From Nitrosarchaeum sp. (lineage in GTDB: Archaea > Thermoproteota > Nitrososphaeria > Nitrososphaerales > Nitrosopumilaceae): a DNA stretch of 64,000 bases. Numbering within the stretch: position 1 is the first letter of the stretch; every line of letters starts with the position of its first letter. Position numbers and translations under genes: made by a program. The stretch is from contig NSIR01000002.1 in assembly GCA_002737445.1 (NCBI GenBank), positions 224,663 to 288,662 on the forward strand, in the 5' to 3' direction. The notes under the pieces are model-generated. The model made no database searches, had not been told where the DNA came from, and worked only from the letters and a program-made list of their open reading frames with translations. Below, one piece after another: positions 1 through 64,000 of the stretch.

Positions 1-146
1 GGTAAAGCATTAACACATTCATTATTTTGATACACTTGATCAGCCCCACAATCTTCAGGACCTGCTGCTTGTACATCAACCATATAACCATAAGAAAATA
101 CTAAAACTGACATTAAAATTAAGAAACTTAATAGCCTCATTTTCAT
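1..146 (-). CDS. Secreted small protein, N-terminal part (3' end off the window)
   Basis: Reading leftward from an ATG at 146 gives 48 codons with no stop before the window edge, so the gene is cut by the boundary. A second in-frame ATG lies at 140. The product starts MKMRLLSFLILMSVLVFSYG, a clear signal peptide or membrane anchor. It is followed by an AGPEDCGADQ-type segment with two cysteines about ten residues apart. The mature part is probably extracytoplasmic. I do not recognise a family. Confidence 0.6.
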   Translation of the reverse strand, partial: MKMRLLSFLILMSVLVFSYGYMVDVQAAGPEDCGADQVYQNNECVNAL

Positions 147-200
147 TTTAAATCCTGTTTTAAGGTATTTATGTATTCAATGAAATAAAAATTGACCTGA

Positions 201-368
201 TTATACTCGAATTGTGCTCTTTTTGATGAAATATTGAATTAATTGGACAAAATCATCATCAGATATTTGATCGTCAGACAACCATTTTGCATTATTTTTT
301 ACCCATAAAGAAATCATTCTTTCAGATACGGCATGAACTCTGCAGAAAACATGTAATAATTCAGACAT
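201..368 (-). CDS. 55-aa microprotein with a KNNAKW-type domain
   Basis: The ATG at 368 opens a 55-codon frame ending in TAA at 201. The core reads WVKNNAKWLSDDQISDDDF and continues into a VQLIQYFIKK segment. From memory, this pattern (W-hK-N-N-A-K-W, acidic turn, D-F-V-Q-x-I-Q-hhI-K) is a short module recurring in large secreted thaumarchaeal proteins. Here it makes up almost the whole protein, without a signal peptide. It lies directly upstream of, and divergent from, the CDF transporter gene. Function is unknown; the resemblance is a pattern match only. Confidence 0.6.
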   Translation of the reverse strand: MSELLHVFCRVHAVSERMISLWVKNNAKWLSDDQISDDDFVQLIQYFIKKSTIRV

Positions 369-387
369 ATAATTAAAAGAAATAGAA

Positions 388-1740
388 ATGTTCGTTAAAA
401 AAACAAAGGTATTACAAATTTCGTTAGTAGCAATATTTTCTGCATTTATTGTAGAATTAATTTTTGGTTTAATTTCTAATAGTTTAGGTCTAATTACAGA
501 TAGTATTCATGCATTACTAGATAGTGTTGTTACACTTATTCTACTCTTAGCAGTCAGAATTGCAAACAAACCTCCAGATAAAGAGCACACCTATGGTCAT
601 GGAAAAATTGAATCACTTGGAGGAATGATTGGCAGTATTGCAATTTTTTTAATTGCAATATTTTTCATTTATGAGTCAATTCAAAGATTACAAAGTCCGG
701 TATCAATTATTTTACCAGGAGTGTTTGCAATTATTGGTGGACTATACACGATAGGAGTAGATATTTTTAGAATTATTATTCTTCAAAGATCAATTAAAAA
801 AATTGGCGGCACTACACTAAAAGCTGATTTTTATCATGCATTTATGGATCTGGGTTCAACAATAATTGCAATTTTAGGAATTGTTTTAGTATCTTATGGA
901 TTCTCCAATGGGGATTTTATTGCAGCATTAATTTTAGGAGTACTTTTAGTAATTCTTAGTTTAAAATTAATGTACAAAACAGCACTAGATCTTACAGATA
1001 TAATATCACCAGAACTTGTAAAACAAGTAAAAGAAATAGTTGTAAATACTCAAGGAGTTGTTGAAGTAAAAGCAGTTCTAATGAGAAAATCTGGGGAAAC
1101 AATATTTGCAGATGTCACCATATCATTAAGAGGCGATACAAGTTTTGATAGAGCTCATGAAATTAGCAGTATGGTTGAAAATAACATAAAAAATAATATA
1201 TCAAATGCGTCAATTACGATACATTTTGAACCAGATTGGAATGACGTTCCGTTGAATGTAAAGATTAGTGAAATTGCAAAAAGTGTTGATGGTGTGAAAG
1301 AAGTTCACAATATAACATCTCATAAAACTAAAGGAAAAACATATTCAAATTTACATGTGATGGTAGAAGGACAAATCAACCTATATTCAGCACACAAAAT
1401 ATCAGAAACCGTAGAGCAGAAAATTCAAAAAAGTATTCCAGAAATAGAACATGTGACTATCCATATTGAACCATATCTTATGATTCCAATGAATTTAAAC
1501 ATTGAAGACAAGATCACCGAAGAAAAAATTAGAGAAATTTTAAAAAAATATAAAACAATAAAAAAAATAGGGCGAATAGTCTCGCTTAACTTTGAAAATA
1601 TTCTTAAAATAGATATAGATTGCTCATTCGATAAAGAATTATCAATTGAAAAAGTTCATGACATGATATCTGAAATTGAACACACCATTAGAACTCAAAT
1701 TAAAAATGCAGTAATTACAATACATCCTGAACCTATCTAA
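388..1740 (+). CDS. Cation diffusion facilitator (CDF) family metal transporter with three C-terminal domains
   Basis: Membrane exporter of divalent metals such as Zn, Co, Mn or Fe. The first 200 residues carry about six membrane helices. The two halves of the CDF metal site are visible: H41-x3-D45 in TDSIHALLD and H150-x3-D154 in DFYHAFMD. The family HTYGHGKIE loop is at 67-75. The cytoplasmic part is unusually long (about 205-450). It appears to hold three tandem ferredoxin-like ZT-dimer domains, each ending in a similar strand: ITIHFEP, VTIHIEP and ITIHPEP. Most CDF proteins are near 300 residues with one such domain. It ends four bases before the convergent ZIP gene, so an importer and an exporter of divalent metals are neighbours. 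Metal specificity cannot be read from sequence. Confidence 0.9.
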   Translation: MFVKKTKVLQISLVAIFSAFIVELIFGLISNSLGLITDSIHALLDSVVTLILLLAVRIANKPPDKEHTYGHGKIESLGGMIGSIAIFLIAIFFIYESIQRLQSPVSIILPGVFAIIGGLYTIGVDIFRIIILQRSIKKIGGTTLKADFYHAFMDLGSTIIAILGIVLVSYGFSNGDFIAALILGVLLVILSLKLMYKTALDLTDIISPELVKQVKEIVVNTQGVVEVKAVLMRKSGETIFADVTISLRGDTSFDRAHEISSMVENNIKNNISNASITIHFEPDWNDVPLNVKISEIAKSVDGVKEVHNITSHKTKGKTYSNLHVMVEGQINLYSAHKISETVEQKIQKSIPEIEHVTIHIEPYLMIPMNLNIEDKITEEKIREILKKYKTIKKIGRIVSLNFENILKIDIDCSFDKELSIEKVHDMISEIEHTIRTQIKNAVITIHPEPI

Positions 1741-1744
1741 AAAA

Positions 1745-2917
1745 TTAAACCAAAATACTTGTAAGATACATTATAAGCATTCCAGCTCCAACCCCAGATA
1801 CAATTGATGTCTGTACAAGTTTTTGCTCACTTTGATAGAGCCATTTTGAAATAATCAATGCGACTTGAAAAATTGCTCCTGCACCTATAGATAAAAATAT
1901 GATTGCAGTGTATGTAGAGTAAAAAAATCCTCCAACCCAAGTACCAACTATTGCAGGAGTACCTGCAATTAATCCTAAAATAATTATTTTGAATATAGGT
2001 GATTTTGTTTTTGCAAGTGGAGAGGCAATTGCAATTCCCTCAGTAGTGTTATGAAGTGCAAATCCAACAATTAGAAAAGTACTCAAAGCTACTTGTCCCA
2101 AAGCAATTGCAGCCCCAATAGCCAATCCTTCACCCAAATTATGAAGTCCAATTCCAATTGCAATCATTAATCCAATAGCAAAGGGTTTAGAAGATGCCGT
2201 AAGTCCAGTTCTTGAAGTTAGTTTTTCAGCAGAATAATACAGTCCAAGAAATGACAATAGTGTAATAGTTATGATGAGCAATCCTCCATTGAAATTAGCA
2301 GAAAGATTTTCTTTCGAAACCTCAAATCCTTCCAACATTGCATCAATACCTAGAAAAATTAACATTCCAACAGTTAATGCCAGAAAAAAATTGTATTTAT
2401 TTTTCCCAATTCTTTTGATAAACGGTAACCATAACAATCCAATCATTACTGGAATAACTCCCACGTAAGTTCCAATAATAGCAAAAAATCCAGCTAATTG
2501 ATAATCAGATTTGAGTGCAGGAGTTGCTGCCTCAATGAATTTATGAAATCTTACACCATTATCAAGAGTGATTCCAATTGTATAAGGTTCTGCATGATTC
2601 CAAGAAAAAGGAATTCTTACTAGTGCAGTTTCAAATCTATCAAGGGATTTATCAGGTTCTATTGCAGCAGGTTGAATTCGATCATTTACATCAGCCATTG
2701 CAATATTAACAGATATTGGACCAGTGTTTCTAACTAAGACTTGTATTTCAGAATCAATAAATTCAACTTTTTCTACAGTTATCTCAGGTAAAGGTACTCC
2801 AAAATTAAGTAAGTCAGAACTTGGACCTACAATATACAATATCATTACAATGAGAAATACAAATGGAATTAAACCACTTGTGATTGTACGTATTCTAGAT
2901 TTTTTAATTTCTTCCAT
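1745..2917 (-). CDS. ZIP family metal permease with extracytoplasmic N-terminal domain
   Basis: Predicted divalent metal importer. Residues 14-32 form a membrane anchor. Residues about 40-130 look like a beta-rich extracytoplasmic domain that ordinary ZIP proteins lack. The permease follows from about 140. The paired ZIP metal-site helices are intact: H259-N-x2-E263 in HNLGEGLAIG and H289-N-x2-E293 in HNTTEGIAIA. The gene follows the multicopper oxidase gene by one base on the same strand, so both are probably made from one mRNA. The oxidase may set the redox state of, or strip ligands from, the metal that the ZIP protein imports. That coupling is inference. Confidence 0.9.
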   Translation of the reverse strand: MEEIKKSRIRTITSGLIPFVFLIVMILYIVGPSSDLLNFGVPLPEITVEKVEFIDSEIQVLVRNTGPISVNIAMADVNDRIQPAAIEPDKSLDRFETALVRIPFSWNHAEPYTIGITLDNGVRFHKFIEAATPALKSDYQLAGFFAIIGTYVGVIPVMIGLLWLPFIKRIGKNKYNFFLALTVGMLIFLGIDAMLEGFEVSKENLSANFNGGLLIITITLLSFLGLYYSAEKLTSRTGLTASSKPFAIGLMIAIGIGLHNLGEGLAIGAAIALGQVALSTFLIVGFALHNTTEGIAIASPLAKTKSPIFKIIILGLIAGTPAIVGTWVGGFFYSTYTAIIFLSIGAGAIFQVALIISKWLYQSEQKLVQTSIVSGVGAGMLIMYLTSILV

Positions 2918-2918
2918 T

Positions 2919-3956
2919 TTAATCCCCAGAATTTTCTTTGTCTTCTTGAACTAAAAATAGACCAGTCCATCCTTTTTCTGAAAATTCAACTTTATGTGCA
3001 TGGAATAGATATTTCCCAGGATATTTGTATTGAAATTCCATGATTCCACGCTCAGTTTGAGATAATGTTATCATATCAGTAAAAGTTGATGGTATAAGAT
3101 CAGTTCCTGTCGGATAGTAATTATACAAATTGCCATGTAAATGAAAATTATTAATTGGATCAAATTCCACCATATTTACAACATAGATACGAATTAGGTC
3201 ATTGGTTTTAATTTGGATTGGATGATGTTGATAATAAAATGGAATTGAATTTGCAGCATAAAAATTATTTTCAGTATCAAAATCAGTATCAAATCCATTT
3301 AGAACCATTACCATTTCATCTGCTTTTGGTCTTGGGGTTTTTGGATCTACTATGTAAACACCATAAAGTCCATGGGAAATATGTTCTTCAAGCGGCATTA
3401 CATGACAGTGATATGGATGTACACCAACAGGTCCTGCAATGAATTCATAAGTGAATTGTCCACCATTAGGTCCTACTAACTCAAATACACCATCCATTTC
3501 AGCTGGATGAATACCATGAAAATGCATCGTATGTGATTTTGAACCATTGTTGATAAAATTAACTCGAACTAAATCACCTTCAGTTGCACGGATTGTGGGA
3601 CCAGGAACAGTTCCATTAAAAGTCCAAACATTATAAAAAACACCAGGCGATATTTCTTGTATTTTATCATCTTCTGCAATTATTGTAAAATCTCTAATTA
3701 TTTGATCTGTTTTTGACTCTGAAACTCTCCCGTAATTAAAATTTCTAAGATATTGATCAGGATCAAATTCCACTGTTGAATTAGTGTAAACTGGATCTAA
3801 AATATCGCCAGATGTGTAAATCACTTGACCTGTGTGAGTAACAAATGTTTTTTGTTCTAGTTGAGCTTCAGAATACACTGAAAAAACAATTATGATTGAA
3901 ATTCCAATAATTACAGATAACATTAACATCATAATTATTGATCTATTAAATTTCAA
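2919..3956 (-). CDS. Two-domain multicopper oxidase (type-1 Cu in the first domain)
   Basis: Exported copper oxidase of 345 residues with an N-terminal signal/anchor (about 7-29). Domain 1 holds S-H142-T-M-H145-F-H147 and the blue-copper motif H183-C184-H185 followed by H192; the expected axial position is L197. Domain 2 has H272-x-H274 and H319-x-H321 but no cysteine. There is therefore one type-1 copper in the first cupredoxin domain and a trinuclear site at the subunit interface, the type-C two-domain arrangement. NirK-type nitrite reductase is less likely because H145 occupies the position of the NirK active-site Asp. It is the first gene of a two-gene operon with the ZIP permease and sits behind a DtxR-like palindrome. 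Physiological substrate (metal ion, nitrogen compound or other) is unknown. Confidence 0.88.
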   Translation of the reverse strand: MKFNRSIIMMLMLSVIIGISIIIVFSVYSEAQLEQKTFVTHTGQVIYTSGDILDPVYTNSTVEFDPDQYLRNFNYGRVSESKTDQIIRDFTIIAEDDKIQEISPGVFYNVWTFNGTVPGPTIRATEGDLVRVNFINNGSKSHTMHFHGIHPAEMDGVFELVGPNGGQFTYEFIAGPVGVHPYHCHVMPLEEHISHGLYGVYIVDPKTPRPKADEMVMVLNGFDTDFDTENNFYAANSIPFYYQHHPIQIKTNDLIRIYVVNMVEFDPINNFHLHGNLYNYYPTGTDLIPSTFTDMITLSQTERGIMEFQYKYPGKYLFHAHKVEFSEKGWTGLFLVQEDKENSGD

Positions 3957-3980
3957 GTATAATCAACATTGTCACGTGTT

Positions 3981-3988
3981 TATTTAAA
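3981..3988 (-). promoter_or_regulatory. TATA box of the oxidase-ZIP operon
   Basis: On the minus strand this reads TTTAAATA, a near-ideal archaeal TATA box. Its centre is 28 bp upstream of the oxidase ATG at 3956, so the message should be leaderless or nearly so. The BRE position overlaps the left end of the large palindrome. Confidence 0.7.
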
Positions 3989-4023
3989 AGTTAGCCTAGG
4001 CTAACTTTTTTAGCCTAGACTAA
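3986..4023. promoter_or_regulatory. Tandem DtxR/MntR-like operator sites
   Basis: A perfect 24-bp palindrome at 3986-4009 is centred on CCTAGG and contains TTAGCCTAGGCTAA at 3991-4004. A second near-copy, TTAGCCTAGACTAA, lies at 4010-4023, with centres 19 bp apart. The half-site TTAGCC/GGCTAA resembles binding sites of DtxR/IdeR/MntR family metalloregulators. The first site overlaps the BRE/TATA region of the oxidase-ZIP operon, where a bound repressor would block TBP/TFB. It also lies upstream of the divergent 4092 gene. The sequence symmetry is observed; the regulator identity is inferred. Confidence 0.65.
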
Positions 4024-4057
4024 ATTAATGAAATAAACTTAATTTCATTTAATCAGA

Positions 4058-4072
4058 TTAGGTTTAAACTAA
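4058..4072. promoter_or_regulatory. Possible third operator or TATA element of the 4092 gene
   Basis: TTAGGTTTAAACTAA keeps the outer TTAG/CTAA ends of the two upstream palindromes around a GTTTAAAC core. It is 20-34 bp before the ATG at 4092, so it may be simply the TATA box or a TATA box embedded in an operator. The symmetry is imperfect. Confidence 0.35.
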
Positions 4073-4091
4073 AGATTAACATAATCAAGTT

Positions 4092-4595
4092 ATGCAAAAA
4101 ACAGGCACGCTTTTTATGATTGTAAGTAGTTTGATAGGATTAGGAATAATATTATCATTTTATGGCAACCAATTAATTTATGAAGATTTGATAAAAGGTG
4201 AAGGACAAATCAAATTTGGGAAAAATTTGATAATTCCAGTTGAAGTGGATAATAAAAAAACACAGAGTGGAGTGTATGCAATTCAGATGCCCGTGTTTAA
4301 AGAAGGAATTACTACAAAAATAATAGATCCACTAAATAAAGAAATAGAATCAAAACTAATCAGTAAGGATATTTTTGAAGGACGATTCAACATTACAGTA
4401 TCAGGAACATACAAACTGATTATAGAAAGTACTGATGAGCAAGAAATCAATATTTTCGGGGTAATAGGACCAGAGCCAGATGCAGGTAAAAAAGCACTAG
4501 CGTATATTTCAGTATATGTTTTGATAATTGGTTTGATTGGCATTGTAGTGATTACAATTTATGTTGTAAGAAATCGCAGAAAAAGGATTAGTTAA
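4092..4595 (+). CDS. Small membrane protein with extracytoplasmic beta domain, unknown function
   Basis: A 167-residue protein with a membrane segment at each end (about 5-25 and 136-158) and a Lys/Arg-rich tail. The intervening domain of about 110 residues is probably outside the cell and beta-rich, by its alternating hydrophobic pattern. No catalytic or metal-binding motif is visible. It is divergent from the oxidase-ZIP operon and shares its palindromic control region, so a role in the same metal response is plausible but unproven. The stop overlaps by 8 bp the end of the convergent regulator gene. Confidence 0.7.
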   Translation: MQKTGTLFMIVSSLIGLGIILSFYGNQLIYEDLIKGEGQIKFGKNLIIPVEVDNKKTQSGVYAIQMPVFKEGITTKIIDPLNKEIESKLISKDIFEGRFNITVSGTYKLIIESTDEQEINIFGVIGPEPDAGKKALAYISVYVLIIGLIGIVVITIYVVRNRRKRIS

Positions 4596-4899
4596 GATAA
4601 CTATCCATTTTTTCTAATCCTTCAATAGTTGCATTAAAGGTATCATTGTGTTCTATAAATTGAGTTAATTTTTCAGTGTTTGCAGAAAAAATATACTTTC
4701 CATCATTAAAAATTTTAATAACAAATCCATGCTCAGCTAAATAAGAAAGTTTTTTAAAAATTTCAGTTTCTGAAATAGCATATTTTTCTACCAAAAAAGC
4801 ACATTCTTTTTGTCCATCTTCAAATTCAGATAAAAGATCAGAGGTCATAGGATCAAACATGGAATCAATTATTTTTTCTCTATCAAAAGTATCAAACAT
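4588..4899 (-). CDS. Winged-helix (ArsR-like) transcriptional regulator candidate
   Basis: A 103-residue soluble protein. The pattern MTSDLLSEFEDGQKECAFLV, then a second helix pair and a short hairpin ending IFNDGKYIFSA, fits a winged helix-turn-helix DNA-binding domain. An acidic C-terminal helix follows and may dimerise. No CxxC or His-rich metal site is visible, so direct metal sensing is not supported. Its position beside the metal genes makes it a candidate regulator of the neighbouring membrane protein. It is too short for a DtxR protein and lacks that family's metal ligands. Confidence 0.6.
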   Translation of the reverse strand: MFDTFDREKIIDSMFDPMTSDLLSEFEDGQKECAFLVEKYAISETEIFKKLSYLAEHGFVIKIFNDGKYIFSANTEKLTQFIEHNDTFNATIEGLEKMDSYLN

Positions 4900-5000
4900 A
4901 TGTAATCATTAATTTTTATGTTGGTTTATAAATTTTTGAATGAAAAATTATATTTAAAACACACCAATAAGATAATTAATAAAATGAATTAATCACAATA

Positions 5001-5153
5001 ATGCAGAAATTGTGTATTAAGGATATATCTGGAAAAGGTGAACATTGTTTCTGTATAGAGATAGATAGTCAAAGAGGAGTGAGGAAATGTTGTAAATGCA
5101 ATCAATGGAATGTGCAGGGTAAAGATTGGACAGAAGATTCAGATTTTAGATAA
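5001..5153 (+). CDS. 50-aa cysteine-rich microprotein (zinc-binding candidate)
   Basis: ATG at 5001 to TAA at 5153. Cysteines occur in C5, C16-x-C18 and C30-C31-x-C33, enough for one zinc or Fe-S site. The C-terminal end reads NQWNVQGKDWTEDSDFR. An AT-rich TATA-like stretch (TATATTTAAA) lies about 50 bp upstream, which is a little far for a leaderless message. No family recognised. Evidence for coding is the cysteine spacing and the protein-like composition. Confidence 0.45.
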   Translation: MQKLCIKDISGKGEHCFCIEIDSQRGVRKCCKCNQWNVQGKDWTEDSDFR

Positions 5154-5307
5154 AATTCAACATTTAAGCAAATTATCAAATCTAAGGGTAAAATAAGAAA
5201 TTGGATGTAAAAATCACAAAATAGAACTCTAATGAAGTACACTTTAAATCAGATCTAATTGACGCCTAGCATGGTTTTTAATGGGGTAATTAAGAATTTT
5301 TGAATAC

Positions 5308-5895
5308 GTGAGTACTCAAGAATATAGACATATTGTTAGAATTGTAGGAAATGATATTCCTGGTTCCAAAAAAAGTATAGTGGGATTAACCCAAATTAAA
5401 GGAATCGGATATAATTTTGCCATAGCAATTCTAGATACATTGAAAATTAACACCAATACAAATATCGGTTTTCTATCTGAATCAGATGTTCAATCGATTG
5501 AAAAATTAATTACAAATCCAATCGCAGCAAATTTTCCAATATGGTTTCTTAATAGAAGAAAAGATATTGAAACTGGAACAAACAAGCATTTGTTAACATC
5601 AGATATTCCATTTACTTTAAGAAATGATATTGAAAGAGAAAGAATTACCAACAGTTGGAGAGGTTATCGTCATATGTATGGATTAAAAGTTAGAGGGCAA
5701 TGTACCAGAACTACAGGTAGAAAAGGAGGAGCCGTAGGTGTTGCTAAAGCTGGAAAACCAGCTCCAACACAAACCGCAGCTGCACCTACCGCAGCTGCAC
5801 CTACCGCAGCTGCACCTACCGCAGCTGCAGCAAAACCTGCAGCTGGAAAACCGGCTGAAGTGAAAAAAGCAGCTCCTGCGGAGAAAAAGAAATAG
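5308..5895 (+). CDS. rps13: 30S ribosomal protein S13 with low-complexity C-terminal tail
   Basis: Small-subunit head protein contacting the P-site tRNA and the bridge to L5. The start is GTG at 5308. The helix-two-turn-helix core is clear from [19 protein letters not shown] through [20 protein letters not shown], ending in the TGRKGG family motif near residue 140. About 50 further residues of Ala/Pro/Thr then Lys-rich sequence follow, encoded partly by a 15-bp tandem repeat. Archaeal S13 normally ends soon after the basic TGR region. S4 follows nine bases later, so the two form a ribosomal operon. No S11/RpoD gene follows. Confidence 0.96.
5776..5829 (+). repeat. 15-bp tandem repeat inside rps13
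   Basis: GCAGCTGCACCTACC occurs three times in a row (5776-5790, 5791-5805, 5806-5820), followed by a partial fourth unit. Each unit adds AAAPT in frame to the S13 tail. Copy number is likely to vary between strains, since it is a perfect short tandem repeat. Confidence 0.9.
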
Positions 5896-5904
5896 GTGAA
5901 TTGA

Positions 5905-6456
5905 ATGGGAGATCCTAAAAACTCAAGAAGAATGTGGAGAAAACCAAAGAGGCCACTTAATTATGAATTAAAAATGGAGGAATTAAAAACACTCGGTACA
6001 TTTGGTTTAAGATCAAAAAGAGAGCTATGGAAAGCACATACAGAATTATCTCGAGTAAGACATCAAGCAAGATCATTACTTGCTTTAAGACAAGAGATCA
6101 GATTACAAAAAGAACCAATTTTAATGAAATCATTATCAAGAATTGGATTAGTTAGTATTGAATCCACATTAGATGATGTACTTAATCTTCAAGTGAATGA
6201 TTTACTTTCACGCAGATTACAAACCTTGGTATCAAGAAAGTTCGCTTTTAAAACACCATATCAAGCTAGACAGGCAGTAATTCATGGACATATAATGATT
6301 GGAGATAGAAAAATAAACATTCCATCATATATTGTAACATTGGAAGAGGAGAAAAATATTAAATTCTCACCAGAATCAAATATTCCAAGCATGTTAGAAA
6401 GTACCAAAAAATCAGAAGCAAAACCTGAAATTAATATAGACACTGAAACAACATAG
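5905..6456 (+). CDS. rps4: 30S ribosomal protein S4
   Basis: 183 residues. Primary 16S rRNA-binding protein of the small-subunit body. It starts MGDPKNSRRMWRKPKRPLN, typical of archaeal S4. The S4 RNA-binding domain is at about 100-160, with the VSRKFAFKTPYQARQAVIHG region and the I-M-I-G-D-R-K-I-N-I-P-S-Y turn. An acidic tail of about 25 residues follows. It lies 9 bp after S13 and is probably cotranscribed. Confidence 0.96.
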   Translation: MGDPKNSRRMWRKPKRPLNYELKMEELKTLGTFGLRSKRELWKAHTELSRVRHQARSLLALRQEIRLQKEPILMKSLSRIGLVSIESTLDDVLNLQVNDLLSRRLQTLVSRKFAFKTPYQARQAVIHGHIMIGDRKINIPSYIVTLEEEKNIKFSPESNIPSMLESTKKSEAKPEINIDTETT

Positions 6457-6536
6457 CACAGTATTAAAAATTTAATTTCTTAATTCAATAATATGTTTAA
6501 CAGTAAATAACCCCCATATTGTGAGTTAAGTTAGTT

Positions 6537-8297
6537 ATGTGTTCAATTATCGGATACTATGGAAATGAGATGGCTGCACCCATAATAGTGAAGGGATTAA
6601 AAAGAATGGAATATCGTGGATATGATAGTGTAGGGGTAGCAACTGAATCAAATGGACAGATTGTATTAAAAAAAGGAATTGGAAAAGTGGAGGAAGTAAA
6701 CTCCAAGATTCAGTTGGATGTATTACCAGGAAAAATTGGAATTGGTCATACAAGATGGGCAACTCATGGTAAAGTTACAGAGGTTAATGCACATCCGCAT
6801 TATAGTACTTCAGGAAAAATAGCTATAGTGCATAATGGAATAATAGAAAATTTTGAAGTATTAAAAATAGAATTAGAAAAAGAAGGTTATATTTTCAAAA
6901 GTGAGACAGATAGTGAGATAATAGCAAATCTTCTACAAAAAAATTATGAGGTTCTCAAAGATGTTAAAAATACAATAATTAAAACAGTTGCAGAATTAAA
7001 GGGGCATTATGCATTTGTTGCAATGTTTGAAAACGGGCAATTGGCAGCTGCTAGATTTCATGAACCATTAATTGTAGGAATTGGAAAAAATAGCTATTTT
7101 CTTTCAAGTGATGTTTTAGGATTTATTGAACAAACAGATAATGCGATTTACATAGAAAATGGTAATTTTGTAATAATTGATAAATCAAAATTAGAAATTT
7201 TAGATTTTAATGGAGAAAATGTAAAACAAGAAATTACAAAAGTATCAAAAGAATTTGCAGATGCGTATAAAGGGGATTATGCACATTTTACATTAAAAGA
7301 AATTTCAGAGCAAGTAGATACTATATTCAAAGCTGGAGAAAGTACAAAAGACGCAATAAAAAATACGGCAAATCAGATTAAAAATTCAAAAAATATTTAC
7401 ATAACTGGAAGTGGAACTAGCTACAACGCAGCATTAATTGCAAAACATATTTTAGGTAAATATGCAAAAATAAAAGTAGATACAGTAATTTCAAGTGAAT
7501 TACAATTTTCTTCAGATTTAATTGAGTTAAATTCAACACTGATTGCAATCTCACAAAGTGGTGAAAGTGCAGACGTATTAGATGCAGTAAGTATTGCAAA
7601 AAAAGTAAATTGCAAGGTAATTTCCATAGTTAATTCACTGACATCATCATTAGCAAGAGAATCAGACATCATAATCGGTATGAATTGTGGCCCAGAAATA
7701 GGCGTTGCAGCAACAAAAAGTTTTACATCTCAAATCATGATAATATACAAAATCACAGAAGAGTTGGCTAAAGAAACATTTGAAATCAAGTATAAAGAAA
7801 TATCAGAATCAATTTCAAAAATTCTTGAAAATCATGATCAAATTAGACATATTGCTAAAGAAATTAAAAAGATTTCAGACATCTATGTTTTAGGAAGAGG
7901 AATTCATTATCCAATAGCAATAGAATCAGCTTTAAAATTAAAAGAACTAACATACATTCATGCAGAGGGAATACCTGGTGGAGAATTAAAACATGGACCA
8001 TTAGCGCTTATGGATTCTAACGTATTTGTAATTATAATTAATCCAAATGATACAACATATTCAGACACATTAACAAGTGCCAGAGAAATCAAAGCACGTG
8101 GTGCAAAGATCATTGGCATATCAGATAAAAAGAGTGACATCTATGATTATTGGATAGAAATTCCAAAAAGCAATGAAATATCATATCCTATTTTAGAAAC
8201 GATTCCAATACAACTATTATCATACTATGCGGCACTTGAAAAAGATACTGATCCAGATTATCCAAGAAATTTGGCTAAATCAGTTACAGTGAAGTAA
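6537..8297 (+). CDS. glmS: Glutamine-fructose-6-phosphate aminotransferase (isomerising)
   Basis: Makes glucosamine-6-phosphate from fructose-6-phosphate and glutamine, the entry to UDP-GlcNAc and hence protein glycans. 586 residues, close to the usual 600. The N-terminal class-II amidotransferase has the nucleophile Cys2 (MCSIIGYYG) and GHTRWATHG. Two SIS sugar-isomerase domains follow: GSGTSYNAAL then SQSGESADVLDA in the first, and GRGIHYPIAIESALKLKE with EGIPGGELKHGP in the second. The C-terminus LAKSVTVK matches the family. The end overlaps the convergent cobT-like gene by 14 bp. Confidence 0.97.
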   Translation: MCSIIGYYGNEMAAPIIVKGLKRMEYRGYDSVGVATESNGQIVLKKGIGKVEEVNSKIQLDVLPGKIGIGHTRWATHGKVTEVNAHPHYSTSGKIAIVHNGIIENFEVLKIELEKEGYIFKSETDSEIIANLLQKNYEVLKDVKNTIIKTVAELKGHYAFVAMFENGQLAAARFHEPLIVGIGKNSYFLSSDVLGFIEQTDNAIYIENGNFVIIDKSKLEILDFNGENVKQEITKVSKEFADAYKGDYAHFTLKEISEQVDTIFKAGESTKDAIKNTANQIKNSKNIYITGSGTSYNAALIAKHILGKYAKIKVDTVISSELQFSSDLIELNSTLIAISQSGESADVLDAVSIAKKVNCKVISIVNSLTSSLARESDIIIGMNCGPEIGVAATKSFTSQIMIIYKITEELAKETFEIKYKEISESISKILENHDQIRHIAKEIKKISDIYVLGRGIHYPIAIESALKLKELTYIHAEGIPGGELKHGPLALMDSNVFVIIINPNDTTYSDTLTSAREIKARGAKIIGISDKKSDIYDYWIEIPKSNEISYPILETIPIQLLSYYAALEKDTDPDYPRNLAKSVTVK

Positions 8298-9357
8298 AAA
8301 GTCGATCATATTCTTTTTCACATAATTTTAAAAAATCAGATGAATCATTTCCGGTTTTTATCATAGATGAAATAATACTACCACCTGCTCCAGCACCTTC
8401 TTTTGCAAATCCTTCTGAGAATGCTTTTAATCCTGAAAATATAGAATTTGAAAGTCCGGGATTTACAGCAATCACTGGAATATCCGCAATTTCTAAAACA
8501 GTGGATTTGAAATTTGAACTTGTATCATCAGAGATATAGCAAGTAGTTCCAATAGCAGTATTTTTTACATTAAAACCTATTTTTGAAGCAAATGCTAAAA
8601 CTGCAGTCATTTGTGTACCACCAGCCAGCATTACTTTGGTAATTTCTGATGCTGAGCTTAACATGCCAGCAACAAAAGCAATCATAGGATCACCTACTTT
8701 AGATATTACATGATAAGGATCATTTGAATTTAATCTCTCTAATGCAGTATTAACAATTTCATTTTTTAATTCATATGGGTTGGTTGGAATGCTAGAACTA
8801 ACTTTAGCTTTAAATCCAAATCCTCGTAATACTGCAAGTGCAGTGGTTGTGCCGCCAGGAATGCTTTCTCCAATTATTAGACAATCAGTCATTGATGCAA
8901 GATGTTTACCCACCATTCTACCATAATCCACTGCATGTGATACTTGAGAATCACTCATTGCAGATTCAACCAAAATATTTCTGCCATATGACAATCCTGT
9001 TTGTATGAAAGGTAATTGCGGAGAAATTTTACTTCCAGCATTAATTACAATATGAGGTATGTTGGCAGAGTCTAATGCCATTTTAGTAAGTAATGCTGGC
9101 GTAGGCTTCCCATCAGGAGTCATCGGAATTTTATCAATAGTTTTACAATAACCATAGTAAAGATATTCAGCATCTGCTGGAGGAGTGAATTTTATTGAAT
9201 CTTTATCAGCGCCTGCAATTGTAATACCAGGTATTTCGCATGTTTCAGTATAAGAAAGTACAAGTGAAAATAAAGAATGCCCAGATTTAAGGCCATCAAT
9301 AAAATCAGGAACTTTGTTTGTATTACCTAAAAATTCAAAATCATCAAGATAAGTCAT
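8284..9357 (-). CDS. cobT: CobT-like nicotinate-nucleotide dimethylbenzimidazole phosphoribosyltransferase homologue (UPF0284)
   Basis: 357 residues matching the archaeal branch of the CobT fold. In cobalamin synthesis CobT activates the lower-ligand base as alpha-ribazole phosphate. Visible family stretches include LIIGESIPGGTTTALAVLRG, AGTQ-type glycine turns and CYISDDTSSNFKS. In the archaeal branch the true base substrate is uncertain; thaumarchaea are known to make cobalamin. It is the last of three overlapping minus-strand genes: its start overlaps the MBL-fold gene by 4 bp. Confidence 0.8.
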   Translation of the reverse strand: MTYLDDFEFLGNTNKVPDFIDGLKSGHSLFSLVLSYTETCEIPGITIAGADKDSIKFTPPADAEYLYYGYCKTIDKIPMTPDGKPTPALLTKMALDSANIPHIVINAGSKISPQLPFIQTGLSYGRNILVESAMSDSQVSHAVDYGRMVGKHLASMTDCLIIGESIPGGTTTALAVLRGFGFKAKVSSSIPTNPYELKNEIVNTALERLNSNDPYHVISKVGDPMIAFVAGMLSSASEITKVMLAGGTQMTAVLAFASKIGFNVKNTAIGTTCYISDDTSSNFKSTVLEIADIPVIAVNPGLSNSIFSGLKAFSEGFAKEGAGAGGSIISSMIKTGNDSSDFLKLCEKEYDRLFTSL

Positions 9358-9965
9358 TGTCCCATCATTTCAACAAATTCTTGTTCAGATCGTTTTTGCA
9401 TAACAGGATTGGATATTTTCTCCTGTCCCATAGTAGATGTCACAGAATGTCCATAATCATGACCAGGATAAACAATGAGATCGTCATTTAATAAATAAAG
9501 AATATCAAAAAGACTATGATACAATTCTTTTGCACTACCACCAGGTAAGTCCACACGTCCACAGTTACCTACAAAAAGAGTATCACCTGAAAAAAAATTT
9601 CCATCGCCAATCAAACATAAACTATCTTTAGAATGACCAGGCGTATACAAAATAGTTAATTTTGAATTTCCAAATTCAATTACATCCCCGTCTTTTACTG
9701 CAATATCATACTTTAATTGGGATTTTTCATGTTGAATTATTTTTGCATTTGTTGATTTCATCATTCCTTCATTTCCATGAGTATGATCAAAATGACCATG
9801 AGTGTTAACAATGTATTTTATTTTTAGATTATGTTGAGTTATGATTTCTTCAATTTGATTAAGATCCCATGAAGGATCTATAATTATACCCTCATTCGTA
9901 TCTTCATCTTCAACAACATATGTGAAATTCTGCATGTCTCCAACAGGTATTTGATATATTTTCAT
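9354..9965 (-). CDS. MBL-fold metallo-hydrolase (glyoxalase II-like)
   Basis: 203 residues of the metallo-beta-lactamase fold. The binuclear metal motif is complete: N-T-H-G-H-F-D-H-T-H, then later histidines in YTPGHSKDSLC and YPGHDYGH, and the bridging Asp in FSGDTLFVGNCGR. The family includes hydroxyacylglutathione hydrolases and persulfide dioxygenases. Archaea of this group lack glutathione as far as is known, so the substrate is probably another thioester or persulfide. It overlaps both neighbours by 4 bp. Confidence 0.85.
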   Translation of the reverse strand: MKIYQIPVGDMQNFTYVVEDEDTNEGIIIDPSWDLNQIEEIITQHNLKIKYIVNTHGHFDHTHGNEGMMKSTNAKIIQHEKSQLKYDIAVKDGDVIEFGNSKLTILYTPGHSKDSLCLIGDGNFFSGDTLFVGNCGRVDLPGGSAKELYHSLFDILYLLNDDLIVYPGHDYGHSVTSTMGQEKISNPVMQKRSEQEFVEMMGQ

Positions 9966-10606
9966 AACACACCATTTTCAGATTCTGGAGGAATTCCTAT
10001 TTTTTCGACAAATATCTCGCCACACATTTTGCTTATTTTTGGCATTCCTTTTTTCATTTTATGAAATGTTACAGTCATATCACTTTGAACAAAAATATTT
10101 GCAGTGTTTCCATTATCAGGATCAATTCCAGATGGAATATCGATCGCAATTTTAAAACAATTTGAATTGTTTATGTATTTAATTGCACTCAGATATGGCT
10201 CCCTTATTTCACCAGAAATGCCAGTTCCAAGTATTCCATCGACGATTATTTCAGGAATAAAATCGATGGAAATCATATCAGAGATCAATTTTACAGAGTT
10301 CATTTTTTCCAATAGTCCCCAATTCCATTGACTTTCTTCAGTTTTGATTTTATCTGGAGTTCCAAGTAAAATTACTGTGACTTTAGAGTCATATCCTGCC
10401 AAATGTCTAGCCATAACTAATCCATCCCCTCCATTATTTCCCAAACCAACAAAAACTAAAACTTGTTTAGATTCAAGATTTCCAAATTTTTCTGCAAGAC
10501 GTTTTACTGCTATAGCACCTGCATTTTCCATCATAAATTTTTTTAAAAAACCCATAGCATGTCCATTATTTTCAATCTGCATCATTTGATCTACAGATAT
10601 TTCCAT
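9962..10606 (-). CDS. nnrE: NAD(P)H-hydrate epimerase (YjeF N-terminal domain)
   Basis: Repairs damaged NAD(P)H by epimerising the hydrate for a dehydratase partner, not encoded nearby. Motifs: MEISVDQMMQIENNGHAMG at the start, FVGLGNNGGDGLVMARHL for nucleotide binding, and DGILGTGISGEIREPY. An in-frame upstream ATG at 10672 adds 22 residues. I prefer 10606 because the domain begins there and a TTATTTTA box lies about 24 bp upstream. The ADP-dependent dehydratase half often fused to this domain is absent. The overlap with the MBL gene suggests a three-gene operon. Confidence 0.85.
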   Translation of the reverse strand: MEISVDQMMQIENNGHAMGFLKKFMMENAGAIAVKRLAEKFGNLESKQVLVFVGLGNNGGDGLVMARHLAGYDSKVTVILLGTPDKIKTEESQWNWGLLEKMNSVKLISDMISIDFIPEIIVDGILGTGISGEIREPYLSAIKYINNSNCFKIAIDIPSGIDPDNGNTANIFVQSDMTVTFHKMKKGMPKISKMCGEIFVEKIGIPPESENGVL

Positions 10607-10678
10607 ATCTAGATTAAATGAGAAGTAAAATAAGAGCTTTGGCAAACGATTTATTGATGGCTTTTCCAACACAGGAGC

Positions 10679-11293
10679 ATGACATTAAATAATGTTAAAT
10701 TATCTTTAAATAAAATTGCAAAATCATTATCAGAAGTTCAAGATGCAAGAGAATTTTTGCTAAAAAATACAAGAGAAGTCATAATTCTATGTAGTAAATC
10801 AATCATATCAGTTCATAGTGGAGATATGAAATCTGCAAAAAATAATTTAAAACAGGCAGATCTACTATTAAAAAAATATAGGAAAAAAGCTACTCCTGAT
10901 CTTAAAAGATATTTAATCACACCAGAACAAGAATTCGTAGAGGCAGCATCATTAATTGCTATTGTTGAAAAAAATGAAATTCCTTCAGAAAAAAAATTAG
11001 AAGTATTACCAGAATCATACGTGTTAGGATTGATGGACTGTGTTGGGGAATTAAAACGAATGATTTTTGATAAAATTAGGATGGGAGACATAGATAACGC
11101 ATCGAGAATTTTTGATATAATGGAAAAGTTGTATTTGTATTTGTATCCATTTTCCATGTACGATAAAGTACTAAAAGAAGCTAGAAGAAAAATCGACGTA
11201 GACCGTATTTTAGTTGATGATGCACGAGGAGTAATGACAGAAGAAAAAAGACGATCAGAATTAATTAAAGCACTAACCAAATTACAAAAATAG
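10679..11293 (+). CDS. Translin family protein
   Basis: 204 residues, all alpha-helical, with the translin/TRAX signature around LPESYVLGLMDCVGELKRM and DIMEKLYLYLYPF. Eukaryotic translin forms octamers with TRAX that bind RNA/DNA and cleave RNA. Archaeal single-gene homologues probably form homo-oligomers acting on tRNA or other RNA. The ATG lies 72 bp from the preferred nnrE start, with an ATTTATTG box about 25 bp upstream. The catalytic acidic residues of TRAX cannot be assigned confidently by eye. Confidence 0.8.
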   Translation: MTLNNVKLSLNKIAKSLSEVQDAREFLLKNTREVIILCSKSIISVHSGDMKSAKNNLKQADLLLKKYRKKATPDLKRYLITPEQEFVEAASLIAIVEKNEIPSEKKLEVLPESYVLGLMDCVGELKRMIFDKIRMGDIDNASRIFDIMEKLYLYLYPFSMYDKVLKEARRKIDVDRILVDDARGVMTEEKRRSELIKALTKLQK

Positions 11294-11316
11294 AATTCAT
11301 ACAAAATGAATTAAAT

Positions 11317-11400
11317 GCGGGTGATGGGATTTGAACCCACGAACTCCTAAGAGACTAACCCCTCAAGCTAGCGCCTTTGACCGAGCTGGGCGACACCCGC
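11317..11400 (-). tRNA. tRNA-Leu (GAG)
   Basis: Read on the minus strand the gene has a 7-bp acceptor stem GCGGGTG/CACCCGC. The anticodon loop TTGAGGG has anticodon GAG, closed by CTAGC/GTTAG. A long variable arm marks a class-II tRNA, and the T loop is TTCAAAT. 84 nt with no intron; CCA is not encoded. Confidence 0.95.
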
Positions 11401-11452
11401 AATAAAAAATTCTTGTATGGTTTTTATAATCCTTGATTACTTTTTTGTTCGT

Positions 11453-11689
11453 ATGTTAGTTCCTGTAAGATGCTTTACTTGTGGAAATTTACTTGGTGAT
11501 AAATTTGAAGATTACCAAAATAAAGTAAAAGCGGGGGAAGATCCAGCCAAAGGACTAGATTCTTTAGGAATAAGCAGATATTGCTGCAGAAGAATGCTGT
11601 TAACTACTGTTGAAACTATTCAACAAGTTATCCCATTTTATGAAGCAATACAGAAAAGACACCAAGAAGTCCAATCTGAGTTAGAGTAA
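11453..11689 (+). CDS. rpoN: DNA-directed RNA polymerase subunit N
   Basis: Small zinc-binding subunit (78 residues) of the archaeal RNA polymerase, homologous to eukaryotic RPB10. The zinc ligands are visible: VRCFTCGN near the start and YCCRRM near residue 45. I start at ATG 11453 (MLVPVRCFTCG), the canonical N-terminus. An upstream in-frame ATG at 11417 would add 12 atypical residues. It is followed by eno and rps2, a conserved archaeal gene order. Confidence 0.95.
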   Translation: MLVPVRCFTCGNLLGDKFEDYQNKVKAGEDPAKGLDSLGISRYCCRRMLLTTVETIQQVIPFYEAIQKRHQEVQSELE

Positions 11690-11690
11690 G

Positions 11691-12929
11691 TTGCCAAAAA
11701 TTACCTCAGTTGAGGGACGTATTATTTACAATAGTAGGGGAAGTAAAACTATCGAAGTCGATATAATTTCAGAAAATAAATTCAGGGGTAGAGTTTGTGC
11801 ACCTTCAGGAGCAAGTGTTGGAAAATATGAAGCAATTAGCTTTCCAAATGAAAACCCAGAAGATAGTATAAAAATACTAAATAAAAATTCTCATAAATTT
11901 ATAGGACTAGATTCATCAGATATGAAAACATTGCATGAAACACTAAGAAGTATTGATCAATCACGAGATTATTCAAAAATAGGAGGCGCATTAGCGTTTG
12001 CAGTAACTATCGCATCGGTAGAATCTGCAGCACAGTCATTAGATGTTCCTTTATTTCAAATATTATCATCTGAATCATCTTTCAAATTTCCATTTCCATT
12101 AGGAAATATTTTGGGTGGCGGGGCTCACGCGGGACCTGGAACTCCAGATATTCAAGAAATTCTAATATGTGCTACAGGTGCAAAAACAATCAAAGATGCT
12201 ATTGAAACAAATATTCTAGTTCATAAAGAATTACGCCATGTTTTAGAAAAAGCAGATCATGATTTTACTAATGGTAGAGGAGATGAAGGTGGATGGGCAC
12301 CAAAATTAGAAAATGAAAAAGCACTAGAACTTTCAGCAAAAGCTTGTGAAAATTTAGGATTCACGTTAGGAAAAGAAGTATCGTTGGGAGTTGACTTTGC
12401 ATCATCTACACAATGGAATGAAGAAAAACAAAAATATATTTATGAAAGATCTGGTTTTGTAAATTCTTCAGAACAGCAAATAGAATTTGCGGCAAAAATT
12501 ATTGAAAAATACAAATTAATCTATGCCGAAGATGCAGTTCACGAAGAAGCATTTAATGATATGTCAGAATTAACTGCTAAATTTCCACATACACTAATTA
12601 CGGGAGACGATCTAACTGTAACAAATAAAGACATACTAAACAAGGCAATCAAGTTAAAATCGTGTAATGCTGCAATTCTAAAAGTAAATCAAGCAGGTAG
12701 TCTGTATGATGCCTTTGAATTTGCCAAAGTGGCAAATGAAAACAACATAAAATTAATCACATCTCATAGATCGGGCGAATCTACTGATTCCCATATTTGT
12801 CACATAGGTCTGGCTACAAAATCAAAAATGCTCAAAATTGGCATTGTTGGAGGAGAAAGAATAGCAAAAATAAATGAACTTATACGTCTATCAGAGCATG
12901 ATTTAATACGCGGTATGGCAGAGATTTAA
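11691..12929 (+). CDS. eno: Enolase
   Basis: Interconverts 2-phosphoglycerate and phosphoenolpyruvate. 412 residues, TTG start one base after the rpoN stop. Motifs: RGSKTIEVDI, APSGASVGKYEA, NGRGDEGGWAPKL, the Mg ligands in GVDFASS, YAEDAVHEEA and TGDDLTVTN, and SHRSGESTD for the catalytic loop. The last motif keeps the SHRSGE signature. Slight sequence drift (AEDAVHEE for the usual EDPxxEED) is seen but the metal ligands are present. Confidence 0.96.
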   Translation: MPKITSVEGRIIYNSRGSKTIEVDIISENKFRGRVCAPSGASVGKYEAISFPNENPEDSIKILNKNSHKFIGLDSSDMKTLHETLRSIDQSRDYSKIGGALAFAVTIASVESAAQSLDVPLFQILSSESSFKFPFPLGNILGGGAHAGPGTPDIQEILICATGAKTIKDAIETNILVHKELRHVLEKADHDFTNGRGDEGGWAPKLENEKALELSAKACENLGFTLGKEVSLGVDFASSTQWNEEKQKYIYERSGFVNSSEQQIEFAAKIIEKYKLIYAEDAVHEEAFNDMSELTAKFPHTLITGDDLTVTNKDILNKAIKLKSCNAAILKVNQAGSLYDAFEFAKVANENNIKLITSHRSGESTDSHICHIGLATKSKMLKIGIVGGERIAKINELIRLSEHDLIRGMAEI

Positions 12930-12936
12930 AATCGTC

Positions 12937-13560
12937 ATGAGTGAACAAAGTGAATTTACAGAAATTAAGAAGAAGATTCTATCAACAGGGATCAGGGTAG
13001 GAACACCAGTCAAAACCAAATTCATGACACCTTTTATAACAAAAGCTAGTCCTGAAGGGCTTTACATGTTAGATATAGATATAACTTTAGAAAAAATCAA
13101 AACAGCAGCTAAATTTATCAATAGATTGGGAACCGATAAACTAATTGTCTGTTCAGCTAGACAATATGCAAATACACCAATTGAGAAATTTTGTGAAATG
13201 TTAGGATCTAAAAAATTACTAGGCAGATTTATGCCAGGTACTCTTACTAATCCATCATTACCATATTACATAGAACCAAAATTAGTTCTAATTTCAGATC
13301 CACAAGTCGATGTACAAGCAATTACAGAAGCAACAAATGCAGGTATTCCAGTAATCGGCATTTCAAATACAGATAATATTACATCAAGATTAGATGTAAT
13401 AATTCCAGCAAACAATAGAGGAAGGAAAGCACTTGCAACAGTTTATTGGTTATTAGTTAGACAAATTCTCATTGAAAGAGGAGAATTAAAAGAGGATGAA
13501 GCGATGAAATATGAAATCGATGATTTTGAAACAAAGATTACAGAAGAAGAAATAGAATAA
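12937..13560 (+). CDS. rps2: 30S ribosomal protein S2
   Basis: 207 residues. Binds late to the small-subunit body and contacts S1/mRNA. Conserved parts: GTPVKTKFMTPFI, YMLDIDITLEKI, a GRFMPGTLTNPSLPYYIEPK run, and DPQVDVQAITEATNAGIPVIG. An acidic C-terminal tail follows. It lies seven bases after eno. Confidence 0.96.
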   Translation: MSEQSEFTEIKKKILSTGIRVGTPVKTKFMTPFITKASPEGLYMLDIDITLEKIKTAAKFINRLGTDKLIVCSARQYANTPIEKFCEMLGSKKLLGRFMPGTLTNPSLPYYIEPKLVLISDPQVDVQAITEATNAGIPVIGISNTDNITSRLDVIIPANNRGRKALATVYWLLVRQILIERGELKEDEAMKYEIDDFETKITEEEIE

Positions 13561-13820
13561 TTCAAGTTATAAAAAAATTATTAAATTCATATCTATAAAA
13601 TAATTAAATAAAAAATACAGAAATGAATTAATCAAAAATTTAATTAGGCATAATAAAACAGGTCAAAAACAAAACATTGTTTATTAAAAATTAAACGTGC
13701 TTGTAATTCAATTTTTGATTTTAGGATTATACATAAAGAGAATTGTTCAAATATACCAAAAGTGTCAAGATTATAGGTAAAACAGATTATGTTCATTAGA
13801 CATGGATTAGCAGTGTTCAC
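13561..13820. other. 260-bp gene-free AT-rich stretch before mevalonate kinase
   Basis: No open frame with protein-like composition, no tRNA/sRNA signature and no strong inverted repeat was found. A TATA-like GATTATAGG near 13768-13776 may serve the mevalonate kinase gene. Otherwise I see nothing here. Confidence 0.5.
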
Positions 13821-14768
13821 TTGAAATCAAATGCTTCCGCACCAGGAAAAGTAATACTTTTTGGAGAACATTTTGTAGTATATGGAGTTAAAGCTATACT
13901 ATGTACAATAAATAAACGCGTTACCGTTACTGCCACTAAAATCCAAGGAAACATGATTTCAATAAAATCAAACATCGGAAATTTAAATATCAAATCAAAT
14001 GAATCAATTACAGAAATAAAATCGCCACTAAAACCATTTTATTTTTTAGCAAACAAAATGATAGAAAAATTTAATGAAAATACAGGAATTGAAATAATAG
14101 TTAAATCAGAAATACCGCTGGGGGTAGGATTAGGTTCCTCTTCTGCCTGCTGTGTTGCGGGCGCAGCAGCGATTTCACGGCTATTTTACAATACAACAAA
14201 AAAAGAAATTTTAGAGTTAGCAATTGAAGCTGAAAAAACTATTTTTCAAAATACATCAGGTGCAGATTGTACAGTATGCACTTATGGAGGAATAATGGAA
14301 TATGATAAAAAAAATGGTTTCTCAAAAATAAATTCAGAACCGAATTTTTATCTAATAATTGCAAATTCTAAAATCGAACATTCTACTGAATCTGTAGTTG
14401 AAAACGTAAAACAATTTAAAGAAAAAAATGAGGAAAAATTTTCTAGATTATGTATAGATGAATCAGAATTGATCAACAATGTGTTAATTCTTTTGAAAAA
14501 TAATGATTTGGTAGGTTTAGGTAAAAATATGTTAAAAAATCAACAATATCTGGAAACTATAGGCATATCAAATGAAAAATTACGTTTGATGATTGAATTA
14601 GCCCAAAAATCATCGTATGGGGCAAAAATAACTGGTGCTGGCGCTGGTGGGTGTATTATTGCATTAGCTGATGAATCAAATTTAGAAATAATGATTAATC
14701 AATTTAAAAAGAAAAACTATGAGTGTTTTTCTACAAAAATTGATTTTGTTGGATTGGATACTTTTTAA
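13821..14768 (+). CDS. mvk: Mevalonate kinase
   Basis: ATP-dependent phosphorylation of mevalonate, first of the lipid-precursor genes here. 315 residues, TTG start at 13821; the conserved SAPGKVILFGEH begins six residues in, supporting this start. GHMP kinase motifs: PLGVGLGSSSACC (phosphate loop), SGADCTVCTYGG and KITGAGAGGC. Separated from rps2 by 260 bp, so it probably has its own promoter. Isopentenyl phosphate kinase follows, consistent with the archaeal mevalonate route. Confidence 0.93.
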   Translation: MKSNASAPGKVILFGEHFVVYGVKAILCTINKRVTVTATKIQGNMISIKSNIGNLNIKSNESITEIKSPLKPFYFLANKMIEKFNENTGIEIIVKSEIPLGVGLGSSSACCVAGAAAISRLFYNTTKKEILELAIEAEKTIFQNTSGADCTVCTYGGIMEYDKKNGFSKINSEPNFYLIIANSKIEHSTESVVENVKQFKEKNEEKFSRLCIDESELINNVLILLKNNDLVGLGKNMLKNQQYLETIGISNEKLRLMIELAQKSSYGAKITGAGAGGCIIALADESNLEIMINQFKKKNYECFSTKIDFVGLDTF

Positions 14769-14791
14769 TGGAATGAATAATTGGTGACAAC

Positions 14792-15535
14792 ATGATTCTA
14801 ATAAAATTAGGTGGATCAATTATTACTAATAAGAAAAAACCATTATCACCAAGAGTAAAAATAATTGAAAACATTACTAAATATTTAAAGAAAATAGAAG
14901 AACCAATAATAATTGTTCATGGTGGAGGTTCATTTGGACATTATTGGTCTGTAAAATATAATATGCATACAAAACCAATGAAGTATAAATCGTATGGAGT
15001 ATCAGTAGTTAAAAATTCTATGATTGACTTGAATAAAATTATACTAGAATCATTTATAAAAAATAAATTAAATCCATACTGTATTCCACCAACAGATTTT
15101 ATGATGGAAGGTAAACCGATTATAAATAAAATAAAAGAAATTGAAAAAATTGCAAATGCAGGATTTATTCCCATTACTTTTGGAGATGCACTTTGGCATG
15201 GTCATAAAAAAACATATATTTTATCAGGAGATAAAATTATGACATATATTTCAAAAATTCTAAAACCGCGATTAACCATTTTTGCTTTGAATGAAGATGG
15301 AGTATATTCAGATTTGAAATCAAAGAAATTAATTCGTGAGTTAAATGGAGAAAAACTAATTCTTTCAAAAAATAAGATGGATGTTACAGGAGGTATGACT
15401 CGAAAAATTGAAGAGGCAGTAAAGATTTCAAAAATTGGAATGAATGTATTTTTTGTGAATGGAAATAAACCTGAAAGAATTGTTAAAGCTGTTAAAAATG
15501 GCGAATTTGAAGGAACCCTGTTTAGAGGAAAATAG
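14792..15535 (+). CDS. ipk: Isopentenyl phosphate kinase
   Basis: Makes isopentenyl diphosphate from isopentenyl phosphate, the last step of the archaeal modified mevalonate pathway. 247 residues of the amino-acid-kinase fold: IKLGGSIITNK, VHGGGSFGHYW with the catalytic His, GDALWHGHKK, LSGDKIM and MDVTGGMTRKIEEA. The idi ATG follows its stop directly. Confidence 0.93.
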   Translation: MILIKLGGSIITNKKKPLSPRVKIIENITKYLKKIEEPIIIVHGGGSFGHYWSVKYNMHTKPMKYKSYGVSVVKNSMIDLNKIILESFIKNKLNPYCIPPTDFMMEGKPIINKIKEIEKIANAGFIPITFGDALWHGHKKTYILSGDKIMTYISKILKPRLTIFALNEDGVYSDLKSKKLIRELNGEKLILSKNKMDVTGGMTRKIEEAVKISKIGMNVFFVNGNKPERIVKAVKNGEFEGTLFRGK

Positions 15536-16177
15536 ATGGCTGAAGAATATCTGGTTTTAGTTGATCAAAATGACAATCCAATAGGATCTGAAGAAAAAGT
15601 AAAATGTCATTTACCAGAGGGTAAACTACATAGAGCATTTACAGCATTATTATTTGATAAAAATGGAAGATTAGTCATAACTAAAAGATCTAAAGAAAAA
15701 ATGCTTTGGCCTGGAGACTGGGATGGAACTGTGGCTAGTCACCCAAGAGAACCTGAAACATATGTGTCATCTGGAGAAAGAAGAATGCCAGAAGAATTAG
15801 GCATTACATGTAACTTAGATTATCTCTTTAAATTTGAATATCATGTTCCATACAAAAACATAGGCTCAGAAAATGAAATTTGCGGTACACTTGTTGGGAT
15901 TGTAGATGATTTAATTCAATTCACTCAAATTGAAAATGAGATAGATGAAATTAAATGGATTTCAGTAAATGAATTAATTTCTCAATTAAAAAATAATCCA
16001 GAAATATATTGTCCTTGGATGTTAATTGCATTAGTACTGCTAGATAAATCAGAAAAATCAATTTTAGAAAAACATAAAAATATTTTATCATTATGGATTA
16101 ATTCAGAATTACAAAAAGAATTAGAAAAAGCAATCAGGTATCATCTTCCAGATAATAAATGGAGATTAGTAAAATGA
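15536..16177 (+). CDS. idi: Type I isopentenyl-diphosphate delta-isomerase, atypical active site
   Basis: Nudix-fold enzyme that converts IPP to DMAPP. 213 residues with conserved LHRAF, MLWPGDWDGT, and the metal/catalytic Glu pair in SENEIC. In the E. coli enzyme the catalytic Cys lies in VCGHP; here the aligned segment is VASHP, so Cys is replaced by Ala while the His is kept. A C-terminal extension of about 30 residues follows the core. Genes on both sides (ipk, prenyl synthase) confirm the pathway context, so the gene is probably functional in some form. Confidence 0.9.
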   Translation: MAEEYLVLVDQNDNPIGSEEKVKCHLPEGKLHRAFTALLFDKNGRLVITKRSKEKMLWPGDWDGTVASHPREPETYVSSGERRMPEELGITCNLDYLFKFEYHVPYKNIGSENEICGTLVGIVDDLIQFTQIENEIDEIKWISVNELISQLKNNPEIYCPWMLIALVLLDKSEKSILEKHKNILSLWINSELQKELEKAIRYHLPDNKWRLVK

Positions 16178-17154
16178 AAAAAACAAAAACAATTGAAAAA
16201 AATGCAAAAATTGTCAATAAATATCTAAATTCCAAACTAAAAGGAAACCCCAAATTACTTTATGATGCAGCAGCACATTTGATTATTCATGGTGGAAAAA
16301 GACTCAGACCACATATGGTGATTAAGAGTTGTCAAATTTTGGGAGGTAGTATAACGAGTGCAATACCAGCTGCGAGTGCAGTAGAAATGATACATAATTT
16401 TACTTTGGTTCATGATGACATTATGGATAATGATGAGATGCGTCACGGTGTACCTACTGTTCATAAAAAGTTTGGAATGCCGATTGCAATACTAGCTGGA
16501 GATGTATTATTTTCGAAGGCATATCAAATAATTTCAGATTCAAAATTATCTAACGATGCAACAATTCAATTGGTTTCCAGATTGGCAAAAGCATGTGTGG
16601 ATGTATGTGAAGGACAATTATTAGATGTAAAAATGGCGGAGGAGAAAAGAATTCCATCACAAAAAGAATACATCACAATGATTGGGAAAAAAACCGCGGC
16701 GTTATTTGATGTATCATGTTCGATGGGAGCGATTTGTGCAACAGGCAATCAAAAAGACATTTCAAATTTATCAAATTTTGGAAGAAATTTGGGAATTGCG
16801 TTTCAAATTACAGATGATCTTATTGGAGTTATGGGTGATCCAAAAATTACAAGAAAGCCAGTTGGAAATGATCTAAGAGAAGGAAAAAAATCACTTCCAA
16901 TTCTCATGGCAATAAAATTATCCAAGGGAAAAGACAAAAAAGTAATTCTTAAGGCATTTGGCAACCCAAAAACAACTAAAAATGACCTCAAAAATGCAGT
17001 AGATGTAATTCGTTCACTCGGAATAGAGGAAAACGTGAGGACACAGGCTCTAGAATATGCAGAAATGGCAAAAAAATCGCTTTCAAAATATTCGGGTTCT
17101 GCTAAAACAGAATTAATACAACTATTAGATTTTGTAGTAAAAAGGACATTATAA
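16174..17154 (+). CDS. Geranylgeranyl/polyprenyl diphosphate synthase (first copy)
   Basis: Chain-elongating prenyltransferase for archaeal ether lipids, about 326 residues. GGKRLRPHMV at about 45-54, first Asp-rich motif VHDDIMDND, second Asp-rich motif QITDDLIGVMGD, and the conserved GKK and KPVGNDLREGK. I start at ATG 16174, which overlaps the idi stop as ATGA; an upstream ATG at 16159 is possible. Chain length is not certain from sequence alone. A shorter paralogue lies at 38264. Confidence 0.92.
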   Translation: MKKTKTIEKNAKIVNKYLNSKLKGNPKLLYDAAAHLIIHGGKRLRPHMVIKSCQILGGSITSAIPAASAVEMIHNFTLVHDDIMDNDEMRHGVPTVHKKFGMPIAILAGDVLFSKAYQIISDSKLSNDATIQLVSRLAKACVDVCEGQLLDVKMAEEKRIPSQKEYITMIGKKTAALFDVSCSMGAICATGNQKDISNLSNFGRNLGIAFQITDDLIGVMGDPKITRKPVGNDLREGKKSLPILMAIKLSKGKDKKVILKAFGNPKTTKNDLKNAVDVIRSLGIEENVRTQALEYAEMAKKSLSKYSGSAKTELIQLLDFVVKRTL

Positions 17155-17155
17155 T

Positions 17156-18865
17156 TTGGATGAAAAAATTAAAAATGAAATCAGAAAAATTGCATTACAA
17201 AATGCATTTGAGCATGAAGGAGTAACTCAAGATAAAATTGTATTAGCTAAAATTCTCGGATTAAAACCTGAATTTAGAGCTAAAGTTAAAGAAATTGTTG
17301 GAGACATCACAGAGATCGTTTCAAATGTAAATCAAATTTCATTTGAAAACCAAAAGAGAGAGATAGAGGAAAACTATCCAGAAATTTTAATTCCAAAAGA
17401 AAAAATTGAAGAAAGAGAAGGATTTCCACCACTAAAAAATGCTGAACATGGAAATGTGATAACAAGATTTCCGCCAGAGCCTAACGGATATCCACATATA
17501 GGGCATGCTAAAGCTGCCATAATTAATTCAGAATATGCAAAAATGTATGGTGGAAAATTTATTTTAAGAATGGATGATACAAATCCAGAAGCTGAAAGAA
17601 TGGAATATCATGCTGCAATTAAAGTTGGACTGGATTGGTTAGGAATAAAATTCGATATTATAAAAAATACATCCGATGACATGGAATTATTTTATGAAAA
17701 AGGAAAAGAGTTGATCAACATTGGAAAAGCTTACGTTTGCACATGTAAGAGGGAAGACATTAGCAATAATAGAAAAGAACGAAAAGCATGTAAATGTAGC
17801 AGAGCAGATATTAAAGAAAATATAAAAGGTTGGGGAAAAATGTTTGATAAATTTAAACCAGGAGATGCAATTATAAGATTTCGCGGAGATATGAGTGCAG
17901 ATAATGCAGTAATGCGAGATCCGGTATTATTTAGAATAATTGATGAAAAGCACTATACATTAGGAAACAAATATCGTGTTTGGCCAAGTTATGATTTTTC
18001 GGTAGCAATTGAAGATAGTAATGATGGAGTGACGCATGCATTTCGTTCAAAAGAATTTGAATTGCGAGAGGAACTTATTGATTCCATTTTAGATGCATTG
18101 AATATGAGAAAACCATATCAAGATTTCTTTTCCAGACTTGAATTCAAAGGAATGCCTATTTCCAAAAGAATCATCAGGCCATTGATAGAGGAAGGAAAAG
18201 TGTCGTGGTATGATGACCCAAGATTACCTACGTTAGAATCACTCAAAAGAAGAGGAATTAAACCTGAAGCAATAAAAAAATTCATTTTATCATTGGGATT
18301 AACTAAAGCAAATACTCTTGCACCATTTGAAACACTTGAATCATTCAATAGAAAATACGTAGATGCAGAAAGTATAAGATTATTTATGGTTATTAATCCA
18401 AAAAAACTCAAAATAAAAAATTTACCAATGACAGATGTAGAAATTCCAAATCATCCAATAAAAGATATGGGAAAAAGAAAAATAAATTTGAATGAAAATT
18501 TATTTATTTCTCAAGAAGATGCAATAAATATTAAAGACAACACGTTAATTAAATTACTAGGATTAGGTAATGTTAGAATTTCAAATAGTAGTGGTGAATT
18601 AGAGGGAGAATTCATAGATACTAAGAATATCACAGACATACAAAAAATACAATGGGTCACACAAAAAAATGCTCATATAATAAAAATTCTTATTCCAAAA
18701 GCATTGTTCATCGGTGAACAATTTAATGAAAATAGTTTAGAAGAGCTAGAAGTGTATACAGAACAACACTACTTGCAATTAAAAGATGGTGATGAAATTC
18801 AATTTATCAGATTTGGATATTGCAGAAAAGATTCACAGAATCAAGCAATTTTTACACATAAATAG
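17156..18865 (+). CDS. gltX: Glutamyl-tRNA synthetase (archaeal type)
   Basis: 569 residues, TTG start one base after the prenyl synthase stop. Class-I synthetase signatures: PPEPNGYPHIGHAKAAI (HIGH) and KGMPISKR (KMSKS position). A Cys-rich insertion, CTCKREDISNNRKERKACKC, looks like a zinc knuckle. The beta-barrel anticodon-binding end fits the archaeal/eukaryotic GlnRS-like subtype. In archaea this enzyme normally charges tRNA-Gln with Glu as well, before GatDE conversion. Confidence 0.95.
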   Translation: MDEKIKNEIRKIALQNAFEHEGVTQDKIVLAKILGLKPEFRAKVKEIVGDITEIVSNVNQISFENQKREIEENYPEILIPKEKIEEREGFPPLKNAEHGNVITRFPPEPNGYPHIGHAKAAIINSEYAKMYGGKFILRMDDTNPEAERMEYHAAIKVGLDWLGIKFDIIKNTSDDMELFYEKGKELINIGKAYVCTCKREDISNNRKERKACKCSRADIKENIKGWGKMFDKFKPGDAIIRFRGDMSADNAVMRDPVLFRIIDEKHYTLGNKYRVWPSYDFSVAIEDSNDGVTHAFRSKEFELREELIDSILDALNMRKPYQDFFSRLEFKGMPISKRIIRPLIEEGKVSWYDDPRLPTLESLKRRGIKPEAIKKFILSLGLTKANTLAPFETLESFNRKYVDAESIRLFMVINPKKLKIKNLPMTDVEIPNHPIKDMGKRKINLNENLFISQEDAINIKDNTLIKLLGLGNVRISNSSGELEGEFIDTKNITDIQKIQWVTQKNAHIIKILIPKALFIGEQFNENSLEELEVYTEQHYLQLKDGDEIQFIRFGYCRKDSQNQAIFTHK

Positions 18866-18874
18866 TGAAAAATT

Positions 18875-19738
18875 ATGAAGATAGCAAGATTTTTCCATGA
18901 AAATAATGAAACATATGGTTTTGTAAAAGGCGATAAAGTTGCAACTAAAAATGAAATAACATACCAAACAGGAGTACCCATTCCACAAGGTATCAAAGAT
19001 TTTTTATTTGATGGATGGTATGACGAAATCAAGGATCAATTACACACACTGCCATACAAAGAAAATATTTCTAAATTCAAATTTTTAAGTCCTATTCCGA
19101 ATCCAAATAAAATTATCTGTTTAGCTTTTAATTATGTTGACCATGCTAAAGAACAAAATTTAACATCATCAGATGATCCAGCCATAATTTTTAAACCAAG
19201 AACTTCTCTAATTGGAACGGAATCAGACATAATATGTCCCAATTTTGTAACGCAGTTAGATTATGAAGTAGAATTAGCATTGATAATTGGTAAAAATTGT
19301 AAAAATATCAATGAAGAGCAAGCAAAAGATGCGATATTCGGATATATGATTTTAAATGATGTCTCAGCTAGAGACATCCAATTCAAAGATAAACAATTCA
19401 CCAGAGGAAAAAGTTTTGATACATTTGCACCATCAGGACCATGGATAACAACTGCAGATGAAATAGAGGATCCACAAAATTTAAAATTAATAACTAAAAT
19501 TAACGGAGAGATACGACAAAATTCCTCTACAAGTAAAATGTTCATAAAAATACCTGAAATAGTATCTAAATTAAGTAAAGTGATGACTCTTGAAAAGGGG
19601 GATATTATTTCAACTGGAACCCCCGCAGGAGTTATGCTAAATAAACCAAATGCGGTGTTCCTTAAAAATGGAGATATTATAGAAATGGAAATTGAAAAAT
19701 TAGGTAATTTAAAAAATACAATTAAATTTGTGAGTTAA
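18875..19738 (+). CDS. Fumarylacetoacetate hydrolase family protein
   Basis: 287 residues with an N-terminal extension of about 70 then the FAH domain. Signatures: LAFNYVDHAKEQ, IIFKPRTSLIG, DYEVELALIIGK with metal-binding acidic residues, GYMILNDVSARDIQ, KSFDTFAPSGPWI and STGTPAGV. Family members hydrolyse or decarboxylate 2-oxo acids and acylpyruvates. Substrate cannot be assigned. Confidence 0.88.
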   Translation: MKIARFFHENNETYGFVKGDKVATKNEITYQTGVPIPQGIKDFLFDGWYDEIKDQLHTLPYKENISKFKFLSPIPNPNKIICLAFNYVDHAKEQNLTSSDDPAIIFKPRTSLIGTESDIICPNFVTQLDYEVELALIIGKNCKNINEEQAKDAIFGYMILNDVSARDIQFKDKQFTRGKSFDTFAPSGPWITTADEIEDPQNLKLITKINGEIRQNSSTSKMFIKIPEIVSKLSKVMTLEKGDIISTGTPAGVMLNKPNAVFLKNGDIIEMEIEKLGNLKNTIKFVS

Positions 19739-19740
19739 AT

Positions 19741-20529
19741 TTAGTGTAAATATTTTTTCATTAAATTAAATGTAATTTTATGTTCAAGATTAATTGAGAA
19801 GGATAGATTTTCTTTACAAAGAATTTGTATTTTTTCATAATTTTTTTCTTTCGCATAATTTTGTATATATGAAATAATATTCAAAGTATTATTTTGAGAA
19901 CCTGAAAACATTGTTACAATTAAAGTTTTTGAAAAATGTTCTGACTCAGTTAAAATTGCAGTTGAAATACTACCAGATTTATTTGAAAATATTATTTTAT
20001 TTTCTTTTGTTAAAGAGATAAAAATTTCTTTATCAAATACTAACCACCTCCATGAATTTACATATTGGGAAATTTTTACAAACTCAAAAACATTTGCAAA
20101 CTGAATTTCAAAAGTAGTATCAATTTTTGGTAAAAGAGAATAAAAATTCCAAGTCTGAAATATTTTATAATTGAGATTTTTTGCCATTGATAATGATGCG
20201 GAATTGTGTGTATCAATAAGCATGAATGAAAATTCAATTTGTTTTGCTTTAGCAAGTAATTCTACATATTCAACAAGTTTTGAAGCTAATCCCTGTCTAC
20301 GAAAATTAGAATCAATTCTAATCCCTTCAATCCAAATTTGATTTTTAGATAAATATGAATGACACATGCCAATTGGGTATGATTTTTCAATAACGAGTAA
20401 ATTACCTTCAGATAACCAATAATCCCAAACATCTTGAATATAATCACCCCATGAAAAAGTATTTTTACAAAAATCAAATATAGAAAATTTATCTGAATTT
20501 ATTGCAGATCTAATCAATATTGATTCCAC
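19741..20529 (-). CDS. GNAT acetyltransferase with C-terminal extension
   Basis: 262 residues. The first 135 residues form a GNAT domain, with the acetyl-CoA motif RIDSNFRRQGLASKLVEYVE and a DTHNSASLSMAKNLNYK stretch typical of motif B. The remaining 125 residues may be a second degenerate GNAT lobe; they lack the Q/R-x-x-G-x-A loop. Convergent with the FAH gene and 40 bp divergent from the Rieske gene. Substrate unknown. Confidence 0.8.
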   Translation of the reverse strand: MESILIRSAINSDKFSIFDFCKNTFSWGDYIQDVWDYWLSEGNLLVIEKSYPIGMCHSYLSKNQIWIEGIRIDSNFRRQGLASKLVEYVELLAKAKQIEFSFMLIDTHNSASLSMAKNLNYKIFQTWNFYSLLPKIDTTFEIQFANVFEFVKISQYVNSWRWLVFDKEIFISLTKENKIIFSNKSGSISTAILTESEHFSKTLIVTMFSGSQNNTLNIISYIQNYAKEKNYEKIQILCKENLSFSINLEHKITFNLMKKYLH

Positions 20530-20568
20530 ATACGAAAAAATATTAAGAATGAATGATTAATAATAATA

Positions 20569-20877
20569 ATGGGTAAAATTGTGGCTGGAAAAACTACGGA
20601 CATTCCTGTAGGTAAAACGCTTAAAATTTCAGTAGACGGTAAAGAAATCATGGTTGCTAATATTGACGGTCAATATTGTGCTGTAGATGATTCATGCACT
20701 CATTCAGGTTCAAGTCTTTCAGAAGGAAAATTGGAGGGAGACAAAATCATATGTGGGTGGCATGGAGCTGAATTTGATTGTAAAACTGGTAAATTAGTTA
20801 AATTTCCTGCTAAAATTAGAGACATTTCATCATACAAAGTTTCCATAGAATCAGATAACGTATTTGTAGAGATGTGA
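20569..20877 (+). CDS. Rieske-type [2Fe-2S] ferredoxin
   Basis: 102 residues, soluble. The cluster ligands are C-T-H-S-G at about 45-47 and C-G-W-H-G at about 64-67: the Cys-x-His and Cys-x2-His pairs of Rieske proteins. There is no membrane anchor, so this is a cytoplasmic electron carrier rather than the bc1 subunit. A TATA-like AAAATATTAAG lies about 25 bp before the start, suggesting a leaderless mRNA. The partner oxygenase or reductase is not visible nearby. Confidence 0.9.
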   Translation: MGKIVAGKTTDIPVGKTLKISVDGKEIMVANIDGQYCAVDDSCTHSGSSLSEGKLEGDKIICGWHGAEFDCKTGKLVKFPAKIRDISSYKVSIESDNVFVEM

Positions 20878-20913
20878 CTATATACTTCAAATATGAAATA
20901 AATTGTGTAAAAA

Positions 20914-21183
20914 ATGGCTGACGATAAACAAAATAAAGAAACAATGAAAGAGGCAATTGAAACTCTAAATCAAATTGCTACAAATCATTCAACACCAAAA
21001 ACAATTAAAAAATCAATTAATGATCTCATAGTAGATTTGAATAATGATGAATACTCACTATCAGTAAGAGCCAACAATACAATCAGTTTGTTAGATGATG
21101 TAACACAAGATCCCAATATGCCCTCATATGTAAGAACGCAGTTATGGCAGGCAGTTTCAAAGCTTGAAAGTATAAGAGAATAA
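20914..21183 (+). CDS. UPF0147 family protein
   Basis: 89 residues, all helical and soluble, with TPKTIKKSINDLI, LSVRANNTISLLDDVTQDPN and YVRTQLWQAVSKLE. It is an archaea-specific family of unknown function. No catalytic motif is visible. Confidence 0.88.
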   Translation: MADDKQNKETMKEAIETLNQIATNHSTPKTIKKSINDLIVDLNNDEYSLSVRANNTISLLDDVTQDPNMPSYVRTQLWQAVSKLESIRE

Positions 21184-21208
21184 ATTCCCATATTATTAAA
21201 TTATAATA

Positions 21209-21967
21209 TTGAAAATAGAAGAATACCTAAAATCATTACCAGAAAAAATAATTAATGGTGATGACGTACAATTACCAGATAAATCATTCAAAGTAATTTT
21301 TGATTCATTTAAGTTAGGTGTGGAAGATACTTTCTATCATCTTGGATGTGGCAATGGAAAAGGAATTGTAATGGCTTTAAAAGAATATAATGTGAAAAAA
21401 GCCGTCGGGATCGATAACAATCCAGATAAAATCATAGAAGCAAAAGATATTTTGAAACAAAATAATCTAGTAGGAGAATTAATTTGTAAAGATATACAAA
21501 ATGTAGATATTTCTGATGCAACAGTAATTTTATTTTGGTTTACAAATGAAATGATAATTAAGAATATGATGGAGAAATTTAAAGTTCTAAAAGCAGGTAC
21601 AAAAATAATTACAATTTGGGGACCATTACCAGAGTGTATTCCTGAAAAAGTAGAATTTCCATATATACTCAATCAAATTCCATTAAAAAAAGCACATACT
21701 TTACAAGAACAGGTATTAGCAATTTTTGGAGTAAAATGCATAGATTTCATGACTGCGTGGGAATTTGCAGAGAGATATACAAAAGCTGTAAGTATACCTG
21801 AAATTGAAAATGATAGATTCTTAACAATCATTCAAACTCTAGTAATTTGGATTAATGCAAGAAATTTAGGAGTTTCCTGTGGAGAGAAAATACCAGAATC
21901 AATTCAAACATACATACAAATCATGAAAACACATTTTGGTATTGATTTTGAACATCTTTTAAAATAA
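21209..21967 (+). CDS. SAM-dependent methyltransferase, aKMT/Dot1-like
   Basis: 252 residues, TTG start 25 bases after the UPF0147 stop. The SAM motif is FYHLGCGNGKGIVMALKEY, followed by GIDNNPDKI and the DATVILFWFTNEM strand. The arrangement recalls the archaeal protein-lysine methyltransferase aKMT and Dot1. An additional C-terminal helical part of about 90 residues goes beyond that small enzyme. Substrate is therefore uncertain; protein lysine methylation is a hypothesis. Confidence 0.75.
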   Translation: MKIEEYLKSLPEKIINGDDVQLPDKSFKVIFDSFKLGVEDTFYHLGCGNGKGIVMALKEYNVKKAVGIDNNPDKIIEAKDILKQNNLVGELICKDIQNVDISDATVILFWFTNEMIIKNMMEKFKVLKAGTKIITIWGPLPECIPEKVEFPYILNQIPLKKAHTLQEQVLAIFGVKCIDFMTAWEFAERYTKAVSIPEIENDRFLTIIQTLVIWINARNLGVSCGEKIPESIQTYIQIMKTHFGIDFEHLLK

Positions 21968-22008
21968 TTCTGTGTAATCCTTTTATTTTGTATCTACTAG
22001 ATAAAAGT

Positions 22009-22356
22009 ATGAATGGCAAAATAAACATTAATGTATCCACCATAGATTATGATAAAACAAGTAAGGCGTTATCGCATCAGCTTTCTCTTTTAGAGGAAAT
22101 GGTTCATAGTAAAGATGATTTTGTAATTACAGATTCAGAATTTGCTTTTGGTTGGCATTTTTTTGTTGTAAGTGTTAATAAGAATTTGGTAGAAAAATTT
22201 ATTGATCAAATGGGTTCTGATTTTAATAAATTAAAAGGAAATAGCATAGAGAGAAAATTCATTACATGGCTTACAAATAATTTAAATGGTAAAATACCTC
22301 GATTCAAACTTGCCATTAAAGAAGAAATGGAATCAAGTAAATACGGTATTTTTTAA
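22009..22356 (+). CDS. Conserved small protein of unknown function
   Basis: About 115 residues from ATG 22009; a TTG at 21988 would add seven. I prefer 22009 because TTTTATTT lies about 25 bp upstream. The sequence shows two alpha/beta halves, with VHSKDDFVITDSEFAFGWHF and a basic C-terminal region. No membrane segment and no known motif. Not recognised. Confidence 0.6.
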   Translation: MNGKININVSTIDYDKTSKALSHQLSLLEEMVHSKDDFVITDSEFAFGWHFFVVSVNKNLVEKFIDQMGSDFNKLKGNSIERKFITWLTNNLNGKIPRFKLAIKEEMESSKYGIF

Positions 22357-22362
22357 AAAAGT

Positions 22363-22436
22363 GGGCCCTCGAGGGTAATCGAAACCCTGTCCGAGGATCC
22401 ACAATCCTCTATACTAACCACTGTACTACGAAGGCC
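22363..22436 (-). tRNA. tRNA-His (GTG)
   Basis: On the minus strand: acceptor GGCCTTC/GAGGGCC, anticodon stem-loop GAGGA-TTGTGGA-TCCTC giving GTG, T arm AGGGT-TTCGATT-ACCCT. Base 73 is C, as expected for archaeal tRNA-His. The base before position 1 is T, so the identity nucleotide G-1 is not encoded. No intron. Confidence 0.93.
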
Positions 22437-22533
22437 ACAAGAATAAAAAATTGGCTATCCTGTAATAATCTTTGATTTTAAGACAGTTAAGATTAGCCTC
22501 TAGATTTAATATCAAGTCAATAAATTTCCAATC

Positions 22534-22614
22534 ATGAGACTTTGGTGGATTGCAATGGGAATAACAGCCGCAATTACATGGATTGGTGCCAATTATTTAA
22601 TCCCATGGAAATAA
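22534..22614 (+). CDS. 26-aa single-helix membrane microprotein
   Basis: ATG at 22534 to TAA at 22614. The product MRLWWIAMGITAAITWIGAN plus YLIPWK is one hydrophobic helix with a Trp-rich N-terminus and a basic end. An ATTTAATA box at about 22503-22510 sits 24-31 bp upstream, which supports a leaderless gene. It could be a small subunit of a membrane complex. No homologue is known to me. Confidence 0.45.
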   Translation: MRLWWIAMGITAAITWIGANYLIPWK

Positions 22615-22713
22615 ACCAAATAAAAATAATATTCATAAATTTAATATATATATTTTAAAAAAATTTATCATTAACGATCGCTTTAAATTTGTTGTATAAA
22701 GTAATGATTCAAC

Positions 22714-23730
22714 TTGAAAAAAGGATTTATTTCAAATAGATTGCAACCGTGGAAAAAGTCAACAGGAATTACAGTAGAAAGAAAAATAGAAAAAGTTCAA
22801 ACTGAAAAATTTTTATGGACAGATTTACAAAGTCCAGATAGAACAGATATTGAGAAATTAGTTGAGCAGTATAATTTCAACGCATTAAATATTGAAGACT
22901 GTATGACTAAATTTGAGCTTCAAAAACTAGACAGTTATGATGATCACTTTTTTGTAATATTGCATTTTCCACCACTCTTACAACAGTTGGGAATTTCAAG
23001 GAATAGTCAACTTTCCATATTTATAGGAAAAAATTTTCTAGTAACTGTTCATCAGGGAGATTTAAAACCATTAGTAGATTTGGTAAATATTTGTAAAAAC
23101 GATTCAGATACACATAGAAAAGAAAGATTATTAGGTAAATCATCAGGATATTTACTTCATGAGATTATAGATATTTTAGTAGATGATCTACTACATGTAT
23201 CAAGAAAAGTAATTGCCAATTTAGATGACATTGAAGATGAAGTATTTGATGAAACAAAATCGGTTGCAAGAAATATTGCATTACTTAGAAGGGAAATCAA
23301 CATAATGCGAAGGATAGCAACACCATTAAAAAAATTCGTATTAGAAATTGCTAAAAACATTAAAAGATTTTCAGATGAAGATGATCTTTCATTATACTTT
23401 GATGATGTAATTGATCATATTGATAAAGTAATTGAAACTTTAGAAGAATCCAGAGAAACAATGGAGATTTACAAAGATACAGATTACATGCTAAGTACTG
23501 AAAAAACAAACAAAATACTTGCAGCATTAACCATAATCTTTACATTTTCAATTCCTGGGACAGCTATTGCAACATTTTATGGAATGAACGTAAATTTACC
23601 TGGAGGGTTGAGTGATCATTCAACGTTTTTAGGACCATACACATCATTCATGATAATAATTCTAGCAGCATTAATACCAGTAGCAATAATGTTTATGCAT
23701 TTTAAGAAACTTGGTTGGATTAATAATTAA
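22714..23730 (+). CDS. corA: CorA-like magnesium/divalent cation channel
   Basis: 338 residues, TTG start. A long cytoplasmic alpha/beta domain with extended helices leads to two C-terminal membrane helices. The selectivity signature Y-G-M-N is present in FYGMNVNLPG. The chain ends with a short basic tail, as in CorA. The protein should be a homopentamer for Mg uptake, with Co or Ni possible. Confidence 0.92.
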   Translation: MKKGFISNRLQPWKKSTGITVERKIEKVQTEKFLWTDLQSPDRTDIEKLVEQYNFNALNIEDCMTKFELQKLDSYDDHFFVILHFPPLLQQLGISRNSQLSIFIGKNFLVTVHQGDLKPLVDLVNICKNDSDTHRKERLLGKSSGYLLHEIIDILVDDLLHVSRKVIANLDDIEDEVFDETKSVARNIALLRREINIMRRIATPLKKFVLEIAKNIKRFSDEDDLSLYFDDVIDHIDKVIETLEESRETMEIYKDTDYMLSTEKTNKILAALTIIFTFSIPGTAIATFYGMNVNLPGGLSDHSTFLGPYTSFMIIILAALIPVAIMFMHFKKLGWINN

Positions 23731-23739
23731 AAAAATAAT

Positions 23740-24552
23740 TCAATTTAGTAATTTTTCATGCAAACTTATTTTTATTTTAGTCAAGGATAATTTCAAATTA
23801 TCAGGTATTATCACTAATAATCCTGAATTCTTTGTCACATTGTTACAAATACCGCTAAAACTGTTATGATTTATTGTAAAACATTTGGGTTGATCATAAA
23901 ATATAAAAGAATTATTGTCCAAATAATGATTTAATTCAATTTCTGACGGGATAAAATATGCATCGAAAAAAGTATTTTCGTCATCTATAGAAATTCCAAA
24001 TTCATAAGAAGTAAAATATTCCAATGTGCAAATAGGTATGAATTGAACATATCCACTCTTTACAAGTTCTTTCTGTTTTTCTAAGGAATATTTTTCATTT
24101 GGAATATTTTTATAAATAGATACATAGGGATCATTATTTAGTTTAATTCCCTGCAATGATTCAATATTACTACGAATACTATCAACCGCATATCTATACA
24201 GATGTGGGTTCCAACTAGATTCACAATTGCTAAATTCATGTTTTAATTCAACAAATGATTTTTGTTTTTGATAATGTAGTTGATTAGAATTGTAATCTGA
24301 AAACATTGTGGTATCTGAAGAATCATACCCAAATCCAGTAACATTGGATTTTTGATTTGACCAAACATTTGTCACATCAAATAGAATATTTCCAGGGTAA
24401 CTATTCCATTCAGGTTGGAGATGAATATAGATAGAATATTTGTTAATATCTTGATCATATGGTGAAGTAAATAGTAAATGACCAAAAAAAGCATTAAATA
24501 AAATTACAATAAGAGCAATTAGAGGTATTAAAAAATAATAACTATTTTTCAT
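23740..24552 (-). CDS. Membrane-anchored extracytoplasmic protein, unknown
   Basis: Residues 1-20 (MKNSYYFLIPLIALIVILFN) form an anchor or signal peptide. About 250 mostly polar, Tyr/Asn/Ser-rich residues follow with five cysteines, likely outside the cell. I start at ATG 24552; an upstream codon at 24579 would add nine residues. No conserved motif recognised. Convergent with corA. Confidence 0.65.
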   Translation of the reverse strand: MKNSYYFLIPLIALIVILFNAFFGHLLFTSPYDQDINKYSIYIHLQPEWNSYPGNILFDVTNVWSNQKSNVTGFGYDSSDTTMFSDYNSNQLHYQKQKSFVELKHEFSNCESSWNPHLYRYAVDSIRSNIESLQGIKLNNDPYVSIYKNIPNEKYSLEKQKELVKSGYVQFIPICTLEYFTSYEFGISIDDENTFFDAYFIPSEIELNHYLDNNSFIFYDQPKCFTINHNSFSGICNNVTKNSGLLVIIPDNLKLSLTKIKISLHEKLLN

Positions 24553-24666
24553 TATCAAACTAGTACATGAATTGATCAATACGACTAATATTTAATTTCA
24601 TAGAAACTATAATTGAACAAAGCGATATTCAAAAGGATCAAAGTAAAAAACACTTTGCATAAGGAG

Positions 24667-24675
24667 CTTAAATAA
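24667..24675 (+). promoter_or_regulatory. TATA box of the TGRGTG-repeat gene
   Basis: CTTAAATAA lies 25-33 bp before the ATG at 24700 and decides between that codon and the upstream ATG at 24685. Confidence 0.55.
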
Positions 24676-24699
24676 ATACAAGATATGATAACCAGAATT

Positions 24700-24969
24700 A
24701 TGGTAAAAATTAAAATTAGAACCGGTAGAGGAACAGGAACAAAAGAAATTGACGTAGGTGAAAAATCTTGGGCTGGAGATGCATATAAAAAAGTTCAAGA
24801 TGAAAAGAAAAAACAAGCAGCAAACAAAATGGTTCACACCGGTAGAGGAACAGGTTCAAAGAGATTAGGAGACATACCAGATGTAAAACCTAGACCTTCA
24901 ACTGAAGGTAGAACTAGAGTTACAGGTAGAGGAACAGGTTCAAGAAAAAGTAAAGATAAAGAGGCATAG
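24700..24969 (+). CDS. Small basic protein with three TGRGTG repeats
   Basis: About 89 residues starting MVKIKIRTGRGTGTKEIDVG. The hexapeptide TGRGTG appears three times, each followed by Ser/Thr/Lys/Arg, near residues 8, 48 and 73 from this start. The chain is Lys/Arg/Gly-rich, lacks hydrophobic core stretches and is probably unstructured. Such RG-rich repeats suggest nucleic-acid binding, but this is inference. Start choice follows the TATA box spacing. I do not recognise the family. Confidence 0.65.
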   Translation: MVKIKIRTGRGTGTKEIDVGEKSWAGDAYKKVQDEKKKQAANKMVHTGRGTGSKRLGDIPDVKPRPSTEGRTRVTGRGTGSRKSKDKEA

Positions 24970-25147
24970 AAATCCTCAATTTCAATTTTTAATTAAATTA
25001 TTTTAGTGTATACTGAAAAATTTTCAAATAATTATCTTATCAAAAAAGAATTGTTTTACAGATTTTTAAAAAAATATTTTAAAAGTAATAAATAATATCA
25101 ATAATCACATCAACATAATTAAATATAAAAAAATTAGAAAATAAATT

Positions 25148-25813
25148 TTATATGTCAGGATTTCCGGCTTTAAATTTTTTCCAATCAGATAAAAAATTGT
25201 CTAATCCGATATCAGTTAAAGGATGTTGTAACATTTTATCTAGTACTGTGGGAGGTAGAGTCACAACATGAGCCCCAACTTTTGCAGCATCAACAACATG
25301 AATAGGATGACGAATACTTGCAACAAGAATCTGTGTTTTAAAATCATCCTTATAATTATCAAATATTATTTTAATGTCTCGAATCAAATTCATTCCATCT
25401 TTACCAATATCATCCAATCTGCCAATAAATGGACTGACATATTTTGCACCTGATTTTGCTGCAAGTAATGCTTGATTTGCAGAAAAAATTAAGGTCACAT
25501 TTACTGGGATTCCTTCTGATGAAAGATGTTTACATGCTTTCAAACCATCTGCAGTCATTGGAACTTTCACAACAACATTTTCACCATACTGACGTAGACG
25601 TTTACCTTCTTCAATCATTCCAGCATAATCAGTATTTACAACTTCCAAGCTAACATCACCTTTGATGATTTTTGTGATTTCTTCCATGACATCTTTTGGA
25701 TTACGACCTTCTTTAGACATTAAAGAAGGATTTGTGGTTATACCGTCTAACAAACCCATGTCATTGTATTTTCTTATTGATTCTAAATTTGCAGTATCAA
25801 GAAAAATTTTCAT
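25148..25813 (-). CDS. tal: Transaldolase (small, FSA-like family)
   Basis: 221 residues: MKIFLDTANLESIRKYNDMG, DGITTNPSLMSKEGR, VVKVPMTADGLKA with the Schiff-base Lys, and NVTLIFSANQALLAAKSGA. It belongs to the short MipB/TalC branch and moves three-carbon units, or acts as fructose-6-phosphate aldolase. It is the last gene of the pentose-phosphate operon, overlapping tktC by 4 bp. Confidence 0.94.
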   Translation of the reverse strand: MKIFLDTANLESIRKYNDMGLLDGITTNPSLMSKEGRNPKDVMEEITKIIKGDVSLEVVNTDYAGMIEEGKRLRQYGENVVVKVPMTADGLKACKHLSSEGIPVNVTLIFSANQALLAAKSGAKYVSPFIGRLDDIGKDGMNLIRDIKIIFDNYKDDFKTQILVASIRHPIHVVDAAKVGAHVVTLPPTVLDKMLQHPLTDIGLDNFLSDWKKFKAGNPDI

Positions 25814-26784
25814 AATTTTCTACTTCTTATTTCTTTAACTTGTTTTGTCATATTAAAAGATGTTATTCCATGTTTTTCCAAAAGTAATGGAATTTCATTA
25901 TCTCGAGCAGATTCACCAAACATGTCTTGTGCACCTATTCTTTTTATTGGGACAGGATATCTTTCAGAAACAGATTCTGCAATTGCAGAGCCCATGCCTC
26001 CCAAAATATTGTGTTCTTCACAAGTAACTATACACCCAGTTTCTCTTGCCGCTTTCTCTAAAATTTCATGATCAATTGGTTTGATTGAAAACATGTCTAA
26101 AACTCTGCAAGAGATTCCTTCTTGTTGTAATGTTTCTGCCGCTTCTAAAGCCATTCTAACAGTAATTCCACATGCTGCAATTGTGCAATCTGAACCGTCT
26201 CTTACAGTGATGCCTTTACCAATTTGAAAGTCTTGAGATTCAGAGTGAATTAGAGGAGTTTTTGATCTTGCCATTCGCATGTAAAATGGACCATACTCTT
26301 TTGCCATCAATTGAGTTAATTTGTAAACTGCGACAGTGTCAGCAGGAATGAAAACTCGAAAATTTGGGATCACACGCATTATTGCAATATCTTCAATTTG
26401 TTGATGTGAACCGCCATCTGGTCCTACAGACAAACCACCATGTGATGAAACTAGTTTAACATTGAGGCCTTTTTTGCCTGGAGGTGATGGATAAGCAATA
26501 TTATTTCGTATTTGATCAACTGCTCTTCCAGGTAAAAAGATGGCATATGTGCTAGCAAATGGGATTTTTCCAGAGATGGCCAAACCAGCAGAAATTGTAA
26601 CAAGATTGGCTTCAGCAATACCCACATTAAAAAATCTGTCAGGAAATTCTTTTCCAAATTCAGAAGTTTTTAGTGAATCAGTAGTATCTGCACCTAAAAC
26701 AATAATGTTAGAGTTTTCTTTTCCAGATTGAATTAAAGATTTTACATATTCTGAACGCATGTCAGTCATTATTGGTTCATTCAA
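25810..26784 (-). CDS. tktC: Transketolase C-terminal subunit
   Basis: 324 residues holding the pyrimidine-binding and C-terminal domains of transketolase: FFNVGIAEANLVTISAGLA, SHGGLSVGPDGGSHQQIEDI, FYMRMARSKTP, and CEEHNILGGMGSAIAE in the C-terminal domain. It works with the N-terminal subunit encoded just upstream in transcription. Overlaps both neighbours by 4 bp, so the three products are probably made in matched amounts. Confidence 0.94.
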   Translation of the reverse strand: MNEPIMTDMRSEYVKSLIQSGKENSNIIVLGADTTDSLKTSEFGKEFPDRFFNVGIAEANLVTISAGLAISGKIPFASTYAIFLPGRAVDQIRNNIAYPSPPGKKGLNVKLVSSHGGLSVGPDGGSHQQIEDIAIMRVIPNFRVFIPADTVAVYKLTQLMAKEYGPFYMRMARSKTPLIHSESQDFQIGKGITVRDGSDCTIAACGITVRMALEAAETLQQEGISCRVLDMFSIKPIDHEILEKAARETGCIVTCEEHNILGGMGSAIAESVSERYPVPIKRIGAQDMFGESARDNEIPLLLEKHGITSFNMTKQVKEIRSRKL

Positions 26785-28448
26785 AAATATCCTGCCTCTT
26801 TTGCAATTTTTTTAATTTGTTCTTGTTTTTCTCCAATAATATGTAACCCAATCCATTTATTCACCAAGTTAATTCCACCTAATTCATTTGACTTATCAAG
26901 TAAAATACGTCTTCTAAAATATAAGATCTTATTTCTAAAATCTTTAATTGCAGCACGTACATCTTGCTGTCCAATTATTGCACCACCTCCAACAAATACA
27001 CGTGCGCCATCTGCAAAAACAGACCCAATATTTTCAAGGTTAATTCCGCCATCAGCTTCGATATAGCCCGAAAAATGGTGCTCTTTTAGTATAGAATTCA
27101 ATCTAGACATTTTTGCGTGTGTTTCTTCAATGTATTTTTGACCAGATTTCCCAGGTACCACGGACATTACAATTAATTGATCAAGTGATTGTAAAAATTT
27201 GTAAGACCATTCAGGTAATTCAGTATCAGGGTTGATTGCAAATCCCACACCAATCTGATTTTGTTTCAATAAATCATGGATTTCTCCAAAACTTGATTCG
27301 TCAGTTACTTCAGCATGAACTGTAATGATATCACTGCCAGCATCAATGTAATCCCTAACATGTTTTAGAGGTTCATTTATCATCAGATGAGAGTCAAATG
27401 GAATAATAGTGAGATGTCGTAGTTCTTTGATTTTATTATGGTCAAAAGTTTTTGTTGGAACAAATTGACCATCCATCACATCAAGATGAATGTAATCTGC
27501 TCTACCAGTTACACACCGCTTAATTTCATTTTCTAAATTTGACATATCACCGGCAATAATTGATGGTGCAATCATGAATTGTGAATCTAATTCAATATTG
27601 ATCATAGGAACAACATCAGAGTCAGGAGCTTTGCCATGCCATTGGGGATTGTCCTCCATGTGTTCAATGGATTTTCCTTTGATTGTTCTGGAAATTATTA
27701 TGGTAGGTACTCCTTTTGTTGTATTTGCTTTTGCAATGGCCGCATTAATTTGTTCAATTCGGTGTCCATCAATTTCAATTACATTCCAACCAAAGGATCT
27801 CCATTTGTCTCCAGTTTTCCAGCGTGATGCATCCTTCCACATTTCAGACAAATTATCACCATCTAATTTTTCATCAAGAGGCATTATTTTTTCAGTGTAG
27901 GAATCTTGTTGTATGAAATTTCTATCAAGAAAAGCAGTGAGATTGTCAACTTTGTATTTTGAAGCAGCCATAGCAGCTTCCCAAACCTGACCCTCATCAG
28001 ATTCACCATCACCAATAATAGTATAGACATGATAATCTTTAGAATCAATTTTTGCCGCTAGTGCAATTCCAATGGAATAAGACAATCCAGTACCTAAAGA
28101 ACCTCCACAAAATTCCACACCGGGACATTTAAGATCAGGATGTCCCTGTAATCTACTGCCGAACTTTCGTAGAGTTTCAATTTCAGATTCTGGAAAATAT
28201 CCTGCAACGGCCATATTAGAAAACAACCCAGGAGCCGCATGACCTTTAGACAAAACAAGTCTATCGCGATCTTCCCATTGAGGATTGTTAGGATCAAATT
28301 TCAGATATTTATTAAATAAACATCCCAAAATTTCTGCCATCGAGAAAGAACCACCTGGATGACCAGAACCAGCTGAATTAGTTGCCTTTATGACTAATTT
28401 TCTGGCTCTAAGAACATTCTTTTTGATTTGATAATAATTGAGTCCCAT
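26781..28448 (-). CDS. Transketolase N-terminal subunit fused to ribulose-phosphate 3-epimerase
   Basis: 555 residues. About 1-275 is the thiamine-diphosphate half: SAGSGHPGGSFSMAEILG, SKGHAAPGLF, the TPP motif GDGESDEGQVWEAAMAASKY, and IDGHRIEQI. About 293-505 is a complete TIM-barrel epimerase: IAPSIIAGDMSN, DYIHLDVMDGQFVPTKTFD, FDSHLMI, MSVVPGKSGQKYI and EADGGINLENI. The last 45 residues, rich in basic residues, belong to no clear domain. Separate transketolase N subunits are about 270-300 residues and Rpe about 220. The fusion joins two consecutive steps of the non-oxidative pentose phosphate pathway. The gene heads the operon. Confidence 0.92.
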   Translation of the reverse strand: MGLNYYQIKKNVLRARKLVIKATNSAGSGHPGGSFSMAEILGCLFNKYLKFDPNNPQWEDRDRLVLSKGHAAPGLFSNMAVAGYFPESEIETLRKFGSRLQGHPDLKCPGVEFCGGSLGTGLSYSIGIALAAKIDSKDYHVYTIIGDGESDEGQVWEAAMAASKYKVDNLTAFLDRNFIQQDSYTEKIMPLDEKLDGDNLSEMWKDASRWKTGDKWRSFGWNVIEIDGHRIEQINAAIAKANTTKGVPTIIISRTIKGKSIEHMEDNPQWHGKAPDSDVVPMINIELDSQFMIAPSIIAGDMSNLENEIKRCVTGRADYIHLDVMDGQFVPTKTFDHNKIKELRHLTIIPFDSHLMINEPLKHVRDYIDAGSDIITVHAEVTDESSFGEIHDLLKQNQIGVGFAINPDTELPEWSYKFLQSLDQLIVMSVVPGKSGQKYIEETHAKMSRLNSILKEHHFSGYIEADGGINLENIGSVFADGARVFVGGGAIIGQQDVRAAIKDFRNKILYFRRRILLDKSNELGGINLVNKWIGLHIIGEKQEQIKKIAKEAGYF

Positions 28449-28584
28449 CTAGAACGTTATCCTTGTAAATTGAATAAAAATCTACTTCTGAAAGAACCAA
28501 ATCTAGCATTAGTGAGAAATTTAATTTCTTCCTGAATTTTCAAATACTGTCACAAATCAGAATAAATTCATCAAGGATTAGATT

Positions 28585-29007
28585 ATGTCTGTAAAAATTT
28601 TAATTATGCATAAAGGGTATGAAAATATGGAAATTAAAGAACAAGTACCAATAGTACTGTTTGATAATCAGTGTTATGTATGCATAAAATTTGCAAAATT
28701 TGTAGATTTTTTTGCAAGAGGCAAAATTACAATGGTAGGACATTATTCAAATTTTGGAATAAAAATTAGAAATGAAATTTTAGATGAATCAGCACTAGAG
28801 ATGTTTTGGTTTATTGATAAAAAAAGAGCAAGTGGTGGAAGAGCAGCGTTAGCCCCATTAATAAAATCAATTTTTTCTACAAAAGATAGAAAAATGAAAT
28901 TTCATCAACTTGATAATATATGTAGTGAAGATTGTAAAAGTACCAAGGCAGTATTTGTAAGATCTTCAAGTTTACTTAGAAATAGTAAGAAAATAGATCT
29001 AAAGTAA
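28585..29007 (+). CDS. DCC-like (DUF393-type) thiol-disulfide protein
   Basis: 140 residues. The stretch IVLFDNQCYVCIKFAKFVDF has the F-D-x-x-C-x2-C pattern of the DCC family, thioredoxin-like proteins with a redox-active CxxC. The rest of the family signature is weak. A second cysteine pair lies near the C-terminus (C112, C116 in ICSEDCK). Transcribed just before pepA with 34 bases between. Function unknown. Confidence 0.55.
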   Translation: MSVKILIMHKGYENMEIKEQVPIVLFDNQCYVCIKFAKFVDFFARGKITMVGHYSNFGIKIRNEILDESALEMFWFIDKKRASGGRAALAPLIKSIFSTKDRKMKFHQLDNICSEDCKSTKAVFVRSSSLLRNSKKIDLK

Positions 29008-29041
29008 ATCTAAATAATACTTTAGAAAGCAGAGAGTTATT

Positions 29042-30508
29042 ATGCGAATAAAAATTGGTGATTCTGCAAAAATTAAAACGGAACTCCTTTGTGGATTCGT
29101 ATTAGAAAATTCAAACGTCGTTTTAGGATTGGGAAATTTTGATATTAAAACAACCTCAGTAATCAATCAGACTCTAAAAGATATGGAGGGAAAATTGGGA
29201 AGATTAAGTATAATTCCACTTTCAGAAAAAAACGCTATTCAAAGAATTCTACTTGCAGGGATTGGAAAAAAAGAAGAAATTACAAGAGACACCATTAGAT
29301 CAATATCAGGTAAAATTGCCCAAAAAGCAAGAGAGTTAAAATTAAAAGAGTTTACAATAATTGCACCACCGACTTTTCTAATAGATTCAATGCTATCAGT
29401 TTCTCAAATAGTAGAAGGCAGTAAGATGTCATTATATAAATTTGATAATTTCAAGTCAGAAAAAGCAGAAAAGTCACCAGATTTAACAATCATTGTTTCC
29501 AAATCAAATAAAATTTCAAATATAATTAAAGAGGCGGAAATTATTGCAAACAGTGTAATATTTACAAAAAGTATTGCAAACTTGCCTCCAAATCAATGTA
29601 CTCCAGCTACATTAGCAAAGTTTGCAAAAACAATTTCTAAAAATACCAGAATAATTTCAGAGCCGGAATTAAAGAAACAAGGTTTTGGTGGAATATCTGC
29701 AGTTGGTCAAGGAAGTAAAAACAAACCAAAACTAATTGTTTTAGAGTACAATAACGGACCAAGAAATGAAAAACCTGTTGTTCTTGTTGGAAAGGCGGTT
29801 ACATTCGATACTGGAGGCATTTCTCTAAAGCCAGGAGATAGGATGGATGAAATGAAATTTGATAAGTGTGGTGGATGTACAGTTCTTGGAATAATGAAAG
29901 CAGTATCTGAACTAAAGATGTCAATCAATGTTGTTGGGATTGTTCCTTCTGTTGAAAATATGCCTGGTGGTGAATCATATAGACCTGGAGACATCATAAA
30001 GTTGTACAATGGAAAAACTGCAGAAATTTTAAACACAGATGCAGAAGGTAGATTAATTTTAGCTGATGCTTTAGCATATGGAGAAAAATATTATGCTCCA
30101 AAAGCAATAATTGATTTCGCTACATTGACAGGTGCATGCATAGTTGCACTTGGCACCAATATAGCAGGAATTGTATCAAACAATGAAAAAATAACAAAAA
30201 AAATCTACGAATCATCTAAAAGAACTACAGAAGATGTTTGGGAGCTTCCATTAAATCAAGATTATATGGATATGATAAAATCAGAAGTTGCAGATATGAA
30301 AAATGTCGGTATTGGCAGAGCTGCTGGAACCATTACAGCTGCAGCGTTTTTGAGAAATGCCATTAAAGATACACCATGGGTTCACATAGATATTGCAGGT
30401 GTTGCTTGGACACAAATAGCTACAAAAGAAAAATCATATAATCCAAAAGGTGCGACAGGTTTTGGTGTAAGATTAATTTTAGATTACTTACAAAATATGA
30501 AAAATTAA
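29042..30508 (+). CDS. pepA: Leucyl aminopeptidase (peptidase family M17)
   Basis: Cytosolic hexameric dizinc aminopeptidase, 488 residues. C-terminal catalytic domain: VGKAVTFDTGGISLKPGDRM with metal-binding Lys/Asp, then NTDAEGRLILADAL, the M17 signature, then GRAAGTITAAAF. N-terminal macro-like domain about 1-170. The stop overlaps by three bases a small convergent zinc-finger gene. Confidence 0.95.
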   Translation: MRIKIGDSAKIKTELLCGFVLENSNVVLGLGNFDIKTTSVINQTLKDMEGKLGRLSIIPLSEKNAIQRILLAGIGKKEEITRDTIRSISGKIAQKARELKLKEFTIIAPPTFLIDSMLSVSQIVEGSKMSLYKFDNFKSEKAEKSPDLTIIVSKSNKISNIIKEAEIIANSVIFTKSIANLPPNQCTPATLAKFAKTISKNTRIISEPELKKQGFGGISAVGQGSKNKPKLIVLEYNNGPRNEKPVVLVGKAVTFDTGGISLKPGDRMDEMKFDKCGGCTVLGIMKAVSELKMSINVVGIVPSVENMPGGESYRPGDIIKLYNGKTAEILNTDAEGRLILADALAYGEKYYAPKAIIDFATLTGACIVALGTNIAGIVSNNEKITKKIYESSKRTTEDVWELPLNQDYMDMIKSEVADMKNVGIGRAAGTITAAAFLRNAIKDTPWVHIDIAGVAWTQIATKEKSYNPKGATGFGVRLILDYLQNMKN

Positions 30509-30633
30509 TAGCCCCTACTATTTCTATCAGGTTTATCATTAGTAGAATTTCTAAAACCATGTTTTTCCATCATGTGATTTAAAAATCTAATATCATCTAA
30601 AAATTGTTGTCCACAAACAACACAGTTAGTCAT
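30505..30633 (-). CDS. 42-aa C2H2 zinc-finger microprotein
   Basis: ATG at 30633, stop at 30505. The whole protein is one finger: C4-x2-C7 ... H20 ... H25 in CVVCGQQFLDDIRFLNHMME followed by KHG, then a polar tail. Archaeal genomes carry many such single C2H2 proteins. It overlaps the end of pepA and lies next to the 5S rRNA gene on the same strand. Confidence 0.6.
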   Translation of the reverse strand: MTNCVVCGQQFLDDIRFLNHMMEKHGFRNSTNDKPDRNSRGY

Positions 30634-30694
30634 TGAAATCACATGAAAATAATAAATTCTATATTAAAAGATTGATTTTATTAAAAATTTAAAA

Positions 30695-30809
30695 TGCCAG
30701 CACTGTTGCTTCCCAAGAGCTCTCGCATCTTAGTAGCACAACAGCGACATTAGGTTTGACTTCCAAGTTCGGAATGGGATTGGGTCGCACCCTAACGCTA
30801 TGGCCGGCT
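30695..30809 (-). rRNA. rrf: 5S ribosomal RNA
   Basis: Read on the minus strand, the 5' arm GCCGGC pairs with the 3' arm GCTGGC. Loop-region sequences AATCCCATTCCGAACTTGGA and GTCAAACC are typical of 5S rRNA, and helix IV/V follows. About 115-117 nt. No 16S or 23S is nearby, so 5S is unlinked. An AT-rich box near 30830-30840 may be its promoter. Ends are good to within a few bases. Confidence 0.92.
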
Positions 30810-30898
30810 TGAAAAATGTTTACAGATTCTTATCTATTAAGGTAACGCCTGATATCAGTTCAAAAGAGGTATAAATCAAGGATTAATCAAATTACGAC

Positions 30899-32686
30899 AT
30901 GACACACAGAGTTGCAGTATTAGACAAAGATCTTTGTCAACCAAAAAAATGTGGTTTGGAGTGTATAAAATATTGTCCAGTCAACAAATCAGGCGCTGAT
31001 TGTATCATACTTAATGAAGAGACAAAAAAAGCTCAGATAGATGAAGATATTTGCAATGGATGTGGAATATGTGTCAAAGTTTGTCCTTTTGATGCAATTA
31101 CTATTGTTAATTTAGCATCGGAATTAGCATCAGATAAAATTCATCAATATGGCCCTAATTCATTTAGATTATACAAATTACCAACACCAAGAAAAGGGGA
31201 AGTTGTTGGATTGCTAGGAAGAAATGGAATGGGAAAAAGCACAGTCATAAACATTCTTTCTGGAAATTTAAAACCAAATTTAGGACGATATGAAAATTCT
31301 CCAGAATGGGATGAAATTTTAAAATATTATGGCGGAACAGAATTAAAATCTCATTTTGAAAAAATTAAAAATAAGCAACTTCGTGCATCGATTAAACCAC
31401 AACAAGTACAATATGTTGCACAGGCATTTGACGGTACTGGAAAAGAATTAATGGAAAAATATGATGAACGTGGAATATCAAGAGAATTAATCAAAGAATT
31501 GGGATTAGAAAATTCCATGGAGCAAAATCTCAAGGAACTTAGTGGAGGAGAAATTCAGAGATTAGCCATAGCCGCTGTTGCATCAAAAGATACAGAGTTT
31601 TATTTTTTTGATGAACCATCATCATATAATGATGTTTTTCAAAGAAAAAGTGTTGCTAGAGTAATTCAAAGTTTAGCTAAAATTGGAAAAAGTGTAATGG
31701 TTGTAGAACATGATTTAACATTACTAGATTTTCTTAGTGATTATATCGAAGTATTGTATGGAGAACCAGCAGCATATGGAATAGTGTCTAGTGTATTATC
31801 AACCAAAATTGGAATTAATGTATTTCTTGATGGTTACTTACCAACTGAAAATGTTAGATTTAGAGATAAGAAATTTTCTTTTGATGTATCTTCTTCAGGA
31901 ACTGATGAATTTCAAGAAGGGAGTGAAATTATGACATATCCAAAATTGGAGAAAAAATATCCATCATTTACAGTTAGTATTGATCCAGGTAGAGTAAGAA
32001 AAGGAGAAGTGCTAGGAATAATGGGCGCAAATGCACTTGGAAAAACAACATTGATGAAAATGATAGCAGGTGTAGAAAAACCTGATTTTGGAGTTATTGA
32101 TAAAAAAATAAAAATAGCATACAAACCTCAATATCTTCAAAATGATATAGATGCTGAAGTCATATCAGTATTAGATAAAGCAAATGGTGGTGCAATTGAA
32201 GGAAGTCAAGAAGAAGAACAGATACTAGATCCATTAAAAATAAAAAAATTGTACAATAAATCAATAAAGAATCTATCCGGTGGAGAATTACAAAAAATTT
32301 CAGTTGCCTCATGCCTTTTACAAAAAGTAGATCTTTACGCATTGGATGAACCATCTGCATTTTTAGATGTAGAAGATAGAATAACTATTGCAAAATTCTT
32401 ACAAAAATTTGTTCGATCGTTTGGAAAAACAGCTATTGTGATAGATCACGATATACAATTAATGGATCTGATATCTGACTCCATGATAATTTTTGAAGGT
32501 ACATCCGGATTATCAGGACATGCAACATCACCCATGCCAAAAGTAGATGCAATGAATAAATTTCTTAAATCACTTGATATGTCATTTAGAAGAGATGAAC
32601 GAACTTTAAGACCACGTGTAAACAAATTAGAAAGTAGATTGGATAAAGAACAAAAAACTCTAGGAAATTTTTATTATAAAAATTGA
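30899..32686 (+). CDS. Ribosome recycling ATPase ABCE1 (RLI)
   Basis: 595 residues. Two 4Fe-4S clusters at the N-terminus (CQPKKCGLECIKYCP and CNGCGICVKVCPFDA), then two ABC ATPases. Walker A GRNGMGKSTVIN and GANALGKTTLMK; signature LSGGE in both; Walker B YFFDEPSSYND and YALDEPSAFLDVED; the hinge regions lie between them. It splits archaeal ribosomes after termination. The Trm5-like gene overlaps its stop. Confidence 0.97.
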   Translation: MTHRVAVLDKDLCQPKKCGLECIKYCPVNKSGADCIILNEETKKAQIDEDICNGCGICVKVCPFDAITIVNLASELASDKIHQYGPNSFRLYKLPTPRKGEVVGLLGRNGMGKSTVINILSGNLKPNLGRYENSPEWDEILKYYGGTELKSHFEKIKNKQLRASIKPQQVQYVAQAFDGTGKELMEKYDERGISRELIKELGLENSMEQNLKELSGGEIQRLAIAAVASKDTEFYFFDEPSSYNDVFQRKSVARVIQSLAKIGKSVMVVEHDLTLLDFLSDYIEVLYGEPAAYGIVSSVLSTKIGINVFLDGYLPTENVRFRDKKFSFDVSSSGTDEFQEGSEIMTYPKLEKKYPSFTVSIDPGRVRKGEVLGIMGANALGKTTLMKMIAGVEKPDFGVIDKKIKIAYKPQYLQNDIDAEVISVLDKANGGAIEGSQEEEQILDPLKIKKLYNKSIKNLSGGELQKISVASCLLQKVDLYALDEPSAFLDVEDRITIAKFLQKFVRSFGKTAIVIDHDIQLMDLISDSMIIFEGTSGLSGHATSPMPKVDAMNKFLKSLDMSFRRDERTLRPRVNKLESRLDKEQKTLGNFYYKN

Positions 32687-33519
32687 CTCGTATGTTAAAA
32701 AAGTTATTGGAAAATGTTCTCACTTTAGAAGAGAGTCAAAAATTTATTTCATCGTTTGATCAGATAGGAGATATAATCATAGTTAGAATTCCAGATTCAT
32801 TGCTAGCAAAGAAGAAACTAATAGGTGAAACTCTTCTAAATGAAGTAAAAATTGCAAAAAGTGTTTTTTATCAAGCTTCAGCTGTTGAGGGGGATTTTAG
32901 AACTAGAAATTTAGAGATTTTAGCTGGTGAAGATAAAACTCAGACAGAATACAAAGAATTCGGCTGTAAATTTACAGTTGATGTTGAGAATGCATTTTTT
33001 TCCCCTAGATTATCTACTGAAAGAGAAAGAATTACTAATTTAGTTCAAGATGATGAAATTATAGTCAATATGTTTGCAGGAGTAGGTATGTTTTCAATCA
33101 TGATTGCGAAGAAAAAAAGATGCACAGTGTTTAGTATAGACATAAATCCAGTTGCAACAAATCTTTGTGAAAAAAACATTATTTCAAACAAGCTTTTAGG
33201 AAATATTATTTCAGTAAATGGTGATGCATCACAAATAATTCAAGATAGGTTAGAAAATAAATCAGATAGAACTTTAATGCTTCTTCCTGAAAGATCAGAC
33301 GAATTCTTAAAATCTGCAATTAATACAACAAAAAGTGGCGGAATAATTCACTACTATTCACATGTTCATGCAGATAAAAAATCAAACGCCGCAAAACTTT
33401 CTGAAGAACATTATATGCAAATAACACCAGTAAATTCAGAAATTTTAGGATCAAAGATCGTAAGAGCTGTAGGCCCAAGATATTATCAAACAGTTGTAGA
33501 TGTAAAAATTTTTAAATAA
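32683..33519 (+). CDS. Trm5-like tRNA (guanine-N1-)-methyltransferase
   Basis: 278 residues; TTG start overlapping the ABCE1 stop (TTGA), with ATG 32692 as an alternative. Class-I SAM domain: EFGCKFTVDVENAFFSPRLSTERERI, then VNMFAGVGMFSIMIAKKK and DINPVATNLCEKNI, matching the Trm5/TYW2 family. The N-terminal domain is shorter than in the usual 330-residue Trm5. Probable substrate is G37 of tRNA; TYW2-type wyosine transfer cannot be excluded. Confidence 0.82.
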   Translation: MTRMLKKLLENVLTLEESQKFISSFDQIGDIIIVRIPDSLLAKKKLIGETLLNEVKIAKSVFYQASAVEGDFRTRNLEILAGEDKTQTEYKEFGCKFTVDVENAFFSPRLSTERERITNLVQDDEIIVNMFAGVGMFSIMIAKKKRCTVFSIDINPVATNLCEKNIISNKLLGNIISVNGDASQIIQDRLENKSDRTLMLLPERSDEFLKSAINTTKSGGIIHYYSHVHADKKSNAAKLSEEHYMQITPVNSEILGSKIVRAVGPRYYQTVVDVKIFK

Positions 33520-33520
33520 A

Positions 33521-33748
33521 TTAATTATCTGGTGAAATTGATGCCGATGAAGGTTTTGTAGTTGCCATCACATATCCTATCCAAGCTACTACACCCAGAA
33601 TTCCACCTATCATCATCAAAATAGATAATTGTAATACAATAGGACTCCATTCAGATAACATTAACAAGCATGCATACAGAAAGAAGGTTGTAATACATAA
33701 TACGAAAATTGTAATTCCTAATCCTTTACGCTTATTCATAAAGCTCAA
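33521..33748 (-). CDS. Small two-helix membrane protein, unknown
   Basis: 75 residues with two hydrophobic helices (about 8-30 and 36-58), a basic N-terminus and a polar C-terminus. Convergent with the methyltransferase, one base after its stop. No motif. Not recognised. Confidence 0.55.
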   Translation of the reverse strand: MSFMNKRKGLGITIFVLCITTFFLYACLLMLSEWSPIVLQLSILMMIGGILGVVAWIGYVMATTKPSSASISPDN

Positions 33749-33777
33749 ATTTGTTTTGAGTTATTTATTGGTTTGAA

Positions 33778-34278
33778 CTAGTTCAATTCAATTGCCATAA
33801 GATATGCATCTTCACCATCACGATAATATGCATTGAGTTGTTGTCTGATCATAAAACCAAGCTTTTCATACAAACGTACGGCATCATTATTACTACATCT
33901 TACTTCAAGATAGAATTCATCACAGTTTTTTAGTTTAACACCATTTACAGATTCTTCAACTAGTGCTTTTCCAATTCCTTTTTTTCTATATTCGTCAAGA
34001 ACTGCAATAGAGACTACATGTCCTTTTTTTACAAATCCTAATTTTTTAAAATTAGAAAATCCATATTCAGTTTTACACATTATGTAACCAACGTGTTTTT
34101 CTCCAATTTCCGCAATAATGAATGCCTCTGGAATTTCTGCCAATAGGCTTTCATAGAAATAATCAGAATAATGCTCAGGTAAGGTTTTAAGATTAATTTC
34201 CATTACGGGAATTAGATCACTTGGTTCTGCACGACGTATGTTACAATCGCCAAATTGTCTAAGAATTATCTGCATCAC
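33778..34278 (-). CDS. N-terminal acetyltransferase (RimI/Ard1-like GNAT)
   Basis: 166 residues. Core motif A VSIAVLDEYRKKGIGKALVE with the R-x-x-G-x-A acetyl-CoA loop, and motif B CSNNDAVRLYEKLGF ending in the Y/F typical of RimI/NatA. N-terminal RAEPSDLIPVMEIN also fits. Archaeal homologues acetylate protein N-termini. A second ATG three bases in is equally possible. Confidence 0.88.
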   Translation of the reverse strand: MMQIILRQFGDCNIRRAEPSDLIPVMEINLKTLPEHYSDYFYESLLAEIPEAFIIAEIGEKHVGYIMCKTEYGFSNFKKLGFVKKGHVVSIAVLDEYRKKGIGKALVEESVNGVKLKNCDEFYLEVRCSNNDAVRLYEKLGFMIRQQLNAYYRDGEDAYLMAIELN

Positions 34279-34351
34279 TATTCTATTTTATTGTCAATAT
34301 TTAATTTTAAACCACAAAACCATTTAATGTAAAGAAATAGCCATAAAAAGA

Positions 34352-35458
34352 ATGACTGATCCTACTCATGAAGAGGTGATTTCATTGGTAAATTCATTAT
34401 TTGATGTAAGTCAATTTAAAAGAGAAATGTATTCTTTAGAGTTCAAAATTAATGATAGTGATTTTAAATTAAAATTTGAAGATTTAGCAAGAAAATTAGA
34501 AAATATGAATTATATTTGTAAACTAGAACAAATGGAAGAAGGTAAACACATAATCATTCAAAAATTCACTCCAAAAAAAACAAAGAAGTGGATTAATGCA
34601 TCTTGGACTCCAAGAATTTTGTTTGTGATAGTTATCGCGTTTGTAATGATTGATGGTTATTATCGTACCACTGGAACAAATTCCATTACAAATATTGGTG
34701 AACCAATTGAGATGGCCGGAATTTATACACTTTCACTTTTAGGAATTTTAGGAATTCATGAATTAGGACATATAATTGCAGCAAAAGTCCACAAATTAAA
34801 AACATCCTGGCCATTTTTCATACCAGGATTGCCAATTATTGGAATTCCAACTTTTGGTGCATTTATTCAATCACGTGGATTAACAATTAATCGAGAGATT
34901 TTATTTGATGTTGCATTAGCTGGTCCAATCGCAGGTCTGATAATTACAATGATAGTTTCAATATATGGTGCATACACAGCTCCAATATTACCAGTGGATG
35001 TTGCACAAAGACTTTTTGCGGATTCAAAATTAATGGAGTGGAATCAGGGAGAACCACTTCTAATGACTGCGAGTCTAGCATTGTTTGGAAAAGGTGGTAC
35101 AGGTCATGAAGTAATTATGACACCAATTTTATTTGCAGCTTGGATTGGATTTTTAATTACATTTTTAAATTTATTACCCGCTTGGCAATTAGATGGAGGG
35201 CATATGGCAAGAACTCTTCTAGGTGTAAAACTTCACAGATATGCAACTATTGGAAGTATGATAATTCTTGTTTTGTTGAATTTTTGGCTAATGGCAATAC
35301 TGATTTTAATTTTAAGTTCAAGAAATCCTAGTGCAATGCCATTAGACGATATATCTCCATTATCAAAAAATAGAAAACTTGTTTATGTGTTCATGATGGG
35401 ATTATCTATTTTATGTGCACCTTTACCATCAAATTTTTTACCAGATTGGTTACCTTAG
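34352..35458 (+). CDS. Site-2 protease family membrane metalloprotease (M50)
   Basis: 368 residues. A cytoplasmic N-terminal domain (1-85) precedes about six membrane helices. Zinc site HELGH in GIHELGHIIAA and third ligand Asp in LPAWQLDGGHMA. These proteases cut transmembrane anchors of regulatory proteins. The natural substrate is unknown. The stop overlaps the convergent LarA-like gene by 9 bp. Confidence 0.9.
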   Translation: MTDPTHEEVISLVNSLFDVSQFKREMYSLEFKINDSDFKLKFEDLARKLENMNYICKLEQMEEGKHIIIQKFTPKKTKKWINASWTPRILFVIVIAFVMIDGYYRTTGTNSITNIGEPIEMAGIYTLSLLGILGIHELGHIIAAKVHKLKTSWPFFIPGLPIIGIPTFGAFIQSRGLTINREILFDVALAGPIAGLIITMIVSIYGAYTAPILPVDVAQRLFADSKLMEWNQGEPLLMTASLALFGKGGTGHEVIMTPILFAAWIGFLITFLNLLPAWQLDGGHMARTLLGVKLHRYATIGSMIILVLLNFWLMAILILILSSRNPSAMPLDDISPLSKNRKLVYVFMMGLSILCAPLPSNFLPDWLP

Positions 35459-36532
35459 TAAAAGTCTAGATCCATCTATCACAACAGTAACTTTTTGCCT
35501 AGAACCTTGTGTTTTTAAAATATAATCTAAAGAGGGTTTAATTCCAGATAAAGAAATCATATTTAATTTTTTTACATAGTATTCTGGAAGTATTGAAACC
35601 AATCCAATTTGAAAATTCTTTTGTACTTCTGTTAAAAATAATAAATCTTCCATACCTTGAATATATTTAGTAGGATTTCCAATTTGTTCAAGATTCAGTC
35701 TGCCTTCGACATACTGTTGAAGTGCATCAGAACCTAAACCAGATTTACATTCTGCAACTAATATAGATAAACCACCATTTTGTACTGCAGCAGAACAATT
35801 CCAAAGAGAAGAAAGGGATTTTCCAAGATTGTCATTACTAGAATCTTTTCCAGTACTAATTATCATGGATTTATGATGACCCATATCCTTGATTGAAAAT
35901 GATTCTAGAGTTTTTGTGGATGAAATAGTTTCAGACGGATGACCAATTGCAAGATCTATAATACCTTGAGAATTAGCTACAATTTCAATTGCTTTAATTT
36001 CAAAATTGTCAGTAAATTTTTTTGCTTCATCAAAACTTTCTGGTAGTTGTCCAGGGGCAGGAAGATTGCCTTTTCTTTTGGCATATGCAGTAAGCATTGA
36101 TTCTTGACCAAATTTTTTGATTAATCTGGTAGAGATGGTTTCATATCCAAATAAACCATCAAATTCCATTTCTCCAATAAAAACAAGATTAGAGTTAGAA
36201 AGATCAGCATTATCAAATTCATTGATTGAGCTACCTTCAGGTAATCCAGATCTCACCAAATTCATAATTTTTTTTTCAGCCAAAATTTTAGGAAATTGGA
36301 ATGATTTTTGTTCGCATATTGTAAATAATGATGAAATGAGTTTTTGAATGGATTTAGAATTATGTAAAACTACAAGTTCCATGGGTTTTGTTAAATCCAA
36401 TGTATTGAGTTTTTCATTGATCGTTGTATCATCCAATATTTTACCATCGGAATCAATTTTTTGTTCTAAATTTTCGGCTCTAATGTCTAAAACGACATCA
36501 GTAATTCCATAATTTAACCAAATTTCAGGCAT
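35450..36532 (-). CDS. LarA-like (DUF2088) protein lacking the usual substrate motif
   Basis: About 360 residues. Start chosen at ATG 36532 (MPEIWLNYGITD), with a TATA-like ATTTATTTT 21-30 bp upstream; the longer frame begins at 36550. The N-terminal strand pair and the C-terminal segment GGLSILVAECKSGLGSDALQ, with a preceding STGKDSSNDNLGKSL, match the LarA/DUF2088 fold. The D-x-T-R-P-x-P stretch and the His ligands that hold the Ni-pincer cofactor in lactate racemase are not evident. So the fold is likely but racemase activity is not. Confidence 0.5.
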   Translation of the reverse strand: MPEIWLNYGITDVVLDIRAENLEQKIDSDGKILDDTTINEKLNTLDLTKPMELVVLHNSKSIQKLISSLFTICEQKSFQFPKILAEKKIMNLVRSGLPEGSSINEFDNADLSNSNLVFIGEMEFDGLFGYETISTRLIKKFGQESMLTAYAKRKGNLPAPGQLPESFDEAKKFTDNFEIKAIEIVANSQGIIDLAIGHPSETISSTKTLESFSIKDMGHHKSMIISTGKDSSNDNLGKSLSSLWNCSAAVQNGGLSILVAECKSGLGSDALQQYVEGRLNLEQIGNPTKYIQGMEDLLFLTEVQKNFQIGLVSILPEYYVKKLNMISLSGIKPSLDYILKTQGSRQKVTVVIDGSRLLLR

Positions 36533-36552
36533 AATTATCATATAATACAAAC

Positions 36553-36562
36553 CAAAATAAAT
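36553..36562. promoter_or_regulatory. Shared TATA-like box between LarA-like and pyrE starts
   Basis: The two preferred starts (36532 minus, 36583 plus) are 51 bp apart, with an AT-only core halfway. It reads AAAATAAAT on plus and ATTTATTTT on minus, each about 21-30 bp from its start codon. One bidirectional promoter element could serve both leaderless genes. Confidence 0.4.
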
Positions 36563-36582
36563 CCACTGTAGTTAAATTAGAT

Positions 36583-37188
36583 ATGGAATTTGTAAAAGAG
36601 TTTGCAGCATTTTTACATCAAAAAGAGGTTATAAAATTTGGAGATTTTACTCTAGCCAGTGGTAAAAAAAGTTCTTACTATGTTGATTTAAGATTACTTC
36701 CTAGCTATCCACATCAATTTAGGAATATGATAAAATATCTACAAAATAATATTATAGAAAGTATTGGATTAGATAGCTTTAATTCTTTAGTGTCAGTTCC
36801 CACAGGAGGTTTGATTATTGCATCTGCATTAGCAATTGAAATAGTTAAGCCATTAATCTATGTAAGAAGTAAAACGAAAGATTATGGAACTTCAAAATCA
36901 GTAGAAGGTCAAATTTATGATGGAATGAAAGTTGTTATGATTGACGATGTTGCAACCACTGGAGGTTCAGTAATAAACGCAATAAAGTCTTTGAAAGAAG
37001 CGAACATAACAATACATGATGCATATGTAATTGTAAATAGAATGGAAGGGGCAGATGAAGCGCTTAAAGATGTAGGAGTTAAATTACATTCAATCACCAA
37101 TGTAATGCAAATCACACAGTCATTATACGATCAAAAACTTGTCGGTGCGGATATTTTAGAAAAAACAACAAAACAAATCGGAAAATAA
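36583..37188 (+). CDS. pyrE: Orotate phosphoribosyltransferase
   Basis: 201 residues. Converts orotate plus PRPP to OMP in pyrimidine synthesis. FTLASGKKSSYYVDLR, SVPTGGLIIASALA, and the PRPP motif VVMIDDVATTGGSVI are complete. Length and motifs match the family. No pyrF is adjacent. Confidence 0.96.
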   Translation: MEFVKEFAAFLHQKEVIKFGDFTLASGKKSSYYVDLRLLPSYPHQFRNMIKYLQNNIIESIGLDSFNSLVSVPTGGLIIASALAIEIVKPLIYVRSKTKDYGTSKSVEGQIYDGMKVVMIDDVATTGGSVINAIKSLKEANITIHDAYVIVNRMEGADEALKDVGVKLHSITNVMQITQSLYDQKLVGADILEKTTKQIGK

Positions 37189-37191
37189 TTT

Positions 37192-37258
37192 TTGGCAGCT
37201 CAGACAAATGCCTTTCAATCATCATTCAGATATAACTCTGATTCTTCATCGCGGCCAA
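37192..37258 (-). ncRNA. Candidate C/D box methylation-guide sRNA
   Basis: Read on the minus strand: stem TTGGCCGC, C box GATGA (one mismatch to RUGAUGA), a 16-nt guide, D' box CTGA, directly followed by C' box ATGATGA (perfect), a 15-nt guide, D box CTGA, and closing stem GCTGCCAA. The terminal arms pair 7 of 8 bp. A TTTTAAAA box lies about 24 bp upstream at 37278-37285. The element fills the pyrE to tRNA(CAT) gap antiparallel to pyrE. If real, it guides 2'-O-methylation; the target was not identified. Confidence 0.65.
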
Positions 37259-37277
37259 TAAATTTTGTTCGGGCTCA

Positions 37278-37285
37278 TTTTAAAA
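37278..37285 (-). promoter_or_regulatory. TATA box of the candidate C/D sRNA
   Basis: TTTTAAAA, palindromic, about 24 bp upstream of the predicted sRNA 5' end at 37258. It lies between that gene and the 3' end of the upstream tRNA, so processing of a joint transcript is also possible. Confidence 0.45.
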
Positions 37286-37300
37286 CTAATGGAAATAATA

Positions 37301-37374
37301 TGGGCCCAAAGGGCTTCGATCCCTTGACTCCCCGGTTATGAGCCGGGTACTCTACCAAGCTGAGTTATGGGCCC
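37301..37374 (-). tRNA. tRNA with CAT anticodon (Met elongator or Ile2)
   Basis: Minus strand: acceptor GGGCCCA/TGGGCCC, anticodon stem CCCGG-CTCATAA-CCGGG giving CAT, T arm AAGGG-ATCGAAG-CCCTT. G1-C72 and the lack of three G-C pairs in initiator order argue against an initiator. CAT could also be tRNA-Ile2 after C34 modification, which cannot be decided by eye. No intron. Confidence 0.9.
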
Positions 37375-37415
37375 TAAGCAAAAGAAATTTATCTTCAGTA
37401 TAAAATGTTATGAAC

Positions 37416-38048
37416 TCAGCAATAAGCTTCATAGCAACTATCTAGCAACATATTTTGTGCAGATATAGATTTGTCTGCGATAAGGATCAGATGATTTGAA
37501 TCAGCTGATGTTTTTTGAAGAATATTTCTCCAAGAGGCAGTATGACGAATATCAGCTTCTGTATGAAGTTTAAAGTATTCGGTATCTTGTTCATTGGATA
37601 TTCCATAGAATTTTGCCAACCCATCAAGCTTTGTTTGGCTAATCTTAGGAATTTCTTTTTCAAAAGCATACATTGCACATGCTCCTCCATCACAGGTATT
37701 CATCAATTCAGATAATTGAGAGATAGATTTTCTAGTTTTATCTAATCCTTCATAGTAAATTAATTCATAATCAGAAATACCTAAAGCTCCTGCAAATCTG
37801 ATCCAAGATGTAATATGATCTGATTCCTCTTTTTGATTAGCGAGTAATTCAGGAATTATAGAAGTTGGAGCTTGTTCTATGATCGGAGTCATAAATGATG
37901 GAACTGCTTTAACAAGTTGAAAGTATTCTTTAGAATAACCAATTAAAGAATCAATGGTCAATTTTCCATCAGACCACATCTGATAAAATGGATGCTTTAA
38001 CAAACTTCTTTCTTCAATCATTTCATCAATTTTTTGTATCAAATTCAT
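37416..38048 (-). CDS. Haem-oxygenase-like diiron protein (CADD/PqqC/TenA superfamily)
   Basis: 210 residues, all helical. Diiron ligand pattern of HDO/CADD proteins is visible: E in NQKEESDHITSW with its paired His, E in YAFEKEIPKIS, and H-x3-D-x2-H in KLHTEADIRH. The N-terminal HPFYQMWSDGKLTI is typical of this superfamily. CADD homologues of Chlamydia and Nitrosomonas make p-aminobenzoate from an internal Tyr. PqqC or TenA functions are less likely: no partners nearby. Function is inferred from residues. Confidence 0.7.
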   Translation of the reverse strand: MNLIQKIDEMIEERSLLKHPFYQMWSDGKLTIDSLIGYSKEYFQLVKAVPSFMTPIIEQAPTSIIPELLANQKEESDHITSWIRFAGALGISDYELIYYEGLDKTRKSISQLSELMNTCDGGACAMYAFEKEIPKISQTKLDGLAKFYGISNEQDTEYFKLHTEADIRHTASWRNILQKTSADSNHLILIADKSISAQNMLLDSCYEAYC

Positions 38049-38073
38049 AAAATAACTCTTAATTGGCCAATAA

Positions 38074-38101
38074 AAAATCTTTGTGATTTACAAAAGATTT
38101 T
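38074..38101. promoter_or_regulatory. Perfect 9-bp inverted repeat between diiron gene and tRNA-Glu
   Basis: AAAATCTTT at 38074-38082 and AAAGATTTT at 38093-38101, ten bases apart. It begins 26 bp upstream of the diiron gene start (38048), across its likely BRE/TATA. It could be an operator, or only part of two opposing AT-rich promoters. Confidence 0.4.
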
Positions 38102-38127
38102 ATGGACAAAATACAGAAATTTATTGG

Positions 38128-38218
38128 GTTCCAGTGGTGTAGTCCGGTCAAGCATACTGCCCTTTCAAGGCAGTGATCCCGGGTTCAAAATCTAACGATG
38201 AAAATCCCGGCTGGAGCA
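38128..38218 (+). tRNA. tRNA-Glu (TTC) with an insertion in the T loop
   Basis: Acceptor GTTCCAG/CTGGAGC; D arm GTG...CAT; anticodon stem-loop CTGCC-CTTTCAA-GGCAG giving TTC; discriminator A followed by encoded CCA (38219-38221). The T stem CCGGG/CCCGG is intact, but its loop is 22 nt (38184-38205) instead of 7. Removing about 15 nt within 38189-38203 restores TTCAAAT. This is best read as a non-canonically placed intron spliced by the archaeal tRNA endonuclease. Confidence 0.9.
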
Positions 38219-38263
38219 CCAAGATTTAATTACTAATAAGAAAGTTTTTTCAGTAGGTCAATC

Positions 38264-39115
38264 TTGGACAGGAAAAATATCGAGATTAATCCCTTACTTG
38301 AAACATATGGAAAATATATCGATAAAATTAATTATGCGTTAGATAAAGAATTATCAATTTATTCAGAATCAGAGTTTATCGAGCCACTAAAATATTCATT
38401 GGATGGTGGAAAACGAATTAGACCAATCATTTTAGTTTTAGCTGCTGAGAGTGTAGGAAAAATTGATGACAATACATTAACAGCAGCATGTGCAGTTGAA
38501 TTTCTTCATATGGAATCCATCATACATGACGACATTATAGATAATGAAACCATGCGAAGACAAAAAGAACCATTCCATATCAAATATGGATACAATACAA
38601 GTGTATTAACAGGAGATTTTGTTTTAGGATTAATTCTTTCAATTTCTTCAAGATTAGATAATGCAAGAATAACAAAAGATTTGGCAACAACAGCTATGTT
38701 GATGAGTGAAGGAGAAATGATAGAAGGTAGATTAGAAACCAGTGAAGATGTAACTTTTAGTGATTACCTTAAAGTTATTGAATATAAAACTGCGACTGCT
38801 TTTGGAGTAGCTGCAAGAATAGGAGGAATTATTGGAAATGGTAGTGAAGAAGAAATCGAAGCATTAACAGAATACGGAAAAAATGTAGGAATTGCATATC
38901 AAATTAGAGATGATTTGTTTGATTGGAAAAACGAAGATAAATTATTTAATTTTCTGATCAAAAAAAGTTCAGATCCAAGAGATGTTTTTAATAAAATGGA
39001 AGAACTTTTAAAAAATTATTCGGACAAAGCGACAAGTAGTTTAAAAAAAATTTCAGATAATGATGCAAGAAGAAATTTAGATAATCTTATAAAATTTACA
39101 ACATTTAAGGCATAA
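38264..39115 (+). CDS. Polyprenyl diphosphate synthase (second copy)
   Basis: 283 residues, TTG start. SLDGGKRIRPIILVLAAES, first Asp motif IIHDDIIDNE, second motif QIRDDLFDWKNE, GYNTSVLTGDFVLG. Shorter than the 16174 paralogue, with a weaker second Asp-rich motif (D-D-L-F-D). Product chain length is uncertain. It overlaps the convergent nuoN end by 11 bp. Confidence 0.85.
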   Translation: MDRKNIEINPLLETYGKYIDKINYALDKELSIYSESEFIEPLKYSLDGGKRIRPIILVLAAESVGKIDDNTLTAACAVEFLHMESIIHDDIIDNETMRRQKEPFHIKYGYNTSVLTGDFVLGLILSISSRLDNARITKDLATTAMLMSEGEMIEGRLETSEDVTFSDYLKVIEYKTATAFGVAARIGGIIGNGSEEEIEALTEYGKNVGIAYQIRDDLFDWKNEDKLFNFLIKKSSDPRDVFNKMEELLKNYSDKATSSLKKISDNDARRNLDNLIKFTTFKA

Positions 39116-40589
39116 TATCTAAACTTAATGTAGGTGCTGCAAATTCTACAAATTTAATAATTGGATCTGGGTAAATACCAAATCCAACTAAGAAGATCAT
39201 TGAAAATATCATAATTGCAATTACAGACTTTGGTTCAGATACTCTTTTTTCAGTTTCTCCTTCAAAGTACATTTTTCGTGTAAGCCAACCATAGTAAGCT
39301 AATGAAAGAGCACTATTCAGAACGCCCGCGATTGCAAGCCAAGGTGCCCACCATATGGTAGAACCCGCATCCAATGCACCACCAAATAATACAATTTTAC
39401 TCCAAAATCCAGCAAGTGGAGGTACGCCCGCTAAAGCAAATAATGAGATAACTAATCCAAGTGAAGTAATAGGCATTCGTCTACCAAGTCCTTTGAGTTT
39501 ATCGATGTTAGTTACTGCAAGGGTGGTTACTATTCCTGTTACTGCTATGAAAGCAGCACCTTTCATAACGGAATGATTCATTATTTGGTATAGCGAACCT
39601 TGTAAACCAAGAGTGCTATATGGAGATATTGCAAGTCCAATCAAAATGTAACCAGCATGTGCAATACTAGAATATGCTAACATTCTTGCAAGATTTTTTT
39701 GCATGATTGCAGCAATGTTACCAATAGTCATTGTCATTACTGCAATTATACCAAGAGCTAAAGTCCAATCAAGATTAAGTACAACCATTCCAAGAACAAT
39801 TACTCTAATTGTTGCTGCAAATCCTGCTTTCTTTGTTCCAGCTGCAAGTAAAGTGGTAATAGTTGGCGGGGATCCTTCATAAGTATCAGGCAACCATTGA
39901 TGAAATGGTACTAGTCCCATCTTAAATCCAAAACCCGCAATAAACATACCAACAGATAACAGTGCTAAAGGTAATAATGAAGCATCAAGAGTAGCGTAAC
40001 CGTGAATAACTTCACCAATATTAGTTGAACCAGTTAATCCATAAGATAACGAAATTCCATAAACAATAATTGCGGAAGATAATGCCCCAAATAAGAAATA
40101 TTTTAATGCAGCTTCATTTGAACTTGGATTCTTTTTTATAAATCCAACAAGGACATATGTTGGAATGCTCATGAGCTCCCATGCAACAAATAACATTACC
40201 AAGTCAGTTGAATAAGCTACCAGCACCATACCAATTGTTGAAAGAAGTATCAAAGAATAGTAAACTGCAGGATAATTCTTTTTTCGCATATAATTAAAAG
40301 AGCCAACTGTAGTGAATATTGCAACAATCAACATTGCTATGGCAAAGAATCCACCAAATGCATCATCTACAAGTACATCTTTTGAAAATAACGCTGACGG
40401 TAGAATATTATCGCTGATAAATTGATATGCAACATATCCAATAGATACAATCAATGCAGAGAATGCAATGACAGCATAAAATGAGTTTGAACCTTTTTCT
40501 TTTCTAGCAATACTGATTATTGGCAACAAAACTCCCACGGTACCAAGAATTGCAATTATTACCAATGGAGTGGAACTTAATTCTAACAT
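39105..40589 (-). CDS. nuoN: Complex I subunit N (antiporter-like)
   Basis: 494 residues, about 14 membrane helices. Proton-pumping MrpD-like arm subunit. Family stretches: FVAWELMSIPTYVLVG with the key Glu, GLVPFHQWLPDTYEGSPPTI, LARMLAYSSIAHAGYILIG, and GVPPLAGFWSK. Last gene of the eleven-gene operon. Confidence 0.95.
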   Translation of the reverse strand: MLELSSTPLVIIAILGTVGVLLPIISIARKEKGSNSFYAVIAFSALIVSIGYVAYQFISDNILPSALFSKDVLVDDAFGGFFAIAMLIVAIFTTVGSFNYMRKKNYPAVYYSLILLSTIGMVLVAYSTDLVMLFVAWELMSIPTYVLVGFIKKNPSSNEAALKYFLFGALSSAIIVYGISLSYGLTGSTNIGEVIHGYATLDASLLPLALLSVGMFIAGFGFKMGLVPFHQWLPDTYEGSPPTITTLLAAGTKKAGFAATIRVIVLGMVVLNLDWTLALGIIAVMTMTIGNIAAIMQKNLARMLAYSSIAHAGYILIGLAISPYSTLGLQGSLYQIMNHSVMKGAAFIAVTGIVTTLAVTNIDKLKGLGRRMPITSLGLVISLFALAGVPPLAGFWSKIVLFGGALDAGSTIWWAPWLAIAGVLNSALSLAYYGWLTRKMYFEGETEKRVSEPKSVIAIMIFSMIFLVGFGIYPDPIIKFVEFAAPTLSLDIMP

Positions 40590-40601
40590 CTCACATATCT
40601 C

Positions 40602-42680
40602 CTATATCAACAATATCAAGACTACAAATAATAATCCTGCTCCAAATACAAATAGATACGATTGCGTAACACCAGTTTGAGTTCCTTGAACTACTTTGGC
40701 ACTCCAACCAACCGCTTTTTGTAATCCATTATTCATTCCATAATCAATAGCTGTCTGTTCAAAGTATCTGAATACTCCTCGTGATAACCATAATGGAGAT
40801 ACAACAAAACACCAATAGATAATTGCATTAAGGTAAAAACGATTTAAAATAACTTTATGAAAAGTAGAAAACAAAATGTTTGAATTTACAAATTGAACAG
40901 GATCAACCCATCTGCCAATATAGAACACATATCCTAATCCAGTTCCAATTCCAAAAGCAGATAATGATGCAGTTAGAGCTACAGGATTAATTCCATCTAA
41001 GAATCCAGGCAATATTGAATTTTCAATTTCGTTATGTACCGAATAAATTCCAAACGATTCTTCAAGATAATTTGTAAATATTTCATGTAACCCACCCTCA
41101 AAAGACAATCCAACTAAACCAATTACAATTGTAAGTACTGCAAGAATTCCATACGGTACCCACATTGATAATGGTGCTTCATGTATGTGATGCCCCTCCG
41201 CTTCCATTTTTTTAACATGTTTACTCTTTGAACCAAAGAAAACTAGCCCCAGCATTCGAGTTGTATAAAATGCCGTTATTACAGCAGTTAATACAGCAAT
41301 TGTAAATATTGGCAACGCCCATGGATGTCCTGAGGTGTAAATAGCACCAAAAATAGAATCTTTACTCCAAAAACCAGTTGTGATAAATGGAGCTCCCATT
41401 AATCCAAGACCTGCAGCCCACATAAACGCATAAGTTTTTTTCATATTTTTACGTAATCCACCCATATCAGTCATAAATCGTGAACCGACAACATGTAGTA
41501 ATGAACCTGCAGCCATGAATAGTGATGCCTTAAACATGGCATGTGAGATTAGATGAAAGAATCCTGCAGTATATCCATTAACAAATTGTTGTGATAATCC
41601 AGCAATACCAAGTACCATCATCATATAACCAATTTGAGAACCAGTAGAATATGCAAGTACTTTTTTAATTTCAGAATTAACCATACCCTGAAGCCCCAAG
41701 AGAAGTGCAGTCACGGCACCAACTATGAGAATTATTTCAAAGAATTGATCGGCTAAAATTCCAGCGGCACTTAAAGCAAAAACCAGTGGTGCGAGACGCA
41801 TAACTAGGAAAACACCTGCCTTTACCATTGTTGCAGCATGAATCAAAGCAGAAACCGCTGTTGGACCAGTCATTGCCTCTAAGAGCCATTCGTTTAATGG
41901 AAATTGTGCCGATTTACCAATTGCACCGCCAAATAATAAAACAAATGCGGGAACCAATAGACCTTGAGCAGACATTGTTGTTGCCCATGTTGTATCATGC
42001 ATTAATTCTCTAAATCCAAATGTTCCAGCAAATAAAAATATCAAAAGCATTCCTGCAATCATCATCACATCTCCAACTTTAGTCATGATGAAAGCTTTCA
42101 TACCAGCATGAGTTGGTGCATAATAATCTAACATACCAAGAACAGTTCGTCCTTCAACACCAACATGATCTTTCTTTTTATCACGATACCAAAAGCTGAT
42201 CAATGCATAAGATGCAAGTCCTACACCTTCCCAACCAAAAAATACTTGTAACAAATTATCAGATAATACAATTAATTGCATTGAACCGATAAAGAACAAC
42301 ATCCAGAACCAAAATCGTGTGATTGATTTATCACCTTTCATGTATCCTGTACTGTAAATCATAATAAGAAATGAAATCCAACCAACAACATTTGCCATAA
42401 TTATTGAGAGTGGATCAGCTAATACACCAGCTTTTAAACCAATTGAATCAATCCAAGATATTTGATCATGAATTTCATGTGCTTCAAGTGCCATTGGAAT
42501 TAAAGATGCTGCAGAAATTGCACTCATCAAAGCAAATCCAACTGCTACATATCCAGTTGCATGTTTGGATATTTTTCCAATTCCCGGCATTATCAATGCT
42601 GCAATAAAAGGTAGTATCCAAATCAACCAGGCACTTGATGCACCTATTTCAAGTGGCAAACCTAACACTTCAGTTGTCAT
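40602..42680 (-). CDS. nuoL: Complex I subunit L (antiporter-like)
   Basis: 692 residues. FFGWEGVGLASYALISFWYR, APTHAGMKAFIMTKVGD, ALIHAATMVKAGVFLV, VLAYSTGSQIGYMMM and GAPFITTGFWSKD are all present. Distal proton-pumping subunit with the long lateral helix near the C-terminus. Lies between nuoM and nuoN. Confidence 0.95.
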   Translation of the reverse strand: MTTEVLGLPLEIGASSAWLIWILPFIAALIMPGIGKISKHATGYVAVGFALMSAISAASLIPMALEAHEIHDQISWIDSIGLKAGVLADPLSIIMANVVGWISFLIMIYSTGYMKGDKSITRFWFWMLFFIGSMQLIVLSDNLLQVFFGWEGVGLASYALISFWYRDKKKDHVGVEGRTVLGMLDYYAPTHAGMKAFIMTKVGDVMMIAGMLLIFLFAGTFGFRELMHDTTWATTMSAQGLLVPAFVLLFGGAIGKSAQFPLNEWLLEAMTGPTAVSALIHAATMVKAGVFLVMRLAPLVFALSAAGILADQFFEIILIVGAVTALLLGLQGMVNSEIKKVLAYSTGSQIGYMMMVLGIAGLSQQFVNGYTAGFFHLISHAMFKASLFMAAGSLLHVVGSRFMTDMGGLRKNMKKTYAFMWAAGLGLMGAPFITTGFWSKDSIFGAIYTSGHPWALPIFTIAVLTAVITAFYTTRMLGLVFFGSKSKHVKKMEAEGHHIHEAPLSMWVPYGILAVLTIVIGLVGLSFEGGLHEIFTNYLEESFGIYSVHNEIENSILPGFLDGINPVALTASLSAFGIGTGLGYVFYIGRWVDPVQFVNSNILFSTFHKVILNRFYLNAIIYWCFVVSPLWLSRGVFRYFEQTAIDYGMNNGLQKAVGWSAKVVQGTQTGVTQSYLFVFGAGLLFVVLILLI

Positions 42681-42683
42681 AAA

Positions 42684-44237
42684 TTAAACCCCCAGTACTC
42701 CATTCATGTATGGAATTATTTGTTTAAAGAATATGTCAGGATATATTCCTAAAACTACTGTAAATCCTGCAAGTACCATCATTGGTGCAGTCATATACCA
42801 ACTTCCTTCTTTAACATGTTCAAGGTGCTCAGGTAGTTTTCCAAAAAATACACGTTTCAGCATCCAAAGAATGTATGACATTGTTAATACAGTTGCAACT
42901 AGACCTAAACCAAATGTTACAGCTCTAATGGTAGAACCATCTTTAATTGCAGTTTCCAGGGCTCCGTAAAATAAAGTCCACTCACCCATAAATCCACTAG
43001 TTGGAGGCACTCCCATAATTGTCAATGCACCAATCACTGCACATACAGCAGTTATCGGCATTTTACCAGCTAACCCACCTAATTGTGAAATATTTCTAGT
43101 ACCAACTTTAACAATTATAATTCCAGCCATCATGAAAAGGATGCCTTTACCAAGTGCATGTGTGACATACATCATCTCAGCTCCGGATAATCCAAGAACT
43201 GACATGGAACCAATTCCAAATAAAATATAGCCCATTTGACTAATACTAGAATATGCAAGTAAACGTTTGATATCATCCTGCATTAATGCCATTGCACCAC
43301 CGTAAATCATTGTAACAAGACCCCAAATGTGAAACCAAATTGAAAGATCAGCAAATGTATTTGGTAAAAATTCTACAATTAATCTAAAAATACCATAAGC
43401 GCCAATACCAATCATTGCAGGTGATAACAACGCACTGATTGGAGTTGGAGCAGATCCATGAACCCATGGTAACCATATGTGATACATGAATACAGCCATT
43501 TTAACTCCAAGTCCAATTGAAATTGCAATCGCTGAAAGCATCAGAATGTTTTGTGGGATTTCGGATTCATGTATATCTGCGAAATCAAAACTTCCTAATG
43601 AAAGACCAATCATCAAAAATCCCAACAATAAAACAACTGCACCTGCATGAGTCCAAAGCAAGAACATTAAACCGATTTTTCTTCTTGGACCAGCACCCCA
43701 AAGAGCAACCAAAAAGAACCCAGGAATCAACATTACCTCAAAGAATACATAAAATTCAATTAAATTTGTAGATAATACAGTACCAAGCATACCCATTGCA
43801 AAAACTAGATAGAGTGCAAAATAAAGTCCAGATTTTGCATTTACATAATTTGAAAGAGATGAGGATTCAATCAGAGTTGAATGTCCATTAGTTGATACAA
43901 TTTCGTGATTTTCTTCAGCGTATTGTTCATGAAATCTGTGAATCATGTACGGTTTTGAATAAAATACCAAAATTGTGCTAAGTAGATAAATAATAATTGC
44001 AAATGGTGATGCTAAACCATCCAATAGAAATCCAAATTCGCCGAATTGTTCTGTCCATGGATAATGTTCTTCAGTTGTACCAGACAATACACTTAGAATT
44101 ATCAGTATTGTACTGTAAAGTAAAATTCCAAATGTAAACCACATGGCTGGAGTAGTACCTAATTTTCTTCCAATTATGTATGCAATTGGAGATAATAGCA
44201 AAGGCAGAAAAACTGCCTGCAAAAGTGCATATTCCAT
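42684..44237 (-). CDS. nuoM: Complex I subunit M (antiporter-like)
   Basis: 517 residues. FYVFFEVMLIPGFFLVALWG, GVKMAVFMYHIWLPWVHGSA, PTPISALLSP, RLLAYSSISQMGYILFG and MGVPPTSGFMGEWTLF. About 14 helices. The start overlaps the nuoK stop by one base. Confidence 0.95.
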   Translation of the reverse strand: MEYALLQAVFLPLLLSPIAYIIGRKLGTTPAMWFTFGILLYSTILIILSVLSGTTEEHYPWTEQFGEFGFLLDGLASPFAIIIYLLSTILVFYSKPYMIHRFHEQYAEENHEIVSTNGHSTLIESSSLSNYVNAKSGLYFALYLVFAMGMLGTVLSTNLIEFYVFFEVMLIPGFFLVALWGAGPRRKIGLMFLLWTHAGAVVLLLGFLMIGLSLGSFDFADIHESEIPQNILMLSAIAISIGLGVKMAVFMYHIWLPWVHGSAPTPISALLSPAMIGIGAYGIFRLIVEFLPNTFADLSIWFHIWGLVTMIYGGAMALMQDDIKRLLAYSSISQMGYILFGIGSMSVLGLSGAEMMYVTHALGKGILFMMAGIIIVKVGTRNISQLGGLAGKMPITAVCAVIGALTIMGVPPTSGFMGEWTLFYGALETAIKDGSTIRAVTFGLGLVATVLTMSYILWMLKRVFFGKLPEHLEHVKEGSWYMTAPMMVLAGFTVVLGIYPDIFFKQIIPYMNGVLGV

Positions 44238-44542
44238 TATCCTTTCAAATTCCTAAAGTCTGCAATATCAATATTCTGATACATTCTATATGCGACAATG
44301 ATTAATGAAAGTCCAACTGCAACTTCAGCTGCAGCTATTGCAATTGAGAATAATGCTAATGTTTGTCCACCACTGTGTGGTAGAAATCGTCCAAATGCAA
44401 CTAGATTTAGATTTGCAGCATTGATGATTATTTCAATTGAAAATAACATTCTAATTGCATTTCTTTTTACAGATAAACCATAAATTCCAATTCCCAAAAG
44501 GGCAATTGATACTAAAACAAAATCAATCAGTTCGTTGGTCAT
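44237..44542 (-). CDS. nuoK: Complex I subunit K
   Basis: 101 residues, three helices. GIYGLSVKRNAIRMLFSIEI with the conserved Glu, and ANLNLVAFGRF, AIAAAEVAVGLSLIIVAYR. Overlaps nuoJ by 20 bp on the same strand. Confidence 0.95.
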   Translation of the reverse strand: MTNELIDFVLVSIALLGIGIYGLSVKRNAIRMLFSIEIIINAANLNLVAFGRFLPHSGGQTLALFSIAIAAAEVAVGLSLIIVAYRMYQNIDIADFRNLKG

Positions 44543-45044
44543 TTTCTACATTCTCTCTTCTTGCTAAAACTAGTGCACCCGTAACTGAACCAGATAAAAT
44601 TAGTGCCATTAGAATTAGAGCTGGCCAATAATATATTAAAAAGTCTGCACCTATAGTTCTAAAATCAACAGCAGGTTCATCAGTAGTAATTGATTTTATA
44701 CCAGAATCCATTATGACAGAACCTAATGCAGTTATAAAAATAAGCATTAAAGCAATGCCCACAAATTTTCTTCGTTTATCCTCAATTTTTTTGAAGATTA
44801 ATTCTCTTTTTACCAGCATTACCGTAAATAAAATTAAAACTGCGATAGATCCCACATAAACTGCTAGTTGAAACATGGCAACAAAAGGTGAATCTAAAAG
44901 TAAAAAGAATCCTGCAATTCCACCAAGAGTTCCCATTAATGCAATAGAGCCATAAATTAAAGATCTGAATTCTAGAGAAGCTATTGCAGAGCCAATTGTA
45001 ATAACAGATAATGCAAGAAATACAACATCAGCCATGTGTTGCAC
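44523..45044 (-). CDS. nuoJ: Complex I subunit J
   Basis: 173 residues, five helices. The third-helix region MFQLAVYVGSIAVLILFTVM is the family hallmark. Start overlaps nuoI by 17 bp. Confidence 0.93.
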   Translation of the reverse strand: MQHMADVVFLALSVITIGSAIASLEFRSLIYGSIALMGTLGGIAGFFLLLDSPFVAMFQLAVYVGSIAVLILFTVMLVKRELIFKKIEDKRRKFVGIALMLIFITALGSVIMDSGIKSITTDEPAVDFRTIGADFLIYYWPALILMALILSGSVTGALVLARRENVENDQRTD

Positions 45045-45525
45045 CTCTATCAGTAATTTTTATTTCGGAATCTTGTGAAACATATGGTTTTACTTGAAGT
45101 TGAGCTGGTGTGTAAATCAGACCTTCTTTACTAAATGAAGAAAGTTCATAGTCATTTGTCATGTATAATGCATAAAACGGACATGCATCAACGCATAATC
45201 CACAAAATACACATTTACCATAATCAATTTGAGGCATTATGGCTTTTTTATTATGTTTGTATTCTTCTGGAACTTTTACCATTGCAATTGCTTCAGCTAC
45301 ACCTTCACATGCAATTGAGCATAATTGACAACCAGTACAATGATCGTGAAATAACATATGTCGACCTTTATAACCTGCAATACCAACACCTGTTGAAGGA
45401 TCAAATTGATATCCATCTCCAACAAATTTTAGTTTTTCTTCAGGATATCGCAGAGTAAATCTTTTAACAGCTAAATGTTTAATTCCTGAATTTAATGCCT
45501 TGATAATTCCAGTTGCGGTATTCAT
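45028..45525 (-). CDS. nuoI: Complex I subunit I (2 x [4Fe-4S])
   Basis: 165 residues. Two clusters: CTGCQLCSIACEGVAEA and CVFCGLCVDACPFYAL. The last Cys of the first motif is followed by Glu instead of the usual Pro. Passes electrons to the N2 cluster in NuoB. Overlaps nuoH by 4 bp. Confidence 0.94.
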   Translation of the reverse strand: MNTATGIIKALNSGIKHLAVKRFTLRYPEEKLKFVGDGYQFDPSTGVGIAGYKGRHMLFHDHCTGCQLCSIACEGVAEAIAMVKVPEEYKHNKKAIMPQIDYGKCVFCGLCVDACPFYALYMTNDYELSSFSKEGLIYTPAQLQVKPYVSQDSEIKITDRGATHG

Positions 45526-46823
45526 TGCAATATTCCTCCTGGTCCCAAGACTCCAGCGTACAACAAACCGAGTGCTATAAAGATGTTAACGAATGCCAAT
45601 CCAATTAATTTGTACCAACCAAGACTCAATAACATATCAATTCTAATTCTTGGGAATACTCCTCGTGGTAACAGTATGAAAAATATTACTCCTACTGTTT
45701 TTATTACAAACCATAAAACACCATTTAACATTTCTTGTGAAAATATTGGTAATCCGGGAATTTTTGCAGTAATTGGACCTATGGTAATTCCATTAGTAAT
45801 TATATCTTCAGGGAATGGAGGCCAAATCATGGGTCCGGTCCAACCTCCAAGGAATAAAACAACGAATAATGCTGCAAACGCATAAAGTTTCAAGTATGTT
45901 CCTAATTGAACAAGACCATAAATCATTCCTGAAAATTCAGTTAACCAACCAGCAACAATTTCACTTTCGGCTTCAGGTAAATCAAATGGAATTCTTTCTA
46001 ATTCAGCTAGTATTGTAATAAAGAAAATAATTGCACCTATTGGTAAAAATATAATCCATGGAAAATTAGATTGACTAACAACAATTTCAGAAAGATTTAG
46101 GGTTCCAGTAAGAATTACCACACCCAATAGTGATAAAATCAATGGGATTTCAAAAGAAACCATTTGGTGTAGTGCTCTTATTCCACCGATAAATGGAAAT
46201 TTACTGTTTGATGACCATGCTGAAAGTATAGTTATAATTGGAAAAAATCCAATAATTGCAAATACAGCAATTAAGCCAACATCAACATCTGCAACTACCC
46301 ATCCAGGTGCAACTGGAATTAATGCAACAAATGCTGCAGCTGTTGCAACAAATAATATCGGAGCTGCCCAAAAAATTGGTTTGTCTGCTTTTGCAGGGAT
46401 TATAATTTCTTTTGAGATTAGCTTAAGTCCATCTCCCATTAATTGTAAAATTCCTTCGAATTTTCCACAGTAAAAAGGACCAACTCGAAGTTGTAATTTT
46501 GCTAGCATTTTTCTTTCAACAAATATTGTACCAGCTGCAATCAATGCCGCAAATCCAAATCCAGGAAAAGCAGCAATTTTAAATAAATCAGTACTCATGA
46601 AGGCTTTCAAAATTGGAATAGTTCTAGAAGGATCTGCCAACCAAGTTAATGCAAGAAATGGTGTAAGTAATTGTCCATCGATAACAGGCATTTCAATATA
46701 AAATAAAGCAATGAAAACAGCAGGCAATCCTATTAGCACAAAGATAAGAAGCATCCAAAACGCATTATCTAAAATAGATTTTACAAATTCGCTAAACTTG
46801 AAATTTGGTGCAATGACAGACAT
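45522..46823 (-). CDS. nuoH: Complex I subunit H
   Basis: 433 residues, about nine helices plus an extended N-terminal helical segment. VERKMLAKLQLRVGPFYCGK, GGIRALHQMVSFEIPLILSL, and LERIPFDLPEAESEIVAGWL are the quinone-site signatures. Longer than typical NuoH, from extra N-terminal and periplasmic loops. Confidence 0.95.
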   Translation of the reverse strand: MSVIAPNFKFSEFVKSILDNAFWMLLIFVLIGLPAVFIALFYIEMPVIDGQLLTPFLALTWLADPSRTIPILKAFMSTDLFKIAAFPGFGFAALIAAGTIFVERKMLAKLQLRVGPFYCGKFEGILQLMGDGLKLISKEIIIPAKADKPIFWAAPILFVATAAAFVALIPVAPGWVVADVDVGLIAVFAIIGFFPIITILSAWSSNSKFPFIGGIRALHQMVSFEIPLILSLLGVVILTGTLNLSEIVVSQSNFPWIIFLPIGAIIFFITILAELERIPFDLPEAESEIVAGWLTEFSGMIYGLVQLGTYLKLYAFAALFVVLFLGGWTGPMIWPPFPEDIITNGITIGPITAKIPGLPIFSQEMLNGVLWFVIKTVGVIFFILLPRGVFPRIRIDMLLSLGWYKLIGLAFVNIFIALGLLYAGVLGPGGILQ

Positions 46824-47957
46824 TTATCTATCTGCCTCCACTGGCCAATAATTTAAACTCCAATATACAGAAGGCATGTTTCCAAGTTTTTCGCCTTTTA
46901 GAAGATATGGTAATGCTATAAGATTTCTAAATGAACCAACACTAAGTTTAACTCTATAAGGTTCAGGTTTTTTATCAGATACAATATAGCATCCTAATGA
47001 ACCTCTTCCAGATTCCACACGTTTGTAAACAGAATCATCTCCACCTTTTGGATTTGGTTTTAATTTTACTCTTACAGAACCAGATTTAGGCATTTTTTGT
47101 AATGCATGTCTAATTATTCTACAACTTTCCATCATGTCAAGCCATGGAATTTTTGATCTTGCGTAAGAATCGCCTTCTTTAAGTACATTAGTTTGAAAAT
47201 CTAATTCTTCATAAACATCATATGGTTCTTTCTTTCTAAGATCATAATCAACTCCACTTGCACGTAGTACAGATCCAGTTGTACCTAATCGAATTGCATC
47301 TTCTCGCGATAAAACACCAGTATTTGCAGTTCTGGCAATTAAAATTGGATTATCATAAAAAATTGCAGCATATTCTTTGATTCGTTTTTCAAAATAATTT
47401 ACTTGTCTTAAACAAACATCTTCAAAGTTTGGTGGTAAATCATTTCTTACTCCACCGGGTACAAAATGAGAGTGAGTAACTCTAGCGCCAGTCATTTTTT
47501 CTAATAGATCAATTAATAATTCACGATCACCTGCAGGCCACATAAACATTGTAGAGTGACCTAAAAATATTCCATAAATAGCGAGCCAATACATTGTATA
47601 AACACACCTGTTTAATTCAGATGCAATAACTCGTATGTATTTAGCACGTTCCGGTACTTCAATACCAAGAAGTTCTTCAACTCCCAAAACATATGGATAC
47701 AGAACATTACAAGAATCATGAATGACCGGTCTTTCTAAATGTGGAATATTTGTAATGTAGTTTCTATATTCAGCCATCTTCTCTTCACCACGATGAACAT
47801 ATCCAGGATCAGGATCGCATGCAACAATGAAATCACCGTCAATCTGTACAATAATTCTCATATGACCAGAACCAGGATGTTGTGGTCCAACATTAAGAGT
47901 CATAATTCTCTCATCTACTTTTTGAAGTGCAAGTCCAGGAGGTAATTCTTTTATCAT
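46824..47957 (-). CDS. nuoD: Complex I subunit D (49-kDa)
   Basis: About 377 residues, preferred start ATG 47957 (MIKELPPGLALQ), two bases after the nuoC stop. A start at 48011 would overlap nuoC by 52 bp. GPQHPGSGHMRIIVQIDGD, DPDPGYVHRGEEKMAEYRN, the quinone His/Tyr region, and GSLGCYIVSD, all match. Forms the quinone chamber with NuoB. Confidence 0.95.
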   Translation of the reverse strand: MIKELPPGLALQKVDERIMTLNVGPQHPGSGHMRIIVQIDGDFIVACDPDPGYVHRGEEKMAEYRNYITNIPHLERPVIHDSCNVLYPYVLGVEELLGIEVPERAKYIRVIASELNRCVYTMYWLAIYGIFLGHSTMFMWPAGDRELLIDLLEKMTGARVTHSHFVPGGVRNDLPPNFEDVCLRQVNYFEKRIKEYAAIFYDNPILIARTANTGVLSREDAIRLGTTGSVLRASGVDYDLRKKEPYDVYEELDFQTNVLKEGDSYARSKIPWLDMMESCRIIRHALQKMPKSGSVRVKLKPNPKGGDDSVYKRVESGRGSLGCYIVSDKKPEPYRVKLSVGSFRNLIALPYLLKGEKLGNMPSVYWSLNYWPVEADR

Positions 47958-47959
47958 AT

Positions 47960-48547
47960 CTATCTTCCTTTTATTGCAAAATCCTTTCTTAGTGGAGGTA
48001 AATCTGCCCAATCTTCTGGCAAAAGTAATCGACGATTATCGGGATGACCCTGAAAATAAACACCAAACATTTCAAAAACTTCTCTTTCGTGAAATTCTAC
48101 ACTGTAAAATATTTCTCTAAGACTAGGAAGTTTTGTAGAATCATTTCCAGGAATTGGATTCTCTTCTCTTTGTGCTCTAGTTGCCAATACAAGAATTTGA
48201 CTAGATAACGAAGAATCAGTATATGATCCTAAATGATAAACTACTTCAATTTCTTTATCTTGAGGGTAATCTACACCCGATACGGATTCAGCATGATCAA
48301 AATTCAAAACATCTCTTAAAAATTCAGCTACTTCTTTAACATCATCTCTACTAACATTAATTCTAACTCTATTAGATTTTACAAATGCAACTTTAGTTCT
48401 TGAACCAAATTTTTCAACAATTTTATCTGCCAGTCCTTTTTCAAATTTTGGTAATTCGATTTCTTTTACCGGTGTTGGATTCGTGGTAATTGAGGATTGT
48501 TCATCGGAAATAGTTTCAACTAATTCATTATCAGAATCTAAACTCAT
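47960..48547 (-). CDS. nuoC: Complex I subunit C (30-kDa)
   Basis: 195 residues. SVEFHEREVFEMFGVYFQGH is the family signature, with HPDNRRLLLPEDWADLPPLR. An acidic N-terminal tail precedes it. Start overlaps the nuoB stop by one base. Confidence 0.95.
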   Translation of the reverse strand: MSLDSDNELVETISDEQSSITTNPTPVKEIELPKFEKGLADKIVEKFGSRTKVAFVKSNRVRINVSRDDVKEVAEFLRDVLNFDHAESVSGVDYPQDKEIEVVYHLGSYTDSSLSSQILVLATRAQREENPIPGNDSTKLPSLREIFYSVEFHEREVFEMFGVYFQGHPDNRRLLLPEDWADLPPLRKDFAIKGR

Positions 48548-49071
48548 TATACAAACTTCCTAGCCTTCATTCTTTTGATTTTTTCTTGTAATAACATACA
48601 TCCTTGAATTAGAGTTTCAGGTCTAGGTGGACAACCTGGAACGTATACATCAACTGGTAAAATACCGTCTATGCCAGGAAGTACATTATATGAATCAAAA
48701 TATAATCCACCGGTAATTGCACAAGCTCCCATCGCAATAACGTATTTTGGTTCTGGCATTTGATCATAAACTAAACGTAAACGTGGTGCCATTTTTCTTG
48801 TGATAGTCCCCTGAACAACAATCAGATCACATTGTCTAAGTGAACCAAATGCTTCAATGATTCCAAATCTTTCAACATCATATCTAGGACTTGATGCAGC
48901 TCCAAATTCTACACTACAACATGCAGTTTCAATGTGGACAGGCCAAAGAGACCAAATTCTACCCCAATTAATTGCGTATCCCAGTGGTTTATCAATTGCT
49001 TTTTCTAAAACATCACCTAGTTTACCAATAAACACATTTGCGTTTTGTGGGGTTAACAGATCTTTTAACAA
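48547..49071 (-). CDS. nuoB: Complex I subunit B (N2 cluster)
   Basis: 174 residues. N2 ligands: ETACCSVEF with tandem Cys, MGACAITGG, and VPGCPPRPE. No membrane segment. 31 bp after nuoA. Confidence 0.96.
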   Translation of the reverse strand: MLKDLLTPQNANVFIGKLGDVLEKAIDKPLGYAINWGRIWSLWPVHIETACCSVEFGAASSPRYDVERFGIIEAFGSLRQCDLIVVQGTITRKMAPRLRLVYDQMPEPKYVIAMGACAITGGLYFDSYNVLPGIDGILPVDVYVPGCPPRPETLIQGCMLLQEKIKRMKARKFV

Positions 49072-49102
49072 TATAATCTCCCATTTTCATTTGTATAAAA
49101 AA

Positions 49103-49477
49103 CTACCATATGTCTCGTCTACCTGATTGATGTAATGCAAAAGCCATTGCAGCAAACATAATTGCTAAGAAACCAATAATTGGCAAAGTTGCAGATTTTG
49201 GAAGTAGTAAAAGTGTACTTCCCCATGCATATAAGAAAATAGCCATAACATCAAAAACAACAAACATCAAAATGTAAGCATAGTACTGCATCATGAAATG
49301 AGTTCTACCTTCGCCTGATGGAACTTGGCCACATTCCATTGGTAAAAATTTAACAGGATTACTTTTTTTTCTAGGTGAAATCATTCTAGATACTAAAAGT
49401 GCTGGCGCCATAGCCACAACTGCAAATCCAAACATTAAGACTAGAGTACTATAGTTACTTGCCAATTCTCCAACCAA
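49103..49477 (-). CDS. nuoA: Complex I subunit A
   Basis: 124 residues, three helices, TTG start at 49477. FLPMECGQVPSGEGRTHFM and YYAYILMFVVFDVMAIFLYA are the family signatures. First gene of the operon; the TTG is about 28 bp after a TTTTTATAG box, so it is likely leaderless. Confidence 0.95.
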   Translation of the reverse strand: MVGELASNYSTLVLMFGFAVVAMAPALLVSRMISPRKKSNPVKFLPMECGQVPSGEGRTHFMMQYYAYILMFVVFDVMAIFLYAWGSTLLLLPKSATLPIIGFLAIMFAAMAFALHQSGRRDIW

Positions 49478-49500
49478 TTTAGCTTAAAACCCAAGTTTTT

Positions 49501-49509
49501 CTATAAAAA
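49501..49509 (-). promoter_or_regulatory. TATA box of the complex I operon
   Basis: TTTTTATAG on the minus strand, centred 28 bp upstream of the nuoA TTG. The eleven genes downstream have gaps of at most 31 bp or overlap, so one transcript from here is likely. Confidence 0.6.
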
Positions 49510-49587
49510 GGTATGTACTTGTTTAAATTTTAATTTAAGAAAAACACTTTTTGTAAAGTTATAATAGGATACAAATCAAACGCGATC

Positions 49588-50052
49588 ATGTCATTAAATG
49601 TGGGGGATATAGCTCCTAATTTTGATCTTCCAGATATAGATCTCAAAATGCGAAGTTTAGATGAATTTAGAGGAAGTAAAATCATAGTATCCTTTTTTGT
49701 TGCAGCGAGTTCTCCAATATGTGAAAATGAACTATGTACATTTAGAGATTCGTGGAGTGAAATACAAAAGCTAGGTGTCAAAATAATTGCAATAAGTAAT
49801 GACGGACCGTTTGCTAACAAAGCATTTGCACAAAAACATAATTTTAATTTTCCAATATTAGCAGACTATACAAGTAAAACAATTCGAGATTATGATGTTT
49901 TAATGCCAGATTTATTACACATAAAAGATTACAATGCAGCAAAACGTTCTGTGTTCATAATAATGGAAGATGGTAAAATTGGGTACAAGTGGGTATCTGA
50001 GAATCCATTAAAAGAACCAAATTATGAAGAAATTAAAAATTTTATTAAATAA
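49588..50052 (+). CDS. Peroxiredoxin (Bcp/AhpC-like)
   Basis: 154 residues of the thioredoxin fold. Peroxidatic Cys in SSPICENELCTFRDSW, where the P-x-x-x-T/S-x2-C pattern reads S-S-P-I-C. A second Cys follows five residues later. Likely detoxifies hydrogen peroxide or organic peroxides. It diverges from nuoA across 110 bp. Confidence 0.9.
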   Translation: MSLNVGDIAPNFDLPDIDLKMRSLDEFRGSKIIVSFFVAASSPICENELCTFRDSWSEIQKLGVKIIAISNDGPFANKAFAQKHNFNFPILADYTSKTIRDYDVLMPDLLHIKDYNAAKRSVFIIMEDGKIGYKWVSENPLKEPNYEEIKNFIK

Positions 50053-50064
50053 ATTAATTTATTT

Positions 50065-50580
50065 TTATTCTATTTCTGCAATAACATCATTTTTTGCCAC
50101 ATTTCCACCAACTTTAATTTTGATGGATTTGATAGAACCACTTTTGTGAGATTTAACAGCAACTTGCATTTTCATAGATTCTAAAGTACAAATTACATCA
50201 CCTTGGTTTACAGAATCACCTTCTTGAACAGTAATAGAAACCACTTTTCCAGGAATTTGACTTTTTAAAGTTATTTGAGTGTCAAAAGATTTAGCGCCAC
50301 CGGAATTTTTAAAAACAATTTTATCAAGATCGGGGTGCATGTTGATAGTAATTGGAACGTTATCAACGATAAGATTCATCTCATTAGTTAAATTTTCAAG
50401 ATATTTTGCTCTATGATATTTTTGATCTAGTATAAATTCAATTCCTTTTGAATCCATTTTCAGAATTTTTATTTGGTGTTTATCAGCATTGATTTTAATT
50501 ACATATTCATTGTTACCAAGATTTTCAATAATATCACCAACAAATATTTTTTCGATATCTTTTATTTTATAATCCATCAA
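50065..50580 (-). CDS. Biotin carboxyl carrier protein of acyl-CoA carboxylase
   Basis: 171 residues. C-terminal biotinyl domain with LESMKMQVAVKSHKSG; the Lys of MKM is the biotinylation site. The N-terminal part is a beta-rich linker/association domain. Last gene of the three-gene carboxylase operon. Confidence 0.94.
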   Translation of the reverse strand: MMDYKIKDIEKIFVGDIIENLGNNEYVIKINADKHQIKILKMDSKGIEFILDQKYHRAKYLENLTNEMNLIVDNVPITINMHPDLDKIVFKNSGGAKSFDTQITLKSQIPGKVVSITVQEGDSVNQGDVICTLESMKMQVAVKSHKSGSIKSIKIKVGGNVAKNDVIAEIE

Positions 50581-50583
50581 CGA

Positions 50584-52080
50584 TCAACCTAATTTATTTT
50601 TCCAATTAGAATCATTAGAAGTGGAATGTTGTACTCTACTCTTAAAATATTCAGAATGCATAATTGCAGCTGCTAATGCAGCCTCACTTTTCTCAAGTTT
50701 TTCGGTTTTAAGATCTTCTTTTAGTCTATCAATAATGTTGTGACGGTTTAGAAAGTCTGTAGTAAGATTCCCACTTTTGTATTCCTCAGTATTTAGAATT
50801 GTTTTGTAGAGTGGAATTGATGTCTCAACTCCTTGAATGTAAAAATCATTTAAGGCATTGAGCATTCTAGTTCTTGATTCTTCAAAGGTTTGACCCCAGG
50901 TACAAAGTTTAGCCATTAAAGAATCATAAAATGAAGATACAGTGCATCCAGAATAAAGATAGGTATCACATCTAACACTAGGACCTGAAGGAATAATCAC
51001 CTCAGTTATAGGTCCTGTAGAGGGTGCAAAATCCAAAAACGTATCTTCTGCGTTAATTCTGCATTCAATGGCATAACCATTCATTTTAAGATCTTTTTGT
51101 TTGAATGGTAATGGTTCACCATTAGCAATATCTATTTGTAATTTAACAAGATCTAATCCAGACACTAATTCAGTAATAGGATGCTCTACTTGCAGTCTGG
51201 CATTAATTTCTATGAAATAAAATTCACCATTATCTGCTCGAAGGAATTCTGCAGTTCCAAGATTAGTATAATCAACAGCTTCTGATGCTTTAACAACTAA
51301 TTCGCCAATGCTTTCTCTAGTTTTTTGATCAACTATAGGTGACGGAGTTTGTTCAATAAGTTTTTGATTCCGTCTCTGAATTGAACATTCTCTTTCAAAT
51401 ATATGCACAGCATTGCCATGTTTGTCTCTAGCCATTTGATATTCAATATGTCTAGTTTTTTGAAGAAATTTTTCAACAATAATTGCCGATTTGCCTACTG
51501 CCGATATTGATTCAATAGTAACTGTTTCAAATCCTTCTCGTAATTCTTTATCATTATTTACCAATCGGATTCCACGACCGCCGCCGCCAAAAACTGATTT
51601 TAATAATACCGGATATGAAATATCATTTGCAATTTTTAATGCTTCCTCAACATCTCTAACAAGACCTGGACTTCCAGGAACGGTTGGAACTTTTGCTTTT
51701 AACATGGCAGATTTACATTGCATCTTATCACCACAAAGTTCCATGGATGCAGCAGACGGACCAATAAAATTTATTTTATTTTTTTCACATGTACTTGCAA
51801 AATCAGAATTTTCTGAAAGAAAACCATATCCAGGATGTATAGCGTCTGCACCAGAAGATAAAATAGTTTCAATAATTTTTTCTTGATTTAAATAAGATTT
51901 TGCAGGTGCAGCTTCGCCAATATGATATGCTTCAGTAGCTTGTTTAACATGTAAAGAATTGTAATCCTCATCAGAGTATACAGCTACCGTTTTAATTCCA
52001 AGTGCCTTACATGTTTTAATTACACGTAAAGCGATTTCACCTCTATTTGCGATAAGAACTTTTTCAATCATATTGATCAC
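50584..52080 (-). CDS. accC: Biotin carboxylase subunit of acetyl/propionyl-CoA carboxylase
   Basis: 498 residues. KVLIANRGEIALRVIKTCKA, HPGYGFLSEN, the ATP-grasp region GGGGRGIRLV, RECSIQRRNQKLIEQTPSP and EINARLQVEHPITE. ATG at 52071 (three residues in) is an equally likely start. In this group the one enzyme carboxylates both acetyl-CoA and propionyl-CoA in the 3HP/4HB cycle. Overlaps the carboxyltransferase by 4 bp. Confidence 0.94.
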   Translation of the reverse strand: MINMIEKVLIANRGEIALRVIKTCKALGIKTVAVYSDEDYNSLHVKQATEAYHIGEAAPAKSYLNQEKIIETILSSGADAIHPGYGFLSENSDFASTCEKNKINFIGPSAASMELCGDKMQCKSAMLKAKVPTVPGSPGLVRDVEEALKIANDISYPVLLKSVFGGGGRGIRLVNNDKELREGFETVTIESISAVGKSAIIVEKFLQKTRHIEYQMARDKHGNAVHIFERECSIQRRNQKLIEQTPSPIVDQKTRESIGELVVKASEAVDYTNLGTAEFLRADNGEFYFIEINARLQVEHPITELVSGLDLVKLQIDIANGEPLPFKQKDLKMNGYAIECRINAEDTFLDFAPSTGPITEVIIPSGPSVRCDTYLYSGCTVSSFYDSLMAKLCTWGQTFEESRTRMLNALNDFYIQGVETSIPLYKTILNTEEYKSGNLTTDFLNRHNIIDRLKEDLKTEKLEKSEAALAAAIMHSEYFKSRVQHSTSNDSNWKNKLG

Positions 52081-53624
52081 AAATTGATATTGCCATGTTT
52101 TCTTGGAAGTTGTTTTTCTCTTTTATTGACAAGCATTTCTAAAGCTTTGATTAGCATAGGTCTTGTTTCAGCAGGATTAATTACATTATCAATAGTACCA
52201 TGAGATGCTGCAACGTATGGATTTTCAAATTTTTCTGAATATTCACTGATAAGTTGTTTTTTAAGAGATTCAGGATCATTAGAATCTGATAATTCTTTTC
52301 GATACATGATTTTAATAGCCGCTTCAGCTCCTAGTACGGCACATCGTGCAATTGGCCACGCATAATTGATATCAGTTCGTAAATTTTTACTTCCCATTGC
52401 TATGTATGCACCACCATATGCTTTTCCAATTACAAGTGTAATTCTAGGTACAGTAGCCTCACAGTATGCATAAAGTAACTTACTACCATGTCTAATGATA
52501 CCATTATGCTCCTGATTAGAACCTGGCATGTAACCAGGGGTGTCAACCAATGTTATGATTGGAATATTGAATGCATCACAAAATCTAATAAATCTAGCCG
52601 CTTTGTTTGATGAATCAATATCTAATGCACCAGCAAGATGTAATGGTTGATTAGCAACAATACCGACTACTTTACCGTTTAATCTACTATAACCAATTAT
52701 TATATTCGGTGCAAATAATTCATGCACTTCAAAAAATTTATGATCATCAGCAATAGAATGAATAATTTCTTTCATATCATATGGCTGTAAAGGATTGCTA
52801 GGAATAATATTAATAATATTATGATCAAGTCGATTGGGATCATCATCGGTTTTTATTTTTGGTGGTTCTTCAGTATTATTTTGTGGAAGATAAGAAAGTA
52901 GTTTTTTTATATAATCCATACATTCGTATTCATTTTTTGTAACAAAGTGTGCAACACCACTTTTTATTCCATGCGTCATTGCGCCACCTAAATCATCGGA
53001 TAAAATGTCTTCTCCCAAAACGGTCTTCACCACATCAGGACCAGTAACAAACATAGTTGCAGTTTTTTCAACCATAATAACAAAATCAGTCATTGCCGGG
53101 GAATAAACAGAACCGCCAGCTGAGGGGCCAATACTAGCGGTAATTTGTGGAATAATACCAGAAGCTAATTGATTATGATAAAAAATATCAGCGAACCCAT
53201 CAAGGCTCATAATTCCTTCTTGAATTCTTGCTCCACCGGAATCCATTATTCCGATTATAGGACAACCGGTTTTAATTGCATGTTTCATCAATTTTGTAAT
53301 TTTTTTGGCTCCCATGTGACTTAGAGTTCCGCCTAGTACAGTGAAATCATAAGCAAAGACAAAGATATTTTTATTATTTATAGTACCATATCCACCAACA
53401 ACCCCATCAGTATAGAATTTCTTCTTCTGCATATCATATTCATGATAATGATGGGTTGCAAGTGGATCAATTTCGGTAAAAGTACCAGAATCCAATAAAA
53501 GATCAATTCTCTCTCGAGCAGTTAATTTACCTTTTTCATGCTGATCTTTTATTTTATCTTGTCCTCCACCCTGTAATGAAATTTTATTTCTTTTCAAATA
53601 GTCATCAATTTTTTCAAAGTGCAT
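52077..53624 (-). CDS. Carboxyltransferase subunit of acetyl/propionyl-CoA carboxylase
   Basis: 515 residues of the PccB type. GKLTARERIDLLLDSGTF, DFTVLGGTLSHMGAKKI, GIMDSGGARIQEGI, GPSAGGSVYSPAMTDF and TPGYMPGSNQEHNGIIRHG. Substrate choice between acetyl- and propionyl-CoA is not read from sequence. First gene of the operon. Confidence 0.94.
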   Translation of the reverse strand: MHFEKIDDYLKRNKISLQGGGQDKIKDQHEKGKLTARERIDLLLDSGTFTEIDPLATHHYHEYDMQKKKFYTDGVVGGYGTINNKNIFVFAYDFTVLGGTLSHMGAKKITKLMKHAIKTGCPIIGIMDSGGARIQEGIMSLDGFADIFYHNQLASGIIPQITASIGPSAGGSVYSPAMTDFVIMVEKTATMFVTGPDVVKTVLGEDILSDDLGGAMTHGIKSGVAHFVTKNEYECMDYIKKLLSYLPQNNTEEPPKIKTDDDPNRLDHNIINIIPSNPLQPYDMKEIIHSIADDHKFFEVHELFAPNIIIGYSRLNGKVVGIVANQPLHLAGALDIDSSNKAARFIRFCDAFNIPIITLVDTPGYMPGSNQEHNGIIRHGSKLLYAYCEATVPRITLVIGKAYGGAYIAMGSKNLRTDINYAWPIARCAVLGAEAAIKIMYRKELSDSNDPESLKKQLISEYSEKFENPYVAASHGTIDNVINPAETRPMLIKALEMLVNKREKQLPRKHGNINL

Positions 53625-53714
53625 CTTACATTAAAGAAAAGAAATCATCCATATTAATTTAATTTGATTTTTTGAATTTATTACACAATCATAGATTATA
53701 TAGAAAACATTCAC

Positions 53715-53732
53715 TAAAATCGGCTGATTTTA
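53715..53732. other. 18-bp perfect inverted repeat between two minus-strand operons
   Basis: TAAAATC-GGCT-GATTTTA, arms of 7 bp and a 4-nt loop. It lies upstream of the Cys-rich gene's 3' end and beyond the carboxylase promoter. It could be a hairpin for the end of the rfc transcript or an operator; AT-rich arms make it weak either way. Confidence 0.3.
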
Positions 53733-53744
53733 ACGAGAAATAAT

Positions 53745-54062
53745 TTAAGAGGTAGGATTCAAGAGAGGAAAATTAGTTTTAACCGAATTCAGATATGAGA
53801 TAAAAGAATTTTTCTCATCACTACATTTTTTACAAATGCACAATTGAGAGACTTTTTCAACATTACACATATTTTGAAATTCACATTGCAAACATCCAGC
53901 AGATTTTTTACAAACAACACATTGAAGTTCAACGATTTGTGCACATTTTTCATGTTTCACTCCTAATCCTTTTGCCCATAATCCGATTTCATTAATTTCA
54001 ATTTTCTCATTACATACAATACAAGTACCTACAAACTTCATAGGAATTTTTCTCCAGCTCAT
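53745..54062 (-). CDS. Cysteine-rich zinc-binding protein, unknown
   Basis: 105 residues with about twelve cysteines: CIVC, HEKC, CVVC, GCLQCEF, MC, and CICKKC. These make two or three possible zinc knuckles. No membrane segment. ATGA overlap with rfcL implies translational coupling. Not recognised as a known family; a role in DNA/RNA binding is possible from zinc knuckles alone. Confidence 0.6.
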   Translation of the reverse strand: MSWRKIPMKFVGTCIVCNEKIEINEIGLWAKGLGVKHEKCAQIVELQCVVCKKSAGCLQCEFQNMCNVEKVSQLCICKKCSDEKNSFISYLNSVKTNFPLLNPTS

Positions 54063-55228
54063 TTAATTAATTCAATCTCCTTTTGAAAAATATCATAAAA
54101 AATATCATCAGAATCTAATTGCAATTTATTATTTTTAATACAAAACATCATGTATGGAAAACATATTGTAATAAATTTACTAGATGATAGATGTAAATTT
54201 TTTGCCATAATGGAAGAGACGGATTTGATTTTTTTTCCATCCCATCTAATACGATTTAAAAGTGGCCATGAGATACTGTATTGAGAATACCGCATTCTTT
54301 GATCATTTTTATATAATTTAATAAGAATTTCATTGAGATATCGCAGTAATCGCCAATTTTGAGTTTTCATAATTTTTCCATAAAGCATGTCAGCCTCAGA
54401 TATAATTTCTAAGAATTTTGCAAGTGTAATATTATCTAAATTGCTTGTCAGTATGCTAGAATAAAACGCATCAATTTTTGATTTCGGATCAATTTGTATT
54501 GAATATAAAACACTTCTTGCTTCATCAATCGAATTTGCTTTAAAAAATGCATTAATGCCATCTTCCACATTTATGTTTTCAAAAGATTTTTCAACTGGAG
54601 GATCAAATCCGGTAACAAATGATTGTGTCAAATTAATCATTGAGCGGATATCACCTTTTGATTTTTCAATTACTTTAATCATAGAGCCAAGACTAAGTGT
54701 TGCATTTTCTTTTACCATAATATTTTCAAGGTGTATTTTTAAAAGACGTGGTGGAATCGGCTTGAAAAATATGGTTTTAACAACTTTTTTAATATTTTTC
54801 ATTTTATCTGAAATATCTGAATTGGCAGCAAGAATGATAGGTATAGTTGGCTCCTTTAAAATTTCAATTAATGCTTCGGCTCCACCGAAATCACCTCTAC
54901 CATGAATTCCATCTACTTCATCAATGAAAATCATAGGAATCCCCATTACGCTTACATTCCCCAATACAGGCAATAAAATTTCATTAATTTGAGATTTACT
55001 TCTCACATCACTTGCATTAAGTCCAATCAAATCATATTGAAATTGTTTCGCAATAAGATATGCGATAGTGGTCTTTCCAATTCCAGGTGGACCTACTAGT
55101 AAAATTGGCTTAGTGCCTTTTTTCCATTTTGTTAACCATTCTATAATTAAAGATCGTGATTCCTCATTACCAATCATATCAGAAATATTCTGAGGCCTAT
55201 ACTTTTCAGACCACATCAATTTAATCAC
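54059..55228 (-). CDS. rfcL: Replication factor C large subunit
   Basis: 389 residues, AAA+ clamp-loader subunit loading PCNA. MWSEKYRPQNISDMIGN, Walker A GPPGIGKTTIA, Walker B IFIDEVDGIHGRGDFG, and sensor region. Shorter than the usual 450-500: the C-terminal extension with a PIP box is brief. ATG at 55216 is a plausible start. Overlaps both neighbours by 4 bp. Confidence 0.92.
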   Translation of the reverse strand: MIKLMWSEKYRPQNISDMIGNEESRSLIIEWLTKWKKGTKPILLVGPPGIGKTTIAYLIAKQFQYDLIGLNASDVRSKSQINEILLPVLGNVSVMGIPMIFIDEVDGIHGRGDFGGAEALIEILKEPTIPIILAANSDISDKMKNIKKVVKTIFFKPIPPRLLKIHLENIMVKENATLSLGSMIKVIEKSKGDIRSMINLTQSFVTGFDPPVEKSFENINVEDGINAFFKANSIDEARSVLYSIQIDPKSKIDAFYSSILTSNLDNITLAKFLEIISEADMLYGKIMKTQNWRLLRYLNEILIKLYKNDQRMRYSQYSISWPLLNRIRWDGKKIKSVSSIMAKNLHLSSSKFITICFPYMMFCIKNNKLQLDSDDIFYDIFQKEIELIK

Positions 55229-56340
55229 GCAGGTAATTTAGATTCAAATTCTAACCATTTATTTGCTTTTTGTAATTTATTATACCAATATTCATTATAG
55301 TGTTCAACAGTCAAAAATAAAAATTCTAAAAATTCGGTATGTGTGAAATCTTCAGGAAGTAATTTAAGGGCTAAACGTGCATCTTGTAGATACAAATTAC
55401 TTTTTTCTAATGTTAATTCAAATCCTTTTTTTACATCATTTGATAATAAAGTGTAATATAATGGCCAAGATGGAATTTTCACAAATCCATTTTTAATGGA
55501 ATCTTCAATTTCATTTCCACATCCAACTCCTTCTGCTGCACTTGCCATTCCCAAATAAAAAATTTCTCCCAAAGGTCTTTCAGCTAGAGCCATATTTCTT
55601 CCAGCAGTACCCATCACAGATCTATATTTTTTATAAGATAGATTCATTTCTTCCAATGTAATTTGTGTTGGTTTTGATTTTAATTTTTCATCAAGATATT
55701 GACCTATTCGTGCATCTTTGAATCCTTCTTCAAATTCTTTTAAAACTTGATTACCACCTTTAGAGATTTTATCTCGTGCCAATTTTAAAATATATGGATT
55801 CATTAATTTGTAATCATCAAGATATTCCAAATCTTCATCTTTGTCTACAATTCTATCCATAGGTTCACTAAGATCAATAGCCAAAATATGACCCTCTACA
55901 ATATCTTGTCTTAATTGTGGATCTTTTTTTCCAGTATAATTAGATGCCCCATCAAATAACGCATTAAATACAGGAAAAGTCATTTTCACAAAATTTGAAT
56001 TTAAAATACGATTAACCCTATCTTTGAGTACATCTGGACTTTCCAATTTAGATTTTATATTGGCAATTTCAGATGCTTTAAGAATAATTTCAGTGGAACC
56101 CACTTCATTACCAAATGCTTGTTGAGTTGAATTAGGTGAAAGATCAGATTTTATTTCATGTAAAAGATCTCTTGCAAATCTATCTGCAAAATTTGAAAAT
56201 TCTTTTTCTGCTTCTTCTTTATAGTGAGTAAATAATTTGTAACCCCTAGATTTGAATAAAGCTTGTTTCAAAATTTGTTTTCCAGGTTTTGTATTCATCA
56301 AAGATTCTTTGCTTACTACAGATTGATCTTTTCCACTCAC
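55225..56340 (-). CDS. Lineage-specific helical protein upstream of rfcL, unknown
   Basis: 371 residues, soluble and mostly helical, no Walker motifs, no zinc site and no membrane segment. Composition is Lys/Glu/Leu-rich. The gene heads a three-gene operon with 4-bp overlaps into rfcL, then the Cys-rich gene, so a role in replication is possible by context only. Not recognised. Confidence 0.6.
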   Translation of the reverse strand: MSGKDQSVVSKESLMNTKPGKQILKQALFKSRGYKLFTHYKEEAEKEFSNFADRFARDLLHEIKSDLSPNSTQQAFGNEVGSTEIILKASEIANIKSKLESPDVLKDRVNRILNSNFVKMTFPVFNALFDGASNYTGKKDPQLRQDIVEGHILAIDLSEPMDRIVDKDEDLEYLDDYKLMNPYILKLARDKISKGGNQVLKEFEEGFKDARIGQYLDEKLKSKPTQITLEEMNLSYKKYRSVMGTAGRNMALAERPLGEIFYLGMASAAEGVGCGNEIEDSIKNGFVKIPSWPLYYTLLSNDVKKGFELTLEKSNLYLQDARLALKLLPEDFTHTEFLEFLFLTVEHYNEYWYNKLQKANKWLEFESKLPA

Positions 56341-56418
56341 ATGTGATAATCTAATTTATTGTTATTTATGCTTTCAAATTAGAAAATTTCTTTCACTTAA
56401 ATTACGATAAAAAAAAAG

Positions 56419-57225
56419 ATGGTAATGGAAGTTATTGAAATTCTTTGTGAGGTTTCAAAACTAATTTATAAAAATGTAAAAGATTTAGCAGGAACGGATG
56501 ATGCAGCAGGTGATTTTGGCAGGGGTGCAGGTGGAGATATTTCACGTAATATAGATATTATTGCTGAAAAAACTGTTTTAGATTATCTTAAAGAAATAAA
56601 TTTTGATTGTATTGTTTTAGGAGAAGAATGTGGTAGAGTTGAATTATCTAAAAATTCTAAAGGATTTGTAATTATGGATGCAATTGATGGTTCTGCAAAC
56701 GCCGTAAGAGGAGTTCCATTTTTTTGTAGTTCATTAGCATTTGCGACAGAAAATAAATTAAGTTCAATAACAGATGGCGTGATAATGAATCTGTCTAATG
56801 GAGATATGTATTGGGCATCAAAGGGCAAGGGTGCATTTTTGAATGAATTAAAAATTAAAGTGTATGATAAAGAACCGATTTACAAAATTATTGGAATAAA
56901 CACTTCAGGGGCATCAGAACAATTAATGAATAAATTATATCCAGTATTTGAAAAACATAATCACATAAGACATTTTGGTGCAAATGCATTGGAAATGGCT
57001 TTGTTTGCAAGAGGATTATTAGATATTTTTATAGATCTTAGGGATAAAATTAGGATTCAAGATATTGCAGCAGGATACATCATTGTTAAAGAAGCTGGTG
57101 GATTACTGTTGGATGCAGATTTGAATCCTCTTGATTCAGATCTAAGCTATGAAACACGGATTTCATTTATTGCTGCTGCAAATCAGAAAATCATAGATGA
57201 TGTTATTTCACAAATTAAAAAATAA
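56419..57225 (+). CDS. Inositol monophosphatase/fructose-1,6-bisphosphatase family protein
   Basis: 268 residues. Metal-site signatures: VLGEECG, MDAIDGSANAVRG (D-x-x-D-G-S), and IQDIAAGYIIVKEAGG near the C-terminus. The archaeal branch often acts on both inositol phosphates and fructose bisphosphate. No membrane segment. Substrate uncertain. Confidence 0.85.
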   Translation: MVMEVIEILCEVSKLIYKNVKDLAGTDDAAGDFGRGAGGDISRNIDIIAEKTVLDYLKEINFDCIVLGEECGRVELSKNSKGFVIMDAIDGSANAVRGVPFFCSSLAFATENKLSSITDGVIMNLSNGDMYWASKGKGAFLNELKIKVYDKEPIYKIIGINTSGASEQLMNKLYPVFEKHNHIRHFGANALEMALFARGLLDIFIDLRDKIRIQDIAAGYIIVKEAGGLLLDADLNPLDSDLSYETRISFIAAANQKIIDDVISQIKK

Positions 57226-57277
57226 TCTAAAAAAATAAAATCACAAAAAAATTCGTCATATTTAAAATAAATTTTAT

Positions 57278-58117
57278 CTATCCATATGACTCATACTTAA
57301 TTTCATAACTTCCATCTGTGCGTTTTTCTTCCTTTGTAACAAATTTTTTTGGCCCCAAGTATTCTATAACTCCATCAATCGTACCCTGATACCCACAAAT
57401 GTAGACTTTAGTATTTGCAGTTGTGACTTCTTCTCCAACTAATTCCTCTAGTGGTGAAAGACCATTTTTGTTTGGTTTGAAGAAAGATTCAACTCTACCA
57501 ACATGACCTGCCCAAGATCGATTAAAGAATTCTTTGGGCCTACTAATAGCGGCTCTATATTTAAAATTCCATTGATCTTTGCCCCTCTCAATACTTTCAT
57601 TTTCCAAATTTGTAAGTAAATCCTTGTAACTTAGCTCATCAACATAACTTGCACCATGAAGAACAATGATTTCTCTTTTATCTCCAGTATCATGTAGATG
57701 TTTAGCAAAAGCTACAAACGGTGCAAGTCCAGTTCCACCACCAACACATACAATTCTTCGATTATCAGGTTGACCATTTGGTAATTTATCATCAATTAAC
57801 AATGCGTTACCTGTTGGATCTCCCAAATATACTTCGTCACCAACATTAGCATAAAATAATTCAGTTGTAATTCTACCTGGAAGTGGTTTTCTTACCCATC
57901 TAATTACAAATTCAAAATAATCTCGATTTTCAGGATGTGATGCAATTGAATATGCTCTTCGAACAATTTTTTGTTCAGAGGGTATTGGTAATCCTAGGGT
58001 AAGAAATTGACCTGTAGTATATTTTGGCATGCCATCGTTTGGAACTAATCGAATGACAACTAAATCTTCCTTAAGTAAATGCATGTAAATAATTTTAGCT
58101 TTATGTTCTACTACCAT
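57278..58117 (-). CDS. Ferredoxin/flavodoxin-NADP+ reductase-like protein
   Basis: 279 residues. FAD-binding RRAYSIASHPE and NADP-binding VCVGGGTGLAPFVAFAKHL, then HGASYVDELSYKD and VYICGYQGTIDG. FAD-stacking C-terminal end is present. It could pass electrons between ferredoxin and NAD(P). Complex I here lacks the NADH module, so this enzyme is a possible link, by inference. Confidence 0.9.
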   Translation of the reverse strand: MVVEHKAKIIYMHLLKEDLVVIRLVPNDGMPKYTTGQFLTLGLPIPSEQKIVRRAYSIASHPENRDYFEFVIRWVRKPLPGRITTELFYANVGDEVYLGDPTGNALLIDDKLPNGQPDNRRIVCVGGGTGLAPFVAFAKHLHDTGDKREIIVLHGASYVDELSYKDLLTNLENESIERGKDQWNFKYRAAISRPKEFFNRSWAGHVGRVESFFKPNKNGLSPLEELVGEEVTTANTKVYICGYQGTIDGVIEYLGPKKFVTKEEKRTDGSYEIKYESYG

Positions 58118-58327
58118 ATAGATTGTTTTTACAACTTTGGATAAATATATTTCTGTTAAATTTTCATTTTATACATACTAATCGTAGATCAAAATTACAT
58201 TAAAAATTATAATTAATTTAATAAATTGAATAAAACCTTGCAAAAAAATAAATTGTGTAAATTTTGTATTTGATTTTAGATAATTCATTTATGCGTATAA
58301 AAAATAATATGTTTTTATATACAGATA

Positions 58328-58349
58328 TTTAGGCTAAAATATGCCTAAA
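58328..58349. promoter_or_regulatory. Inverted repeat across the DUF1059 start codon
   Basis: TTTAGGC at 58328-58334 and GCCTAAA at 58343-58349, eight bases apart, spanning the ATG at 58341. Inside it lies TTTAGGCTAAA, an 11-bp palindrome around a central G. A bound protein would cover the start of a leaderless transcript. The half-sites resemble but do not equal the operator at 3986. Confidence 0.4.
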
Positions 58350-58502
58350 CTGAAATGCAGTGATTATGGTTATGAGTGTAATTATGTAATAGAGGGAGAA
58401 ATAGAACAAGTGATAGAAGAATTTGGAAAACATTCTGATGAAGTACATGGGATAGATTACTCAAAAGAAGCGTTAATGCAAATCATACTAAGAAAGAGCT
58501 AA
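58341..58502 (+). CDS. DUF1059 family small protein
   Basis: 53 residues: KCSDYGYECNYVIEG then HSDEVHGIDYS, matching DUF1059 with its two cysteines and the HxxExHG pattern. A TTTTTATATACAG stretch at about 58311-58323 sits 20-30 bp upstream, supporting this leaderless start. Function unknown. Confidence 0.85.
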   Translation: MPKLKCSDYGYECNYVIEGEIEQVIEEFGKHSDEVHGIDYSKEALMQIILRKS

Positions 58503-58546
58503 AATATTCGTTAAAGAGTTTTTTAATTGATCAACAGATAAAATAA

Positions 58547-59629
58547 CTAAAATGTTATGTGCTTCATTGTTGCTTCTAGAATAGGAGTTTCTTTATCAAT
58601 TATTTTTTCTACGGCTGGCACTAAACTAATTCTAGATTTTACATTTTCATCATATATTTCAGCGATTTGATCTCTAAACAACAATTTAATTCCATACAAT
58701 TCAGTTACGCCTTCATCAACTGTACGAGGATCAGATAAATCTAAAATTAAAGTACCCTTCTTTTTTTCTTCCATAACCAACTTTATGCTATCAAATGTAA
58801 TTAAAAAATAATCAGAGGTTGTGGCTACAAAAATAATATCATACTTGTCAAATCCTTTTAAAACTTCATCAAATTGAATTGGTTTACCACCCAGTATTTT
58901 AGAAAATGCAGTAGAGCGTTCAATCGTTTTACTTGTAATATCAAATAAAAATCCTTTTTCATTTAGAGTTTTAGTAATCATTGCAGCTGATTCACCAGTA
59001 CCTATTAACAAAATATGTTTTTTAGCATCTAATCCTACTTTTTCGTTTACAATTTTAACTGCTACATCTCCAAGTGAAATTACATTTTTACTTATTCCAG
59101 TAGTGTCTCTAATGCGAATTGAGATTCGAATTACACTTTCAAATAATTTATTTAAAATATTTCCAGATACACCAATCTGTTTAGCATATGAAAATGATGT
59201 CTTAAGCTCATTCAATATCTCTTCTTTACCTACTACAAGAGAATTCAAACCACACGCCAATTTTAGAAGATTGCGATATACATCATGACCTTTGTAAACT
59301 TCAAGGGTTTGATCAAAGTGATCAATATCAATTTGTTCAAGTTCAGATAAAGATTGCCAAGTTTCTTTTATTTGATTTAAAAAAAGAGATTTTCCTTCAG
59401 TCCTTCTTCCATCTGGCATATCTCCAATTTCTAGATTACTTACTGTAAATATTTCAATTCTACTAGATGTTTGAATTATCATACATTCTGCAATACCTGG
59501 AATTTTTTTAAAAGTATCAGATGCGATTTTAAGATCTTTAAATCTAAAACGAGATAAAGTTTGAAGAGGTACATTCTTAAAAGTTACACAGATATTTATT
59601 AAATCAAAATTAATTTCGCTCATGTTCAT
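58547..59629 (-). CDS. hemA: Glutamyl-tRNA reductase-like protein with altered catalytic residues
   Basis: About 360 residues; TTG 59632, ATG 59629 or ATG 59623 can start it. The GluTR fold is clear: ACGLNSLVVGKEEIL, IRDTTGISKNVISLGDVAVK, a GTGESAAMITKTL NADPH loop, and the C-terminal dimerisation helices. However, the active-site T-C-N-R is T-S-S-R, so the catalytic Cys is Ser. The conserved His before the LFRVACGL motif reads Asn, and the G-E after SMV is G-K. It may be inactive, or a regulator. It follows the 224-residue gene. Confidence 0.8.
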   Translation of the reverse strand: MNMSEINFDLINICVTFKNVPLQTLSRFRFKDLKIASDTFKKIPGIAECMIIQTSSRIEIFTVSNLEIGDMPDGRRTEGKSLFLNQIKETWQSLSELEQIDIDHFDQTLEVYKGHDVYRNLLKLACGLNSLVVGKEEILNELKTSFSYAKQIGVSGNILNKLFESVIRISIRIRDTTGISKNVISLGDVAVKIVNEKVGLDAKKHILLIGTGESAAMITKTLNEKGFLFDITSKTIERSTAFSKILGGKPIQFDEVLKGFDKYDIIFVATTSDYFLITFDSIKLVMEEKKKGTLILDLSDPRTVDEGVTELYGIKLLFRDQIAEIYDENVKSRISLVPAVEKIIDKETPILEATMKHITF

Positions 59630-59632
59630 CAA

Positions 59633-60307
59633 TTATTCTCGTAGTTTATTCCTTCCACCTTTTGCAGTACGAAAAACATTCATGCCGATATAGTAATTTT
59701 CATAAATTGATTCTAAATATTCAAGCTCTTTTTGAGTTGCGATTATATCTTTTTTAGATGTGTTAGGATCTTTTTTAAGTGTTCTAAGTTTTTCTTTAGT
59801 TTCCTCTAAGAATTTTCCTACTCCAGACTCATAATTAGACATACCACCAAATTCTGGACTCAGTACATGCTGTGGAATATATTTTGGGGTATTGTCTGTT
59901 GGAATTTCCACTTTTCTTGTTAATTCATCTTGTTCATCTGATGAGAGTATGGGTCTTGGAAATCTATCTTTTTTAGCTAAGAAAAATTCAGGTTCATCCA
60001 TTTCTCTTCGAAATATTTCCTCCCCTTTACGTTGATTAGTAAATGTAGGAGTTTTTGTTAGAATGGTTTTAATTTCTGCAGCTATTGCCCTGTATTCTTC
60101 TTCAGCAGCTAATTCTGCTGCAATTTTTGCGGTAGTTACTTTTGCCAATGCCGCTATTAATTCAGATTCGGCCTGTTCTACAGCTGCAGCAGTTTTTGCC
60201 GCAACTTCTGATTTTATTGCTGTAATTTTAGATCCATCTTTTGGTGTAGATTCAGATACAGGAACTTCTGAAATTTCCACAGTGGATTCCTTAATCTCTT
60301 CAGACAT
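59633..60307 (-). CDS. Ala-rich helical protein upstream of hemA, unknown
   Basis: 224 residues. A Ser/Thr-rich N-terminal 25 residues, then an Ala/Glu helix (AAKTAAAVEQAESELIAALA), likely coiled coil, then a Pro/Phe-rich middle, then a second charged helix with KLRTLKKDPNTSKKDII. No catalytic motif. The stop abuts the hemA start, so the two are probably cotranscribed. Not recognised; probably lineage-specific. Confidence 0.6.
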   Translation of the reverse strand: MSEEIKESTVEISEVPVSESTPKDGSKITAIKSEVAAKTAAAVEQAESELIAALAKVTTAKIAAELAAEEEYRAIAAEIKTILTKTPTFTNQRKGEEIFRREMDEPEFFLAKKDRFPRPILSSDEQDELTRKVEIPTDNTPKYIPQHVLSPEFGGMSNYESGVGKFLEETKEKLRTLKKDPNTSKKDIIATQKELEYLESIYENYYIGMNVFRTAKGGRNKLRE

Positions 60308-60487
60308 TAGAATTTACTAAAATTGCCCGAATTTTAATATTCTTGTAAGAGAAATATCGAGGATTAGATTTAAAGAAGGTAAATTTATCAAACTTGAGAT
60401 AATTATACTTTGAAATTATTTGTTTATTCGTGTAAACTATAAAAAATAAATCGATCTATATTATTGGTAAATTTACAAGAAAAAAGG

Positions 60488-60562
60488 CGCCCTCGGCGGG
60501 ATTTGAACACGCGTCTCAACCGTGACAGGGTCGAATTCTAGACCGGACTATACTACAAGGGC
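60488..60562 (-). tRNA. tRNA-Asp (GTC)
   Basis: Minus strand: acceptor GCCCTTG/CGAGGGC, anticodon stem-loop CGACC-CTGTCAC-GGTTG giving GTC, T loop TTCAAAT. One T-stem position is a T-C mismatch (GCGTG against CCCGC). Discriminator G. No intron. Confidence 0.92.
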
Positions 60563-60658
60563 ACAAGTTAATTCAATTAAATTGCTAGATTAAAAGTTTC
60601 GGTAAGAGTAAAAAATTTTGTAAAAGACTAAATTATACACGTCAGGCATTTTTGTTAA

Positions 60659-60732
60659 GGGTCTATGGCGCAGCCAGGTAGCGCACCGGACTTTTAATCC
60701 GGTTGTCGTGGGTCCGAATCCCACTAGACCCG
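60659..60732 (+). tRNA. tRNA-Lys (TTT)
   Basis: Acceptor GGGTCTA/TAGACCC, D arm GCGC...GCGC, anticodon stem CCGGA-CTTTTAA-TCCGG giving TTT, T arm TGGGT-CCGAATC-CCA with its usual pairings, discriminator G. No intron. Confidence 0.94.
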
Positions 60733-60735
60733 CTC

Positions 60736-62196
60736 TTATTTTATTAATTCATTAATTTTGTCAGATAGATGATCTAATACCTTTAAAATATCATTATTAC
60801 GTTTTGTTATATTAATTCTATAAGAATTGATTTTTTTTGTTCTATCTTCAATCATCCTCTTCTGTTCATCATATCCAGAAGAACCAAAAGATTTCCTTTC
60901 TTTTAATGAAGAAGTAATTGTAGTAGATTGAATAATTTTCATTATTAAATCAGGATTGGTTTTGGTTTCCTTAGCAATTGTAATAATTTCTTTCATATTT
61001 AGTTTAATCAAAGATTTATTAGATTTATGTGCTAATTGTACTAACGCTCCAGTAATTTTATGACTAGTTCTAAATGGAATTTCATTTTGAACTAATTTCT
61101 CTGCAATGTCAAGGGCTATAAGATAACTCGATTCGGTTGCCTTTTTCATTTCCTTTTCATTAACATGTAATGTAAGAAGAATTGATTTTAAAATTAATAA
61201 TGCACTGATTGAAATTTTTGATGTAGACCAAATAGAGGATTTAATTTGTTGTAGATCACGTCCATATCCGGAAGCAAGTCCTTTAATTGTAGTTAGAATT
61301 GCAGTCAAATTTCCAATAACCTCAGATGTTTTCCCTCTTGTTAATTCTAGTATATCTGGATTTTTCTTTTGTGGCATTACACTTGATGGTGATGTAAATT
61401 CGTCAGATAATTCTATAAATGAAAATTCAGATGTAGACCAAATTACAAAATCTTCAGAAATTCTACTTAAATTAGTCATCAATATTGCTATCATTGCAAC
61501 ATATTCAGCAACAAAATCACGTGTACTTGTAGCATCAAGTGAATTTTCTATAACACTATCAAATCCCAGCATCTTTGCAGTGCTATGTCGATCAATTGCA
61601 ATACTGGTTCCACCTACAGGTCCTGCTCCGAGGGGACTTTGATTAACATGACTAAATGTGGTATAAAGACGATCAAAATCCCTAAACAAAACATCTGCCT
61701 GCGCTAACAGATAATGTGAAAATAAGCCTACCTGAGCTTGTTGGAGATGTGTATAAAGAGGCATTATGGTTTTTTGGTGATTTTTTGCCAAAGATACAAG
61801 TGCTTCAATTGTATCCAATAGAGAGTTGCAGACAATGTTAATGTCATCACGAATCTTCATTCTAATATCTAAAGCAACTTGATCATTTCGTGATCTTGCA
61901 GTATGCATTTTTCCACCACTTGCCATACCTGCTTTTTTTATTACAAGAGTTTCAATTAATTCATGAATATCTTCTGCTCCAGATAAAATATCAAATTTTT
62001 CATTTTTCAAAGATTCTAGTGCTGAAATAATTTTTTTTGCATCATTTTTTGTAATGATTTGCTGTTCATACAACATAAGAGTGTGAGCCTCACTTCCCAA
62101 AATATCATAGAGTGCTATTTGTAAATCTTCATTTATGGATGAAACATAATCTAAAGTCACATCACTCAAATCAGAACCAAGACGTGAACGATACAT
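60736..62196 (-). CDS. argH: Argininosuccinate lyase
   Basis: 486 residues. Releases fumarate and arginine in arginine synthesis. Family signature SSVMPQKKNPD with the catalytic loop Ser, plus GGKMHTARSRNDQVALD, TRDFVAEYV and GPVGGTSIAID. Its start, ATG 62196, lies 50 bp from a divergent start with a TATATATA box between. No argG nearby. Confidence 0.96.
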   Translation of the reverse strand: MYRSRLGSDLSDVTLDYVSSINEDLQIALYDILGSEAHTLMLYEQQIITKNDAKKIISALESLKNEKFDILSGAEDIHELIETLVIKKAGMASGGKMHTARSRNDQVALDIRMKIRDDINIVCNSLLDTIEALVSLAKNHQKTIMPLYTHLQQAQVGLFSHYLLAQADVLFRDFDRLYTTFSHVNQSPLGAGPVGGTSIAIDRHSTAKMLGFDSVIENSLDATSTRDFVAEYVAMIAILMTNLSRISEDFVIWSTSEFSFIELSDEFTSPSSVMPQKKNPDILELTRGKTSEVIGNLTAILTTIKGLASGYGRDLQQIKSSIWSTSKISISALLILKSILLTLHVNEKEMKKATESSYLIALDIAEKLVQNEIPFRTSHKITGALVQLAHKSNKSLIKLNMKEIITIAKETKTNPDLIMKIIQSTTITSSLKERKSFGSSGYDEQKRMIEDRTKKINSYRINITKRNNDILKVLDHLSDKINELIK

Positions 62197-62217
62197 TGAA
62201 TAAAGTTTTAGAATGGT

Positions 62218-62225
62218 TATATATA
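62218..62225. promoter_or_regulatory. Palindromic TATATATA box shared by argH and the DUF59 gene
   Basis: The self-complementary octamer is centred between 62221 and 62222. That is about 25 bp from both starts: 62196 minus and 62246 plus. A single TBP site could serve both leaderless genes. Confidence 0.5.
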
Positions 62226-62245
62226 GGATCTATGCTTTTTTTGAC

Positions 62246-62569
62246 ATGAGTCTAGATCTCAAACAACTTCGAGTAAAAATTTTTGATGAACTATCAAAAA
62301 TTGTAGATCCTGAAATCAATACATCTATTACAGATTTAGAATTAATTGATGAAGTTGATATCAATAATAGTAATGTCAAAGTGGATTTACATCTAACTAG
62401 TCCATTTTGTCCTGCAGTTTTTGGATTTAAAATATGTCAAGATATTCATGATAACCTTTTGAAAGTAAATGGAATTGATGATGTTAAAGTAAATGTCTCA
62501 AATCACTTTATGGCTGAACAAATCAATAATCAAGTAAATAATAGCCCAAATCCAAAAAAACAGAATTAA
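62246..62569 (+). CDS. DUF59/MIP18-type iron-sulfur assembly protein
   Basis: About 107 residues starting MSLDLKQLRVKIFDELSKIV. The DPEINTSITDLELIDEV segment and LTSPFCPA, with the T-S-P-F-C-P motif, match the SufT/Cia2-like family. An ATG at 62213 would add eleven residues before this start; the TATA spacing favours 62246. The stop overlaps sdhB by 4 bp in the convergent direction. Many Fe-S proteins are encoded nearby. Confidence 0.85.
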   Translation: MSLDLKQLRVKIFDELSKIVDPEINTSITDLELIDEVDINNSNVKVDLHLTSPFCPAVFGFKICQDIHDNLLKVNGIDDVKVNVSNHFMAEQINNQVNNSPNPKKQN

Positions 62570-63333
62570 CTTTTAAATCCCAACATATAGCCTCGTAGTA
62601 ATTGAATTCCCATGGCTGGATCTACACCTTTTGGACATACTTGACTACAAGAACCTGCAAAATGGCATCTCCAAATACCGTGTGACTCATCTATAATTTT
62701 TAATCTGGTATCTTTCCCCTTATCTCTACTATCAGCAACGTATCGATATGCTTGAGCTAAAGCTTGAGGTCCAACAAATGAAGAATCTGTTGCCATTGTA
62801 GGACATGCAGAATTGCATAAACCACATTTAATACAATTTGAAAATTGAATATATTGTTCTAGTTCTTCAGGAGATTGTAAGAATTCTTTTGTATCACTAG
62901 TAATCTCAGTATCATCTCGAATAATGTATGGTTTTACTTTATGATGTGTATCAAATAATCTTTCAAACTTTACTGCCAAATCACGAATAATTGGAAAATT
63001 ATTCATTGGCTCTACGGTGATAATGTTTGAATTTAATTCACTGATTTTTGTAAAACATGCAAGTCTTGGCTTACCGTTGATGATCATTCCACATGAACCG
63101 CATGTTGCTTGTCTACAAGAAAAACGAACTGCAACAGAATGATCAAAATGCTTCTTTACTTCAAGAATTGCCTCTAATACAGTAGTCCATTTTTCATATG
63201 GAATATTAAATTCCATAAATTTTTTTTCTGTATCATGTACTGGATTATATTTTGCAATACGTAGTGTGATTGATTGTGATGATGAAAGTGGTGTTGATGT
63301 GTGCTCTTCAGCTAGACCAGGAATTTGTGTCAT
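62566..63333 (-). CDS. sdhB: Succinate dehydrogenase iron-sulfur subunit
   Basis: 255 residues. Plant-type 2Fe-2S: CRQATCGSCGMIINGKPRLAC. Then 4Fe-4S CIKCGLCNSACP and 3Fe-4S CHFAGSCSQVCPKGVDP. Links the flavoprotein SdhA, presumably outside the window, to the membrane subunits that precede it in the operon. 5 bp after the sdhD stop. Confidence 0.95.
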   Translation of the reverse strand: MTQIPGLAEEHTSTPLSSSQSITLRIAKYNPVHDTEKKFMEFNIPYEKWTTVLEAILEVKKHFDHSVAVRFSCRQATCGSCGMIINGKPRLACFTKISELNSNIITVEPMNNFPIIRDLAVKFERLFDTHHKVKPYIIRDDTEITSDTKEFLQSPEELEQYIQFSNCIKCGLCNSACPTMATDSSFVGPQALAQAYRYVADSRDKGKDTRLKIIDESHGIWRCHFAGSCSQVCPKGVDPAMGIQLLRGYMLGFKS

Positions 63334-63338
63334 CTATA

Positions 63339-63677
63339 TCATCCCATATTTACCATTATTATTGTACGTGTGCCATAAGTAATTAATCCGATCATTGCTA
63401 TAAAACAACTGTAAGAGATCACTTTTTCATAGATTCGACCTTGTTTTAATTCAAGTAAAATAACTCTCAATCCAATAAATCCGTGAATAGATAATAAAAT
63501 TAGAATTATTTCAAGCATTCCAGCATAAGGTAAAAAGTGGTAATTTCTAATCACATTGGCATATTCAAGTGATTCTGCATATCCCTGTGTAAGTCGCATT
63601 AAAATGTGAACTGCCACAAGTCCTACAGCAGCCAAGGCTGAACCATAATGTATTTTCATGATTATGCTTTCTCTCAT
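63339..63677 (-). CDS. sdhD: Succinate dehydrogenase membrane subunit
   Basis: 112 residues, three helices, possible start at residue 7 (MKIHYGS). SIHGFIGLRVILLE resembles the H-x3-G-L-R-x-x-x-x-D/E motif of the cytochrome b subunits, with the His as a haem or quinone ligand. Overlaps sdhC by 4 bp. Confidence 0.8.
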   Translation of the reverse strand: MRESIIMKIHYGSALAAVGLVAVHILMRLTQGYAESLEYANVIRNYHFLPYAGMLEIILILLSIHGFIGLRVILLELKQGRIYEKVISYSCFIAMIGLITYGTRTIIMVNMG

Positions 63678-64000
63678 TTTAATTCACCAAACATTACTGC
63701 TAAACCATACATCATTGCAATAGCTGCAAGTATTATTGCAGAATAAATACCAATTTTATGTTTAATATTTTGTGATGCTGGAGAATATGGATAATCAGGT
63801 CTTGTAGGGGTACCAACACCAACTCCACCATGTCCTAACATTACTCTAATTCCATTAACAGTATGAAAAACACACATTCCAATAATTATTGCTAAAATAA
63901 TGTGACCATGTGTAGTTTGTGTGGATGCAATCATTTCATTCCAACCAAATTGACCTTGTAAAATTTTACTGGTTTCATAAATATGAGCTATGAAATATAC
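63674..64000 (-). CDS. sdhC: Succinate dehydrogenase cytochrome b subunit (5' end off the window)
   Basis: The frame stays open through the right edge, reading VYFIAHIYETSKILQGQFG before MIASTQTTHGH, so the ATG at 63934 is probably internal. FHTVNGIRVMLGHGG carries the conserved His-x3-G-x-R of SdhC. Three helices visible. Gene order is sdhC, sdhD, sdhB; sdhA is probably upstream, beyond 64000. Confidence 0.8.
   Translation of the reverse strand, partial: VYFIAHIYETSKILQGQFGWNEMIASTQTTHGHIILAIIIGMCVFHTVNGIRVMLGHGGVGVGTPTRPDYPYSPASQNIKHKIGIYSAIILAAIAMMYGLAVMFGELK

Follow-up and report, generated by a model that had tools for sequence, protein, structure and literature searches.

A predicted double-guide C/D box sRNA downstream of tRNA-Met in Nitrosarchaeum, with two neighbouring candidate targets in 23S rRNA

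The window of Nitrosarchaeum sp. analysed here (the whole stretch of 64,000 nucleotides) contains a 67-base element on the minus strand (37192..37258, ends approximate), between a pyrE-like gene and a tRNA-Met gene, which is very probably (about 0.93 by our estimate) an archaeal C/D box sRNA that is transcribed, carries two guides, and methylates two sites of 23S rRNA. Its anatomy, its conservation, the covariation of its stem, both complementarities, and the genes for fibrillarin and Nop5 are read directly from sequence, and transcription, RNP assembly, methylation, and a folding role are predictions. The gene call rests on its being the sole C/D arrangement in the window and on its conservation under a covariance model (R1). 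The initial annotation had placed the element in this RNA class, an assignment that both its complementarity to rRNA and its conservation support. On the best reading, the sRNA is ancient and of a known class, and what is unusual about it is the deep conservation of both of its guides.

Box anatomy and conservation of the sRNA

Read 5' to 3', the sRNA is TTGGCCGC G ATGAAGA ATCAGAGTTATAT CTGA ATG ATGATTG AAAGGCATTTGT CTGA GCTGCCAA, i.e., a stem arm, a bulged G, the C box, the D' guide, the D' box, a spacer, the C' box, the D guide, the D box, and the second stem arm. Box-like motifs in this order had been described before, with the strand left unstated; the order stands and belongs to the minus strand, as do all sRNA parts given below, but the internal borders did not hold when the box registers were counted in 111 distinct copies anchored on both guide cores. 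The terminal stem begins with TTGGCC (37253..37258), runs on with GC (37252-37251), and is closed by the 3' arm GCTGCCAA (37192..37199), which shows compensatory changes in relatives; as first described, the arms TTGGCCGC and GCTGCCAA pair at seven of eight positions. In a kink-turn, the bulged G (37250) together with the first two C box nucleotides, AT, would supply the three unpaired positions. The C box, ATGAAGA (37243..37249), has one mismatch to RUGAUGA (U5 to A), can form the G6-C1 pair with a D box of CTGA, and lies at the position to which the Rfam sR14 model aligns its C box. Its RTGA is kept in 110 of the 111 copies; the C box originally proposed, GCGATGA, lies 3 nt before it and overlaps its own stem.

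The D' guide, ATCAGAGTTATAT (37230..37242), is followed in the sequence by a D' box of CTGA (37226..37229), which stands 4 nt past GAGTT in 55 of 56 own-family copies. Between D' and C' lies the spacer ATG (37223..37225), the nucleotides of which vary among relatives and the length of which is 3 nt in the window genus and 2-9 nt elsewhere. In the homologous register, the C' box is ATGATTG (37216..37222), with RTGA in 105 of the 111 copies; in the window genus, it is weak at its 3' end, being without the G6 that pairs with C1 of D'. The register that adjoins D', ATGATGA (37225-37219), is the C' box of the initial annotation; it offers an alternative solely in the window genus, and its RTGA is kept in just 11 of 111 copies. 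We therefore rejected a zero D'-C' spacer as a structural novelty: in some members of the genus, the word ATGATGA spans the spacer by chance. The D guide, AAAGGCATTTGT (37204..37215), ends at a D box of CTGA (37200..37203), conserved as CTGA, CCGA, CGGA, or CAGA. Because the C and C' registers were corrected, the D' and D guides are 13 and 12 nt long, which is the usual archaeal size, instead of the 16 and 15 nt first reported. The terminal C/D kink-turn and the internal C'/D' loop would be expected to bind L7Ae, Nop5, and fibrillarin, and genes for fibrillarin (PF01269, E 2e-86) and Nop5 (PF01798, E 2e-67) are present in the same genome.

We scanned both strands of the 64-kb window for the order C-D'-C'-D, using archaeal spacings and allowing each C or C' box no more than one mismatch. 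The arrangement occurred at one place only, in two overlapping readings, and the same scan of 60 Markov-shuffled windows returned none. Minimum free energy was unremarkable (z-score -0.88), as expected of C/D RNAs, a class for which folding is uninformative.

Homologues were recovered well beyond the genus. With a 75-nt query, blastn matched nearly all genomes of the same family (E 1e-33 to 1e-10) and, more weakly, genomes across the order. Model R1, built from 64 aligned copies, detected the sRNA in 273 of the 300 class genomes (205 of the 213 well-assembled ones) and in 199 of 300 genomes of the phylum, about 149 of them outside the order; several dozen of the phylum matches have E < 1e-8, and the weakest may represent different C/D RNAs. 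By exact pattern, the sRNA was recorded in Nitrososphaerales, other Thaumarchaeota, Caldarchaeum/Aigarchaeota, and Marsarchaeota, and a search of viral_contigs with the own-family pattern gave no match. Boxes, guides, and stem are thus conserved in the family, the order, the class, and much of the phylum. Constraint falls on these parts, and the spacer is variable: the core of the D' guide, TCAGAGTT, is near-invariant and as strongly conserved as the D guide, the core of which, AAGGCATTTG, is also near-invariant. In the terminal stem (alignment A1, columns 7-13/73-79), six of the seven pairs have changed on both sides, 83.7% of cells are paired, and none of 500 shuffles reached the covariation score; compensatory versions include GGCCGC/GCTGCC, GACGAC/GTCGTC, and GGCGTC/GACGCC. 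Judged from sequence, this conservation is stronger evidence beyond chance than the window scan.

One genome (G398) carries two related copies about 5.5 kb apart on contig C10, at 23764-24036 (L156) and 18256-18528 (L171). In this pair, the D guide is unchanged and the D' guide is unrelated (GGAATTACCAAATC), which looks like a recent duplication.

Pairing with helices 69 and 71 of 23S rRNA

In 23S rRNA from the genus, the family, and the order alike, the two guides pair with sites that lie 26 nt from each other. The targets were read in the 23S rRNA of same-genus relatives because the window's own assembly is without a 23S gene, neither LSU model finding one there. This assembly is 99% complete by markers, and its 16S gene is broken into two pieces (G000 C1:228458-229610). 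The D' guide pairs with helix 69 (GUAACUCUGA), in a duplex of 10 bp with GTAACTCTGA (-13.4 kcal/mol); the full D' target predicted initially, ATATAACTCTGATT, is absent from rRNA. The D guide forms a 10-bp Watson-Crick duplex with helix 71 (CAAAUGCCUU; -14.3 kcal/mol), and its target does contain CAAATGCC, as had been proposed. We also considered 16S rRNA as a target and rejected it, its scores being 6.8-7.3 compared with 10-10.8 in 23S rRNA. When guides of shuffled composition were used, the D' score was reached in 5 of 300 trials and the D score in 24 of 300, and the best sites fell within 40 nt of each other in 8 of 300. We regard guide pairing alone as modest evidence, and pairing together with conservation as strong; besides conservation, the closeness of the two sites carries the case.

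By the D+5 rule, the D guide would direct 2'-O-methylation of the A equivalent to E. coli A1938 in helix 71, and the D' guide that of A1912 in helix 69 in the own family (E. coli numbering checked on MG1655 rrlB). Outside the family, a D' box could be recognised in 41 distinct copies; 35 of these are shorter by one nucleotide ahead of it, and A1913 is the predicted site in most other lineages. Given this one-nucleotide shift of the D' register among lineages, either the precise D' position is uncertain or the D' guide may not be catalytic in every case.

It is possible, although we consider it doubtful, that the D guide alone is catalytic (at A1938) and that the D' half chiefly anchors the RNA on helix 69, which would make the sRNA a one-site guide and an rRNA folding chaperone. 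Three features would fit such a division of labour: the D register is fixed while the D' spacing varies between 3 and 4 nt; several lineages have degraded D' and C' boxes, and 14 of 55 copies outside the family show no D' that we could recognise; and in Thermoprotei-like families, the D' guide lies about 9 nt further upstream along helix 69, having moved there while the D guide stayed in place. The idea sits less well with a D' core conserved equally to the D guide, with a D' CTGA that is intact in the own family, and with yeast, which methylates the A1913-equivalent site. Chaperone roles have indeed been proposed for double guides that bridge rRNA (Dennis et al., PMC4644070). Methylation at both sites, the reading that we prefer, leaves room for such a role: bound to both sites, the sRNA may assist folding of this subunit-interface region of 23S rRNA. 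A study of seven species, none of them Thaumarchaeota, reports helices 68, 69, and 71 at the subunit interface as hotspots of archaeal 2'-O-methylation, and its predicted sites are dense around A1912 (Dennis et al., PMC4644070).

Target and guide have changed together in two outlying lineages: helix 69 reads CTAA and the guide TTAG in G513, and helix 69 reads GGGGGTAAC and the guide GTTACCTCC in G581. Four families with the guide TCAAAGTT retain one mismatch to the target.

Two further observations concern the target region. In genomes of the f26, f35, and f39 types (loci L149, L150, L157, L165, L166, L170, and L172, among L134-L173), the D' guide is TACTCCCG or TTACCTCC; these guides pair about 9 nt further upstream, on the 5' strand of helix 69, and the D guide is the same: one guide of the pair has slid along its target and the other has not. 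At six loci (L179, L185, L186, L189, L190, and L192, the 23S loci of G367, G529, G122, G411, G358, and G369), the 23S gene carries an insertion of about 710-1130 nt exactly between the two sRNA target sites, after CTCTC and before TTAAGGTAGCC, and the sRNA guides then face two exons. These insertions have long open frames of LAGLIDADG-like look (LVDGEGCFS), an endonuclease assignment made by eye. Insertions of 47 and 56 nt lie at the same place in L182 (G371) and L193 (G476), respectively; they are without long frames and are possibly small introns.

Relation to known guide RNAs

The sRNA resembles members of known archaeal C/D sets (acidocaldarius, Pyrococcus, and Pyrobaculum; Rfam sR14, sR11, and sR17) in size, in the order C-D'-C'-D, in its terminal kink-turn stem, in guides of about 12 nt, and in having two nearby 23S targets; it differs from them in that both guides are conserved over much of the phylum. 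Membership in an Rfam family was rejected, as neither the window nor 40 distant copies gave a match at gathering score; the best matches were to sR14 in the window (25.3 against a threshold of 38) and to sR11 in the distant copies (33.8 against 39, L170). In the literature searched, we found no paper describing this sRNA and nothing specific to Thaumarchaeota (Nitrosopumilus included) on either C/D sRNAs or rRNA methylation, and its crenarchaeal members may already be listed under other names.

Archaeal C/D guides have been described as fast-evolving and poorly conserved: the seven species studied have no rRNA site common to all, and within a single genus fewer than two thirds of the predicted targets are retained (PMC7994747). 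Contrary to this picture of fast turnover, both guides of one sRNA persist here over much of a phylum, also in lineages with small genomes that are apparently mesophilic. They also yield a precise methylation prediction that is easy to check in ammonia-oxidising archaea, a group without a published C/D set in the literature searched.

On our reading, yeast Am2256, Am2280, and Am2281 presumably correspond to E. coli A1913, A1937, and A1938, a mapping that we take to agree with four pseudouridines and m5C2278 known in the region. Eukaryotic U15/SNORD15 (RF00067) and yeast snR13 guide 2'-O-methylation at the equivalent of A1938 (yeast Am2281), the function predicted here for the D guide. The SNORD15 model matched the sRNA at 17.1 bits (E 0.053; model positions 99-141 of 146, over the shared guide and D box), a score far under the 75-bit gathering threshold, and SNORD15 was absent among matches up to E 0.1 in the 40 distant copies. 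The common target is enough by itself to account for the shared guide letters, and, compared with U15 and snR13, the guide employed by the archaeal RNA is a plain D guide. On sequence grounds, this RNA is a functional counterpart of U15/snR13 rather than a demonstrated homologue, and as such it allows descent to be tested against convergence, Asgard archaea being the foremost place to do so. The helix 69 site also has a yeast parallel in Am2256, the A1913 equivalent and the predicted site in most non-Nitrosopumilaceae-like copies; in yeast, however, it is served by a separate snoRNA, snR63, and the D+5 rule gives A1912 in this archaeon. Yeast uses snR63 for Am2256 and snR13 for both Am2280 and Am2281 (PMC5199042).

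A bolder idea, to which we give little credence, is that one guide RNA goes back at least as far as the last common ancestor of the phylum, that its D guide shares descent with U15/snR13, and that it may bridge intron-split exons. If true, a particular methylation guide would be older than the split between archaea and eukaryotes, and in the lineages in which a 23S intron lies exactly between the targets, the sRNA may bridge the exons during rRNA maturation.

Genomic setting and the upstream element

The sRNA gene is flanked by a convergent pyrE-like phosphoribosyltransferase gene on the plus strand (36583..37188; Pfam PF00156 and ORF list), the stop codon of which is 4 bp away from the sRNA 3' end, and by tRNA-Met(CAT) on its own strand (37301..37374, minus strand; ARAGORN and Rfam), 42 nt upstream. 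The window ORF list holds no ORF of at least 60 aa over the feature. A TATA-like box, TTTTAAAA (37278..37285, minus strand), lies about 24 bp upstream of the sRNA, where the initial annotation had placed it. A scan for sigma-70 promoters, a type that is inapplicable to archaea, found none.

The closeness of the tRNA gene raises the question of whether the sRNA is a processed 3' part of a dicistronic tRNA-Met transcript and not independently transcribed, which we consider unlikely. In Ignicoccus, Thermoproteus, and Nanoarchaeum, C/D genes likewise lie just downstream of a same-strand tRNA and are transcribed with it (PMC7994747), and tRNA-Met is found within 80 nt upstream of the sRNA in 42 of the 89 copies examined. 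Compared with those dicistrons, however, the 42-nt gap here holds a TATA-like element of its own at the right distance, and the linkage to the tRNA is not kept in half of the relatives. Of 88 copies, 62 have a TATA-like motif in this interval, compared with 13% of randomly chosen intervals from these loci, and several copies without an adjacent upstream tRNA-Met have it as well.

It is highly improbable that the feature is a conserved DNA or mRNA element (a pyrE 3' UTR element or a terminator) or a set of chance box-like words: it does abut the pyrE stop codon, and chance can yield short C/D motifs, but it is retained in lineages whose neighbour genes differ, its constraint pattern is that of boxes, guides, a covarying stem, and a variable spacer, the shuffled windows gave no such arrangement, and an intrinsic terminator scan found no terminator-like site.

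Elsewhere in the window, a minus-strand ORF of 366 aa (35450-36550) adjoins pyrE; its only Pfam match is to LarA_C, at a sub-threshold score of 23.2 bits against a cut-off of 25. A 5S rRNA gene lies at 30692-30811.

Follow-up and report, generated by a model that had tools for sequence, protein, structure and literature searches.

Archaeal tRNA introns are bounded by a bulge-helix-bulge (BHB) motif, defined in the accessible text of two sources as a 3-nt bulge, a 4-bp helix and a second 3-nt bulge (PMC7714728, PMC4090602). Position 59/60 is among the noncanonical intron positions listed in the accessible part of PMC4090602, where the lengths given are mostly 12–25 nt, and tRNAscan-SE 2.0 identified 107 noncanonical introns in Thaumarchaeota, as stated in the accessible passages of PMC8450103. 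We describe here an interrupted tRNA-Glu(TTC) gene from a member of the Nitrosopumilaceae that is close to these examples. Like the noncanonical BHB introns in the available passages of PMC4090602, its intron has the same 59/60 site, a 4-bp helix and two 3-nt bulges, and its length of 15 nt fits the described range. It shares phylum and BHB model class with the thaumarchaeal introns of PMC8450103, a likeness drawn from a phylum-wide count. The exons of permuted tRNAs from Thermofilum pendens and Cyanidioschyzon merolae likewise join at 59/60 in the portion of PMC3218864 available to us; unlike in those permuted tRNAs, the exons of tRNA-Glu(TTC) follow the normal order and are separated by a short intron. 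The passages of PMC4090602 available to us name no tRNA-Glu of Nitrosopumilaceae, and a tRNA-Glu intron of Nitrosarchaeum or Nitrosopumilaceae is named nowhere in the literature that we searched, with supplements and most subscription papers beyond reach. This class of intron is already described, and what is new here is detail, not kind.

The gene lies at positions 38128–38218 of the forward strand of the window, by which we mean the whole 64,000-nt stretch of DNA that was analysed, from an ammonia-oxidising, Nitrosarchaeum-like member of the Nitrosopumilaceae. G1 is at 38128, C72 at 38217 and A73 at 38218. The anticodon loop, CTTTCAA, contains the TTC anticodon and is uninterrupted, which led us to reject a canonical 37/38 intron; a split or permuted tRNA was rejected because the exons are contiguous and in normal order. 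As the initial annotation had stated, the T stem is complete (CCGGG/CCCGG, 38179–38183 and 38206–38210) and encloses a T loop of 22 nt (38184–38205). Excision of 15 nt (38190–38204) yields a normal T loop, TTCAAAT, and places the intron at 59/60, bearing out the proposal that an intron of about 15 nt interrupts the T loop of an archaeal tRNA-Glu(TTC), away from 37/38. With slashes as cut marks, the loop reads TTCA-AA/A-TC-TAAC-GA-TGAA-AA/T. The 5′ exon (38128–38189, +; tRNA positions 1–59, with loop nucleotides TTCAAA at 38184–38189) is identical to that of an intronless orthologue, L123; the intron (38190–38204, +) has BHB geometry and is missing from orthologues with the same flank; and the 3′ exon (38205–38218, +) consists in sequence of T60, the T-stem strand CCCGG, the acceptor strand CTGGAGC and the discriminator A73, followed by an encoded CCA end (38219–38221, +). 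Runs of A permit alternative registers with an unchanged mature product. By convention, the cut in each bulge of a BHB follows its second nucleotide, and for this reason we chose the register 38190–38204.

The BHB spans 38184–38205 (+), with the T stem as its outer helix. Its central helix pairs TTCA (38184–38187) with TGAA (38199–38202) over 4 bp, the 5′ bulge (38188–38190) and the 3′ bulge (38203–38205) are each 3 nt long, and an inner helix, TC/GA, is formed by 38191–38192 and 38197–38198. This 3-4-3 geometry at the exon-intron borders is that of the archaeal definition. When the insert was shuffled 200,000 times, a full BHB in the register that restores the mature loop arose in 92 cases; by the same criterion, two sets of 200,000 random 15-mers gave 42 (uniform composition) and 108 (AT-rich). 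When BHB-bounded stretches were removed blindly, the 15-nt candidate scored best, and ARAGORN then called tRNA-Glu(ttc) with a complete cloverleaf, of which L123 is the natural intronless counterpart. Folding, which had been suggested as a check, gave a divided answer: the complete 3-4-3 BHB ranks third among T-arm suboptimal folds and costs 1.8 kcal/mol more than the minimum, but the central helix is absent from the minimum-energy fold of the T arm and of the whole gene. Without the central helix the T arm has an energy of −9.8 kcal/mol, and with it −8.0 kcal/mol; the lowest-energy fold has a small hairpin within the T loop, and folding energy alone does not support the BHB.

We then considered variation among related T arms. 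The search pattern required TYCR at positions 54–57, one particular anticodon stem and four or more pairs in the T stem; it excluded other gene forms, such as those of genus g6 and most of g9, and yielded 37 distinct T arms with an intron. A central helix of 4 bp flanked by 3-nt bulges is present in every one of the 37, and the inserts measure 15–22 nt. TTCA is paired to TGAA in 33 of them and TCCA always to TGGA in 4 (g2, g17 and g22), such that T55:A is replaced by C55:G with both sides changed. Pairs were formed in 99.8% of cells, compared with at most 64.1% when the partners were slid by 1–3 columns. Twelve cells in three pairs were changed on both sides, a count that none of 500 shuffles reached, and the number of pairs with two-sided changes was reached by 24 of 500 shuffles; these controls leave shared ancestry in, and close rows share history, so the changes represent few independent events. 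Eight of the 11 pairs never vary. Three of the four central-helix pairs are invariant, and hence little informative, because the exon strand is fixed by the tRNA itself. T or pseudouridine at position 55 is nearly universal in tRNAs; the tRNA-Glu(TTC) genes L053, L054 and L248–L253 (g2, g17 and g22) have C at this position (TCCAAAT), and the intron, where present, compensates (TGGA).

Standard searches of the window, with ARAGORN and with an Rfam scan at gathering level, both missed the gene. Scanned loosely with the Rfam tRNA model, the whole genome (13 contigs totalling 1,193,764 bases; 99.25% complete) yielded it at 19.5 bits, under the cut-off of 29. Another uninterrupted TTC gene, which the initial annotation had named as evidence that would count against the intron, was not found among the 48 loose tRNA matches in the genome. 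The other tRNA-Glu of the genome is CTC and uninterrupted, and a pattern for the 5′ half, allowing up to 3 mismatches, matched exactly two Glu genes genome-wide. An anticodon with C34 should not read GAA, and GAA makes up 874 of 1007 Glu codons (GAG, 133) in the 45 mechanically taken ORFs of the window that are 200 aa or longer. Without an intron-aware search, the main Glu codon of this genome would appear to have no tRNA; the result of the standard scans is corrected here.

Other tRNA matches in this genome are unusual in their own right. Four genes (L039–L042, on contigs C6, C1, C12 and C11 of G000) are apparently interrupted outside 37/38, for example Gln(CTG) and Arg(CCT), and L042 is not readable as a tRNA with one or two introns removed. 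The low-scoring matches L042–L045 were not read as tRNA: one resembles a multi-intron tRNA, and the rest resemble fragments or chance matches. Tandem tRNA-Ser genes (L033/L023, G000:C10:66323-66690) have the anticodon GCT and, in a near copy, ACT. A34 is unusual in archaea, and similar ACT-type copies were matched in 2 further genomes of the 18 in the genus.

The insert is widespread among relatives. Within the genus, tRNA-Glu(TTC) was read in 10 of 18 genomes, and all 10 have an identical 15-nt insert. Across the Nitrosopumilaceae, 19 of 22 genera showed a T-loop insert; in the genomes read from g5 and g19 every TTC gene was intronless, and g14 yielded the CTC gene alone. Among 80 family genomes, chosen by genus and not as a random sample, 62 were matched (40 with the insert and 22 without) and 18 gave no match. 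Re-examination of 14 of these 18 revealed the insert in g6 and g9, mostly with a different anticodon stem, and none in g19. Outside the family, we searched 60 other genera with one genome apiece, 44 of which were matched: TTC T-loop inserts were found at L092, L107 and L129, most of the remaining matches have an ordinary T loop, and L091 was assigned to neither state. T-loop introns had initially been portrayed as a rarity, a view that does not hold given their presence in most genera of this family and the thaumarchaeal count in the accessible passages of PMC8450103.

Two groups of genes stood apart in this survey. In a genome from another family of the order (G237), the T loops of the TTC and CTC genes (L107 and L135) are both interrupted at the same site by an insert longer than 20 nt, and the central helix of these inserts is less perfect. 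Loci L259, L260, L262 and L275, from g19 and one g12 genome, are intronless tRNA-Glu(TTC) genes whose anticodon stem differs (TTTAGGCCTTTCACGCC). This form is the sole tRNA-Glu(TTC) found in G163, the g12 genome, where it stands in place of the usual form of the genus, which suggests gene replacement.

The TTC pattern matched 156 loci, including some genes fetched twice. In the window, a gene for a polyprenyl (IdsA-type) diphosphate synthase (38264–39115, +) lies 3′ of the tRNA and serves as a marker of orthology between intron-plus and intron-minus loci. The same synthase gene was found 3′ of the tRNA in 118 of 118 loci with enough flank; the flank was too short in 38 of the 156. Some genomes of the Nitrosopumilus group have an insert-free tRNA with the same downstream sequence, and L123 is exactly the window gene minus the 15 nt. 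In a tree built from 102 distinct sequences of the synthase (77 insert-plus and 25 insert-minus, with the window gene present twice, as L013 and L073), the insert requires at least five state changes, three of them forced by well-supported branches, compared with 22.6 for shuffles; the tree was made by a quick method, has several long branches and weak deep forks, and does not give the direction of change. Because similar inserts are widely spread, these changes are best read as repeated precise losses of the intron: the ancestor of the Nitrosopumilaceae probably already had it, and it was then lost cleanly several times. None of the 118 loci, intron-plus or intron-minus, has an integrative element on the 3′ side, and this comparison of flanks lends no support to a role for the intron in protection from such elements.

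We consider it nearly certain that the single-copy tRNA-Glu(UUC) gene carries a noncanonical BHB intron at 59/60; the intron is presumably spliced by the endonuclease and RtcB, and it is probably ancestral in the family and cleanly lost in some lineages. A decayed or disrupted pseudogene, with tRNA-Glu(UUC) supplied by another locus, would account for a score below the family cut-off and for the failure of ARAGORN and the gathering-level scan to find the gene. However, no other TTC gene was found in a genome of this completeness, the geometry of the insert is constant over 19 of 22 genera, and the exons are undamaged, all of which make a pseudogene highly improbable. Even less probable is a mature tRNA that keeps the 22-nt T loop as part of an enlarged, unspliced T arm; the hairpin within the loop in the lowest-energy fold is consistent with such a structure, whereas the conserved BHB with compensatory changes, the variable length of the insert (15 to 22 nt) and the existence of orthologues with an ordinary 7-nt loop all argue for removal of the insert.

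The history of a spliced intron could also differ from the one that we favour, with repeated gain at one site in place of inheritance and loss. The changes required by the synthase tree are given without direction, distant families and one CTC gene (L135) have T-loop inserts too, and transposition of archaeal tRNA introns has been described, according to a title in the reference list of PMC3218864. Nevertheless, the sequence of the insert is similar over most genera (TC...GATGAA), the intronless state is scattered, and the insert is present in the great majority of genera, so we regard repeated gain as unlikely.

For the spliced and inherited intron, the T arm of the transcript would fold into the BHB, an (alpha-beta)2-type endonuclease would cut both 3-nt bulges to release the 15-mer, and RtcB would join the exons to produce the T loop UUCAAAU. 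The genome encodes an RtcB-type ligase and two PF01974 genes, for the catalytic and structural subunits of the splicing endonuclease. The best matches of the 178-aa PF01974 protein, the alpha subunit, are the endonuclease chains 2cv8, 3p1z and 3ajv, which we take to be crenarchaeal endonucleases. This subunit has Tyr, His and Lys where they are expected, presumably the catalytic-subunit residues of splicing endonuclease, and the beta subunit has no such His. A K-P-K motif in the alpha subunit aligned with K-P-R of 3p1z (an Aeropyrum-type chain), which we take to be the K44-P45-R46 assigned to a Crenarchaea-specific loop in the accessible passages of PMC12397907. The thaumarchaeal endonuclease is of the alpha2-beta2 type in the accessible text of PMC4090602, and the subunits encoded here fit the broad-range (alpha-beta)2 type with a crenarchaeal-type loop. 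The initial annotation had drawn attention to the type of endonuclease and had also held that a relaxed enzyme is needed; the latter appears overstated, since the 3-4-3 BHB is complete and canonical and its position alone is unusual.

Glutamyl-tRNA reductase (HemA) is encoded in the genome, which makes plausible the early suggestion that splicing of this tRNA bears on haem synthesis. A second glutamyl-tRNA-reductase-like gene lies in the window at 58547–59632 (−); it encodes 361 aa and scores 200.9 bits, under the family cut-off, and the full HemA is elsewhere. End processing and T-loop modification use the T arm as a recognition element, and for this reason splicing could be a compulsory first step for tRNA-Glu(UUC), at which the endonuclease could gate both Glu decoding and haem synthesis. 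We regard such gating as a very long shot. If it does operate, the clean losses in Nitrosopumilus lineages would represent the loss of a regulatory step, not of a neutral insert. Intron-plus and intron-minus orthologues with near-identical exons and the same neighbouring gene provide a natural series in which the loss of a tRNA intron, and its cost or benefit, can be followed in this family.
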